Origin: an uncultured Nitrospina sp. | GTDB taxonomy: Bacteria; Nitrospinota; Nitrospinia; Nitrospinales; VA-1 | Reading direction: 5' to 3' | Length of the DNA stretch: 54,307 nt | NCBI GenBank assembly: GCA_913045445.1 | Contig: CAJWQP010000008.1 | Span: 1-54,307, forward strand | In this document: positions 1 to 54,307 of the stretch, piece by piece | Position numbering within the stretch: position 1 is the first letter of the stretch | Layout: each line of letters begins with the position of its first letter | The notes under the pieces: model-generated | What the model was told of the DNA's origin: nothing | Databases searched by the model: none | What the model saw: only the letters and a program-made list of their open reading frames with translations | Translations under genes and position numbers: made by a program

Positions 1-788
1 CCATGAAAATCCCGGCTACCGGTGATGATGAGTCCGAATTGCCGCGAGAGGTCTTTATAATATTCCACTTTTCCTGTCCGCTCGTGGTAAGGGTAAACAC
101 ATTCCATTCCCAAAAGTCCGAACGATTTTAATTCTTCAACCATACCGGGGACATCATCGTAGGTATATCCTTTGGCAGGATTGTACAGGGAGTAAGATCG
201 TTCTCCTGGATGCGCCAATACCGGAACGCCATTGCATTCGCGAATCAGCCGGATGGCATCTGCCATTTCCAGGTTCTTGCGCTCGACATTGTATCTCACA
301 AGATACCGGTCGAAAGCATCCCGGCTGTTCGCAACGATTCCCAATCGGGCCATCTCTTTGGCCAGATGGGGTCGCGCCAGAACACCCTCGGCGGCGCGAC
401 GCACATTCTCATACTCAACGGTTCCCCGAAATTTTTCCGGTATCACTTCGTTGATGCGCGTTATCAATTCACGCATGCGCTTTTCCCGTTTGAAAGCCAT
501 CTCCGTCACTTCCCGACACAGTTCTTCCGACAGGAAATCCGCCGACTCAAAATAAGCCAGCAGATGGAGATTGAATCCTCTATAGCGCACCGTGATTTCG
601 ATTCCGGGAAAAGCAAAAATCCCCTCTGCCTCAGCCGCTGGTATAAACTCATCGATACCTCCAAAGGTATCGTGATCAGTCAGGCAAAGAGTGGAAACTC
701 CGTTATTTTTTGCGATATCAACCAGTTTTGTCGGTGAAAATTCTCCATCTGAAAATGTGGAATGCATATGAATCTCAAATTTTTCCAT
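1..788 (-). CDS. PHP-domain metal-dependent phosphoesterase (partial, runs off the left edge)
   Basis: Minus-strand reading frame from ATG at 788 translates MEKFEIHMHSTFSDGEFSPTKLVDIAKNNGVSTLCLTDHDTFGG..., with PHP motifs HMHSTFSDG and TDHD; no stop before the window edge, so it is absent from the ORF track. Confidence 0.85.
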   Translation of the reverse strand, partial: MEKFEIHMHSTFSDGEFSPTKLVDIAKNNGVSTLCLTDHDTFGGIDEFIPAAEAEGIFAFPGIEITVRYRGFNLHLLAYFESADFLSEELCREVTEMAFKREKRMRELITRINEVIPEKFRGTVEYENVRRAAEGVLARPHLAKEMARLGIVANSRDAFDRYLVRYNVERKNLEMADAIRLIRECNGVPVLAHPGERSYSLYNPAKGYTYDDVPGMVEELKSFGLLGMECVYPYHERTGKVEYYKDLSRQFGLIITGSRDFH

Positions 789-913
789 GGGCCTATAATA
801 ACCTTATTTAACGGCTTTGGAAAGCCGGGGAGAGGAATAGCCGCTTTAGCGACCTGGAAATTGTCCTTCAAAGCTTGATTGCCTTGTTAAAATTTTTCGG
901 ATACTCTTGAGAC

Positions 914-2242
914 ATGATCAGACATCGACTCCTCATGGCCTGGGTTGCGGCCTTTATATTTTTAGGAATCGCCAGTGATGCACGCTCGCTTGCCGAAGTG
1001 CCTCCGCGTGAGTTCCTCATTGTTTATACAGGGAACACTCTGGGTGAACTTAAACCTTGCGGCTGTGCGAAAGAAGAGGATCAAGGCGGATTCGAGCGAC
1101 GAATGACTTATTTCAAGCAAGTCGGCTTGAACTCGAAAAACACATTATTTGTCGACACGGGAGACAGCTTCAAAGAACCTTCTCGGCAAGGGAAAATCAA
1201 GGCCCGCTATCTCATGCAGGCCATGTCCCTGTTGAAATATGACGCTGTGATTCCAGGAGACAAGGACCTCGTCTATGGCGAATCATTTCTCAAAAAGGGC
1301 GCATCAATCCCCTGGCTGTTGAGCAACGCCCGTTTGAGCAAAGTGAGTCCACCTGAAACGAGGATCAAAAAACTGGAAAACGGGCTCGCTATAGCCATGC
1401 TGGCTGTGGTCGATCCTGAGATGTATTATGCCGCCGAGCACAGTGGAGGACGCATTACAGACCCCAAAAAATCGGCCAAAAGGTTGATCGATAAAATTAA
1501 CGGGTCGGAGCGCCCTGACGTAATCGTTTTGCTCACCCACATGAAACGGGAAAAAGCGCTTTCCTTGTTGGCGCTGGATGGAGTAGACGTGGTGATCAAC
1601 GGTCATATCGAAAAAGATACGGATGTCATCGACATGACTCCGGTAAAGCAGGATGGAAAAATATTCATTCAGCCAGGACCGAGAGGTCAGAAGATGGGGG
1701 AGTTGACCGTTCGGATTGATGAGGCCGGTAACAAATCGTTTGACCAGCGTATGGTACGTCTGGATTCCAATATAAAATTCGATCCTGAAATGATAAAATG
1801 GTATGAAGATTACAACCGGGAAGTGGAGGACCTGTTCTTCACATCGCTGGACGCACGAAAAGACCAGCACGGGAAAGAAAAAGTCTATGCGTCAGAGCAG
1901 ACGTGCCTGACCTGCCACCCCGGGAAACATGCGGTATGGAGCCAGTCGCGTCACGGTCATGCTTACGAAACCCTCAACCGGGTCAACAAGGCGTTTGATC
2001 CGGAGTGCCTGATATGCCATGTTACCGGATTCAACCATGCCGGGGGATTCATCAGTGAGGTGGATACGCCGGAACTGAAGAATGTGCAGTGTGAAGTGTG
2101 CCACGGTCCGGGTCTGAAACATGCAAAAGATCCGCAAACCGGATTGGGTCGCAATGCCCGACAGGCCTGCAAACTCTGCCATGTAAAAAATCATAGCCCG
2201 AATTTTAATTACTCAAATTATTGGCCCAAAATAAAACATTGA
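914..2242 (+). CDS. 5'-nucleotidase/UshA-like metallophosphatase fused to a C-terminal tetraheme cytochrome c554-like domain
   Basis: Signal peptide; YTGNTLGELKPCGCAKEEDQGGFERR motif; metallophosphatase-like VDTGDSF and LLTHM; four C-terminal CxxCH motifs (CLTCH, CLICH, CEVCH, CKLCH). Confidence 0.85.
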   Translation: MIRHRLLMAWVAAFIFLGIASDARSLAEVPPREFLIVYTGNTLGELKPCGCAKEEDQGGFERRMTYFKQVGLNSKNTLFVDTGDSFKEPSRQGKIKARYLMQAMSLLKYDAVIPGDKDLVYGESFLKKGASIPWLLSNARLSKVSPPETRIKKLENGLAIAMLAVVDPEMYYAAEHSGGRITDPKKSAKRLIDKINGSERPDVIVLLTHMKREKALSLLALDGVDVVINGHIEKDTDVIDMTPVKQDGKIFIQPGPRGQKMGELTVRIDEAGNKSFDQRMVRLDSNIKFDPEMIKWYEDYNREVEDLFFTSLDARKDQHGKEKVYASEQTCLTCHPGKHAVWSQSRHGHAYETLNRVNKAFDPECLICHVTGFNHAGGFISEVDTPELKNVQCEVCHGPGLKHAKDPQTGLGRNARQACKLCHVKNHSPNFNYSNYWPKIKH

Positions 2243-2270
2243 TCCGATTGGAAACTACAAGGAGATTTTC

Positions 2271-2930
2271 ATGAAAAACAGTAATAACCCTCTGCTAAAA
2301 AGCTTGCAAAAAGTTTTACTGGCTCTTCTGCTGGTTGGCTTCATCATCCCGCCGGGCCTGGCTCTAGCTGGAGACAAAATCCGGGGAAAATATAAAGTCA
2401 TCGGTTCCATAGAAAAACTCAAAGGCGCAAAGCAGGTTGAGATGGCAGAATTTTTCAACTACTCCTGCGGTCATTGTTACCGTTTTCTGGAGACATCTAA
2501 AAAACTACGCGACAAGTTCAGGGACAAGCTCTTCCACAAAAAATATCCTATTTACTGGGGACAACAAACTGCCATCCCCGCCAAATCCTATTACATAACC
2601 GATGAGTTGGGGATCGAAGAAAAATTCACCCAGGAGTTGTTCGACACCAACTTCAAACTCCATATCAATATATTTCGGCCCAGAGTGATTCAGCGTCTCT
2701 CACAACATTACAAGATAGAACAAGAAATCAGAGATGGCATGAAATCACCCTCCATCGAAGCTAAGGTTCAGAAATCACTGGCTTTGTTTAAAAAATACGC
2801 AGGTGACGAAACGCCAACGGTTATCCTCAATAATGTGCTGAAAGTAACCCCCAGTATTTCAGGCGGCTCGGTGGAAAAGATGACGGAAAATCTGGAACTT
2901 ATCATTGAAGACATTCTGAGCTATAATTAG
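2271..2930 (+). CDS. DsbA-like thiol:disulfide interchange protein
   Basis: Signal peptide; EFFNYSCGHCYRF (CGHC thioredoxin-fold motif); C-terminal TPTVILNN cis-Pro region. Confidence 0.85.
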   Translation: MKNSNNPLLKSLQKVLLALLLVGFIIPPGLALAGDKIRGKYKVIGSIEKLKGAKQVEMAEFFNYSCGHCYRFLETSKKLRDKFRDKLFHKKYPIYWGQQTAIPAKSYYITDELGIEEKFTQELFDTNFKLHINIFRPRVIQRLSQHYKIEQEIRDGMKSPSIEAKVQKSLALFKKYAGDETPTVILNNVLKVTPSISGGSVEKMTENLELIIEDILSYN

Positions 2931-2956
2931 CGCTCTTTAGTTTCTCCACGGGAATT

Positions 2957-4537
2957 ATGACGAACCCATTCTTATCCAGAAAAACAGCTGCATTGTTGAC
3001 GGCGACTTTGATGGGCTTGCTTCTGCTATTTCCAGCAGGGGACGGAAAGCAGAGCTCTGCCCTGCTGTCCACAGCCGAGGCCGGGTTTTTCAGTAATGAT
3101 CTTGAGCTTTTCGAAGAAGTTGTTGACCTGGTGGGAGATAAATATGTTTATCCCCCCGATTATAAAAAAATGTTCATGGCCTCTGTTGAGGAAATGGTGC
3201 GGACTCTTGATGATGAAAATATCATCATGAGCGACACTCCGGGCGGACAAGCCATATCACGATTCGACTCGTCCATTCGCTATCAGCTCAACTTCAACCG
3301 GGAACACGATCTGGAAGATTTCAAGAAAATATATTACTTCCTGCATGAGGAATCAAAAAACAAACTGAGCAAGGAGGAGCTTGAAACAGCCGCCGTTACG
3401 GGTCTTATGAACTCACTGGATCCCTATTCCCAATACATGGATGCCGAGGTCTTTGGCAAATCGATGCGCGATACGGAAGGAAAGTATGGCGGACTGGGCA
3501 TGGTCATCACCATGAAGGACAACCGTCTCTATGTGGTGAAGACCATGAAAAATTCCCCGGCCGAACGCGCCGGAATTTTACCGGATGATATTTTTGAAAA
3601 AGTCAATGGAGAGGATATCAGCAAAACCCAGATAACAGAACTTGCCGATATGCTGAGAGGCTACCCGGACACAAAAGTCACCATATCCCTGCGCAGGCAG
3701 TCGGACAAGCGGGAGCGTACCTATACGCTGACCCGGAAAATCATCTCTATCGAAACCGTTGAATATGAAACGCTGGAAGATAATATTGGATCGATAAAAA
3801 TCACCAGTTTTTCCAAACAAACCAACGATCAGTTAAAGGAGGCACTCGCAAAGTCCAAAAAGGATAAGGTGAAGGGCTTCATTCTCGACCTGAGGGATAA
3901 TCCTGGCGGCTTACTCGATCAATCGGTAAAAGTCGCCAGTCATTTTCTGTATCGCAACCGACTCATAGTCTATACACAGGGCCGAGAAAGTACCAGCCAT
4001 AACGAATACCGGGCTCAATACAAAAACAGTCTCCATTTCATGCCAGTCATCATCCTGATCAACCAATACAGCGCAAGCGCGGCGGAAATTGTCGCCGGAG
4101 CGTTGAGAGATTCAGGGAAAGCGCTGATCGTAGGGGAAAACTCCTACGGCAAAGGTACCGTTCAAACCATTTTCCGCACCAGTGACGGGTCGGGCCTCCG
4201 CCTGACAACCTCAAAATATTACACACCGTCGGGAACGGATATCACAGAACATGGGATCGTTCCTGAAGTTCGCATCATTAAAGACCACATTCCGGAAGGA
4301 GATTCGCAAGCAGAGAAAAAATCAAAGACCGAGCCTCCTCAATTCGGTTCAGGTTCGCTGATAAAACTTAAAGAGTCCGAGGTTAAAAGTTTCATCCAGA
4401 AAAAACACTACACAAAAGAGAAGTCCGCTGACCCCACCTTTCTGTTTGCAAAAATGCTCATCAAAAATGTTTCGGTGGCGAATAAAAAGAAAACTCTGGA
4501 AAAAGCACGCGAGTTGGCAACCAATATTCATTACTGA
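2957..4537 (+). CDS. S41 family C-terminal processing peptidase (CtpA-like) with PDZ domain
   Basis: PDZ region (GGLGMVITMKDNRLYVVKTMKNSPAERAGI), LDLRDNPGGLL, INQYSASAAEIVAGALRD, GENSYGKGTVQT. Confidence 0.93.
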   Translation: MTNPFLSRKTAALLTATLMGLLLLFPAGDGKQSSALLSTAEAGFFSNDLELFEEVVDLVGDKYVYPPDYKKMFMASVEEMVRTLDDENIIMSDTPGGQAISRFDSSIRYQLNFNREHDLEDFKKIYYFLHEESKNKLSKEELETAAVTGLMNSLDPYSQYMDAEVFGKSMRDTEGKYGGLGMVITMKDNRLYVVKTMKNSPAERAGILPDDIFEKVNGEDISKTQITELADMLRGYPDTKVTISLRRQSDKRERTYTLTRKIISIETVEYETLEDNIGSIKITSFSKQTNDQLKEALAKSKKDKVKGFILDLRDNPGGLLDQSVKVASHFLYRNRLIVYTQGRESTSHNEYRAQYKNSLHFMPVIILINQYSASAAEIVAGALRDSGKALIVGENSYGKGTVQTIFRTSDGSGLRLTTSKYYTPSGTDITEHGIVPEVRIIKDHIPEGDSQAEKKSKTEPPQFGSGSLIKLKESEVKSFIQKKHYTKEKSADPTFLFAKMLIKNVSVANKKKTLEKARELATNIHY

Positions 4538-4557
4538 TTTATTAGAGGACTGCTTCA

Positions 4558-4800
4558 ATGAACATCATCAACATTGATTACGATAACGAGACTCTTCAGA
4601 GTGATTACTTCACCTGGAAGATTGTTGCCAACGATAAAAATAAGTTTCTTCTTCTGCAACGCGAGGACAATGGTCGCTATCACGCCGCCGAAGCCGACGT
4701 TAAGAAAAAACATCTCTGGGAAGTTAAAGAGATATCATTCCGTGGACCCGATGGCGACACCTATTTCTTCGATGAAGAAACCGGCGTTGACAAACTTTGA
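4558..4800 (+). CDS. hypothetical protein, 80 aa
   Basis: ORF 21 bp downstream of the S41 peptidase in the same orientation, with upstream AGAGGA. Confidence 0.55.
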   Translation: MNIINIDYDNETLQSDYFTWKIVANDKNKFLLLQREDNGRYHAAEADVKKKHLWEVKEISFRGPDGDTYFFDEETGVDKL

Positions 4801-4815
4801 ACTATTAAAAACGAA

Positions 4816-5409
4816 TTAAAAAAGTTTGAGGGACTTCAGGTGGGCCAGGGATTTCTTGAGTTCATCCTTGGTTTTGTTGGCGAGAAAGTTGCCTCGCAGA
4901 TCGAGCTTTTTCAGTTTGGGAAAGTTTTTGGTGGCCCCGAAACCCAACGCCCCGGCGTCACGAGTTTCTGTCCAGCCCAGTTGAATTTCTTGCAGATTGG
5001 GAAAGCTGGCAGATTTCGCAAGGGCGAGAGATCCGGCATCACCCAGTATATTATGCCGCAATATCAAAACCTTTAACTTGGACAAAGGCGGCATTTCCGC
5101 AAGCAAACCCGCCCCCACTGCAGTGATTTCGTTGTATCGCAAGTCTATCTTTTCAACTTTTTTCAACACATCACTGGCAATCAGGCGTTTGATACCTTCG
5201 TCTCCTATTTTCTTCCCGGAGAGATTTAAAAATTTTCCGCGCCGTTTTAAACTACCCTTGAATAAGGCATCATAATCAACCGGTCCCTTGTTGAATCCCT
5301 GAGCATAACCCGGTGAGACGGCAGGCCCCATAACAAACGCATTAAGCATAAGCAAAGCGAGCAGAATCAAAGAGGCCCTATTTCTCCCGGACAGGCGATT
5401 AGTCCTCAT
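4816..5409 (-). CDS. exported leucine-rich-repeat protein
   Basis: Likely start MRTNRLSGRNRASLILLALLMLNAFVMG (signal peptide), then LRRs such as LKVLILRHNILGDAG and LKKLDLRGNFL. Confidence 0.75.
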   Translation of the reverse strand: MRTNRLSGRNRASLILLALLMLNAFVMGPAVSPGYAQGFNKGPVDYDALFKGSLKRRGKFLNLSGKKIGDEGIKRLIASDVLKKVEKIDLRYNEITAVGAGLLAEMPPLSKLKVLILRHNILGDAGSLALAKSASFPNLQEIQLGWTETRDAGALGFGATKNFPKLKKLDLRGNFLANKTKDELKKSLAHLKSLKLF

Positions 5410-5986
5410 CGTCATCTCTTCCGCTCTCCCTGGCCCTTGCTTCCAGCTCATCCCAACTGCTGATCTGATCTTCGTCTTCCTCGTAATCATCCTGATAAAT
5501 AAAATCTTTCAAATCATCTACATGCAAATGACAGAGGCGTTTGCCGCACTTGGCTTCTTTGAGCGCTTCGATACCCAGCTTGCGGATGCGGTTGCATGTG
5601 AGGAACAGGTATCTGAGCTTGGATAGAGTTTTAGATTCGGCGATGGCAACAGCCCCTTCATCTTCGACCAGATTTCCGTACAGGTTCAGTTTTTTAAGGT
5701 TCGCCAGGATGGGAGATTCCGCAAGGGCTTTAACACCATCATCACTTATGACGTTGCCATAAAAATCCAGCTCGATCAGTCTCTTGAAATGCTCTGAATT
5801 AGCGATGGCAATTGCACCCTCATCACTTATATTGTTGTTTGCCAGAGTCAAATGGGTGAGCCGTTTCAGCAGTTTGGATTTAGCCAGTGTCACGGCCCCC
5901 TTATCGCCCAAAACCTGATTGCTCAGGTCCAAATGTTTTTTATCTGGAGTTAAAAACTGTTTAATCAAATAGTCTACGCTGGCCAC
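5399..5986 (-). CDS. leucine-rich-repeat protein (RNase-inhibitor-like), acidic C-terminus
   Basis: Repeats LTHLTLANNNISDEGAIAIA, LIELDFYGNVISDDGVKALA, LKKLNLYGNLVEDEGAVAIA. Confidence 0.8.
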   Translation of the reverse strand: MASVDYLIKQFLTPDKKHLDLSNQVLGDKGAVTLAKSKLLKRLTHLTLANNNISDEGAIAIANSEHFKRLIELDFYGNVISDDGVKALAESPILANLKKLNLYGNLVEDEGAVAIAESKTLSKLRYLFLTCNRIRKLGIEALKEAKCGKRLCHLHVDDLKDFIYQDDYEEDEDQISSWDELEARARESGRDDDED

Positions 5987-6092
5987 AATATCCTTTCCTT
6001 AGCCGTATCAGGCGGTGAATACTAAGTTGTCAGATTTAAAGGGAGTCATTATATCACAAACTGGATTAACACAAGTGGGGCAAAAGGATGTT

Positions 6093-7427
6093 TCAGCCGG
6101 ACCAATAGCGCAGGATAAACAACAAGGCGATCAGGTAAAGACACCAGTGCACCTCCCCGGCTTTACCGCTGAAAACTTTAATCAGAGGGTAGGAAATGAA
6201 CCCCAATGCCATGCCGTCAGCAATGCTGTATGTGAGAGGCATTCCGATCACCATCAAATAAGATGGCAGAGCCTCATCCCATTGCTTCCAGTTGATATTG
6301 GAAAGGTTTCCCGCCATAAGACATCCGACTATGATAAGAACCGGTGCAGTGATGGGGTGATATATAGTCCCTTCAACAATGTAGCCCTCACCTACCATCT
6401 GTGCGAGCGGAGCAAAAAATAACGCCAATAAAAAGAGAAACCCGGTCACCACACTGGCCAGCCCGGTGCGTCCGCCTTCGGCGATTCCAGCAGAGCTTTC
6501 GATATAGCAGGTGACTGTGGACGTTCCGAAAGCGGCTCCGGCTGTAGTCGCGACTGCATCCGGCATCAGGGCCCGATTTGCCCGTGGAAGTTTTCCATGC
6601 TTAATGAACCCTCCCTGCTGTCCAACTCCGACAAGGGTCCCCGCCGTATCAAACAGGTCAACAAACACAAATACCCCGATTATCGTCAGCACTCCCAAGT
6701 CCAGCGCGGCGAACATATCCATTTTCATAAAAGTGGGAGCCATGTCCGGCGGAGAAGATACCAGACCAGAAAATTCCACCAGACCAAAAGGAATACCCAG
6801 GAGACTCATGACCACCATGCCAATAAAAATTGCCCCGGTCACCCGACGTTGCAAAAGCACAGTGATCAACAAAACTCCAACCAGGGTGAAAACGGCTGGC
6901 AAGCTTTTCAGATCCCCCAACTGAACCAAAGCACCTGGATGCTCGACAACCCAGCCGCCCTGAACTAATCCGATAAAACTAATGAAAACACCTATGCCTG
7001 CGGCGATGCCATTTTTCAGGTATTCGGGGATGACGTTGATGATCAGTTCGCGAAATCGAAACAGCGTGAGGAGAATGAGTATCAAACCGGATAAAAATAC
7101 CGCGCCTAAAGCGGTCTCCCATGGAATACCCTGCCCCAGAACCACAGTGTAGGTGAAATAAAAATTGATCCCCATACCCGGTGCCAGTGCTATGGGATAG
7201 TTGGCCCACAAGCCCATGATAAGACAACCCACAGCCGATGCCAGACAGGTGGCAGTCATCACCGCGCCAAAATCCATCCCGGCATTCGACAACACAGCGG
7301 GCTGAACGAAGATAATATAGGACGCAGTCAAAAAGGTAACAACCCCTGCCTGTACCTCGGTCAAGACATTGGACTTGTTTTCCTCTAACCGGAATAAATG
7401 TTCAAGAATGTCTGGGAAGCCAGTCAT
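6093..7427 (-). CDS. NCS2/AzgA-like purine permease
   Basis: LTEVQAGVVTFLTASYIIFVQPAVLSNAGMD..., AFGTSTVTCYIESSAGIAEGGRTGLASVVTG; multiple TM segments. Confidence 0.88.
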   Translation of the reverse strand: MTGFPDILEHLFRLEENKSNVLTEVQAGVVTFLTASYIIFVQPAVLSNAGMDFGAVMTATCLASAVGCLIMGLWANYPIALAPGMGINFYFTYTVVLGQGIPWETALGAVFLSGLILILLTLFRFRELIINVIPEYLKNGIAAGIGVFISFIGLVQGGWVVEHPGALVQLGDLKSLPAVFTLVGVLLITVLLQRRVTGAIFIGMVVMSLLGIPFGLVEFSGLVSSPPDMAPTFMKMDMFAALDLGVLTIIGVFVFVDLFDTAGTLVGVGQQGGFIKHGKLPRANRALMPDAVATTAGAAFGTSTVTCYIESSAGIAEGGRTGLASVVTGFLFLLALFFAPLAQMVGEGYIVEGTIYHPITAPVLIIVGCLMAGNLSNINWKQWDEALPSYLMVIGMPLTYSIADGMALGFISYPLIKVFSGKAGEVHWCLYLIALLFILRYWSG

Positions 7428-7454
7428 ATAATCACCAGAGGACGGGAAACAAGC

Positions 7455-10088
7455 TTATTTCAGGAATTGCGATCCCACTAAAGCAACCTCTTCATCACGT
7501 GATGTCACTTGGCCATTAACCCGTGCGTCCCGCAGGGTTTTTAAAACGTCTTGAAACACCGGACCAGGCTTCATTCCCATTCCGATCAGATCTTCACCGG
7601 TGAGTTCTGTCTTCGCTGACGAACAATACTGATTGAAATAAAGCATCGCATGTTTGTTCACTTGGTCGCTGGAACAAACAGCAAGCAAAAGAATCACCGC
7701 TTCAATCGACAGCTCTGACAAAACATCGTACACTTCGCTGGGCTTGAGCTCGCACCCATCGTTAAACTTATCTTTCGCTTTAACAAAGTGTCCCCTGTCA
7801 AGACGCATTCGGTTCCTGATTTTCATAGGAATGTGAAGACGCTCCATGGCTTTTTCAAACGCGGCCTCTTTCATAGCGATGAACAACGCATGAAAATAAA
7901 CGAACCAAACCTCAGGTTTTTTAGCCATCGGAACCATTTTCGCCCAGGTCAATACACCGTCTATTTTTTCCAGGACCAGCCTGTGAGAATCATCTTCTGT
8001 AATATCTGGAACTATTAAATAAAGTAGAGAAAGCTCCCGCATCCGGTCAATACACTTCATAGGGTCAGATTCCCGCAGGAGAAGCTTTAGCTCATTCATG
8101 AGACGCGTCCCACTCAACTGATTGACCAGATTATTCTTGATCGCGCTCTTCATAAAAGCTCTTGTTTGGCGACCTATACGAAAACCAAACCTCTGCTCGA
8201 ATCGAATGGCGCGAAAAATACGGCACGGATCTTCGATAAAACTCAAATTATGAAGAACACGGATAGAGCCATCTTTTAAATCCATTTCGCCATTAAAATA
8301 ATCAATCAGACAAAATGCTCCCTGCCCGTTTAACTTAACTGCCATACTATTTATTGTGAAATCCCGGCGGAAAAGATCGGACTTGACGGAGCTACGTTCC
8401 ACCTTTGGCAAGGCACCCGGATGCGAATAATATTCCATCCTGGCCGTTGCGACATCTATACGGGACCGATCCTTCAGCAGAACCACTGAGGTGCCAAACT
8501 TATCATGGCTCTTAGTCCGCCCATTAAATTCCTTGGCCAGAGTTTCGGCAAAGGCAATGCCATCGCCCTCCACAACAAGGTCAATATCAAAGTTCTGGAT
8601 GTTGAGTAGTAAATCCCTCACAAACCCGCCTACAACATAAACTTCCACTTTTTCTCGATCGGCGATTTGAGAGATTGAATCCAGCAGAGCCATCACGTCT
8701 ATATGCAACCGCTCTTTCAAGAGACTCTTCACACTTTTCATGGACTCTCTTTTCCCATCAAACAAACGCGGAGTATCAAATCCACTAGAGACCATATCCC
8801 GGTGTAGCACCCTGAGCAAATCTCCCCGGCTGACGATGCCTGCCAGATTTTTTGAAACCGGGTCAATCACCGGAACCAGCTTTTGTTTTTCTTCAATAAT
8901 AATGGGAGCAATCGATTTAAAATAAGCGTCCGGTGTTGTAACCGAAAAATCACTAATCATAAAATCTTTCACCTTTGCATCTTTCATTTTATGGTGGATC
9001 GCTTTTTCAACTATCTGGCGCGTGATCAAACCCACAGGCTTGTTATCTGCCAGGACAGGAAGAGTGTTCAAGTTGAACCGGGTGAGCGTTTTTTCAACAG
9101 ACAAAAGGCTCTCACCCCCGGTGGCCGATTGAACCGGAAAATGCATGATATCGCTAACCCGGTGCAAGGGTTGCAGGCTCGCGTGAAGAAGTTCAAAAAG
9201 TTTTTCTCGAACCTGAACCAGTGTCTGGTTTTTGATACTTACGGAAGCCGCACAACTGTGCCCACCACCACCCAGATGTTTCGCCACTTCAGCGACATTG
9301 ACTTCGTCACAGCGACTTCGGGCAATTACATAAACCCCTTGATCCAGTCTCACCAAGGCAAACAAAGCCTTTAAATTTTCCAGGTCCATCACCTGAGAGA
9401 CCACATATGACACATCCTCCACATAAAAATCCTCAGAAGCGGTGGTCATCGCCACCTCCACTCCATTGATATTATGTGATTCAATATTCGAGACCAACTG
9501 GTTGAGAATTTCAATCTGTTGCGAATTCAGACGAGGTTGCACGAAACGCGCTACAGTTTCCATATTCGCGCCGGAGGCAACAAGTTTTCCTGCCGCTGAA
9601 AAGTCTTCCGGTGTTGTCGACACGGAAAACAACGATTGTGTGTCCTGAAATATCCCAAGAACCATGAGTGTGCTCTCCTCCGGCGTCAGAGAAATATTTT
9701 TCCCTTCAAGAATTTCGCACAGGATAGTCGCAGAGGCCCCTCTTTTTTTGATAACACACTTGGCCCCCGCAAGAGCATCCGCGACCTCCTCAGGATGATG
9801 GTCATAGATATGGACCTCTAAATTTGGATTATCCAGCAGTGATTGAAAAACACCGATTCGCCCGGGGTCATGCGTATCCACAATGATAAGCTGACTGACC
9901 GCATCGAGATCTATATCCTTAATACGGGAAAATCCAGGGAATGGGGTGGACTGCTTTAAAAATTCATTCACGCCTTTTTCAGTTGAGCCGGAAAAAACCA
10001 GCCTCGCAGAAGGATAAAGCTTGCGCGCGGCCACCATCGAGGCAAGACAATCAAAGTCCGCATTTAAATGAGTAGTAATGACCTGCAT
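7455..10088 (-). CDS. DHH phosphoesterase - CBS - tRNA nucleotidyltransferase/poly(A) polymerase family fusion protein
   Basis: N-terminal DHH motifs (HLNADFDCLASMVAA, IVDTHDPGRIG, IYDHHPE, GGGGHSCAAS), central CBS pair, C-terminal VYVVGGFVRDLLLNIQNFDIDLVVEGDG and RRDFTINSMAVKL. Confidence 0.9.
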   Translation of the reverse strand: MQVITTHLNADFDCLASMVAARKLYPSARLVFSGSTEKGVNEFLKQSTPFPGFSRIKDIDLDAVSQLIIVDTHDPGRIGVFQSLLDNPNLEVHIYDHHPEEVADALAGAKCVIKKRGASATILCEILEGKNISLTPEESTLMVLGIFQDTQSLFSVSTTPEDFSAAGKLVASGANMETVARFVQPRLNSQQIEILNQLVSNIESHNINGVEVAMTTASEDFYVEDVSYVVSQVMDLENLKALFALVRLDQGVYVIARSRCDEVNVAEVAKHLGGGGHSCAASVSIKNQTLVQVREKLFELLHASLQPLHRVSDIMHFPVQSATGGESLLSVEKTLTRFNLNTLPVLADNKPVGLITRQIVEKAIHHKMKDAKVKDFMISDFSVTTPDAYFKSIAPIIIEEKQKLVPVIDPVSKNLAGIVSRGDLLRVLHRDMVSSGFDTPRLFDGKRESMKSVKSLLKERLHIDVMALLDSISQIADREKVEVYVVGGFVRDLLLNIQNFDIDLVVEGDGIAFAETLAKEFNGRTKSHDKFGTSVVLLKDRSRIDVATARMEYYSHPGALPKVERSSVKSDLFRRDFTINSMAVKLNGQGAFCLIDYFNGEMDLKDGSIRVLHNLSFIEDPCRIFRAIRFEQRFGFRIGRQTRAFMKSAIKNNLVNQLSGTRLMNELKLLLRESDPMKCIDRMRELSLLYLIVPDITEDDSHRLVLEKIDGVLTWAKMVPMAKKPEVWFVYFHALFIAMKEAAFEKAMERLHIPMKIRNRMRLDRGHFVKAKDKFNDGCELKPSEVYDVLSELSIEAVILLLAVCSSDQVNKHAMLYFNQYCSSAKTELTGEDLIGMGMKPGPVFQDVLKTLRDARVNGQVTSRDEEVALVGSQFLK

Positions 10089-10331
10089 GATCAGAAGAGG
10101 TAGCTATTATTAATAATAAAATCAATTAGTTATAAAAACAACCACTAAGGAAAGTTGAGTTATATAGGCAACTATATAGGCAATGATGCCTTTCTTGAAA
10201 CAATTATAATAATTCTATCTTATTTTGACTATAACGGGGAGAAGAAAGAAACACGCCCAATAAGAATGAGACTGGTTGTATTGATACTAAGAGGTGAGAG
10301 ATGGCATGAGGCTTCAAACTGTTCGCCGCCA

Positions 10332-10364
10332 ACAAAAAAAGAAAAACCCCGGTTGCAGGGTTTG
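10332..10364 (-). terminator. rho-independent terminator for the minus-strand DsbA-like gene
   Basis: Minus strand reads AAACCC-TGCAACCG-GGGTTT-TTCTTTTTTTG. Confidence 0.65.
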
Positions 10365-10416
10365 AAATGTAATCGGGAATTCTTGAGAAAAATGCCTTCA
10401 AAAAATACGTGAGGGC

Positions 10417-11541
10417 TTATCTGGACAAATTGGCCTCAGCGCGGGAGATGGAGAGATATTTTTCGATAGATGCTTTGAACTTTTCCAGCGATACCGCGCC
10501 GGACATCAATTCACCGTGTACAGTACGGGTCTCAGGGTCGTAGGTTCCCAGAATAAATGTGGGAGTTCCCCGGATGCCCAGCTTCATCCCCTCTCTCAAG
10601 TCACTGCTGACTCTGTCTTTATATTTTCTTTCTTTGAGACAGGTCTGAAACCGTCGCATATTTTTAACTCCGGCTTTCTTGGCGAACTGGTGGAGGTTTG
10701 TCCTTGAAACCGGATCTTTATTATCGTAAAAAAGCTTTTGTAATTCCCAAAACCTCCCCTGATCACGGGCACATTCGACCGACTCTGCCATATACTTCGC
10801 TTCTTTGTGAAACTCCAAAGGAAAATGCCGATAACCGAATTGAACCTCTTTACTGTACAACTTCCGGAGTTTGTCCAGTGTACCCTGCACTCGTTTGCAG
10901 AATGGACATTGAAAATCTGAATACTCCAGGAGGAAGACCCTGCGGGAAGAGGAGTCGCCTTCATCAGACCAAAGCATCGCTGTGTTAATCTCGGCCTTCA
11001 ACTTAAATTCCAGTGGCGCCTGAAGGTAAACATTGGCCCAACCTTTTTCGATCGCCAACTGATATCGTTCTTCCAAATAAGCGCTGGCATATACTTTTTT
11101 AAGATATTCTGTGATCTCAGCCCGCATTTTTTCCAGCGTACCCATCTCCTTGATGCCAGGCGTGTTTGTGTAAAAACGAGTAACATCATCCTGACTCGGC
11201 AAAGGCGCATCCGTTAATTTCAGTTCAGGGTGACTTTTAGCTAACTTATTAAGAACTTTTTCTTTCAATACCTGCGACTGCATTTTATACAGTTGAACCA
11301 TCGCGTCATGAATCTGAGCATTTTTCAAATCCTCAAGAACGACAGGCTCACCGTCAACAATGGCCACGATAGGATTGTTAGTGAATGGACGAAGTTCGTT
11401 TGAATCGGCGGCTACCGGGGAGGACGCGACTCCCAGAAGAGAGATCAAAGCGGATATTCCCAGAAACCTCGCAAAATGAAATGAAAAAAACTGCATGGAG
11501 GCAATACCTTGTAGATAGGAGGACAAGCTGGCGATCACCAT
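10417..11541 (-). CDS. DsbA/thioredoxin-like exported protein with SurA-like N-terminal region
   Basis: VFLLEYSDFQCPFCKRVQGTLDKL (CPFC), GTPTFILGTYDPETRTV; N-terminal INGxP-like segment IVAIVDGEPVVLEDL. True start may lie downstream (e.g. MQFFSFHFARFLGISALISLLG). Confidence 0.82.
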   Translation of the reverse strand: MVIASLSSYLQGIASMQFFSFHFARFLGISALISLLGVASSPVAADSNELRPFTNNPIVAIVDGEPVVLEDLKNAQIHDAMVQLYKMQSQVLKEKVLNKLAKSHPELKLTDAPLPSQDDVTRFYTNTPGIKEMGTLEKMRAEITEYLKKVYASAYLEERYQLAIEKGWANVYLQAPLEFKLKAEINTAMLWSDEGDSSSRRVFLLEYSDFQCPFCKRVQGTLDKLRKLYSKEVQFGYRHFPLEFHKEAKYMAESVECARDQGRFWELQKLFYDNKDPVSRTNLHQFAKKAGVKNMRRFQTCLKERKYKDRVSSDLREGMKLGIRGTPTFILGTYDPETRTVHGELMSGAVSLEKFKASIEKYLSISRAEANLSR

Positions 11542-11644
11542 GAATGATGAGTGGCTGTATGCGCTCGGTTACTTTAATTATCCCTATTTGGGGATAATTT
11601 CGCAATGAGTTGTTTGCAACAAAAGCAACTAATTAATCAGCCAC

Positions 11645-12547
11645 TCAACCGGCTTTTACTTCTTCCGGATTCAAAAATTTATGACAGTTATCAGCCAATG
11701 CTAAAAAAGCCTTGGACGCGGCAGAATCAGGACGTGACATAACAACCGGCTCACCCTTATCAGACTGAGCTACGATGTCTGCGTCAAGAGGAATCTTTCC
11801 CAAGAAAGGAAGAACCAGTTCCTCGGCCAGCCTTTCTCCACCACCTGTTGCGAACACGTCAATATCCTCCTTACAGTGCGGACAATTCAGCGTACTCATA
11901 TTCTCGACAACACCCACAATAGGGACATTACTGTCGCGGGCAAATGAAATCATTTTTCTGGCATCGAGCAAAGCCAGTTCCTGTGGTGTAGTGACAATCA
12001 CTGCTCCGTCGACCTCACCTATGAAATCAATGATGGTGATCTGCTCGTTACCCGTTCCGGGAGGCAAGTCGATCAGGAGATAGTCCAGCTCTCCCCACTG
12101 AATATTGCCCAACAATTCGATGATGAAATCATACTTTACTGCGTCGCGCCAGGCGATATGCATATTGGGGTCTTCTATCAAAAATCCCAGAGAGGCAACT
12201 TTGAGACCGTTGGCCGTTTCATACGGATCAATCCCCTCATCCGTAGCTTTCAAGCGAACTTGTTCCGCGTTCAAAAGCTTTGGTACATTGGGGCCATGCA
12301 GGTCGGCATCGGCCAGCCCTACCTTATAACCCTTTTCCGCCAAAGCCACTGCGAGGTTGGTCGTCACGGTACTTTTACCCACTCCCCCCTTGTTACTTCC
12401 CACGATAAGCTTGAATTTAATATCACCCATCCGCTTGTTGACCAACCAGCGGTTATGCTCGTTTTTGTCTGCCTTGCAATCAGTATCATTGTTGTGCTCA
12501 CACATTTCGCATGTGTGAAGGAGCCTGCAATCTCCAGTAACTACCAT
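11645..12547 (-). CDS. Mrp/NBP35 family P-loop Fe-S cluster carrier ATPase
   Basis: GSNKGGVGKSTVTTNLAVALA, DADLHGPNVPKLL, LIDLPPGTGNEQ; Cys-rich N-terminus. Confidence 0.92.
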   Translation of the reverse strand: MVVTGDCRLLHTCEMCEHNNDTDCKADKNEHNRWLVNKRMGDIKFKLIVGSNKGGVGKSTVTTNLAVALAEKGYKVGLADADLHGPNVPKLLNAEQVRLKATDEGIDPYETANGLKVASLGFLIEDPNMHIAWRDAVKYDFIIELLGNIQWGELDYLLIDLPPGTGNEQITIIDFIGEVDGAVIVTTPQELALLDARKMISFARDSNVPIVGVVENMSTLNCPHCKEDIDVFATGGGERLAEELVLPFLGKIPLDADIVAQSDKGEPVVMSRPDSAASKAFLALADNCHKFLNPEEVKAG

Positions 12548-12867
12548 CTGAACCTCCGGAATGTATAAATCGTCAAACTAACGGGGGAAACCCTGATTAT
12601 TAATGAATTTATAGAGGTTATGGAACTCTCTTTTGGATGTCAAGGGAAATACGGCCCACTCCAGAACCTCAGCCTTATAAAATCAAAAAAATAACTGCAA
12701 AAAAACCGAATCTTTTAGACCCTTTCAGTAATCTCAGTCTGTCAAAGGTTTCAAGCTTTGTCTGAACAGGGTAATTGGCAGCGATTGTTTGTCGCTGAAT
12801 TTCATAATTTTTCATCCCGGATAATCCGATTTTTTTAACTGTATTAATTTAAAGGAGTTTTGTTTTC

Positions 12868-13281
12868 ATGAAAAAGATTTCAATCAAATGTCTCATGGTT
12901 TCTGTAATGGCCCTCGTACTCGGTGCGTCCACCGTTTATGCGGGTGGTGCCGTAGTCATAACAGAGCCCGCAACCGGCGCGACTGTTTCCAATCCGGTAA
13001 AAGTCTGCATGGCGGTTGATGGGGTAGAAGTGCAACCTGCTAAAAAAGGTGTTAACCCTGGGAAAGGCCATCATCATCTACTGATCGATGTTGATCTTCC
13101 TACCGATCTCAGCAAGGGAATCGGTAAAGATGCCAACCATGTCCACATGGGCGATGGCTCTACCTGTAAGGAATTGAAACTGAGTGCAGGGAAACACGTC
13201 ATCCACACCCTGTTCGCCAATGGCAAGCACGTTCCCTTCAATCCAGCGATCACCTCGACGGTTATCGTGACCGTCAAGTAA
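12868..13281 (+). CDS. exported DUF4399-like protein
   Basis: Signal peptide; VVITEPATGATVSNPVKVCMAVDGVEVQPA, PGKGHHHLLID, HVIHTLFANGKHVPFNPAITSTVIVTV; strong upstream AAAGGAG. Confidence 0.8.
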   Translation: MKKISIKCLMVSVMALVLGASTVYAGGAVVITEPATGATVSNPVKVCMAVDGVEVQPAKKGVNPGKGHHHLLIDVDLPTDLSKGIGKDANHVHMGDGSTCKELKLSAGKHVIHTLFANGKHVPFNPAITSTVIVTVK

Positions 13282-13301
13282 CATTTCTTCAGAATGTCCA
13301 C

Positions 13302-13330
13302 CTTCCCTCTTTCGAGGGAGGCTTTTTTTT
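13302..13330 (+). terminator. rho-independent terminator downstream of the DUF4399-like gene
   Basis: CTTCCCTC-TTTC-GAGGGAGG followed by CTTTTTTTT. Confidence 0.8.
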
Positions 13331-13466
13331 GGACAAAATCTTCGTTAACCAATTTCCGCTGATAACTGAAAACAGACCCATCACTCGAAACCCATATGAA
13401 ATTTATGGTATCCTTTATCTAATCATTTCATTGGACTTCCAGTGCATCTGGCACTATTTTAACCCT

Positions 13467-14828
13467 ATGCCTTACTCACAAATTAAAAAATCCCTGGTCC
13501 TGTTGTTAGCCTTGGCGCTGACATGGACCCTCTCTATCCAGCCGGTCCATGCATACGCGGTCAACAAAAGCGCTGTTGTCCTTCTGGTGGCAAAAGATTC
13601 TGCCAGGAAAATGCTTGGGACGGGAACAGGATTCATTGTTAAGCCGGAGGGGGTTCTGGTCACAAACTACCATGTACTGCTCGACGCCGCTGATATCACA
13701 GCGGTCATGTCCAGCGGCGACCGGGTTAAGGTGAAGTCTGTGTTAAAAGTTGACCGAGAGAAAGACTTTGCCCTCCTGCAACTGACAGAGGGCGCCTACT
13801 CCACGCTGGAAATTGGTGACTCTGATCAACTCAAAGAATTTGATTACCTGAGTGCGCTTGGGTTTTTATCGCAAAACGCTCTGCAAGCGAATGGTCAAAG
13901 TAACGGTAAGGGAATGGTTATACAAACCTTCGGCTTTGTCCTGGGCATCCATCCACAGGCGCAAACCGATTTCCCATTCATCTACACAACCGCTTCGTTC
14001 GGCCCGGGATTCAGCGGCGGTCCGGTCGTGAACCAGAAAAACCGTGTGGTTGGCGTTGCTACGGTAGAGGGTCGGTCAATCAATCTGGCACTGCCCATCA
14101 ATTTCATAAAACCGTTTCTTGATAGCAAAGATGAAATGTCTCTGGCTGACCTGCTGAAAGCTGATAAAAATTCCAAGGAAGCTCATTACTACAGAGGAAA
14201 TTATTACCTGTACGTCCAGGGGGACCCCGACAAGGCGGTGAAAGAATTTGAATCCGTTCTCAAGCAGGACGATTCTTTCGTACTCGCGCATTATGATCTG
14301 GCCGCCGCCTATCAAAGTCAGGGACAGGCTGACCGTGCCATCAAAGAATACGAAAGGGCTAACGCACTCAACCCTGCTTTTCCTGAGGGAAGTTCCAATC
14401 TGGGGGGATATTATTTTCGCCAGCAAAAATATGAGCAGGCGGTAAAGCTGTTCAAACAGGCTCTCAAGGCATATCCAAACTTCATTCAGGCGCATTCCAA
14501 CCTGGGCGCAGTCCTCAATAAACTGAATCGATCAAGTGAAGCCGTGCCTCATCTTGAAAAAGCCATCCAACTCGATCCGGGTTTTGGCATCGCCTATTTC
14601 AATCTGGGAAATGCCCATATCAATCTGGACAACCTCGATGAAGCCCGCAAAGCCTATGATATGGCTGTAGAAAAAGGCATCGATTTCCTGTCACTGCATT
14701 GGAACCTGCATAAGATCCACAGTCGCCAGGGAAGAAGTGTGGATGCCAAACGGGAATTGGAAATCATCCTTCAAATCGACCCACAAAATCCGGACGCACA
14801 AAAAAAGTTCAAAGAACTTTCCCGTTAA
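13467..14828 (+). CDS. trypsin-like (S1C) serine protease with C-terminal TPR repeats
   Basis: GTGTGFIVKPEGVLVTNYHVL, KDFALLQL, GPGFSGGPVVNQ (catalytic Ser), then several TPRs. Start chosen at MPYSQIKKSLVLLLALALTW. Confidence 0.88.
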   Translation: MPYSQIKKSLVLLLALALTWTLSIQPVHAYAVNKSAVVLLVAKDSARKMLGTGTGFIVKPEGVLVTNYHVLLDAADITAVMSSGDRVKVKSVLKVDREKDFALLQLTEGAYSTLEIGDSDQLKEFDYLSALGFLSQNALQANGQSNGKGMVIQTFGFVLGIHPQAQTDFPFIYTTASFGPGFSGGPVVNQKNRVVGVATVEGRSINLALPINFIKPFLDSKDEMSLADLLKADKNSKEAHYYRGNYYLYVQGDPDKAVKEFESVLKQDDSFVLAHYDLAAAYQSQGQADRAIKEYERANALNPAFPEGSSNLGGYYFRQQKYEQAVKLFKQALKAYPNFIQAHSNLGAVLNKLNRSSEAVPHLEKAIQLDPGFGIAYFNLGNAHINLDNLDEARKAYDMAVEKGIDFLSLHWNLHKIHSRQGRSVDAKRELEIILQIDPQNPDAQKKFKELSR

Positions 14829-14846
14829 ACATAGCAATTCGCCAAT

Positions 14847-15782
14847 TCACCACTCCGCCAAAACTCCCGCGATAACTGAAAACACAATGCCAAGGCTTTC
14901 AGGCGAACATTTGTCCAGGGTATCGGAAATCTTGTGCCAGTAAGGATAATCAAAATCGATCAACACAATGGAGGGGATTCCAAATTTAATAAATGGAAGG
15001 TGATCGTCCTGGATGCTGTATTTACTTTTTTCATTGAACTGGGAAAAGTTTTTTCGTCTCGCCATGTCGTATACACGTTGGATTAATTTGGGACCACTAC
15101 GCATGGAGTAGGTCTCTTTGAAAATCTCAAGGTCCTTGTCGCCAACCATATCAACCACAAGCACCGCCTTTGGCCTCTGGTCCTCAGGAAGCTTTTCCAA
15201 CTGGTTAGCGTGGAAATTAGACCCAAGAAACATTTCACCCGAACCACTTTTCCCAAAATCCTCACCATCGAAAAACATGAGCCGAACCGGTTGGCTCACC
15301 GGATGTTCCTTCAAGTATCTGGCTAGTCCTAATAGAACCGCCGTGCCTGACCCCCCGTCATTGACCCCAGGGATAGGACTTTTTCTCAGCTCGGGATCGG
15401 ATTCCTGATCAGCGAAAGGGCGAGTATCGTAATGCGCTCCAATGAGGACAGGACGTCCCCCGGCAGTCCCATTAAAAACAAATTCGATATTGACCATCCT
15501 CATCTGTTCGCCATTATGCCGCGTGACAATGAAAGGATGCTCCAAAACATCATCAGCAAATTGCGCCCCCACCCGCCTGAGCAATTCCAGAACCTGAGTA
15601 TATCCCTTTGTGCCCACATACCGGGGACCAAACCCGGATAATGTTTCGAGATAACCCCACATGATTCGAGAATATTTCTCCTCAGCGAAAGGCTCGGCAT
15701 GGGCTGTTCCCGGAAATACGGAAAAAATACTCAACATGCACCAGACAGCAATCCACGAACAGTCTTTAATCGATATCTTCAA
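14847..15782 (-). CDS. M28 family Zn peptidase / glutaminyl-peptide cyclotransferase-like exported protein
   Basis: Signal peptide; PVLIGAHYDTRPFAD, PGVNDGGSGTAVLLGLAR, LMFFDGEDFG, DHLPFIKFGIPSIVLIDFDYPYWH. Confidence 0.88.
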   Translation of the reverse strand: MKISIKDCSWIAVWCMLSIFSVFPGTAHAEPFAEEKYSRIMWGYLETLSGFGPRYVGTKGYTQVLELLRRVGAQFADDVLEHPFIVTRHNGEQMRMVNIEFVFNGTAGGRPVLIGAHYDTRPFADQESDPELRKSPIPGVNDGGSGTAVLLGLARYLKEHPVSQPVRLMFFDGEDFGKSGSGEMFLGSNFHANQLEKLPEDQRPKAVLVVDMVGDKDLEIFKETYSMRSGPKLIQRVYDMARRKNFSQFNEKSKYSIQDDHLPFIKFGIPSIVLIDFDYPYWHKISDTLDKCSPESLGIVFSVIAGVLAEW

Positions 15783-15791
15783 TGTTTCTCC

Positions 15792-16196
15792 TTACAATAC
15801 CCAGCGTTTCGAAAAATAATCCTTCAGGATATCCGCATGATCGAACACCAGCGGTTCTGGCAAATTATACTCTGTAAAAACACCTATATTCCTGGCATCT
15901 GATGCCGCTTTAGGAGTTCCTTTGGCTCGTGCTAAAAATACAATTGAAATATTGTGCTGTCGGGCATCCCGACCAAGGTCTGAATATGCATGAAATTGCC
16001 CCACAATTTCAACCTCCAGACAGGTCTCCTCTCTGGCCTCGCGCTCGGCGGCATGCTCCAGAGTCTCTCCATAATCCACATATCCACCTGGCAATGCCCA
16101 GCCATGAGGTTCATTTTCTCGCTCAATCAGTATAATCCCCTCATTTTCCATCTTTATGATGATATCCACTGTAGGGACCGGATTCCGATATATCAC
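15792..16196 (-). CDS. NUDIX hydrolase
   Basis: Nudix box [26 protein letters not shown]. Confidence 0.92.
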
Positions 16197-16355
16197 CTGA
16201 AAAACCTTTCATTTTTTGCTAAAACCCGACACTTCCACGCCGTTAAATATTGGGTCTATATTGCCTACTATCCTTGACAAATGGGCAGATTACCAGTAGT
16301 TTTATAGGGAATTAGGGCTTATGAAAAAAAGCATAACTCTTTTTTTTAAAAAGCC

Positions 16356-16382
16356 TTAAGTTATTAAGCGGTTTCCCGATAA
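16356..16382 (+). promoter_or_regulatory. putative sigma-28 (FliA) promoter of flgM
   Basis: TTAAGTTA-N11-CCCGATAA versus consensus TAAAGTTT-N11-GCCGATAA (6/8 and 7/8). Confidence 0.6.
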
Positions 16383-16492
16383 GCCAATCAGCAGGTAGGC
16401 CTTGAAACAAGCTGTGGAGGCAAAGGCCCCGGCTAACAATAACTAACTAGCTAAAATTCAAGAGCTTAGGAACCCCGGACCAGGTTTAAGTT

Positions 16493-16819
16493 ATGGATAT
16501 CCCCGGAAGCGAAATTAGAATCAAAAGCAAGGCGATTCAGGACTGGATCAAGGTCAATAATGAGTCTGCAAAAGCAGGCGCTACCGGTGGCTCCTCTGGC
16601 ACTAAGGGAACTCAGGGATCAGAACACATCGCTCTGTCTTCTCAAGCCAAGGATATCCAAAAGGCCCACGAAGTGGTAAAAAAGACTGCTGACATTCGTG
16701 TGGATAAGGTAGAACGAATCAAGGCCGAAATTGCTGAAGGACGCTTTCATGTGGACAGCTATGAGTTGGCTGAAAAAATCCTGAAAGACGTCATAACTGA
16801 GTCTAAGTTTCTCGGCTAA
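16493..16819 (+). CDS. flgM: FlgM-like anti-sigma-28 factor
   Basis: C-terminal VDKVERIKAEIAEGRFHVDSYELAEKILKDVI matches the FlgM C-terminal pattern; low-complexity N-terminal half; size 108 aa. Confidence 0.82.
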   Translation: MDIPGSEIRIKSKAIQDWIKVNNESAKAGATGGSSGTKGTQGSEHIALSSQAKDIQKAHEVVKKTADIRVDKVERIKAEIAEGRFHVDSYELAEKILKDVITESKFLG

Positions 16820-16879
16820 AATCAGCCCTTCGATACTGAGCAGTAACAGGCTGTGTTGCTAAGATAATTGTTGATTTAA

Positions 16880-16910
16880 TAGTGGCCCCTTTATGGGGCT
16901 ATTTTTTTTG
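16880..16910 (+). terminator. rho-independent terminator after flgM
   Basis: TAGTGGCCCC-TTTAT-GGGGCTA-TTTTTTTT. Confidence 0.75.
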
Positions 16911-16998
16911 CCCGCTGACCACGAATAATTCGAGGGGCATTTTTCGGACACACCCCACCTGCTGAAAAAAACCTCTTTTATCGATTATCCAGGAAAAG

Positions 16999-17295
16999 TC
17001 AGCCTTGATCGTTGGACCCAACGACGGCAGGGAGGGAAGAAATGAATCGGTTGAGCTGTTCGATCAGGATATTCACATCCATACCGTGCATGAGCGCCCC
17101 GTTCTCCAGGGTATCGAACTTAACGGCAAAACAACTCCCACAACTCATATTGAGGCCATTGAAAAACTGCATGGTCCCTGGGTGAGTGCTTATTATTTCA
17201 TTAATGGTGGTTTTTGGTGTGATGAGCATAAGATTATCCAAAATCACTTGCCCCGCAATCTTCTGTATGCTAGCATCTAAAATCCTGTCAAACAA
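16999..17295 (-). CDS. DUF1858-like (hybrid-cluster-associated redox disulfide) protein
   Basis: [49 protein letters not shown]. Confidence 0.75.
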
Positions 17296-17322
17296 CGTTT
17301 TTGTAATTTAAGGAGTAAAAGA

Positions 17323-17514
17323 ATGGCCCAGAGATGTGATGTGTGTGACAAAGGACCTCTTTTTGGAAATAATGTCAGTCACGCCAACAATAAAACCCGA
17401 CGACGATGGAATCCGAACCTCAAGAAAATCAGAGGACGATATCAAGGCTCTGTCAAAAATATGAAAGTGTGTACCCGATGCCTCAAAGCAGGCAAGGTAG
17501 TCAAAGTAATTTGA
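17323..17514 (+). CDS. rpmB: 50S ribosomal protein L28
   Basis: [37 protein letters not shown]. Confidence 0.95.
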
Positions 17515-17597
17515 CGGAACCTCTCATTGTGAGGGCTTTGCAACAGCCCGCCCACTAGTCAGAAAAGTGCCTCTCAAAGAAGAGCAAGTGCAAGTTT

Positions 17598-19865
17598 TCA
17601 GATATCCCCCGTAATTACTTTGAGTTGTATTTTCTGACTGGAATCTTGCTTCGAAGAACTTCCACTCTGGCTTTCTAACTTCTGCTTTCCCATTCCTTTT
17701 TTACCTGTGTTGTGTTCCTTGACGCGTTCCGCATGAATGACACCGGGAATTTGGTTGACTGCGGCGAACATTCTGTTCAAATGTTCCAGGTCGCTGATTT
17801 CGATGAAAAACTCGAAGTGCGCTCTTTTGTGTTTCCCCTGTCGCAGATGAGCTTGTGTGATATTGATATCACAGGAAGCCATGACCTGGGTGATCTCAGC
17901 CAACTGACCGGGCTTGTCATCGGCAATGATTGAGATACGAACGGGATACAACTCCTTGACACTTTCTCCCCAGCCCACATCCACCAGCCTTTCCGACTCG
18001 TTCTCCAGTGCCTGAAGACTGGGGCAATCCAGGTGATGCACGGTCACGCCCCGTCCACGGGTAATGTAACCCACGATAGGGTCGCCCGGAACAGGGTGAC
18101 AGCATTTCCCCACACGCAGGAGAATATCATCATTAAAACATTTCAGGTGGATGGCCCCACTGTGATCGGGAGCCTTTTCTTTTAACTTGATCTGATCGGA
18201 TTCTTTTAACCTTTTCTCCTCGATCTTTTCCTTGGGCAAAAGTTTATCGATGAAATGACTCGTGGATACTTTACCCAGACCAATACTTCCCAGCAGACTT
18301 TCAAAGTTTCCGAATCCACTGGCGTGAAGTGCCTCATCCAAAGCTTTCCCTTTGAGAACGGTCGAAGGGTCGACACCATATTCTGCCAGATCCTTGTGCA
18401 ACAATTCGGTCCCTAAACTGAGGCTTCTTTCTCTCTCTCGGGTATTAATAAAATTAAGAATTTTGCTACGAGCTTTCGAGGTTTTGACAAATGTCAGCCA
18501 GTCACGATTGGGTTGCTGTGTTTTAGAAGCCTTGACCTCCACCTGATCCCCATTTCTCAACTTGTATCTCAAGGGAACTATTTTCCCGTTGATCTTCGCG
18601 GCGGAACAGTGATCGCCTATATCAGTATGAACCGCATAGGCAAAATCCACCGGGGTGGAACCGTGTTGCAGGGAAATAACATCGCCCTTCGGAGTGAACA
18701 CATAAACTTCGCTGGAGAACAGGTCCACCTTGAATGAGTTGAGAAATTCTTTGGGATTTTTGAGATCTTTCTGGGTTTCCAGAAGGTGGCGCACCCAGGT
18801 CACTTGTTCATCCATGGGTTTGTTCTTGGGCTTCCCTCCTTCTTTATACTGCCAGTGCGCCGCAATCCCCTCCTCACAAATCTTATGCATCTCTTCTGTC
18901 CTGATCTGCACTTCCACCCGCTCTCCGTCGGGACCAATCACTGTGGTGTGCAGGGATTGATACATGTTGGGCTTGGGCATGGCGATGTAATCTTTGAACC
19001 TGCCGGGAATGGGTTTCCATAACGAATGGACCAGCCCCAGAACGGCATAGCAATCCTTCAGGGAATTCGTCAGGACCCGTACCCCTATAAGATCGTATAA
19101 ATCTTTGAAGTCGAGTGTTTGTTGCTTCATCTTCTTATAGATGCCGTATATATGCTTGTAACGTCCCAGCACGTCTCCTGAAATGTCCGCATTCTTTAAT
19201 TCGCCTTCCAGCATCTTCCGGACTTTTTCAACATAGACGTCCCTCAGGTTCTGACCGCTGGCCAATTCAGCGCGAATCGCTTCGTGCTCATCAGGCATCA
19301 GGTACATGAACGCGCCGTTCTCCAACTCATCTTTCAACCACCCTATTCCCAGACGGTTGGCGAGGGGAGCGAATATGTCCAGTGTTTCACGCGCTATGCG
19401 ACCTTGAGCATCCGGTTTGAGCGATCCGAGGGTTTTGATATTATGCGCCCGGTCAGCCAGCTTAATGAGAACCACCCGAATGTCCTTCGACATGGCAAGA
19501 ATCATCTTCCTGTAATTTTCCGCCTGACTTTCTTCCTGACTGGAAAACTTGATCTGACTGATTTTTGTAACGCCCTCTACCAGATGATAAATTTCTTCGC
19601 CAAATATTTCCTGAAGCTCTTCTGCCGTCGCAAGGGTATCTTCGATCGTATCATGCAATAATCCTGCGGCAATTGTCTGCTCATCCATTTTTAATCGAGT
19701 GAGGTTGTATGCCACTTCCAGGGGATGGGAAATATATGCGGCGCCGGAACGGCGACTTTGATGACGGTGGGCTTTGGCGGAATAGATATAGGCATCCCAA
19801 ATAATATCCAAGTTGGCTTCGGGATGGTACTTTGCAACTGCTTCTGCTATGTCTTCAAGCTTCAT
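17598..19865 (-). CDS. spoT: bifunctional (p)ppGpp synthetase/hydrolase (RelA/SpoT family)
   Basis: HD motifs (GLLHDTIEDT), DLYDLIGVRVL, YQSLHTTVIGPDGERVEVQIRT, TGS and C-terminal ACT domains. Confidence 0.95.
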   Translation of the reverse strand: MKLEDIAEAVAKYHPEANLDIIWDAYIYSAKAHRHQSRRSGAAYISHPLEVAYNLTRLKMDEQTIAAGLLHDTIEDTLATAEELQEIFGEEIYHLVEGVTKISQIKFSSQEESQAENYRKMILAMSKDIRVVLIKLADRAHNIKTLGSLKPDAQGRIARETLDIFAPLANRLGIGWLKDELENGAFMYLMPDEHEAIRAELASGQNLRDVYVEKVRKMLEGELKNADISGDVLGRYKHIYGIYKKMKQQTLDFKDLYDLIGVRVLTNSLKDCYAVLGLVHSLWKPIPGRFKDYIAMPKPNMYQSLHTTVIGPDGERVEVQIRTEEMHKICEEGIAAHWQYKEGGKPKNKPMDEQVTWVRHLLETQKDLKNPKEFLNSFKVDLFSSEVYVFTPKGDVISLQHGSTPVDFAYAVHTDIGDHCSAAKINGKIVPLRYKLRNGDQVEVKASKTQQPNRDWLTFVKTSKARSKILNFINTRERERSLSLGTELLHKDLAEYGVDPSTVLKGKALDEALHASGFGNFESLLGSIGLGKVSTSHFIDKLLPKEKIEEKRLKESDQIKLKEKAPDHSGAIHLKCFNDDILLRVGKCCHPVPGDPIVGYITRGRGVTVHHLDCPSLQALENESERLVDVGWGESVKELYPVRISIIADDKPGQLAEITQVMASCDINITQAHLRQGKHKRAHFEFFIEISDLEHLNRMFAAVNQIPGVIHAERVKEHNTGKKGMGKQKLESQSGSSSKQDSSQKIQLKVITGDI

Positions 19866-20108
19866 AATCTAAGCCCGTTTTTACATTTCTAACTATCTCC
19901 GCATGATCAAGACCTTGCGATACGATACTACCCACCTGTTTTTACAAGGGTTATATCTACACTAAAGAATATATCCCGTATCCATTCATGTCAAATTTAC
20001 TTTTATTCAATAACCCTTTATAAAATAGGGTACGCTTGATGGTTTCAAGTCTGATGCTTGCACCCGTTTAAACGATTCCACTATTTTGAGGGATACTCCC
20101 CAAACCAA

Positions 20109-22247
20109 ATGAGCGGTAAACAAAGACCATTCAAAAAAACTCTCAACGACCCGCTCCAGTTTGTTAAAGGCGTTGGCCCCAAAAGGGTTATGCTTCTGCA
20201 AAAACTGCAGGTAGAATCTGTTGCCGATGCTTTACATTTTCTTCCCTTTCGCTACGATGACCGTAGCCAGGTAAAAAAAATTGCTGAACTGGTTCCCGAC
20301 GAAATGGTTTCCTTCACCGGAAAAGTTATCGATGCGGGAACCGTTCGCATGGGCCGCCACAGAAAACTGTTCGAAGCGGTGGTGCAGGACTATAGTGGAT
20401 TCATCCGTGTAAAGTGGTTCCAGTTCAGTGAATCCTATATGGCAGAAAGAATTAAACCGGGAAAGGAACTGATCTTTTCAGGGAAACCCACGCAGAACAA
20501 ACGCGGCGGCGGTCTCGAAATGATCCACCCGGATACGGATAGCGGACCGGGCGATGACTCCTCCGCTGAATCACTGGACATAGGACGCATCGTTCCAGTT
20601 TATCACTCCACCGAAGGCCTGCACCCGAAGGCTCTTCGAACGATCATGAAAAATGTGGTCGATGGCTATATCCATCTGGTAGAAGAATTCCTGCCGGAGA
20701 AAATTCTCAAGCTATACGAATTCCCCGGGCGAGGCGAAGCGATTGAACTGGCGCATTTCCCACCTGTTGACACCCCTGTCGATCTTCTCGAAAAATTTGA
20801 GCATCCTGCACTCAGGCGATTGATCTTTGAAGAATTTTTTCTCATCCAGCTCGCTCTGGCATTTAAAAAACGGCACCAGCAGATAACAGAACGCGGGCGA
20901 TCTTTTAAAACCCGTGGAGAAATCATCCGCAATTTTTTCAAACTTCTTCAATTTGATTTGACCGGAGCGCAAAAAAGGGTGCTCGGCGAAATCATGACTT
21001 ATCTGGAAAAAGAGGAACCGATGAACCTGCTCCTCCAAGGCGATGTGGGAACAGGCAAAACGGTGGTCGCTCTGACGGCCCTGCTCACTGCGGTGGACAA
21101 TAACTGCCAGGCCGCGCTCATGGCTCCGACCGAACTGCTGGCGGAACAACACTTCCTCAACATACGGCCTTTCTGCTCGGCGCTGGATATCAACATCGAG
21201 CTGGTCACCAGTACTGGAACCGCTAAAGAGAAATCTCTCATTCGTGATCGCATCGGTGACGGCACAACACAAATTGTTGTCGGCACGCACGCGCTGATTC
21301 AAAAGAAAATGGAATTCTCTAATCTGGGACTGGCTGTTGTCGATGAACAACATCGTTTCGGTGTCCTGCAAAGGGAGGCCATCAGCAAAAAAGGATTGGT
21401 GCCGCATGTTCTCATCATGACGGCAACACCCATCCCCCGCTCGCTGGCGCTCACGCTCTACGGCGATATGAATGTTTCATTTCTGGACGAGTTCCCGCCC
21501 GGTCGCAAGGACATCGAGACCCGACTCTTTTACGAAAGCAAACGCGAAAACGCCTACGCTCTCATGAGGAAAGAAATGGAACAGGGACGACAGGCTTTTG
21601 TCGTGTGTCCGCTGATTGAGGAATCTGAATCCGTCGACTTGAAAGCGGCGATAGATGTTTGCGAAGAATTACAGAACCGACGCTTTCCGGATCTAATCGT
21701 CAAACTCATTCACGGAAAACTCAAAAAAGAAGACCGTCAACAAATCATGGCCGACTTCAAAGACGGGAAGATAGACATACTCGTTGCCACCACGGTGATT
21801 GAGGTGGGAATCGATATCCCCAACGCCTCGGTCATGCTCATCGAACACGCTGAACGGTTCGGACTCGCCCAGCTTCACCAACTGCGTGGACGCGTCGGAC
21901 GCGGCGCTCACGCGTCATACTGTTTCCTCATCGCCTGCCACGCCTTGACGGATGAGGGGAAGGCCAGACTCAATGCTATCGTGAAGTCGCGTAACGGATT
22001 CGCCATCGCCGAGGAGGATTTGCGTATCAGGGGGCCGGGAGATTTCATGGGCACCCGCCAATCGGGAATGCCGTTACTGCGAGTCGCCAATCTGCTCCGT
22101 GACATCAAACTGCTAGAACAGTCGCGACAGGAAGCGTTCGCGATAATAGAAAAAGATCCGCAACTGGAATCGCCGGAAAATGAAAAACTAAAAACAATGC
22201 TCCACCAAACCCTCGGCGATCAAATGGGTCTGATGAAGATTATTTAG
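20109..22247 (+). CDS. recG: ATP-dependent DNA helicase RecG
   Basis: PLQFVKGVGPKR, LLQGDVGTGKT, VVDEQHRFGV, MTATPIPRSLALTLYGD, LRGRVGRG. Start chosen at MSGKQRPFKK. Confidence 0.95.
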   Translation: MSGKQRPFKKTLNDPLQFVKGVGPKRVMLLQKLQVESVADALHFLPFRYDDRSQVKKIAELVPDEMVSFTGKVIDAGTVRMGRHRKLFEAVVQDYSGFIRVKWFQFSESYMAERIKPGKELIFSGKPTQNKRGGGLEMIHPDTDSGPGDDSSAESLDIGRIVPVYHSTEGLHPKALRTIMKNVVDGYIHLVEEFLPEKILKLYEFPGRGEAIELAHFPPVDTPVDLLEKFEHPALRRLIFEEFFLIQLALAFKKRHQQITERGRSFKTRGEIIRNFFKLLQFDLTGAQKRVLGEIMTYLEKEEPMNLLLQGDVGTGKTVVALTALLTAVDNNCQAALMAPTELLAEQHFLNIRPFCSALDINIELVTSTGTAKEKSLIRDRIGDGTTQIVVGTHALIQKKMEFSNLGLAVVDEQHRFGVLQREAISKKGLVPHVLIMTATPIPRSLALTLYGDMNVSFLDEFPPGRKDIETRLFYESKRENAYALMRKEMEQGRQAFVVCPLIEESESVDLKAAIDVCEELQNRRFPDLIVKLIHGKLKKEDRQQIMADFKDGKIDILVATTVIEVGIDIPNASVMLIEHAERFGLAQLHQLRGRVGRGAHASYCFLIACHALTDEGKARLNAIVKSRNGFAIAEEDLRIRGPGDFMGTRQSGMPLLRVANLLRDIKLLEQSRQEAFAIIEKDPQLESPENEKLKTMLHQTLGDQMGLMKII

Positions 22248-22350
22248 CCACGAAACCAGTTGGGACCACAGATAAGCACCGATGAACACTGATAATAAAT
22301 AACCCCTTCTCCCCACCGTGGGAGAAGACTGGGATGAAGGGGATTGAAAG
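22246..22350. repeat. intergenic repeat-like element (CCACGAA...CACAGATAAGCACCGATGAACACTGAT plus CCCCTTCTCCC...GGGAGAAG...GATGAAGGGG)
   Basis: Resembles dispersed intergenic repeat fragments common in environmental bacterial genomes; begins at the recG stop codon. Confidence 0.5.
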
Positions 22351-22362
22351 AATTTTTATACC

Positions 22363-23676
22363 ATGAATTTCACAACTCGATTAAAAAACGATTCGCGGTT
22401 TTATTGGGGAGTCATTCTTCTCGCCTGCATGTACGGGGGTTATGCGGTCGTCAACATCTGCCGGGCCACGGTCATCATCGCAAGCCCGGCCATGCTCGAT
22501 GACCCAACACTGGAACTCGACAAAACCGCATGGGGAGCTATTCTTGGCTGGGGCACCGCCGGGACTATTACAGGAAAACTGGTAACGGGAATCATGGCCG
22601 ACCGATTGGGCGGACGCAAAGTATTTCTCTTTTCTCTCAGCCTTTGTATGTTGACAACGGGAATGTTTGGCATCATGTCTAAATCATTTTTCTTCACCGT
22701 TGCGTTTTTTATTTCCATGGTCGCGAAGGCCGGTGCCTGGCCATCCATGGCAAATCTCACCGGGGTCTGGTTCCCCAAATCCTGGCGCGGAAGAGCCTGG
22801 GGCATTATCTCTTCAAGCTCCATGTCGAGTTGGATTTTTGCGTCACTTGCGCTGGGCAGTCTTTTGCTGGTGGTGCCGTGGCGTTGGCTCATCGCCTCAT
22901 CCGCAATCATGACAGGTGCTGTTGCCATCCTGTTATATTTCTACCTGCGGCAATCCCCCTCCGATGTCGGACTGGAAACTATCCCCTCAGCCGATGGAGA
23001 CGATGACAGTGAACATCCACAACAATCTCACCATCTGGATGATTCAACAGTTGGCGAGGCCTTGTTAAATTTTTTGCAAAGTCCGAGGTTCTGGCTCATC
23101 TGCTTCAGCATCATGTGCATGAACATTCTCATGGTATTCCAGAGCTTCATGCCCTTATTCCTTAAAGAGACATTCGATCTTTCTCCCGGCAAGGCGGGAA
23201 TCGCGTCTTCGGTTTTTCCCATTGGCTCAATGTTTTCGGTTCTCGTTGGCGGATTCATCTTCGATCAGCTCACAAAGAAAAAGCGCGTCTACGTGCTCGG
23301 CGGTATGATGGCGCTGGCCACCGTCTGTATTCTCATATTATATTTACTTCACAATCCGGAGACGCCGGGAAACGGAACGCTCTGGGTCGCCCTGTCAGCC
23401 ATCATGATGTTCGGGTTGATGATCACCCCCTGTTACCTGATTCCGATGAATGTATTTTCAGTGGACTTCGGTGGTAAACACTGTGGTTTTCTCGTATGCC
23501 TGATTGATGTTGCCGGTTATATCGCATCCATGGCGTTTGAGTTTCTGGGCGGCGAGATTGCAGACCGAGTGAATGGCTGGCAACAGTTTCTTAACATCAT
23601 GCTCAAGGTTTCTATCATAGGAACCATTACTCTGACACTTTTTCTAATCTTGGATCATCGTTCGCTGAGGAAATAA
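22363..23676 (+). CDS. MFS transporter
   Basis: About 12 TM segments; MADRLGGRKVFLFSLSL between TM2 and TM3; OPA/NarK-like layout. Confidence 0.88.
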   Translation: MNFTTRLKNDSRFYWGVILLACMYGGYAVVNICRATVIIASPAMLDDPTLELDKTAWGAILGWGTAGTITGKLVTGIMADRLGGRKVFLFSLSLCMLTTGMFGIMSKSFFFTVAFFISMVAKAGAWPSMANLTGVWFPKSWRGRAWGIISSSSMSSWIFASLALGSLLLVVPWRWLIASSAIMTGAVAILLYFYLRQSPSDVGLETIPSADGDDDSEHPQQSHHLDDSTVGEALLNFLQSPRFWLICFSIMCMNILMVFQSFMPLFLKETFDLSPGKAGIASSVFPIGSMFSVLVGGFIFDQLTKKKRVYVLGGMMALATVCILILYLLHNPETPGNGTLWVALSAIMMFGLMITPCYLIPMNVFSVDFGGKHCGFLVCLIDVAGYIASMAFEFLGGEIADRVNGWQQFLNIMLKVSIIGTITLTLFLILDHRSLRK

Positions 23677-23682
23677 AATCCG

Positions 23683-25818
23683 ATGGAACCAAAGACGCCT
23701 GCTCAGGGCGACACACTATTTCCGTTCAAAACAATACTCTTCCTAATATTTTTCACCGCTTCTCCTGCATTCGCAGAAACCCCACCCACCCATCATGAGT
23801 TGACGGCAACGCTCCCCCCATCGCAGTCTGTTACCAGGTTTCATGATGTGGTAACGATTCCTAAAAGTATTGCCCGATCCATTTCCGGGTTTCATTTAAA
23901 TAAAAATTCAAAAATCGAACAGATAGCAATATCCGGCAAAAAGGTTTCGTTTGATGTTTCTGCTGATGGATTCATCAAACTTGACCTGACGCAACATTTA
24001 GCAAACAGTTTAACCGATCCGATTGAGCTGATATTTGACTATTCTCTTTCCCTGCCAATTGCTGATGACAGCCAGGAAACTCTTTTCATTTCCGGCGCGG
24101 ATTTCTTCTACCCGCAATCGGAGAGCAAAAGTGAAACAACAGGTCGACTCACTTTCCAGTTGACGGTCCACTCGCCAGCAAGTTTAAGAGCAGTGAGTCA
24201 GGGAGAAAAATTAAAGGACTTTCTTGAGGACAAAAACAGAACGGTCGTGTGGAAGGAAGAGAATCCGCAGGAAGAAATTCTTCTAGTTGCCGATCAGTAC
24301 CACGTGTTCTCGGAGCATCACGGACTCATCACGCTCTATGCCTACCTGCGTGATGATGACAAGGCTCTGGCCGAACGATATTTTTCAGCGACCCGTACTT
24401 ACCTCGATTTGTATTCGAGATTATTCGCCCCCTACCCTTACAAAAAATTTGCGCTGGTGGAAAATTCCCAACAAACGGGATATGGAATGCCATCGTTCAC
24501 ATTGCTCGGGTCACGCGTCATCCGTTTTCCATTCATCCTGCACACCTCATATCCTCACGAAATTCTCCACAACTGGTTTGGCAACGGGGTTTACATCGAC
24601 TCGAATTCCGGAAACTGGGCTGAAGGACTAACCACGTATCTCGCGGACCACCTTCTACCGGAACAAAAGGGGAAAGGAGACCGCTACCGATTTCAGCAAT
24701 TGATAAAATACTCCAGCTATGTCAACGCGACAAACGATTTCCCGCTGGTGGAATTCAAAGGACGCGACAGCATGGCCTCGCAAGCGGTGGGTTATGGCAA
24801 AACGCTGATGGTCCTTCACATGCTCCGCGTTGAAGTGGGCGATGCGCTATTCCTGGAATCGTTGCGCGACTTTTATAACAGGAACCAGTTCCAGTTGGCC
24901 GGGTTTAATGATCTGCAGATTTCATTTGAGCGTGTGAGCAAACGCGACTTGAAAGATTTTTTTAATCAGTGGACTGAACGTAAAGGCGCGCCCCAACTAA
25001 AACTTTCCTCGGCCTCGCACAGCAAACAAAATGGTGAACACCTGCTGGCACTGGAAATTCGGCAAACGCAATCGGACCTAGTTTTTAAAATGAAACTTCC
25101 CATCGCCGTGTGGCTCAAGGACCGGGAAAAACCCGTGCTGAAAAATATAGACCTTGCGCAAAGGAAACATACTTTTGCCCTTCCCTTATCTTCACAACCG
25201 CTCAAGGTAATTCTGGACCCTTACCATGAAGTGTTTCGCTGGTTGAATCCGGGAGAAGTTCCCCCCAGTATCGGGCAGACTTATGGAGCGGAAACGCAGA
25301 CCGCTATTCTTCGGGCAACAGATGGCTCCTCTGACGTACTAAAAGGCTACCATCATTTTGCAAAGTCGTTGGGAAAATCGCTCAGCGACAATTTAAAAAC
25401 TCAGCCTCCTGCTGGAAGCCTGTGGGTCTTTGGTAAGGACAATAAGTTTTCCGATCAACTCAAAATCCAACTCAATCGCTACGGCGTGAAGATGGGCGAA
25501 CAAGGAGTGGCTCTAGACCACAAAATTTTTCCATGGGAAAACCACAGTTTCATATTCACCCTAAACCGCCCTGACTCTAACCGTGACACAGTCACAGGCG
25601 ATACAGTCACCTGGCTTATCGCTTCATCGGCGGAAAGTATTCCCGGGCTGATCCGCAAACTGCCTCATTACGGGAAATATGGATACCTCGTGTTTCAGGG
25701 GAGTGTGCCGGATAATGCCGCCAAAGGCAGATGGCCTTCCAGCGGAGCCGGACTCCACCACATCTTCAAAAAAGGCGCCTATTCCCTGCCCTCACAAACA
25801 CCATTGATCAAACCCTGA
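23683..25818 (+). CDS. M1 family aminopeptidase-like exported protein
   Basis: HEILHNWFGNGVYIDSNSGNWAEGLTTYLADH (HExxH-x18-E type motif) and a signal-like N-terminus. Confidence 0.85.
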   Translation: MEPKTPAQGDTLFPFKTILFLIFFTASPAFAETPPTHHELTATLPPSQSVTRFHDVVTIPKSIARSISGFHLNKNSKIEQIAISGKKVSFDVSADGFIKLDLTQHLANSLTDPIELIFDYSLSLPIADDSQETLFISGADFFYPQSESKSETTGRLTFQLTVHSPASLRAVSQGEKLKDFLEDKNRTVVWKEENPQEEILLVADQYHVFSEHHGLITLYAYLRDDDKALAERYFSATRTYLDLYSRLFAPYPYKKFALVENSQQTGYGMPSFTLLGSRVIRFPFILHTSYPHEILHNWFGNGVYIDSNSGNWAEGLTTYLADHLLPEQKGKGDRYRFQQLIKYSSYVNATNDFPLVEFKGRDSMASQAVGYGKTLMVLHMLRVEVGDALFLESLRDFYNRNQFQLAGFNDLQISFERVSKRDLKDFFNQWTERKGAPQLKLSSASHSKQNGEHLLALEIRQTQSDLVFKMKLPIAVWLKDREKPVLKNIDLAQRKHTFALPLSSQPLKVILDPYHEVFRWLNPGEVPPSIGQTYGAETQTAILRATDGSSDVLKGYHHFAKSLGKSLSDNLKTQPPAGSLWVFGKDNKFSDQLKIQLNRYGVKMGEQGVALDHKIFPWENHSFIFTLNRPDSNRDTVTGDTVTWLIASSAESIPGLIRKLPHYGKYGYLVFQGSVPDNAAKGRWPSSGAGLHHIFKKGAYSLPSQTPLIKP

Positions 25819-25839
25819 CTATTTTTAAAACGGTCACAT

Positions 25840-26240
25840 CAATAGGGTTCACAGATTTAATTTTCGGCCAAAACCACCGTTAAGAGAAAAGTTCGGCGTT
25901 GGCAGATCTCAATTTGTACGCGCTTATGATCCATCGGAAATATCCGGCGAGCAGGGAGTGACCTTAAAACTGGAGTTGCGATATGGAGCCAATTCAGGAT
26001 TTACATTTTTAAACAGTTTTTAGGCTTATACTTTTTATGATTATTGTGCCGTGGACTCGCAACACGCCCGCTGCAACTAACATTATGAACTCGCGCGACT
26101 CTATGGGCACGGGGGTACGTTATAACCTGAATGAAAACATAACCGGATTTATCGAAGTGAATGTACCGATGTCCGACCAGATTGCCGCAGAAGCTAACAA
26201 AGACGCACGTCTTTTTTTCAGCCTCGCCATGAGGCATTGA
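25840..26240 (+). pseudogene. remnant of a TpsB/FhaC-type two-partner secretion outer-membrane transporter (C-terminal barrel)
   Basis: Frame-broken translation RFNFRPKPPLREKFGVGRSQFVRAYDPSEISGEQGVTLKLELRYG ... AYTFYDY ... MGTGVRYNLNENITGFIEVNVPMSDQIAAEANKDARLFFSLA, with in-frame stop, frameshift and no N-terminus. Confidence 0.65.
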
Positions 26241-26252
26241 CTAGCAACGTTA

Positions 26253-27953
26253 TTATCGAATCCGATTAAGCACAGCCATTACATCCGCCAGTCGGGGCAA
26301 GGCCTGCAAACCATCGTTGTAGGGAGTGAGTTCTGCAAATTTTTTTTGTTCAATCTCTGAAAATATTTTTCGCAGGCCTTCGATGAATGAGATGTCGTTT
26401 CCGCTCAAAAAGAACTGCAATCGTTTGAGAATCCATCCGCACAAGGCAAGTTGTCCCTCTTCAGTCAGTTGTTCGACATAACGCACATCGATGTGGGTTT
26501 CTCCCAAGGTCAGCGTGTCGAGTCCGGTAGTGCGAATTTGAACTTCCCTTTTTCCTTTACTGAAATTTAATTTAGAAAAATCCCATCGCCGTTCACTGAC
26601 GAGAGGAATGGGAAAAGTTGTTTCCTTTTTTCGCTGACCCGGATTTTCCAGAACGATGCGCTTCGCTTCTTCGGTAACAACGCGGGGTGTGAATTCTTCC
26701 ATGGAAATAATATGGTCTGCCGGGTCAAAATAATCACCGCTCCCACCCATAACCAGAATCACACTCACGCCGAGCGATTCATTAATCTCTTCCACTCGAT
26801 CAAGAAACGGGGTGATCGGTTCCTTACCCTTGACGACCAGTGCCTGCATCCGTTCGTCACGAATCATAAAGTTCGTAGCGCATGTGTCTTCGTCCATGAG
26901 CAACAACTTTGCTCCCGTCTCCACCGCCTCCAGAATATTGACTGCCTGAGAAGTGGACCCGCTTGCTGATTGTGTGGAGAATTGCTCCGTGGAGACGATT
27001 CCCGGAAGATGATTCATGAACGCGGACAGGTTAACGTTACGGACAGCGCGTCCATCTTCGGCCCTTATTTTGACCGCGCTCGGCAATGTTGCGATCCGTT
27101 CGCGTCCATCTCCCGCAAGATGAGGATAGACCGCGTCTTGAATCGCGCGGAGCAACGTGCTTTTACCATGAAACCCCCCGCCAACAATCAAAGTAATTCC
27201 TCTGGGTATGGGCATCCCTGCAATTTTTCCAGCATGAGGCAATTCGACAGATGCCTTCATTCCATCCGGCGCGGTGAATGGGATTCCTCCCTCCGACAAA
27301 GGATGGTCGCTGGCTCCCGAAGAACGCGGCAGGTTCGATCCATTAGCGACAAAAGTTGTCCAATCGTTTTTACCCAGTTCTGCCTGAAGAGCTTGATAAT
27401 CTTCCAGAGTTTCTATAGCGCGGTTCAGTGAATTTTCATCCAGCGATGATGCGATCAGTGAGTTATGCCAAATGGGGGGAAGCGCAGTCGCAAAAAGTTT
27501 AAGACACTCTTTAGCGAGGACACTGCGGCCCTGGGCCGGAAGTCCCGCGAACATGATGAGCTGTAACCTTGCCCCTTCTACCAATATTCCATTTCGCTTG
27601 AGAATTTTTTGACCCGGCGTTTGAACCTGAATCTCTCCGCTTTTACCAGAACCCGCCACACGAATCCGGTTAGCCTTGATGCAGTAACTCACGCGGCGAA
27701 GCAAGTGATCTTCCAGCGCCAGCCTTCGTGTGGCGGTGCTATATAGGGAAGGGGCGAATCCGGCCTCATCCATTCCTATCGAAACAGACAGCCGGGTCGG
27801 TTGGGCGAAGGAGTCGCCCTGCACATGCTCGAACTTGACGGCGAAGGGACCGTAGCTGAACAATTTCCCCTGCAGGGTTTTGTAGGCTTTGTATCCGCGC
27901 CCATCCAGGGAAAGAATTTCTTCCCTTAGACTAGATGGAATTTCAAGATTCAT
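26253..27953 (-). CDS. predicted ATPase of the ABC class (COG3044-like)
   Basis: LIVGGGFHGKSTLLRAIQ (P-loop), LLMDEDTCATNFMIRDERMQALV, LPAQGRSVLAKEC, VILVMGGSGDYFDPADHIISM. Confidence 0.85.
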   Translation of the reverse strand: MNLEIPSSLREEILSLDGRGYKAYKTLQGKLFSYGPFAVKFEHVQGDSFAQPTRLSVSIGMDEAGFAPSLYSTATRRLALEDHLLRRVSYCIKANRIRVAGSGKSGEIQVQTPGQKILKRNGILVEGARLQLIMFAGLPAQGRSVLAKECLKLFATALPPIWHNSLIASSLDENSLNRAIETLEDYQALQAELGKNDWTTFVANGSNLPRSSGASDHPLSEGGIPFTAPDGMKASVELPHAGKIAGMPIPRGITLIVGGGFHGKSTLLRAIQDAVYPHLAGDGRERIATLPSAVKIRAEDGRAVRNVNLSAFMNHLPGIVSTEQFSTQSASGSTSQAVNILEAVETGAKLLLMDEDTCATNFMIRDERMQALVVKGKEPITPFLDRVEEINESLGVSVILVMGGSGDYFDPADHIISMEEFTPRVVTEEAKRIVLENPGQRKKETTFPIPLVSERRWDFSKLNFSKGKREVQIRTTGLDTLTLGETHIDVRYVEQLTEEGQLALCGWILKRLQFFLSGNDISFIEGLRKIFSEIEQKKFAELTPYNDGLQALPRLADVMAVLNRIR

Positions 27954-28837
27954 ACCTGCCTCCCTGCGCCAACAGAATCGACCTGCGAAGAATAAACTCC
28001 GGCAAAACCGGATGAGGATATTCCAACAGGCAGATAATTCCTGGCAATTTCAGCGACCTTTTCCCTATATGAAAGTTCTACAGCCTGTTTATCAACCCTC
28101 GCTATCGCCTGTGGCAAGCGGGTACGCCGGGTTCGCGAGCCGTCTTGTGTTCCGTCCCCTTCTATAAAGTGGTCAATCACCACCGCAGAAGCTCCCGACT
28201 CAGCAATCCGTTTGAAAAAAACATCAGGATTTGTCAGCGGGTATAACGGTGACATGCAGACCACTGTTTTGATTCCTTGCGAAGCGAACTCTCTAACCCG
28301 TCTGATGCGTTCATCCACAGAGCATGGCGAAGGCGGAAGCCCCGGCAGACTGTCCTGATCGCCCTCAATTGAAAGATGAACCCGTACATCGCATCTTTGT
28401 GACAAGGAAATGATGCGATCTATATCTTCTGTGATTCCTGAACTGTGTGTTTGCAGAATCAACACATCCGGTGTTTCCTCAAGCATTGCATCAAGGACCC
28501 TGCGAGTAACGCGAAACTTTCGCTCTATCGGTTGCCAGGGATCTGTGGAACTGGAAAAGAAAATAGAAAACGATGTTCCCCTTCGGGCGGCCCAGCGCCT
28601 TTCAGTTTGTGCGGTACTGAGATAAACTTCATCGGCATTTACCTTCACATCGACAAATCGGCCCCATTCGCGTCCCCGATTGAGCCACTGATTGAAGCGA
28701 ACGTAACATCCTTCGCCACAGGAAGACTTCCCATATCCGCATCCTATGTACGGATTCAACGAATGCGAACACACTTCCTTCAGATAACCTGACGCACGCG
28801 TGAGAATAGAGGTGCAATGAGTTTCAGTTATTTCCAT
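27950..28837 (-). CDS. SPL-like radical SAM protein with unusual cysteine spacing
   Basis: HSLNPYIGCGYGKSSCGEGCYVRFNQW, FFSSSTDPWQPIERKFRVTRRVL, VRVHLSIEGDQD. Start chosen at MEITETHC; the ORF extends upstream to 28945. Confidence 0.75.
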   Translation of the reverse strand: MEITETHCTSILTRASGYLKEVCSHSLNPYIGCGYGKSSCGEGCYVRFNQWLNRGREWGRFVDVKVNADEVYLSTAQTERRWAARRGTSFSIFFSSSTDPWQPIERKFRVTRRVLDAMLEETPDVLILQTHSSGITEDIDRIISLSQRCDVRVHLSIEGDQDSLPGLPPSPCSVDERIRRVREFASQGIKTVVCMSPLYPLTNPDVFFKRIAESGASAVVIDHFIEGDGTQDGSRTRRTRLPQAIARVDKQAVELSYREKVAEIARNYLPVGISSSGFAGVYSSQVDSVGAGRQV

Positions 28838-29018
28838 AGTTTTCTCAAAACCAAAAAATTTATTTTCCAGTTTAATTATATTAGAATAAGGCTTATGCTG
28901 AAAGAACACTTCCCTCTCAGTCACTTGAAAAACCAGACAAGGCATGACCTTGCCAAGGGCTTTACAGGTTTAGTGAAAATTGATATCAGCATTAAATTTT
29001 TGAAACAGTGAGAGCATT

Positions 29019-30617
29019 TTGAATTTACCCGCCAAATATTCAAATACCTTTATAGCAGGACTTGGAGTTTTAATCGCCACTGGAGTATTTCTACTGGACA
29101 TGGCAATTCCTCTCGGAGTCGCGGATGGAATTCTCTATGTCGTGCTTGTATTAATAGCCCTTTTCACAAAAAACAGGAAATTTATCTATATAGCGGCGGT
29201 CACAGGGACTGCGTTGACGGTTGCCGGTTATTTCCTGTCCCCGCAAGGTGGTGAAATGTGGCAGGTCATCGCCAACCGGTCGCTTGGTATATTCACTCTC
29301 TGGATGACGGCCGCACTTTGTCATGTGCAACACAGTCATTCAGAAAAAATGGAAGCGGTTCACCATGAACTTGAAGAAAAAGTTCAGCAGCGAACAGGAG
29401 ACCTCATCAAATCCAAAGCTGCTCTGGAAAGAGAATCAACCTACGTTCAACTGCACAAGGATATAGCTGTCGCCGCGAATGAAACCCGGGCACTGAAAGA
29501 TACTCTGAGGATATGTCTTCAAAGAATCTGCGCTCATGCCGGTTGGCCTGTGGGACACGCCTACCTGCCTGCCGATCAAACATCCAATTTGCTGGAACCT
29601 GCCAAAGTATGGTCCCTTGAGGATCCTGAACGTTTTGACACCTTCCTTAAAATATCAGAGGCAACTCCCCTCGGACCAGGCGTGGGACTTCCCGGTCGTG
29701 TCTTTGCCAGCGGGAAGCCTGCGTGGATTATAGATGTGACCAAAGATACCAACTTCCCACGCGCAAAGCTGGCAAAGGACATAGGGGTAAAAGCAGGGTT
29801 CGCGTTTCCTCTTTTAAGTGGTGAACGAGTGCTTGGCGTCATGGAATTTTTCTCAACTAAAGCGGCGGAACCTGACCGCGATATGATGGAAGTTATGGAA
29901 AAGGTTGGCATTCAGCTGGGCCGAGCTGTTGAACGACAATGGGCTGAAGAGGATATTCAAAACTCCAACGAACGATTGCGCAAACTGTATCAAAGACTGG
30001 AATTGGTTCGAGAAGAAGAACGCACACGTATCGCACGAGAAGTTCACGATGAATTGGCACAGATCCTGACCGCTCTGAAACTGGAACTCTCTCTACTCGA
30101 TAAAAAACTGAACGATACCAACCCGCCCTTGAGTAATGACACGCGAATGATGCTAGAGCTGATTAACAATTCGATCCAGGCTGTAAAAAAGATCGCCATG
30201 GATTTGAGACCTCCTATTCTGGATGATCTGGGTCTCCGTGAAGCGATTGAATGGCAGGGTCATGAATTTGAGAAACGTACCGGTATTCACTTTACATTTG
30301 AAGCTTCTCAAGGCAATGTAGAGATAGACATCAATCGCTCCACTACTATTTTTCGTATTTTCCAGGAAACCCTGACCAATGTTATTCGGCACGCCAAAGC
30401 TAAAAATATAATTGTCCAAATGACAGGAAAAGATGATATCCTAACCTTGCGGGTCAAGGACGATGGTATTGGGATTCGACCTGAACAAATTTCCGACATA
30501 CGGTCGCTCGGCCTGCTGGGCATACGCGAAAGAGCTCTTGTTTGGAACGGAGATGTTGACATCATGGGAGTTCACAATCAAGGCACAACAGTAACTATTA
30601 ATATTCAACGGAACTAA
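29019..30617 (+). CDS. sensor histidine kinase (membrane sensor + GAF + HisKA_3/HATPase, NarL/DegS type)
   Basis: N-terminal TM region; REEERTRIAREVHDELAQILTALKLELSLLD; DLRPPILDDLGLREAIEW; VKDDGIGI; LGLLGIRERA. Confidence 0.92.
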   Translation: MNLPAKYSNTFIAGLGVLIATGVFLLDMAIPLGVADGILYVVLVLIALFTKNRKFIYIAAVTGTALTVAGYFLSPQGGEMWQVIANRSLGIFTLWMTAALCHVQHSHSEKMEAVHHELEEKVQQRTGDLIKSKAALERESTYVQLHKDIAVAANETRALKDTLRICLQRICAHAGWPVGHAYLPADQTSNLLEPAKVWSLEDPERFDTFLKISEATPLGPGVGLPGRVFASGKPAWIIDVTKDTNFPRAKLAKDIGVKAGFAFPLLSGERVLGVMEFFSTKAAEPDRDMMEVMEKVGIQLGRAVERQWAEEDIQNSNERLRKLYQRLELVREEERTRIAREVHDELAQILTALKLELSLLDKKLNDTNPPLSNDTRMMLELINNSIQAVKKIAMDLRPPILDDLGLREAIEWQGHEFEKRTGIHFTFEASQGNVEIDINRSTTIFRIFQETLTNVIRHAKAKNIIVQMTGKDDILTLRVKDDGIGIRPEQISDIRSLGLLGIRERALVWNGDVDIMGVHNQGTTVTINIQRN

Positions 30618-30618
30618 A

Positions 30619-31266
30619 ATGAAAACTGTCGATCAAAAACCAATTAAAATAATTATCGCCGATGACCACCCACTGTTTAGACGTGGGCTTAAACACGCTC
30701 TCGAAGAAACAGACGATATAGAAGTAGCTTGCGAAGCAGACAATGGTGACGAATTATTGTCTCTTATCAAAGGTGATGAATTCGACATGGTTCTTCTGGA
30801 TATAGCTATGCCGGGAAAAAGCGGACTCGACTTATTAAAACAGCTCAAAAGCGAATACCCCAAGCTCCCCATACTCGTTCTCAGTGTTTATCCCGAAGAA
30901 CAGTACGCGGTGCGCTTTATCAAAGCAGGAGCATCGGGCTATCTCACAAAAGAGAGCGCGTCCGAAAGACTGGTCGAAGCGATTCGCAAAGTAGCAGACG
31001 GCGGGAAATATGCCAGCCAAACGATCACCGAAAAACTGGCTTTCGATTTTTCTGATTCTGAAAAACCGCTCCACGAGACGCTATCGGACCGTGAATATCA
31101 AGTCTTCGGGATGATATCCGTTGGTAAGTCCCTCACCGAAATCGGGAAAGAGCTCTCCCTCAGCGTTAAAACCATCAGCACACACCGAACGCGCATCCTT
31201 GAAAAAATGAAAATGAAAAAAAATGCGGAGCTGATTCATTACGCAATCACTCAAAATCTTATCTAA
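30619..31266 (+). CDS. LuxR/NarL-family response regulator
   Basis: IIIADDHPLFRRGLKHAL, MVLLDIAMPGKSGLDLL, C-terminal HTH LSDREYQVFGMISVGKSLTEIGKELSLSVKTISTHRTRILEKM. Confidence 0.93.
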   Translation: MKTVDQKPIKIIIADDHPLFRRGLKHALEETDDIEVACEADNGDELLSLIKGDEFDMVLLDIAMPGKSGLDLLKQLKSEYPKLPILVLSVYPEEQYAVRFIKAGASGYLTKESASERLVEAIRKVADGGKYASQTITEKLAFDFSDSEKPLHETLSDREYQVFGMISVGKSLTEIGKELSLSVKTISTHRTRILEKMKMKKNAELIHYAITQNLI

Positions 31267-31555
31267 CCCGAGATATCCTGCTGGAGATAATTTTTAATCC
31301 CCCTAATCTAAAGATAAATTTTCACCTTCTGCCCAACCTCCCCTCTCTCCCCAAGCAACAGACTAGGAAAAAACCTACGGCATATAAGTACTGTGCCTAT
31401 CATTTTTTCAGATCTTTGCTGATACCAAGACTCAGCTTAATCTACTAGACTTCACACTCGTTGCATCGACGTATGAGCGAATTTACGTTCTTTTGCAAGC
31501 CATGTAGATGGCCTGTTGCGCCGAGTTTTCATGAATGAGTAAACGAGGATAAACA

Positions 31556-31966
31556 TTGCTATCAAAACCAGTTATCACGAGTTCAAGACGTGCATCACAA
31601 AACATATGGCTGATCCTTTTCGTTGCGGTCGGGATCGTTGCCGCGTCCAGCATCAATGCAGAATCGCTGGGCAACATGATTTCACTTAATCCTACGGGAG
31701 TAGATTTAAAAACGATCCGGGTAGCCAGAAGCACGGATGTGCAGATAAGCAACGATTCGCAAGAAACAATTCGTGACTTCACGATCGTTCAAATTGCTTC
31801 CGGAAAAAAAATGTTGTCCATAGAAGGATTAAAACCAAGCGCGTCTTTTAATCTGGCTTTTGACCGCGCCGGAACTTACGTAGCTTGTTATTCCAAAGAA
31901 AGTAAAGAAGCTTTTGGTTCGAGTACCTGTCTACAAATTGAAGTCGTTGGACTTCGGTCCGCATAA
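31556..31966 (+). CDS. membrane-anchored/exported hypothetical protein
   Basis: N-terminal hydrophobic segment WLILFVAVGIVAASSINA; compact domain ending FDRAGTYVACYSKESKEAFGSSTCLQIEVV. Confidence 0.6.
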   Translation: MLSKPVITSSRRASQNIWLILFVAVGIVAASSINAESLGNMISLNPTGVDLKTIRVARSTDVQISNDSQETIRDFTIVQIASGKKMLSIEGLKPSASFNLAFDRAGTYVACYSKESKEAFGSSTCLQIEVVGLRSA

Positions 31967-32048
31967 AACTGGAGCAGAGATTCCTTAGGTACTTTTTTAT
32001 TAAAACGAGTAGTAAACTTTTGTTCAAAACCTTTAGAGGAGAACGGGA

Positions 32049-32504
32049 ATGAAAAAGATTTTTGCACTTACAGCAGTATTTGTTGTATGCGTGGCTTTCA
32101 ACGCATCAGCAGGAACCATCAACTCCGGTGAAACCGTATCTTGTAACGATGCGAATTCCATCACCCTCGAAAAAGCAAACATTGCTTTCGAGAACAACGA
32201 TAAGTTTGGATACACATCCAATGATCGTGGAAGCGCAAACGTAATGATATGGAAATCATCCAACTTCACTACCGTTCCAGTATCTCTGGGCGGAAAAGGT
32301 GACAGCAACGCCGCTCTTCATGGTTCTGATAAGGGCCACGAGACTGGCGTGAGTGATGCTTTCTATGGTGACCTCCCTGGTCGTAACAAAGTTGTTCTGA
32401 CCAAGCAGTCTGGGTTCAGCCGTGGCGACTCTATCGGCGACATCAGTGGTTTGGTTAAGATCACCAACCATGGCACCAACCCGGTTACGGTTACCTGTAA
32501 CTAA
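32049..32504 (+). CDS. exported hypothetical protein, 151 aa
   Basis: Signal peptide MKKIFALTAVFVVCVAFNASA; good SD (AGAGGAG); followed by a strong terminator. Confidence 0.75.
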   Translation: MKKIFALTAVFVVCVAFNASAGTINSGETVSCNDANSITLEKANIAFENNDKFGYTSNDRGSANVMIWKSSNFTTVPVSLGGKGDSNAALHGSDKGHETGVSDAFYGDLPGRNKVVLTKQSGFSRGDSIGDISGLVKITNHGTNPVTVTCN

Positions 32505-32552
32505 TTAGATTCAAATTAAGGGCTTTATTGCAAGTTTAGCCCTTACCCGGAA

Positions 32553-32588
32553 AACAGTCGGCTTCTCCCAAGTCGGCTGTTTTTTTTT
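32553..32588 (+). terminator. rho-independent terminator
   Basis: AACAGTCGGCTT-CTCCC-AAGTCGGCTGTT (12-bp stem with G-U pairs) followed by a T run. Confidence 0.82.
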
Positions 32589-32706
32589 GCCCTTAACTTC
32601 TCCCCTATTTTATTCCCGCACAGCATTATCTGAATATGATTTCCAACACCCGTATCATTATGTTAGGGTAGGGCATCAAAAAAATTAAACCTTTAAGGAA
32701 CCTGCT

Positions 32707-33225
32707 ATGAAATCCATTGCCGTTGCACGCATCACCTGTTTTTTTATCCTGGCCTTCTACTTCGCGGTTTGCGGAACACCCGCTTTTGCTGATGGGGCCG
32801 CAAAAAAGGGAGACAAAGTCGCCATAGAATACGAGGGCTCTCTTGATGACGGCACTGTGTTCGATAGCTCCAAAAACCATGACAAACCGCTTGAATTTGT
32901 TGTCGGGTCTGGACAGGTGATTCCCGGATTCGACAGGGCTGTAACAGGAATGAAAGTTAACGAGGAAAAAAAAATCAGGCTCGAGCCTACTGATGCCTAT
33001 GGTGAGAAAAACCCAAAACTCACTCATAAAATTGCGCGGACCAAACTACCGCCAAAACCGGAACCCAAACCGGGAATGGGACTCATGATGGGAGCGCCCG
33101 GACAACCCGATAGAAGGGCTATGATCACTGAAGTCACCAAGGATCATGTTGTCATAGACATGAACCACCCCCTGGCGGGGAAAGCACTCACCTTCGCGAT
33201 AAAACTTGTTAAAATTTCACACTGA
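32707..33225 (+). CDS. FKBP-type peptidyl-prolyl cis-trans isomerase, exported (SlyD-like)
   Basis: VAIEYEGSLDDGTVFDSS, FVVGSGQVIPGFDRAVTGM, DMNHPLAGKALTFAIKL. Confidence 0.92.
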   Translation: MKSIAVARITCFFILAFYFAVCGTPAFADGAAKKGDKVAIEYEGSLDDGTVFDSSKNHDKPLEFVVGSGQVIPGFDRAVTGMKVNEEKKIRLEPTDAYGEKNPKLTHKIARTKLPPKPEPKPGMGLMMGAPGQPDRRAMITEVTKDHVVIDMNHPLAGKALTFAIKLVKISH

Positions 33226-33331
33226 TTCGTTGACGGGTCAGAATGCACAGCGTGTGCTGTAATTGCGCACAGGCTAAAATTGCATGTACTGTAGTTTTAT
33301 TAAAATTTATAATTTTTGAATCAACAATATT

Positions 33332-34753
33332 ATGACTGCACCCGTTCGCGTCCGTTTCGCGCCCAGCCCAACCGGACACCTTCACATAGGCGGTGTGCGC
33401 ACGGCCCTATTCAATTGGCTGTTCGCGCGTCACTATGGAGGACAGTTTGTTTTGCGCATCGAAGACACAGACGCATCCCGATCTACTGAGGAATCAATTG
33501 ATGAAATCCTTGCCTCTATGAAATGGTTGGGACTGGATTGGGATGAGGGCCCCTTCCGCCAGACAAAAAGGCAGTCCGTTTACAAAGAAAAGGTTGACCA
33601 GCTTTTATGCGAGGATAAAGCCTACCCCTGTTTCTGCACAACGGAGGAGCTGGATCAAAAGCGCAAAGAAGCGCAGGCCAAAGGGCTCAAACCAAAATAC
33701 GATGGCACCTGCCGGAACCGAACTGACAAACCTGAAGGCATTCCATTCGTCACTCGTTTTAAAGCTCCGCTGGAAGGAGCAGTCACTGTTCAAGACCTGC
33801 TACGCGGCAACGTGGTGTTCCAGAACGAAGAACTGGACGACCTTATCATTTTGCGATCTGACGGCACACCGACATATAATTTTGTGGTGGTGGTCGATGA
33901 CGGTGACATGGGAATCACCCATGTCATAAGAGGTGATGACCATTTATCAAACACACCCCGGCAGGCATTGTTGTATGACGGACTTGGAATGCCCCGCCCC
34001 AAATTCGCGCATATTTCGATGATACTGGGAGCAGACAAAACCCGACTCAGTAAACGTCATGGGGCGACTTCGGTACTCGCATACCGCGACATGGGATACC
34101 TGCCCGATGCGCTCATCAATTACCTTGCCAGACTCGGTTGGTCACACGGCGATCAGGAAATCTTCACCCGGCAGGAAATGATCCAGCATTTTTCACTGGA
34201 AAACGTCACTACCTCCGCCGCCGTGTTCAATCCGGAAAAACTTCAATGGCTCAACCAGCAATACATCCAGAACACCTCGCCTCTGGACTTGGCCCCTCAA
34301 CTAGAACCATTCCTCATCAGAGAAGGTATCCTGTCTGAGAACCATGAACTCAGCGCTCAAGAAATTTCCAAGCCCATCCCTTCACTCAACCAGAGAGCGG
34401 AAACGCTGGTGAAAATGGCGCCAAAATCTGCTTTCTATTTCAGAAAGGAACTTGAATTCGATGAGAAAGCACGGGGAAAATTTCTCAAACCAGACATTAA
34501 ACCGCATATCGAAAAACTAATCGCCGCCATAAGCGAAATGGAAAACCTGGAACACGATCCACTAGAAAAACTGTTCAAACAGGTCGCCGAAGAGGCAGAG
34601 CTTAAGCTGGGAAAACTGGCCCAGCCCGTGCGAGTGGCACTTACCGGAGGTACCGCGAGTCCGGGAATCTATGATGTCGTCTTGTTACTCGGTAAAACCA
34701 CCACACTCAAGCGTTTGAATGAAGCAGTGGATTTTATTGTAAAAGCGCGGTAG
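33332..34753 (+). CDS. gltX: glutamyl-tRNA synthetase
   Basis: RFAPSPTGHLHIGGVRTALFNWLFAR, RIEDTDASRS, KLSKRHGATSV-type motif (TRLSKRHGATSV). Confidence 0.96.
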   Translation: MTAPVRVRFAPSPTGHLHIGGVRTALFNWLFARHYGGQFVLRIEDTDASRSTEESIDEILASMKWLGLDWDEGPFRQTKRQSVYKEKVDQLLCEDKAYPCFCTTEELDQKRKEAQAKGLKPKYDGTCRNRTDKPEGIPFVTRFKAPLEGAVTVQDLLRGNVVFQNEELDDLIILRSDGTPTYNFVVVVDDGDMGITHVIRGDDHLSNTPRQALLYDGLGMPRPKFAHISMILGADKTRLSKRHGATSVLAYRDMGYLPDALINYLARLGWSHGDQEIFTRQEMIQHFSLENVTTSAAVFNPEKLQWLNQQYIQNTSPLDLAPQLEPFLIREGILSENHELSAQEISKPIPSLNQRAETLVKMAPKSAFYFRKELEFDEKARGKFLKPDIKPHIEKLIAAISEMENLEHDPLEKLFKQVAEEAELKLGKLAQPVRVALTGGTASPGIYDVVLLLGKTTTLKRLNEAVDFIVKAR

Positions 34754-34903
34754 AACTTTGAGCTGTTTATAAAGGTTTTAATTCAACCTCATATTTTTTG
34801 TGCGATGATGATACAAATTCATAACTTCATGAACGACATCCTGCTGTAAATTGGTATGAATTCATCTGACAGCATTCCTCTCTCAATTTTCGGAAGATGG
34901 TTT

Positions 34904-34939
34904 GTTATCTTAGCGTCTTGGCGACTTTGCGAGAAACTA
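34904..34939. repeat. intergenic repeat-like element (minus strand GTTTCTCGCAAAGTCGCCAAGACGCTAAGATAACAAACC)
   Basis: Resembles the widespread 'TTCTCGCAAAGACGCCAAGACGC' intergenic repeat; abuts the glnS stop codon. Confidence 0.5.
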
Positions 34940-36634
34940 ACTGCCTTTTTTTGCGATTTTTGCCCAGGTGTCGCGAAGGGTTACGGCACGATTAAACACA
35001 GGCGCGGTGGATAAATAGTTTTTCGCATCGGCGCAAAAGTATCCCATGCGTAAAAACTGAAAGCGGTCACCCGGCTGAGCCTCGGCCAGCGCGGGTTCGA
35101 CTTTGCAGTCTTTCAGGATTTCCAGCGACTCGGGGTTGAGAGCGGATTTTAAATCGGAACTCTCCTTGTCATCGGCGGGGTTTTCTTTGGTGAACAGGTG
35201 ACTATACATCCGCACCTCCGCGCTCTTCGCATGCTGTGCCGATACCCAGTGAAGCGTGCCTTTGATCTTGCGCCCGGCAGTTGCACCACCTGATTTTGAA
35301 TCTGGATCATACGTACACCTCAGTTCGGTGATGTTGCCGCTACTGTCCTTTATCACTTCTTCGCATTTGATAATGTAGGCGCTCTTGAGGCGGACTTCTT
35401 TCCCCGGCGCGAGCCTGAAAAACTTTTTCGGCGCGTCTTCCATGAAATCTTCCTGCTCGATATAGAGCTCGCGTGAGAATGGAATCTTCCTGCTACCCGC
35501 CTCCGGGTCTTCCGGGTTGTTGGGGGAATCGAGTTCTTCCACCTGCCCTTCAGGATAATTCACAAGGACCACTTTCAACGGACGAAGAACCGCCATCAAT
35601 CGTAGCGCACGTTTGTTGAGGTCTTCGCGCAGACAGTGTTCGAGCAATGCCATCTCTACTGTGCTGTTGGCTTTGGCGACACCGATCCGTTCACAAAAAT
35701 CGCGAATGGACTCGGGCGTGTATCCGCGACGCCGCAGGCCGGAAATGGTCGGCATACGCGGATCATCCCACCCGGCAACATGTTTCTCTTCTACCAGTTG
35801 CAGAAGTTTGCGTTTGCTCAATAACGTGTATGCGAGGTTGAGCCGCGCGAATTCTATCTGTTGCGGATGATAAACATCGAGCGTGTCGATGATCCAGTCA
35901 TAGAGCGGACGATGGTCCTCAAATTCCAATGTGCAAATAGAATGCGTGATCGTTTCGATTGAGTCGGACTGACCATGCGCGAAATCGTACATCGGGTAAA
36001 TACACCAGGTGTCTCCCGTGCGATGATGATGCGCCTTGATAATGCGGTAAAGAACCGGATCCCGCATATTGAGATTGCCCGAAGCCATGTCGATTTTCGC
36101 GCGCAGGACTTTCGCGCCGTCCGCAAACTCGCCGTTTTTCATACGCTCGAACAGGTCGAGATTTTCTTCTACAGAGCGATTGCGAAACGGGCTGTCCTTT
36201 CCCGCCTGAGTGGGTGTACCGCGATGCTCCCTGATCTCGTCGGCGCTGAGATCTTCGACATAAGCCACGTCCGCTTTAATCAACTGCACCGCCCAGTCGT
36301 AAAGCTGGGCAAAATAATCAGACGTATAATATATTTTGTCGCCCCAGTCGAATCCGAGCCACTTTACATCCTCAATGATCGACTGAACATAGACATCCTC
36401 TTCTTTGGTCGGATTCGTATCATCAAAACGCAGATTGCATTGTCCGCCAAACTCGTCTGCAAGACCAAAGTTGAGACAGATGGATTTTGCGTGACCGATG
36501 TGGAGGAATCCATTTGGCTCCGGCGGAAAGCGGGTGTGGACACGCCCCTCCCATTTATTTGATGCAATATCGTCTTTAACAACTTCCCGGATAAAATTGG
36601 AAGGCGTAACGTCCGTTTCGTTTTCTTTATTCAT
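34937..36634 (-). CDS. glnS: glutaminyl-tRNA synthetase
   Basis: [75 protein letters not shown]. Confidence 0.96.
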
Positions 36635-36697
36635 AAATAGTTTCGCAAGGTATCAGTTAAAAGGAAGGCATTCTATCACAATCAGTCGGGTTAAAGG

Positions 36698-38689
36698 TCA
36701 TGGTTCATTTCCCAGTTCACTTATATCCTTAACCTTCACTTTGTCGTGGAGGTTTTTGGCTTTGAGGGCGTCTTCCAGCATGAGCACGCAAAATGGGCAA
36801 GACACGGCGATGGTGTCGGGATTGGATTCCATCAGCTGGTCAACGCGCTGGTGGCTCACGCGGGTACTGGTTTTTTCTTCCAGTAGAAACCTTCCGCCTC
36901 CCGCGCCGCAACAGGTGCCACGTTCCCGGCTGGTAGCTGGCTCAGATATAGCTTTCGGATCTACATTATCTGCAATCACCTCACGCGGGGCATCATAAAT
37001 TTTATTGTGCCGGCCCAGGTAACATGGATCATGATACACCACACGATCATCGGTTTTTACTTCACTCCCCCCCTGGAGGGCCAGCAGTTCGGAATGGTGG
37101 ATGACATTGAGCTCAACGCCAAACTCGGCGTACTCGTTCTTGAGCGAATTGAAACAATGCGGGCAATGGGTGACAATTTTCATCACAGATTTTTCTTTAA
37201 ACAGTTCGGCATTTTTTGAAGCGAGCATATCGAAAAGATATTCGTTTCCAGCGCGTCGGGCTGGATCACCGGTACAACCTTCATCGTTACCAAGAATTGA
37301 AAAATCCACCCCAGCGGACTTCAATGATTTGACCACCGCCGTAGCGATTTTTTTACCGCGTTCATCGAATGACCCATTACAGCCAACAAAATATAGATAC
37401 TCGGTCGGGTTATTTTTGTCCCATGTTTTAATATCCAATTCTTTCGCCCAGTCTGCGCGGGTATTACTGCCGAATCCCCAGGGATTGGAATGTGCCTCCA
37501 GCGATTTGAAGGCATTGGCAAACTCAGCCGGGTAGCGGTCCTCCATGAGTACGAGTCCGCGCCTAAGATCAACCACCTTGTTCACGTATTCGATCATGAC
37601 AGGACATTCTTCCTCACAGGCGCCACAGGTCGTACACGACCAGATCGTCTCATCGTTAATTATTCCACCGAGCAATGAGGGGCTTTCCAACCGCTCAAGG
37701 TTATCATCGAGCAGGAAAGGTGTTTCGCTATTGAGGTGATCGCGCAGGTCTACCGTCAGTTGTTTTGGCGAAAGCGGTTTGCCGCTGGCCAGTGCAGGGC
37801 AAACAACATCGCACCTTCCGCACTCGGTACAGGTGTGCAGGTCGAGCAGTTTTTTCCAGGAAAACTCCTCTATCTTTGAAACTCCATAATTTTCCAGTTC
37901 TTCATTTTCAAAATCGATGCGATAAAGCTGATTGCCTCTTCCATAAATATTTGAGAAGAACACATTAGGAATCGAAGTGATGATATGAAAATGTTTTGAG
38001 CCGGGTAGCAGAGTCAAAAAATACAAGATGCAGACGACATGCATCCAATAAGCCAGGTTGTGAAGGTGGACGACAATATCCGCTCCCAAAACGGATAACA
38101 CAGGCGCGATTAATGAACCCAGCCAGATCCCGTTCAATACCGCTTGCGGATTCCTCGCCTGCCATGCCGCGTCAAACAGAGCATCGCTCACCATGATCGC
38201 GAGGATAAGAACGAGAATCACGATACCTTCCATCGATAAAGTGAGTCGCTCAGGCTTGACCACAGTCCTGCGATAAAGAGCATAAGTCGCGGCAAGAATT
38301 ACCAGAACGATCAAACAATCTTTTAAATAAAGGTACAGCGTTTCGCATCCGCTCCCAGCCAATTCTACCGTTGGGAAAAACCCAATAAAGAAAAACCAGG
38401 CGGCCCGAAGGAGAAATATGAGGAATCCCCAAAAAATAAGCGCGTGCATCCACCCCGCCCCGGCTTCCTTAAACATCTTGACCTGCAAGAAAGCTGTGCG
38501 AAAAGTGTGCCCCAATCTTTTAACAGGAGAGTTGAGTCGGTCCTCGAAGGGAGCTCTTTGAAAAATCTTCCATTTAGGCCACAGGACGTACAGAAAACGT
38601 GCGATCGCCGTCAACACAAGAAGCCCTAGAACAAAGGGTTGCAGGTCCTGAGAGACCCATTCAAGCGCACGGTTTTGAGAAAAGTTCAT
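36698..38689 (-). CDS. membrane-bound HdrD/GlpC-like (Fe-S) oxidoreductase with NarI-like N-terminal domain and CCG domains
   Basis: N-terminal TM helices; CTECGRCDVVCP and CTTCGACEEECP dicluster; CCGAGGGRFLLEE and SCPFCVLMLEDAL CCG motifs. Confidence 0.9.
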   Translation of the reverse strand: MNFSQNRALEWVSQDLQPFVLGLLVLTAIARFLYVLWPKWKIFQRAPFEDRLNSPVKRLGHTFRTAFLQVKMFKEAGAGWMHALIFWGFLIFLLRAAWFFFIGFFPTVELAGSGCETLYLYLKDCLIVLVILAATYALYRRTVVKPERLTLSMEGIVILVLILAIMVSDALFDAAWQARNPQAVLNGIWLGSLIAPVLSVLGADIVVHLHNLAYWMHVVCILYFLTLLPGSKHFHIITSIPNVFFSNIYGRGNQLYRIDFENEELENYGVSKIEEFSWKKLLDLHTCTECGRCDVVCPALASGKPLSPKQLTVDLRDHLNSETPFLLDDNLERLESPSLLGGIINDETIWSCTTCGACEEECPVMIEYVNKVVDLRRGLVLMEDRYPAEFANAFKSLEAHSNPWGFGSNTRADWAKELDIKTWDKNNPTEYLYFVGCNGSFDERGKKIATAVVKSLKSAGVDFSILGNDEGCTGDPARRAGNEYLFDMLASKNAELFKEKSVMKIVTHCPHCFNSLKNEYAEFGVELNVIHHSELLALQGGSEVKTDDRVVYHDPCYLGRHNKIYDAPREVIADNVDPKAISEPATSRERGTCCGAGGGRFLLEEKTSTRVSHQRVDQLMESNPDTIAVSCPFCVLMLEDALKAKNLHDKVKVKDISELGNEP

Positions 38690-38907
38690 CTATATAAACC
38701 CACTATTTAAGAATTCATCTAAATAAATAGAGCAGGACAAGAGGTGCCCATCGGTCAAAGCTATGGTACCGAAAGGCGATGAAAGAGGCTAGTTATTTGA
38801 TTTATCAGGAATTGCTGTTGAATTTGCCATTTCCTGTGCTATATTTATAAGCGCTTAAAGCCATCTTGATTACACAGCCATACACCTTTGCGGGGAGGCC
38901 TTGCATC

Positions 38908-39825
38908 ATGGCGAAACTTTTTACTCGTGCCATTCAGCCTATGAACTTTTTTCATTTTTCCGTAATTGTTTGCGGATCGATCTTTTTATGCGTTGCCAAC
39001 ACCAGCGCAATTCCACTGGATGATGTCTACGATAGGGGCCAGGCCGAGGTTCGTGTCTCTCCTGAGTTTAATCCGCAAAACGGGATGCCACCCGTATTTA
39101 ATCCTTCCCTGCATCCAAACCTGAATAGTGATATCAACGAAGCACACCCTATTCCTGATTATATTAAACAGTTCGGCAAGGACCAGATCTTCCCGATTTA
39201 TTACCACCAACTACTTGAGGTCGACCCGAAGGATCAGGTCCAAAGCAAAATTTTCAATGAACAGGCCTTCCGTTCAACCAGAAGGATAGGCGTTTTGGGC
39301 TTTGAAAACAAGACTTCCGGTCAGTTCAAAGACGAAAATGCAGGTAAAATCGTAGCAAAACAGGTTTCCCACGAGCTTCAGTCCGTGAAAGACTATTTTA
39401 TCATCCCACCACCAAGGATGAATGAAGATGCACAACTCAGAATCGTAACAAAATTCTCGGCAGACAACCAACAGCAGGCAAAACCACCCGGCACTGAGGC
39501 TCAGTCAACCCACTCCGACCTGTCATACTCAAGTGATGAGATGGATGCGGTTATGATTGGAGCAGTCACAAAATATATGGATTCCTATCGCACCCGGAGT
39601 GGGGCCATAGAAAAAAGCCTGTCCGGCGGTGTTGAATTTGGGGCATTTCTGGTCAGCACCCACACGGGTGATGTGATCTGGGGAGCCCGATTTGTCGGAT
39701 CGCAACCTACCGGCCTGTCCAGCTTTTTCCTGAATTCGGGTTCGAAATGGCTGAGCAAGGAACATCTGTCCCAGGCGGCCATGAAAAATGTATTACAGGC
39801 ATTCCACGAAAATAAGCTCAAATAA
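38908..39825 (+). CDS. exported CsgG/GNA1162-like hypothetical protein
   Basis: RRIGVLGFENKTSG; AVMIGAVTKYMDSYRTRSGAIEKSLSGGVEFGAFLVSTHTGDVIWGARFVG; start uncertain. Confidence 0.55.
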   Translation: MAKLFTRAIQPMNFFHFSVIVCGSIFLCVANTSAIPLDDVYDRGQAEVRVSPEFNPQNGMPPVFNPSLHPNLNSDINEAHPIPDYIKQFGKDQIFPIYYHQLLEVDPKDQVQSKIFNEQAFRSTRRIGVLGFENKTSGQFKDENAGKIVAKQVSHELQSVKDYFIIPPPRMNEDAQLRIVTKFSADNQQQAKPPGTEAQSTHSDLSYSSDEMDAVMIGAVTKYMDSYRTRSGAIEKSLSGGVEFGAFLVSTHTGDVIWGARFVGSQPTGLSSFFLNSGSKWLSKEHLSQAAMKNVLQAFHENKLK

Positions 39826-39849
39826 GACTTTTTTTAGTATAATGACGTC

Positions 39850-40623
39850 ATGTCAACCACCGATCCATTTGAATCACCCACGCATGGGATAGAACCCGAT
39901 GAGCAAACTCTGAAGAAGAAAAAACTGTGGAGGAACCTGTTCCTTTTTAACCTCTGCATCACCCTTTTGCTGATCGGTATTTTCTGGCTTCCCGTTAAAC
40001 TGGTACAAATGGAAAAGTTTGCCAGTTCACCCAGCGTAAACCTTACCAAGAAAGGTGTCTCCAACGCATTCAACAGTATCCCGGACCAACCCGTTGAGAA
40101 TGTGGTGGCATCAGACCTTCTTGAAACCAAATTGACCGTCATTAACGCATCGTCTGAAGACAACTGGGTTTATTTCGATTTCTCTAGAGGAGAAGTCGTT
40201 GACATTCACGACAAATCGTCTATCGAATGGGACCTGGCCTTTCGCCGGAGCAAAGTCATCTCTAATGGGGGTGCGACCAACAAATTTGGCAGGGCGGGAT
40301 TGATCAATCTGGGTTCGCTGGATTTCGATCAGGTGGCAGAAGTTCCTCTCGAAAATTATGTTCAGGATAAGGCCACGCGCACCGAAACGGAAAACCCCAT
40401 TCTCTTGAAGTGGTACAAATACAACTACCTGACACACAAACTATCGGCCAAACCCAATACCTATGCAGTAAGAACTGCCAACAGCAAATTTGTCAAAGTC
40501 AAATTTCTTGACTTCTATTGTAGCAACAAGGAAACAGGGTGCATCAAAATGCAGTATGTGTACCAGGATAATGGCTCGAATAAACTGACCAAATCCGCCT
40601 CAGGCATTACTCCGCCCGCCTAA
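39850..40623 (+). CDS. HmuY-like protein with N-terminal TM anchor
   Basis: NWVYFDFSRGEVVDIHDKSSIEWDLAFRRSKVISNGGATNKFGRAGLI resembles the HmuY pattern (W-YF..., WDiaFrr..., NGG). Confidence 0.65.
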   Translation: MSTTDPFESPTHGIEPDEQTLKKKKLWRNLFLFNLCITLLLIGIFWLPVKLVQMEKFASSPSVNLTKKGVSNAFNSIPDQPVENVVASDLLETKLTVINASSEDNWVYFDFSRGEVVDIHDKSSIEWDLAFRRSKVISNGGATNKFGRAGLINLGSLDFDQVAEVPLENYVQDKATRTETENPILLKWYKYNYLTHKLSAKPNTYAVRTANSKFVKVKFLDFYCSNKETGCIKMQYVYQDNGSNKLTKSASGITPPA

Positions 40624-40788
40624 ACCGTCTTCAGCTGTTTTTCCCGTTTGCAGGGCAAATTGGGTATGTTCAAGAGCTAATAGACGTGTTATTTTACCCT
40701 GCATACAGTAGAACCCATTAGCAGGATTTAATAAATTAAATTTTGTCTTTTTGAACTGGCTATATTTTTTATTTTTGGAGGAAGTTTC

Positions 40789-41373
40789 ATGGCAACATTG
40801 AAAAAAATTCTCTTCGGTCAATCTGCCGGGGAAAGCCTAACCTCTCTGGTGGAGGAGATGCAGAAAAAGTACAACCCTAAAAAAGGTCGGCGATTCAATC
40901 ATGCCAACATCACCTATGAAGTCAGTCGTCCCGGTGTGGTTGATGATAATATCCAGTTTGAGATAAGCTCAAAAATCCCTCAGGATGAACTCAAAGGGGA
41001 TCATGACATGAAAAGTTACTTCAAGGAAATCAAGAAGCTCGTTTCGAAAGAAAAACATAAGCCTGTCTCAGTGGAAATGGAAAATATCGTGTTGGACTCC
41101 AGAAAGGATTCTGAAAAAGAGAGGGACTATGTGAAACTCCTTTACAGCTATCCCCTTGATGATCTTTACGATGACAAAGATGTAACGGCTAAAATTGATC
41201 AGATGGGCCAGGAAAACATCAAGGAGTCTACACAAAAAATAAAAGGTTCACTAACACCGCAAGGGAGCCTGGTTCTTCAGATGGTCAAGGAAACCATTCA
41301 GAACAACGCCCGTGAAAATATCGAGCAACTTATGAGTGCCAACAAGAAGGTGAAGGCGGAAATGAGGGGTTAG
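40789..41373 (+). CDS. hypothetical protein, 194 aa
   Basis: Good SD (GGAGGAAG); soluble, highly charged; no recognised motif. Confidence 0.7.
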   Translation: MATLKKILFGQSAGESLTSLVEEMQKKYNPKKGRRFNHANITYEVSRPGVVDDNIQFEISSKIPQDELKGDHDMKSYFKEIKKLVSKEKHKPVSVEMENIVLDSRKDSEKERDYVKLLYSYPLDDLYDDKDVTAKIDQMGQENIKESTQKIKGSLTPQGSLVLQMVKETIQNNARENIEQLMSANKKVKAEMRG

Positions 41374-41379
41374 ACGTTC

Positions 41380-41556
41380 ATGAATCCGTTTGCCTATTAC
41401 CTGGGGCGTTCTCTGCAATTACTGGGGCTCGCTACAATAACCCTGGTGGTCCTGCTTTTTTTTGGTCAGTGGAAAATGGAACCCCTTCTTTACCTGACAA
41501 TCGCGGGGGCAGTCGAGTTTTATGGTGGAACCTGGCTCCTGAATAGAAAACAATAA
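41380..41556 (+). CDS. small membrane protein, 58 aa
   Basis: Translated by eye: MNPFAYYLGRSLQLLGLATITLVVLLFFGQWKMEPLLYLTIAGAVEFYGGTWLLNRKQ; starts 6 bp after the previous stop; two hydrophobic segments. Confidence 0.7.
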   Translation: MNPFAYYLGRSLQLLGLATITLVVLLFFGQWKMEPLLYLTIAGAVEFYGGTWLLNRKQ

Positions 41557-41655
41557 CCAGAAGTACCGAACTCACTCTCAGGCGACACCTGAACACGAGG
41601 GTTCTCCCATTTTTTTCTCTCTCTTTCCATTAGCTGGTTACGAAGTAATCTACTC

Positions 41656-42366
41656 ATGAAAGAATTACTGGCAAAACCGGGTTTTCTAGCTTCTTCCGGG
41701 ACTTTCGGTGCCGACCTCAGCTATCTGCTCGCTGTGGTCTTTACCATGATGTTTCTATACGCCTGGAAACTGGCTAAACAAGGACGCGGCACCGGGCACC
41801 ACAAGCTGATCTTCGCATCCATGGTTTCAATGCTGGTCTACTTTGTGGGTTACTACTATGCCCGGCAGTTGGGCGTATTGGCTCTGGAAGGAAAAGAAGG
41901 TTTCGGCGGTCCTCAGGAAACCTACGACAATGTTTTCATACCCATTCTGGCCGCACACCTGATTCTGGTTTGTCTGGGCCTCATCCTGGCAATTTATATG
42001 ATTTTTCAAGGATTCCGCGCTTGCGATAAAGTCAACGGGGATTACCGATTGCAAAGCAGGGAACTGAAGGTCAACCCAAAAACCTTCAAATCAGTCATGA
42101 TGACCCTGGCGGGCCTGTGGCTGGTAAATCAGCTTATTCTGACCTTTGTGCGTCATAAATCATTTGCCGCAAGCCTGGCCTGGGCGCTCATTTTCGGTGT
42201 CATCGGGCTGGTGATCTACCTGGAAAGAATCATCGAAAAAGCCCTGCCAGATGGTGCCCGGCGGCACCGACTACTAGGACGAACCACGATGGTCATTTTT
42301 GCCCTGATTCTGGCAACGAGCACTCTCACCTACCTGATGCTGTACGTGATTTACCCCACAGCATGA
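41656..42366 (+). CDS. DUF420-like integral membrane protein
   Basis: Multi-TM; LAKQGRGTGHHKLIFASMVSMLVYFVGYYYARQLG and related helix pattern. Confidence 0.6.
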   Translation: MKELLAKPGFLASSGTFGADLSYLLAVVFTMMFLYAWKLAKQGRGTGHHKLIFASMVSMLVYFVGYYYARQLGVLALEGKEGFGGPQETYDNVFIPILAAHLILVCLGLILAIYMIFQGFRACDKVNGDYRLQSRELKVNPKTFKSVMMTLAGLWLVNQLILTFVRHKSFAASLAWALIFGVIGLVIYLERIIEKALPDGARRHRLLGRTTMVIFALILATSTLTYLMLYVIYPTA

Positions 42367-42498
42367 CAGATAGAGGCTCTTTCCCTGATGAAGCAGTGAA
42401 AACCTTTAAAAACAAGGGCTACGGAAGAATTTAAATTATCTAAACTTTAAGGGTTTTCTCCTTGACACCCTTCAAAATCCTATGGTAAAGTTCCTCGG

Positions 42499-42606
42499 TT
42501 AAATGATCTCAAAATACATGAGCAACAAATACAGGGCAGTGAGCCCGTTGACTCCGAGACCAATAAACACAATAGTATCAAAAATTTTTCCATTTTTACT
42601 GGGCAT
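42499..42606 (-). CDS. membrane microprotein, 35 aa
   Basis: Minus strand MPSKNGKIFDTIVFIGLGVNGLTALYLLLMYFEII, upstream AAGGA SD; one TM helix. Confidence 0.5.
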   Translation of the reverse strand: MPSKNGKIFDTIVFIGLGVNGLTALYLLLMYFEII

Positions 42607-42729
42607 GCTGTTTCCTTGGGGAAATTGAGTTCAAGTCGAATATCGAAACTGAAATTAACATTCAGAATTTATAACTGTCAAGAATAAACTGTATCAATCT
42701 TTCACACTTTTATTTCAGGGGCGCCTTCA

Positions 42730-42834
42730 ATGGATATAGAAAAAATTAAGGAAAAAGCCGGTCCATGGGTCTACATGGGAACTGTTGTATTTTGTTTATG
42801 GTTCTTTTACTGGTTCGCCTCGGTCTGGCGATAA
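42730..42834 (+). CDS. membrane microprotein, 34 aa
   Basis: MDIEKIKEKAGPWVYMGTVVFCLWFFYWFASVWR; one TM helix, compact placement before the next microprotein. Confidence 0.6.
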   Translation: MDIEKIKEKAGPWVYMGTVVFCLWFFYWFASVWR

Positions 42835-42892
42835 ACGAAGACGGCTCAAATCAACTCGATTTGATAAATTCTAAAGGGGGAATTTTTTAGCA

Positions 42893-43063
42893 ATGGAAGA
42901 ACAAAAACAATTCATAACCGGCAAATCCATCACATGGTTCATCATTGCGTTCATCGTAATGGGTTTCTACTACTTCTTCATCAACTGGGGCCTCATGAAG
43001 GTTCAGGGCCTGGATTTCTTCTATCTATGGTCTTCCGGTGGTGGTGGCGGTGGTGGTCACTAG
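42893..43063 (+). CDS. membrane microprotein, 56 aa, with GGGGGGGH C-terminus
   Basis: MEEQKQFITGKSITWFIIAFIVMGFYYFFINWGLMKVQGLDFFYLWSSGGGGGGGH; SD AAAGGGGG; followed by a strong terminator. Confidence 0.68.
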   Translation: MEEQKQFITGKSITWFIIAFIVMGFYYFFINWGLMKVQGLDFFYLWSSGGGGGGGH

Positions 43064-43087
43064 TCACTGACGAAATAGTTTTCATAA

Positions 43088-43121
43088 AAATGGCAAGCTC
43101 TCGTAGCTTGCCATTTTTTTT
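43088..43121 (+). terminator. rho-independent terminator after the microprotein cluster
   Basis: AATGGCAAGCT-CTCGT-AGCTTGCCATT followed by a T run (near-perfect ~10-11 bp stem). Confidence 0.88.
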
Positions 43122-43172
43122 TGCCACAAGATACTTCACTGCCCAGCGTTACGAACACTGGTATAAACAATC

Positions 43173-43835
43173 ATGAACGGCAAAACAGTCTGCCGCATTT
43201 ATCTCATTCGCCACGGTGAAACCGCTAATGCCGGTGAAGTCTGCTTCAACGGGCATTTCGATGTGGACCTTTCGGACTATGGAAAAGAGCAAAGTCGCCG
43301 AATCGCCGAGGCTTTAAAAAATCTACCCATCAAAGCTATCTACAGCAGTGACCTGAAACGAACCCAGATTGGGGCACAATACGTTGCGGCAGAACACGAT
43401 CTGAAGCATACCCCCTGCAAAGAATTACGTGAGCTGGGCTTTGGCGACTGGGAAGGATTGAGCGTTGCCGAAGTCAATCGCAGGTATCCCGACCAACTCA
43501 AGGAAAGACTCAATGATATAGAGAATTTTCACGTTGAGGGAGGCGAATCATTCTTCCAGCTCAGAGACAGGGTAATTCCCACATTCAAAGAAATTGTATC
43601 CGCGCATTCCCATGACCATATCGTCATACTTTGTCATGGTGGAGTGATCCGCACCATCCTCGCTCACATCCTGGAAATCTCGATAAAAAATCTGTTTCGT
43701 ATCAGCCAGCACTATGCGTCAGTTAATATCATTCAGAATTACGATGGAGGAGACCCGGTAGTAGAACTCATGGGTGGCACTCACGAAAACATCCATCCAC
43801 CTGACTCCCCTGACAAGAAAATGTCCCTCCAGTAA
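43173..43835 (+). CDS. histidine phosphatase (phosphoglycerate mutase-like) family protein
   Basis: IYLIRHGETANAG, YSSDLKRTQIGAQYVA, ELGFGDWEGLS, VILCHGGVIRTILAHIL. Confidence 0.93.
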   Translation: MNGKTVCRIYLIRHGETANAGEVCFNGHFDVDLSDYGKEQSRRIAEALKNLPIKAIYSSDLKRTQIGAQYVAAEHDLKHTPCKELRELGFGDWEGLSVAEVNRRYPDQLKERLNDIENFHVEGGESFFQLRDRVIPTFKEIVSAHSHDHIVILCHGGVIRTILAHILEISIKNLFRISQHYASVNIIQNYDGGDPVVELMGGTHENIHPPDSPDKKMSLQ

Positions 43836-43850
43836 AAAAATAGAACCACT

Positions 43851-44666
43851 ATGAAGAATTGGCTGATCCGCATTCGCAAAGCAGATGTTTTCCTAAACGG
43901 CAAGCAGGTTCTTCACAACATCGACTGGACCATGAAACGCAAAGAAAACTGGGCGGTCGTTGGAATCAATGGAGCAGGCAAAACCTGTTTCATGAAACTC
44001 ATCTTCGGAGAACTAATTCCGATTGACGGTGGAGAGGTGAGGTGGTTTGGGAACGAAGAGCACGGTCCTCTTATGGATGCTCGAAAACGAATCGGCTTCG
44101 TCTCGGCGGATTATCAGGAAAAATACTCTCCCGACACTCTGGGACGGGATGTGGTGGTGTCTGGATTTTTTTCTTCCATCGGATTATACCAAAGAGCCAG
44201 TCAGGAACAGAAAAACACGGCCAGCGACTGGATGGAGTTTCTGGGCATACAGGATTTAAGTGATGAACCCATTGGACGAATCTCTTACGGGGAAGCCAGA
44301 CGGCTCCTTCTGGCGAGGGCCTTGGTCAACCGCCCTGACCTGCTGATTCTGGATGAACCTTGTGCCGGGTTGGACATCCCCACTCGAGAGCGTTTTCTGC
44401 AAACTCTGGAAAAACTGGCTAAAACAAAAACCCAATTGATCCATGTAACTCACCACATTGACGAAATTCTCCCTTTGACGACTCACGTCCTATATTTAAA
44501 AAATGGGACCCTGTTTTCGCAGGGAGAAAAAAAGGGGATGCTGACCGGACCCAAATTATCAGACGCTTTTGATTGTCACATTAAATTGAAGAAAAGTTCA
44601 GGCCGCTACTGGATCACAGATAGCCGCCCAAACAAATCAAAGCGTTCTGTTAAACGTCCAGGCTGA
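43851..44666 (+). CDS. ABC transporter ATP-binding protein
   Basis: Walker A VGINGAGKTCFMKLI, signature RISYGEARRLLLARAL, Walker B LLILDEPCAGLD. Confidence 0.92.
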   Translation: MKNWLIRIRKADVFLNGKQVLHNIDWTMKRKENWAVVGINGAGKTCFMKLIFGELIPIDGGEVRWFGNEEHGPLMDARKRIGFVSADYQEKYSPDTLGRDVVVSGFFSSIGLYQRASQEQKNTASDWMEFLGIQDLSDEPIGRISYGEARRLLLARALVNRPDLLILDEPCAGLDIPTRERFLQTLEKLAKTKTQLIHVTHHIDEILPLTTHVLYLKNGTLFSQGEKKGMLTGPKLSDAFDCHIKLKKSSGRYWITDSRPNKSKRSVKRPG

Positions 44667-44743
44667 GCCTTCTCTCCCTTGCCTCTTTACAAACAAATGA
44701 GGTAAAATCCATACTTAGCCGATTGCGAACAAAGGGAAAAGCG

Positions 44744-45340
44744 ATGAATCAAAACAACAAATTTATCATGGCAGTATCTTTACTGATCATTCTTTTTGGG
44801 TTTATTCCTGATACATGGTCTCAGGAAAGAGCGGAAGACTGGTTTATGAAAGGGAATGAACTCCGTCGCCAGGGGCTGTTCGATCAAGCGATTGATGCTT
44901 ACAAAAAGTCCATTGAAGATAATCCCAACGCGACTGTAGCTTATTTTAACCTTGCTCTGGTTTACAAAAACCTGAACCGACTGGGCGAAGCCGCGTCTGC
45001 CTTCGAAAGGGCTGTCGAACTGGAACCCGGAAATATGGACGCTCGTTACGGACTGGGAAATGTCTACAACCACCTCGAACGCTGGGAGGAAGCCATCGCT
45101 CAGCTAAACGTTGTTGTTCATCGGCGGCGTAATGACGCTGAAGCACATGGCAACCTCGGATGGGCCTACTACAATATCAAAATCGAACCGCCGTTCAAAC
45201 TTCTTGTAATCGTCAACTTGAGGAGAGCTGTGGATTTGTTTGAATCAAAAAATCAGCTCGAAGCCGCAGAAGCAACTCGAAAGATTTTAAATGAAGCCAT
45301 GGTACGGTACGGTTACCAGGTAAAAATTCCTCACGACTAA
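44744..45340 (+). CDS. exported TPR-repeat protein
   Basis: Signal peptide MNQNNKFIMAVSLLIILFGFIPDTWS; TPRs FDQAIDAYKKSIEDNPNATVAYFNLALVYKNLNR etc. Confidence 0.88.
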   Translation: MNQNNKFIMAVSLLIILFGFIPDTWSQERAEDWFMKGNELRRQGLFDQAIDAYKKSIEDNPNATVAYFNLALVYKNLNRLGEAASAFERAVELEPGNMDARYGLGNVYNHLERWEEAIAQLNVVVHRRRNDAEAHGNLGWAYYNIKIEPPFKLLVIVNLRRAVDLFESKNQLEAAEATRKILNEAMVRYGYQVKIPHD

Positions 45341-45360
45341 TCACCCCCCGCATCGGGAAA

Positions 45361-46731
45361 CTACACTGGCTTATAAAACTCCTTAAACACACGAATGAGG
45401 TTTTCCTGATCTTTCGACCCCGCCATTTCCCGGATTGAATGCATCGATAGCATGGGACTGCCAACATCGACGGTACGAACACCAAGATTTGCCGCGGTGA
45501 TTGGGCCTATCGTGCTTCCGCACCGCATATCCGACCGAATCGCAAATTTCTGCACGGGAACCTTGGCTTTTAAACAAAATTGCTCGAATTGCGATGCTGA
45601 TACGCCATCGGTGGCATATTTTTGTCCGGCGTGGCTTTTGATAACGGGCCCCGAATTGATCATTGGCAAATGATTGGCATCGTGCATTTCAGAGTAGTTG
45701 GGATGGATGGCGTGTGCCATGTCTGCTGAAACAAATAATGATCTGGCAACCCCCCTCATGAACGACTCCCTCGGGTTCTGGGATCCTGCTGATATACGCT
45801 CCAGGACATCCTTGAGAAACGGAGAACTCCCTCCCTGCGCCGTTTCACTGCCCACTTCTTCATTATCATAAAATACCAGAACACGTGTCGCCGCATCTTT
45901 CCGGGGTGACTCCAGCAGTGCAGACATGGCGGCATGACAGGAAGCAAGATTATCCAAACGCGAGGCAAACACAAATTCGTTATTGGCTCCCGCAAGGGTT
46001 CCTTTCTGCAAGTCGAACAGTTGCAACTCCAAACTGAGAATATCAGCGGGCGCGCAGTTCAGCTCTGCGGCAACCAATTCTTTTAACATTTTTTTCGATT
46101 TTATTTTTCCATCCGAAAGAGCAAAAACAGGAGGAAGGTGATTCTGTGAATTGAGCACCAACCCTTTTTCGTTTACTGACCGGTTTAAATGAATGGCCAA
46201 CTGAGGAATTCGCAGTAAAGGTCTATCAAACTTTATCAACCGGGACGCACCACCATACCCTATAGCAGATAACGGTTTCTGTTTGCCCCGACTACTCTTT
46301 CTAGCCTTTACAGGTTTTTGTTTTAACAGGACTCGCCCTGCCAGAGACAGATCACGGTCGGTCCAGGTCGTCAATAACGCACCGCCATACACCTCCACAC
46401 CCAATTGAACGTAACCGTTTTTGATGTACTCCGGGTTGGGTTTCAGACGCAGGTTAGGACTATCCGTATGCGCCCCGATAATTTTAAACCCGGCTTCCTC
46501 TGGCATTTTTATGCCAACACAAAATGCTGTCAGTGACGACCCATTGCGGATCACAAAATACTTTCCATCAGGTGCAAGGTCCCATGAGTCCTGTTCCAAC
46601 AACTCGACATATCCTTCATTCTTCAATTGATATTTAAATTCTTCAACGACATGAAAAGGTGTCGGCGACTTGTCGATCAATTCAATCAGAGACTGGCTTC
46701 TTTTAAGATAAGAATTTTCAGTTTTCTTCAT
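45361..46731 (-). CDS. M18 family aminopeptidase
   Basis: IDKSPTPFHVVEE, KIIGAHTDSPNLRLKP, RLDNLASCHAAM, VLVFYDNEEVGSETAQGGSSPFL, DMAHAIHPNY, DMRCGSTIGPITAA. Confidence 0.95.
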   Translation of the reverse strand: MKKTENSYLKRSQSLIELIDKSPTPFHVVEEFKYQLKNEGYVELLEQDSWDLAPDGKYFVIRNGSSLTAFCVGIKMPEEAGFKIIGAHTDSPNLRLKPNPEYIKNGYVQLGVEVYGGALLTTWTDRDLSLAGRVLLKQKPVKARKSSRGKQKPLSAIGYGGASRLIKFDRPLLRIPQLAIHLNRSVNEKGLVLNSQNHLPPVFALSDGKIKSKKMLKELVAAELNCAPADILSLELQLFDLQKGTLAGANNEFVFASRLDNLASCHAAMSALLESPRKDAATRVLVFYDNEEVGSETAQGGSSPFLKDVLERISAGSQNPRESFMRGVARSLFVSADMAHAIHPNYSEMHDANHLPMINSGPVIKSHAGQKYATDGVSASQFEQFCLKAKVPVQKFAIRSDMRCGSTIGPITAANLGVRTVDVGSPMLSMHSIREMAGSKDQENLIRVFKEFYKPV

Positions 46732-46949
46732 AAGCTGTTCTCAATTCCCAACTTGATTTTTAATAATTATAAATCGAAACGCGCAAAACCTATCCTCTGG
46801 AAGTCCCGATTGTAGCAAATTTTGTGATCCCACAAGAGAATATAAACCCACTATATCCTTTAAAACAGCCCGATTAAGAAGAAGACGCAGTTTTACATTC
46901 AATCTGTAAGATTATATTTATTGAAAACTCATGGGAAGGCTGAGATAAA

Positions 46950-47291
46950 ATGAAGGTCGCTATCGAACCCTCAAAGGTAAGGGGAGGCACTGTGGGAGAA
47001 CTGATAAGGGCTAATTTTAAAACCAAACTGATACCCCGTCTTTCCAAATACAAGCCTGAGAACAAAAACCCGGAGTACCAGAAAGAAATTTTTTCAGAAC
47101 TATTTTCCCGGTTTCCACAGTTCAAGGCACATGTAGCAGCCTATACCGAGAGAAATTATTGTGTGGTAATAAACGATGAAGACCATAGCAGTCCTGAACC
47201 GCTATTTGACACATTGAGCTTTGACGAAATTCATATGCTGAACAAATGGATCGTCGACCATCGCGGATCAGCCATCCTGCAACGAAAATAA
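46950..47291 (+). CDS. hypothetical protein, 113 aa
   Basis: ORF with plausible composition and no strong competitor on the other strand; no recognised motif. Confidence 0.5.
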   Translation: MKVAIEPSKVRGGTVGELIRANFKTKLIPRLSKYKPENKNPEYQKEIFSELFSRFPQFKAHVAAYTERNYCVVINDEDHSSPEPLFDTLSFDEIHMLNKWIVDHRGSAILQRK

Positions 47292-47306
47292 GAATTTTTG
47301 AACGAC

Positions 47307-47702
47307 TTATTTTACCGCTACGCTGATATCCAGAATTTTGGCACTTTGAAGCAAGCCCATAATTTTGATCACATCGCCATAAGGCAGGTTCTTATCAGCT
47401 CTTATGATCGCGGCGCTCTTTTTACTCACATCAATTTTTACCAGAACCGATTCGAGGTCTCGCAAACGAACTTTTTCCCCATTCAAAAAAACCTGTTTAT
47501 CTACTGTCACTTCAAGTTCGATCGGCTTGGAAACTTCGTCCGGAACGGACGACTTTGAGGAAGGAAGAGATATTCCCATCTGGCGTTTGAAGTCTACAAA
47601 CACCGTTGACACCATAAAAAATATAAGAAGGAGAAACACCACATCAATCAGTGGTGTCATATCCAACGCAAAATTTTCTTCACTTTCTCTTCGGAAACGC
47701 AT
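47307..47702 (-). CDS. exbD: ExbD/TolR family biopolymer transport protein
   Basis: MRFRRESEENFALDMTPLIDVVFLLLIFFMVSTVF; C-terminal IRADKNLPYGDVIKIMGLLQSA. Confidence 0.92.
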   Translation of the reverse strand: MRFRRESEENFALDMTPLIDVVFLLLIFFMVSTVFVDFKRQMGISLPSSKSSVPDEVSKPIELEVTVDKQVFLNGEKVRLRDLESVLVKIDVSKKSAAIIRADKNLPYGDVIKIMGLLQSAKILDISVAVK

Positions 47703-47754
47703 TGACTCCACCAGAACAAACAATTTTACTATTCACATCCATCAGAGGGTCACT

Positions 47755-48549
47755 TTAAGAAACGTTGCGAACACCACCACTCGTCCTGGGCTTTGCTGGC
47801 TTGCTTCCCGTTTCCTGTGCTTTTTTCTCGCGCACGGCTTCAAAGGAAAGCTCTTCAACGAGTTGGAAGGCAATTTCTTCCATTTCAAAAACATAGCGAT
47901 CTATTTTTGCGCGGAAGTAATGATACAGTGCCAATGCAGGGATACCCACTATCATACCTGCCGCTGTAGTGATTAATGCTTCCGAAATACCACTGGCAAC
48001 CAGGCCGGGATTCCCAGTTCCACTTTGCGAGATAACATTGAAGGCCTTGATCATTCCGAATACAGTTCCCAGCAAACCCATCATGGGAGTAATATTTGCC
48101 ACTGCGCCCAAAACACGCAGATTGGAATTCAACAATGAAGCTTCGTGTTGACCGGCACCCTCAATCGCCCGTTCTATTTCATCCAGTTTGCCGCCAAACC
48201 GCAACAACCCGGTCTTAAGAACACGAGCTAACGAAGTATCATGTGAAGCGCATAACTGCAATCCCAACTGAATATCCTTCCAATTCCAATGCGAACGGAT
48301 CCGATCAAGAAATTCGGCGTCAATAATATTTCTTCGTCGCAGGTTATAAGCTCTTTCCATACCGATTCCGAGCACAAGGATAGAAGAAAAAAGGATGGGG
48401 TACATCATGAATCCGCCCTTCTCTATAAAGGACAGAACCTTGAAATCCGATCCAAGGGTGACTGCCTGGGCGGCATACAGTGGAGAAGGAAAACTGATCA
48501 CCAGCGATGCCAGCAGAACCGGAAATTTTATTTTCAGAGCAGAGCGCAT
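47755..48549 (-). CDS. exbB: MotA/TolQ/ExbB family proton channel protein
   Basis: EASLLNSNLRVLGAVANITPMMGLLGTVFGMIKAF, GISEALITTAAGMIVGIPALALYHYF. Confidence 0.92.
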   Translation of the reverse strand: MRSALKIKFPVLLASLVISFPSPLYAAQAVTLGSDFKVLSFIEKGGFMMYPILFSSILVLGIGMERAYNLRRRNIIDAEFLDRIRSHWNWKDIQLGLQLCASHDTSLARVLKTGLLRFGGKLDEIERAIEGAGQHEASLLNSNLRVLGAVANITPMMGLLGTVFGMIKAFNVISQSGTGNPGLVASGISEALITTAAGMIVGIPALALYHYFRAKIDRYVFEMEEIAFQLVEELSFEAVREKKAQETGSKPAKPRTSGGVRNVS

Positions 48550-48748
48550 AACCTTTTATATTCTCAGATGTATTGAACCCGCTTCGGCTAATTCCCTAAT
48601 TATTAGCAAGAAGCAATTTAAACTTATAGCACGATTAAAATCAACATATCAAGTTGGAAGCAAGAAACCTCCAACTTTAAAAGACTTTAGTGGGCTTTGG
48701 TGCTATAATACGTCCGTTTAAAACATATACAATCCTTTCTCGTCTGTT

Positions 48749-49516
48749 ATGAGATTTCCCAAAATAAACGCCCGATTAGTCGGCACCTTGAGTATTATTC
48801 TTTGCCTTCCGATAATGTGCGCCTGCATGTCCACACCGGAAAAAAAATCTAAATCGGCACAAGAGTTACTTGAAGAAGGAATTAAAGAATCTAAAGAGCA
48901 GTCAAATATCCGCGCAAAAGCCGTTTTTCAGCAAATTCTGGAAGATTATCCTGACAGTAAACAACGGATACATGCCCTGTTGTTTCTTGCAAGAGCTTAC
49001 TATAGCGATGAGGAATTTGAAGAAGCAAAATTCCATTTCCAAAAATTTATTGATCTCTATCCGGCACATGCGCAGGTGGATCGGGCTTACTATTTCAGAG
49101 CAATGTCAGATTTTAAATTGGTGGACCTTGCGTTAAGAGACCAGACTGCCACTCGGGAAGCGATCGAAGGGTTCCAGCAATTGATTGATCGGTTTCCTAA
49201 AAGCCAGTATCTGGAAGAAGCCAAAAAGAAAAAAAAGGAATGTGAATTAAAACTGGCGCAGAATGTTTTCGAAATAGGAAAGTTTTACTACCGTACCGGG
49301 TCTTACCAATCAGCCATCATTAGATTTAAAAACCTCGTGGCTGAACATCCGAAACATAAAGATTTGGATGAGGCCATGTTTCTTATAGCGGAATCGTATT
49401 ATTATGAACAAAGCTTTGGTGCGGCATCGCTCTCATACAAAGAACTTTTACAGAAATATCCAAAAGGGCGCTTCTCCATTCAAGCGAGAAGCAGACTTAG
49501 AACTCTACGCAGATAA
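48749..49516 (+). CDS. BamD/YbgF-like TPR lipoprotein
   Basis: Lipobox-like CLPIMCACM; repeats such as QLIDRFPKSQYLEEAKKKKKECE and LLQKYPKGRFSIQARSRL. Confidence 0.8.
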   Translation: MRFPKINARLVGTLSIILCLPIMCACMSTPEKKSKSAQELLEEGIKESKEQSNIRAKAVFQQILEDYPDSKQRIHALLFLARAYYSDEEFEEAKFHFQKFIDLYPAHAQVDRAYYFRAMSDFKLVDLALRDQTATREAIEGFQQLIDRFPKSQYLEEAKKKKKECELKLAQNVFEIGKFYYRTGSYQSAIIRFKNLVAEHPKHKDLDEAMFLIAESYYYEQSFGAASLSYKELLQKYPKGRFSIQARSRLRTLRR

Positions 49517-49524
49517 CTGTCATT

Positions 49525-50394
49525 ATGACTGACAAGAATAACCCTGAAAATTCGAGCAAAAATAGAGATTTGAAAACCGATGCGCTGACTCGTTACATGA
49601 GTGAGATCAGCAAAATAAAACCGTTGACTCGCGAGGAAGAACGGGAGTTAGGGCTCAAGATAGCTGATGGCGATAGCACGTCGCTGCAAATACTCGTTCA
49701 AAGAAATTTGAAATACGTGGTTTCTGTTGCTAACAAATACCGTGGATGCGGACTCTCCCTTCAAGATTTAATTGAAGAAGGCAATATCGGTCTCATCCAG
49801 GCGGCTAAAAGATTTGATCCCGCGCATAATGTAAAATTTATCACCTACGCCGTTTGGTGGATCAAACAGACCATCATGCATTCCCTTGCCGAACAATCGG
49901 GAACTGTCAAGCTACCCGTCAAGCAGGCGGGCAAAGTTTTCAAAGGAGCAAAGTGCTTTAACAATCTGGCGCAAACCCTTGGGCGGGAACCCACACAGAC
50001 CGAGGTAGCCCAAAGTCAGGGAATTCCGTTACAGGTATACGAAAACAACATGCGTGCCTATCGAACTCATATTTCCCTCGATACTCCACTCAAAAAAGGA
50101 GAGGGCACTACTTATCTGGAACTCCTGGAAAAACAGGATGTCGTTCCCTACGATGAACAGATAATGAGGGAGGAACTGGAAGCCAAAGTCGATAAATTAC
50201 TACTGGACCTGCCGGAACGCGAAAAACAAATATTAAGGATGCGATTTGGCTTTGATGGTGAAACTAAAACACTGGAAGAAATAGGAAAGAAAATAGGCTT
50301 GTCCCGTGAGCGGGTCCGGCAAATTGAAAAACGGGCCAAGGAAAAATTAAAAAACAAATCCAAATCCAACACCTCATTTGACCCTTTGGATTGA
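49525..50394 (+). CDS. sigma-70 family RNA polymerase sigma factor (RpoD/RpoH-like)
   Basis: DALTRYMSEISKIKPLTREEERELG, LIEEGNIGLIQAAKRFDP, FITYAVWWIKQTI, ILRMRFG...TLEEIGKKIGLSRERVRQIEKRAKEKL. Confidence 0.93.
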   Translation: MTDKNNPENSSKNRDLKTDALTRYMSEISKIKPLTREEERELGLKIADGDSTSLQILVQRNLKYVVSVANKYRGCGLSLQDLIEEGNIGLIQAAKRFDPAHNVKFITYAVWWIKQTIMHSLAEQSGTVKLPVKQAGKVFKGAKCFNNLAQTLGREPTQTEVAQSQGIPLQVYENNMRAYRTHISLDTPLKKGEGTTYLELLEKQDVVPYDEQIMREELEAKVDKLLLDLPEREKQILRMRFGFDGETKTLEEIGKKIGLSRERVRQIEKRAKEKLKNKSKSNTSFDPLD

Positions 50395-50428
50395 CAACAG
50401 GAACACACCCCCAACAACCTTGCCTGAG

Positions 50429-51016
50429 ATGATCAACAATATTCCTATCTGGATTATCGCCTATCTTTTGGGCTCCATTCCATTCGGAGTTTTATTAGCA
50501 CGCGTCCAAAGCGTTGATTTGCGCGAACATGGCAGTGGCAACATTGGGGCAACTAACGTCGCCCGGGTGCTGGGGAAAAAAGCCGGTATCCTGACCCTGC
50601 TGGGAGATGCCCTCAAAGGCTGGCTCGCGGTTGCGCTCGCTTCGTGGGTTCTGGATGATCCTGTTGCAATTGCCGTAGCCGGACTCATGGCGTTTTGCGG
50701 CCACTTGTTTTCAATGTTTCTTAAGTTTAAAGGGGGAAAAGGGGTTGCTACCGGATTGGGGATTCATTTGTATATAATGCCAATGGCGAGCCTGGGAGCT
50801 ATGGGAGTATTTGCTTGCACCTTATGGATTTCAAAATATGTATCGCTCAGCTCCATAATCGCGGCAATCGCTTTGCCCGCGTTCGGCATATTTCTGGGAG
50901 TGCCGCTTCCTTATGTGTATATGTCTTTACTTATCTCTGTACTGGTAGTCTTTAAACACCATGAGAATATTCGGCGAATCTTGGCGGGAACAGAGTCGCA
51001 TTTCCCAAAAAAATAG
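50429..51016 (+). CDS. plsY: glycerol-3-phosphate acyltransferase PlsY
   Basis: YLLGSIPFGVLLARV, HGSGNIGATNVARVLGKKAG, GHLFSMFLKFKGGKGVATGLG. Start chosen at MINNIPIW. Confidence 0.94.
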   Translation: MINNIPIWIIAYLLGSIPFGVLLARVQSVDLREHGSGNIGATNVARVLGKKAGILTLLGDALKGWLAVALASWVLDDPVAIAVAGLMAFCGHLFSMFLKFKGGKGVATGLGIHLYIMPMASLGAMGVFACTLWISKYVSLSSIIAAIALPAFGIFLGVPLPYVYMSLLISVLVVFKHHENIRRILAGTESHFPKK

Positions 51017-51081
51017 AAATTGACAAACCCATTGAGGGAAATATAATGAGACTTCCTGTAAGCTTTTATCGGATTACAAGA

Positions 51082-51158
<77 letters not shown>

Positions 51159-51192
51159 CTTTCCTTTTTTCCTAAATCAGGTAAACATATCA

Positions 51193-51266
<74 letters not shown>

Positions 51267-51288
51267 TTTTTTCAGTGACTTGCAGTTG

Positions 51289-51456
51289 ATGGTCACTTTA
51301 CACCCCCTCCCCTTTCCCGCGCGAACATTGGGGCAGTTTCGCTTCACCTACTCAATGGATGAGCAGGACCGCGACCTCATTCACAAGTTTGTGTTGAAAA
51401 AACAGATCGAAATGATCAGGCGAAACCGAAAACTGGAAATGTCATTGGTTGAATAA
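51289..51456 (+). pseudogene. C-terminal fragment of a PilZ-like domain protein
   Basis: Translated by eye: MVTLHPLPFPARTLGQFRFTYSMDEQDRDLIHKFVLKKQIEMIRRNRKLEMSLVE; resembles PilZ C-terminal ends (F..l.e.Dr..I..fv..kQie..R). Confidence 0.5.
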
Positions 51457-51522
51457 AGCTTCTACGAGAGCTTTTGAATAGAGTTTGAAGATCATTGGCT
51501 CTCTATCCGCTCTGATAAAATG

Positions 51523-52482
51523 TTATTCGTTGAACAGGGCTTCTACGAAGGATTTCGGATCAAAAGGTTGGAGGTCATCGACCTTCTCGCCCACTCCGAT
51601 ATAGCGCACGGGTACTTGAAGTTCACGGGTGATATTAAATAATACCCCGCCCTTGGAAGAACCATCCAGTTTGGTCATCACAAGTCCATCCACTTTCAGC
51701 GAGTCGTGAAACAATCTGGCCTGGGACAAACTGTTTTGTCCGATAGACGCGTCAAGAACCAGAAGAGTTTCATGAGGAGCGTCTGCGACCACTTTCCCGA
51801 TAACACGTTTAACCTTTTTCAATTCTTCCATTAGGTTCTTATTGGTTTGCAGACGTCCCGCAGTGTCAACAATCACTCTGTCTGCGTTACGCACCACAGC
51901 AGACTGAACGGCGTCATAAGCAACTGCCGAGGGATCGGTCCCGCTTTTCTGGCTCACGCAGGTGACACCCGTGCGATCTGCCCAGGCCTGCAACTGTTCA
52001 GTCGCCGCCGCCCGAAAGGTATCCCCTGCGGCCACGATGACTTGCTCCCCTTCTCCTTTATATCTTGCGGCCAGTTTACCGATCGTCGTCGTCTTCCCCG
52101 ATCCATTGATTCCAATCATCAGAACAACACAAAGTCCTTTGGCCGGAGATGCTTCTTCTACCGAAACGTCCTCCAAAATACGCACCAGAAGTTCCTTTAA
52201 ATACTTTACGATACCTTCTTTATCCCTGATAAGCGATTTGGCTACACCCTTTTTTAATTCTTCCATGATCCAGTTCATTGCGGGAATACCCACATCGGCC
52301 ATCAACAAAACTTCCTCCAACTCCTGCCATAACTCAGGGCCAATTTTTGCCGGGCCATTCACCACCCGGTCAATTCCTCCTGCCAGACCGCTACGGGTTT
52401 TCTGGAGTCCGGATTTCAAGCGTGAAAAAAAACCACCTTTCTCCTCATTCGATTCAATTGTATCTTCTTCTGTGCCGTCCAT
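51523..52482 (-). CDS. ftsY: signal recognition particle receptor FtsY
   Basis: GINGSGKTTTIGKLAARYKGEG, AAGDTFRAAATEQLQAW, VDTAGRLQTN, TKLDGSSKGGVLFNI, YIGVGEKVDDLQPFDPKSFVEALF. Confidence 0.96.
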   Translation of the reverse strand: MDGTEEDTIESNEEKGGFFSRLKSGLQKTRSGLAGGIDRVVNGPAKIGPELWQELEEVLLMADVGIPAMNWIMEELKKGVAKSLIRDKEGIVKYLKELLVRILEDVSVEEASPAKGLCVVLMIGINGSGKTTTIGKLAARYKGEGEQVIVAAGDTFRAAATEQLQAWADRTGVTCVSQKSGTDPSAVAYDAVQSAVVRNADRVIVDTAGRLQTNKNLMEELKKVKRVIGKVVADAPHETLLVLDASIGQNSLSQARLFHDSLKVDGLVMTKLDGSSKGGVLFNITRELQVPVRYIGVGEKVDDLQPFDPKSFVEALFNE

Positions 52483-52963
52483 AGTTCGTTATCCTGATGG
52501 TTGGGCTATCTGAGTGGGAAGAAACCCACCCAAAAACCAAAGTGTGAAAACCCCCGGGCGTCCAATAGCATTACTGGCAAGAACTGCCGCCCTGCGGTTA
52601 ATCTCTATGAATAATCTTGGGATGCCTTTCCATCCTATGATCACAGCTTGTTTTTCAATTTTTACCCACTTGATTTCGGGGAATTTTCTCAGATATTTCA
52701 GACTGGATATGATGGTTTCCTCTTATGAGTCCTTGGCTGACGATAGACTGGGAAAGGTTATAAAAAAACCAAGAATTGCTGTGAGGAAAATGTATTTTAA
52801 TCTCGTCTGGCTGACTCCAAATAACGAGTTTTATTTTTTTACTGACTTTTTTGGTAAAGCTAAAATGCACTTAAGGAACAGTAAATATAGAATAAACAGT
52901 CAACAGAATGGTAAGTTAAAAACGGGGGTAATCCAAGGGAATATTTTCCGAGTGTTTATTTAA

Positions 52964-54307
52964 CTATGCCTTATAACCTTTTGCGCTGGAAAAATCGGTG
53001 TCTGTTGTATCTGCTCCTTTAAGATCGGCATCAGAAAGGTCAGCTTTTGAGAAATTGGCATCGGCCATCTTGGCACCATTCAGGTTGGCCTGGGGTAGCT
53101 TGGCTTGGGAAAAGTTGGCATGTTCCAGGTCTGCCCGATGTAAGTTGGCACCTTTCAGGTTGGCCTGGAGTAGCTGAGCTTTCGTAAGTTTGGCACCTGA
53201 CAAGTCGCTTTCTTCGAGATCGGCATTTTTCAAATTGGCACTACTAATATCAGCTCCCGTCAAAAATGAGTTTTTGATTTGTGCATTTTCCAGAACGGCC
53301 TCTATTAAATCAGCCCGGCTCAGGTCAACGCCGATTAACTTGGCCCCTGTGAGGTCGGTTCCTCTCATATTGCTACCGCTAAGGTCTGCGCCGGAAAGGT
53401 CAACACCAGACAGCTTTCCTTTGCTGATGTTTGCTTTGGTGAGTTGAGCTTTCTGCATACTGGCATTGTTGAGTTTTACTCGCCCAAGATTCGCTCCATC
53501 CAGCTCCACCATTTTCAGTTGGGCATGAGTCAGATCGGCAATATTGAGATCCGCTTCTTGCAGGTTAGAGTCAGTTAAATGTGTTCGCCTAAGGAGAGCC
53601 CCGCCAAGTTTCGCTCGCAGAAGATTTGTTCCTTTAAGAGTTGCGTCTGAAAGATCAGCTCCTGTAAGATCAGCGCGGGTCAAACAGGCATCAGTGAACA
53701 TGGACTTTACAAGTTTTGACCCCTTAAATTGTGCCCGGTTAAAGTTAGTCCCTTTAAATGTTGCCTCAAAGAAAACAGCCATGCTGAGTCTGGAATCTGA
53801 GAAATCGGCATCGGTAAAATTGGCTCCACTCAGTTTAACGCGATTGAAATCGGCTCCTTGTGCCTTTGCATCTGTCAAGTCAACGCGACTGAAATCGGCA
53901 AGACCGCATGTGACCTCATTGAGATTACTCTTTATAAGGGTTGCTCCCACCAGTTTGCATTTTCTTAAATTAGCACGCTCCAACTGCGCTTCGGTCAGGT
54001 CAGCTCCATTGAGTATGCTCTCCTCAAAATTAGCGTCTTCCAGGTTTGCGCGGCAACAACTAGCGTCTGTAAGGTCAGCTTCTGACAAATTGGCATCGGT
54101 TAAATTAACTTCTTGCAGATTTGTTTTGTTCATGGAGACTTTGGATAAATTGGCCCTGTTAAGAATCGCCTTGGTAAGGTTTGCTTTATTCATGCTGATG
54201 CCGAGGAAATTCAAGTCCGACAAATCCAGCTCCGAAAGATCGCAGTCATCAAGAGACGGAACAGGGGAAGTTTTTGTTTCATCCTGCGACTCTTCTCCAT
54301 CCTGCGA
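52964..54307 (-). CDS. long pentapeptide-repeat protein (partial, N-terminus beyond window)
   Basis: Near-continuous A(D/N)LXX repeats; the frame continues upstream of the 54223 Met to the window end (SQDGEESQDETKTSPVPSLDDCDLSELDLSDLNFLGISMNKANL). Confidence 0.92.
   Translation of the reverse strand, partial: SQDGEESQDETKTSPVPSLDDCDLSELDLSDLNFLGISMNKANLTKAILNRANLSKVSMNKTNLQEVNLTDANLSEADLTDASCCRANLEDANFEESILNGADLTEAQLERANLRKCKLVGATLIKSNLNEVTCGLADFSRVDLTDAKAQGADFNRVKLSGANFTDADFSDSRLSMAVFFEATFKGTNFNRAQFKGSKLVKSMFTDACLTRADLTGADLSDATLKGTNLLRAKLGGALLRRTHLTDSNLQEADLNIADLTHAQLKMVELDGANLGRVKLNNASMQKAQLTKANISKGKLSGVDLSGADLSGSNMRGTDLTGAKLIGVDLSRADLIEAVLENAQIKNSFLTGADISSANLKNADLEESDLSGAKLTKAQLLQANLKGANLHRADLEHANFSQAKLPQANLNGAKMADANFSKADLSDADLKGADTTDTDFSSAKGYKA

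Follow-up and report, generated by a model that had tools for sequence, protein, structure and literature searches.

In the 54,307-nucleotide window analysed here, a stretch of DNA from an uncultured Nitrospina sp., we found a two-gene unit whose 34-aa and 56-aa reading frames, m34 and m56, are always adjacent and under strong purifying selection. This pair probably encodes small subunits, comparable to CydX and CydH, of a bd-like oxidase complex whose large subunit would be encoded on another contig of the host genome. Nitrospinota are the chief known marine nitrite oxidizers; how they transfer electrons to oxygen is unsettled, and most are without a canonical heme-copper oxidase. Two conserved candidate subunits, together with a CtaM-family factor lacking its usual client, would offer handles for purifying the bd-like complex, and the candidate subunits could help to recognise it in cryo-EM maps. 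The work also adds real genes of fewer than 60 aa, of a kind that gene callers can miss.

The host genome (G000, Nitrospinota) comprises 2.3 Mb in 151 contigs and is 95.7% complete. Searches covered a library of 77 genomes of the Nitrospinota group in nine families, labelled f1–f9: the four closest families, f1–f4, hold 64 genomes, f5, f6 and f9 hold nine, and f7 and f8 hold four. The locus itself was compared with 61 further loci, those named being mostly Nitrospinaceae or Nitrospina MAGs. Several of the 61 are one genome entered twice, so the locus counts given below are counts of loci and not of independent species.

The conserved neighbourhood opens with the gene of an HmuY-domain protein (39850–40623, plus strand; PF14064, 6.2e-21), which lies upstream of orf194 in 59 loci. 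orf194 (40789–41373, plus strand) encodes a conserved protein of 194 aa in which no domain was recognised (dN/dS 0.16) and is directly 5' of the 58-aa frame m58 (41380–41556, plus strand). Then come a DUF420 gene (41656–42366, plus strand), the 35-aa frame m35r (42499–42606, minus strand), which reads away from the pair, and the pair itself, with m34 at 42730–42834 and m56 at 42893–43063, both on the plus strand. Gene order and spacing are constant in up to 61 loci, with median gaps of 10 nt between orf194 and m58, 73 nt between m58 and DUF420, 137 nt between DUF420 and m35r, 117 nt between m35r and m34, and 69 nt between m34 and m56. Elsewhere in the window, positions 914–2242 appear by eye to encode a phosphoesterase/5'-nucleotidase-type domain with a CxxCH multiheme region after it, and positions 7455–10088 an 877-aa ORF with an apparent fusion of DHH-type phosphoesterase, CBS and tRNA nucleotidyltransferase-like parts.

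All four microprotein genes are real and strongly conserved. The original prediction had claimed four missed reading frames of 58, 35, 34 and 56 aa, and their coordinates and lengths are borne out: the frames are intact and their dN/dS is low. Full-length, stop-free homologues (E<1e-3) were found in 58 of the 61 loci for m58, 55 for m35r, 50 for m34 and 44 for m56, with any match at all to m56 in 49. As decoys, 13 other ORFs of the same interval, picked by hand from the ORF list and not a random sample, were full-length and open in only 0–9 of the 61 loci. The ORF antisense to m35r had matches in 55 loci and was open in none. Substitutions in the microprotein frames are concentrated at codon position 3, and the median dN/dS is 0.204 for m58, 0.064 for m35r, 0.069 for m34 and 0.143 for m56, compared with 0.137 for DUF420. 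The codon-level check proposed with the prediction thus returned purifying selection on all four frames, at 0.06–0.20. Small size, hydrophobicity and a single helix would also suit hydrophobic small toxins, of type I or similar, or spurious ORFs, yet these genes are single-copy, vertically conserved across the phylum and fixed in order, and the decoys beside them are not conserved. Chance ORFs are ruled out by the decay of the decoys together with dN/dS, and we regard the toxin or spurious reading as extremely improbable.

Some secondary details of the prediction need correcting. Each protein does have a membrane-spanning stretch, but of the one or two helices proposed, two are plausible only for the 58-aa protein, and the 56-aa protein has one. 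Good Shine-Dalgarno sequences, claimed for most of the frames, do convince in some orthologues, but those at the 58-aa and 34-aa ORFs of the window are modest. The intrinsic terminator 3' of m56 (43086–43118, plus strand; 14-bp stem, 5-nt loop, U tract) is real by folding (−19.7 kcal/mol, z −6.7), but the 35-aa gene points away from the pair and stands outside the plus-strand run that ends there.

Within f1–f4, strong matches were found for m58 in 60 of the 64 genomes, m35r in 55 (E<1e-20), m34 in 54 (E<1e-20) and m56 in 53 (E<1e-9), most of the genomes without a match being broken or incomplete assemblies. Past f4, m58, m35r and the pair go separate ways. Since the distributions differ and m35r is divergent, the four microproteins do not form one operon, and a single operon for all of them was rejected. 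By distribution, m35r and m58 are separate predicted membrane microproteins, apart from the pair. m58 also occurs in f5 and in most of f9, where its homologues sit between rimO and a cutA-like gene (gene names by eye). It is a family of its own, plausibly with two helices, and this deep location lends no support to the suggestion that it is an accessory subunit of the CcoQ/CydX type.

The same suggestion fares no better for the single-helix protein m35r, whose clear orthologues end at order level: none was found beyond f1–f4 among the 77 genomes. m35r has its own conserved predicted promoter, divergent from the pair (42652–42681, minus strand), with TTGACA, an 18-nt spacer and an extended −10 (TGTTAATTT). 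Of 40 distinct intergenic regions, 39 have TTGACAG without a mismatch and 35 have ATGnTAnnnT downstream of it. This minus-strand element, conserved throughout f1–f4, may overlap a promoter of the pair as well. Short single-helix proteins resembling m35r, with the motif FHxGVxxNVxxVxWLYLxxFxVI, adjoin a leucine-rich-repeat gene in six other loci (L113:4269–4358, L114:9302–9391, L115:8944–9030, L116:9638–9727, L117:9188–9274 and L118:9591–9677), and similar short proteins were seen in L135 and L136. The proteins of these eight loci share a motif, but their neighbours are unrelated and the homology to m35r is weak; they were set aside.

The pair reaches further. Each of the nine f5, f6 and f9 genomes carries a diverged m34 homologue next to one of m56 (m56 at E<=1e-4), and these deep forms are adjacent ORFs with good ribosome-binding sites and 24–37% identity. 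A SAR324 record (L065) gave no interpretable locus. K9, G11, L23, F26 and W28 are invariant in the m34 alignment, as are K11, F16, L34 and the QGL triplet (38–40) in the m56 alignment (A6). m56 carries a conserved GLMKxQGL segment and, in most forms, a C-terminal His, while deep forms of m34 have a His-rich tail of the HGVAxHH type. Both proteins, at ~30–60 aa, show one hydrophobic peak, taken as a single transmembrane helix, and their topology is probably N-in/C-out. Pfam and NCBIfam searches returned no family for m34 and none credible for m56, and searching PDB sequences with the microprotein profiles gave chance-level matches only.

The clearest indication of a partner comes from one f5 genome, G001, where homologues of m34 (L110, 8728–8847) and m56 (L110, 9023–9130) come first and the next gene on the same strand, 81 nt past the latter, encodes an NxrC-like diheme cytochrome c that has an ethylbenzene-dehydrogenase (EB_dh) domain. 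The operon continues with a 197-aa monoheme cytochrome, a 277-aa membrane monoheme cytochrome, a second diheme EB_dh protein and finally CydA (PF01654, 2.7e-25). This linkage of the pair to CydA was observed in G001 only; f9, f6 and f1–f4 encode the pair away from cydA. A cluster of CydA, two cytochromes and a diheme protein is conserved elsewhere in the phylum without the pair, including on host contig C38 (L126), where CydA matches PF01654 at 4.2e-20. The prediction was right that no large oxidase subunit lies in the window, and the candidate partner is this CydA of C38. Host contig C41 (L127:4767–8189) encodes a second, diverged bd-like protein (705 aa) that scores below the curated PF01654 cut-off; downstream of it is a diheme cytochrome c. 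At the family level, f7 and f8 (four genomes) lack both CydA and the pair, and each of the remaining seven families has both; this co-occurrence, with absences judged from draft assemblies in a small sample of nine families, rests on two CydA-negative ones. Because there are only these two, which are perhaps reduced or differently respiring genomes, other respiratory genes may match the profile of the pair. The idea of a CcoQ/CydX-type respiratory subunit, which gained no support for m58 and m35r, is supported for the pair by the G001 operon and the family-level match with CydA.

The original prediction had also named nitrite oxidoreductase (NXR) as a possible partner. In Nitrospinia these genes all coexist with NXR, and the bd-like cluster holds NxrC-like proteins and has been proposed as a docking point for NXR (PMC6606698), so the pair could encode NXR subunits or membrane anchors. 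However, the host pair does not adjoin nxr genes (L158), and NxrA gave no match in G001, which is 96% complete, or in six f9 genomes, seven draft assemblies that all have both the pair and CydA. The pair therefore follows CydA and not NXR, with the qualification that the test is imperfect, since NxrA likewise escaped detection in many Nitrospinia assemblies that are fragmented. L130 and TIGR03479 were poor probes for NXR. In L130 (positions 1–5525, G071), genes of a molybdopterin reductase-like operon (alpha, beta, chaperone, cytochrome c and gamma-like) lie shortly upstream of a bd-like oxidase cluster. We consider an NXR partnership improbable. Somewhat better placed, though still unlikely, is the idea that m34 and m56 are assembly or stability factors of another respiratory complex (a bc complex, complex I or the bd-like protein of C41) and that their position in G001 is incidental. 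That linkage was seen in one genome, and elsewhere the pair has other company: a tetraheme c554-type cytochrome and HmuY in f6, and DUF420 and HmuY in Nitrospinia. Against this, the pair in G001 begins an uninterrupted same-strand operon that ends in CydA, and its presence and absence match those of CydA. In the f6 genome G003 the HmuY and tetraheme c554-type cytochrome genes (L111:7555–8927) are divergent from the pair, so f6 resembles Nitrospinia in having HmuY close to the pair.

The neighbouring gene had been called DUF420-like, correctly: it scores 56 bits against PF04238, where the gathering cut-off is 30.5 (6.6e-15). By its sequence, the 236-aa product belongs to the CtaM family of oxidase assembly proteins. 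Orthologues occur in 62 of the 77 genomes and share four near-invariant histidines (H48, H49, H101 and H204). AlphaFold modelled the protein with moderate confidence (pLDDT 74) as having six main helices; a PDB fold search returned nothing at E<=0.001. The aa3/caa3 oxidases depend on CtaM, which has been reported solely from genomes with aa3-type oxidases (PMC4958251, PMC9145763). No heme-copper oxidase was found in the host, where no PF00115 match rose above the cut-off, which agrees with the reported presence of cbb3-type oxidases in just a few Nitrospinia (PMC10839748). An aa3-type oxidase in the same genome is a reported correlate of CtaM and not a sequence criterion. The sole PF00115 match in the host, a 309-aa ORF below the cut-off, was rejected as a heme-copper partner.

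The microproteins and DUF420 might instead form one functional unit that matures a heme-copper-like oxidase by inserting copper or heme. Such a unit would fit the fixed gene order in Nitrospinia, the need for DUF420/CtaM in aa3/caa3 assembly in Staphylococcus aureus and Bacillus subtilis (PMC4958251, PMC9145763), and the copper-export role proposed for it (PMC13344008). It is nevertheless very unlikely: the pair occurs in f9 and in genome G002, where DUF420 was not detected, m58 is separate from the pair in f5 and f9, m35r is confined to f1–f4, and the host has no detected heme-copper oxidase to mature. Beyond f4, DUF420 turned up in f5 and in a single f6 genome, in each case on a different contig from the pair. 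As G000 has no heme-copper oxidase that we could find, a bd-like client for DUF420 is possible, and this CtaM-family assembly factor may here perhaps serve the bd-like enzyme, a weaker proposal than that for the pair.

Returning to the preferred reading of small subunits of the bd-like complex, m34 and m56 would pack against the helices of CydA or of a membrane c-type cytochrome, where they might stabilise cofactors or heme sites, shape oxygen access, or aid docking with the c-heme subunits. A fuller and decidedly tentative version, which we think doubtful as a whole, is that the pair represents two previously unrecognised, phylum-wide subunits of a cytochrome c-linked bd-like oxidase. Their ancestral periplasmic C-termini (HGVAxHH and the terminal His) would then help to form a metal or heme site or to dock a c-type cytochrome, and DUF420 would have been co-opted for maturing the bd-like enzyme from an earlier role in assembling heme-copper oxidases.

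Among known systems, the DUF420 protein compares most directly with CtaM/YozB, and it passes the Pfam cut-off for that family. It differs in its length with six main predicted helices, whereas CtaM/YozB have four or five transmembrane segments, and in that no heme-copper oxidase was detected in its genome. For the pair, the small accessory subunits of heme-copper oxidases (CcoQ/CcoH-type and subunit IIa) are alike in size, single helix and accessory role, but the match to subunit IIa is at chance level (E 1.8) and the host has no such oxidase that we found.

CydX and CydS are single-helix subunits of cytochrome bd, and the gene for CydH, an orphan, co-occurs with its oxidase (PMC8951039). Like CydX/CydS/AppX and CydH (CydY), single-helix proteins of ~30–40 aa associated with a CydA-type oxidase, the pair shows genetic association with such an oxidase, with one operon example. 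In Nitrospinia the pair is encoded away from the oxidase operon, as the orphan gene cydH is in E. coli. In contrast to those subunits, the pair consists of two adjacent small proteins, and Pfam, NCBIfam and PDB chains gave no homology to CydX, CydH, CcoQ or a solved small subunit; our claim is therefore that the pair works like CydX/CydH, not that it is one of them. Unlike canonical cytochrome bd, the putative partner is bd-like and encoded with c-type cytochromes in place of CydB. A cluster of bd-like oxidase, alternative NxrC and cytochrome c is conserved in Nitrospina, Nitrospira and anammox bacteria, its role being undetermined (PMC6606698, PMC8026999, PMC10839748), and PMC10839748 gives the subunit make-up of Nitrospinota bd-like oxidases as unconfirmed. 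Descriptions of the OR-N CydAA'-family cluster in these three papers name no microprotein subunits. We matched the C38-type cluster to that of the literature by composition, assuming the OR-N subtype from PMC10839748 and PMC6606698. CydA, membrane cytochromes c and a diheme NxrC-like set are found together on host contig C38 and, in G001, together with the pair.
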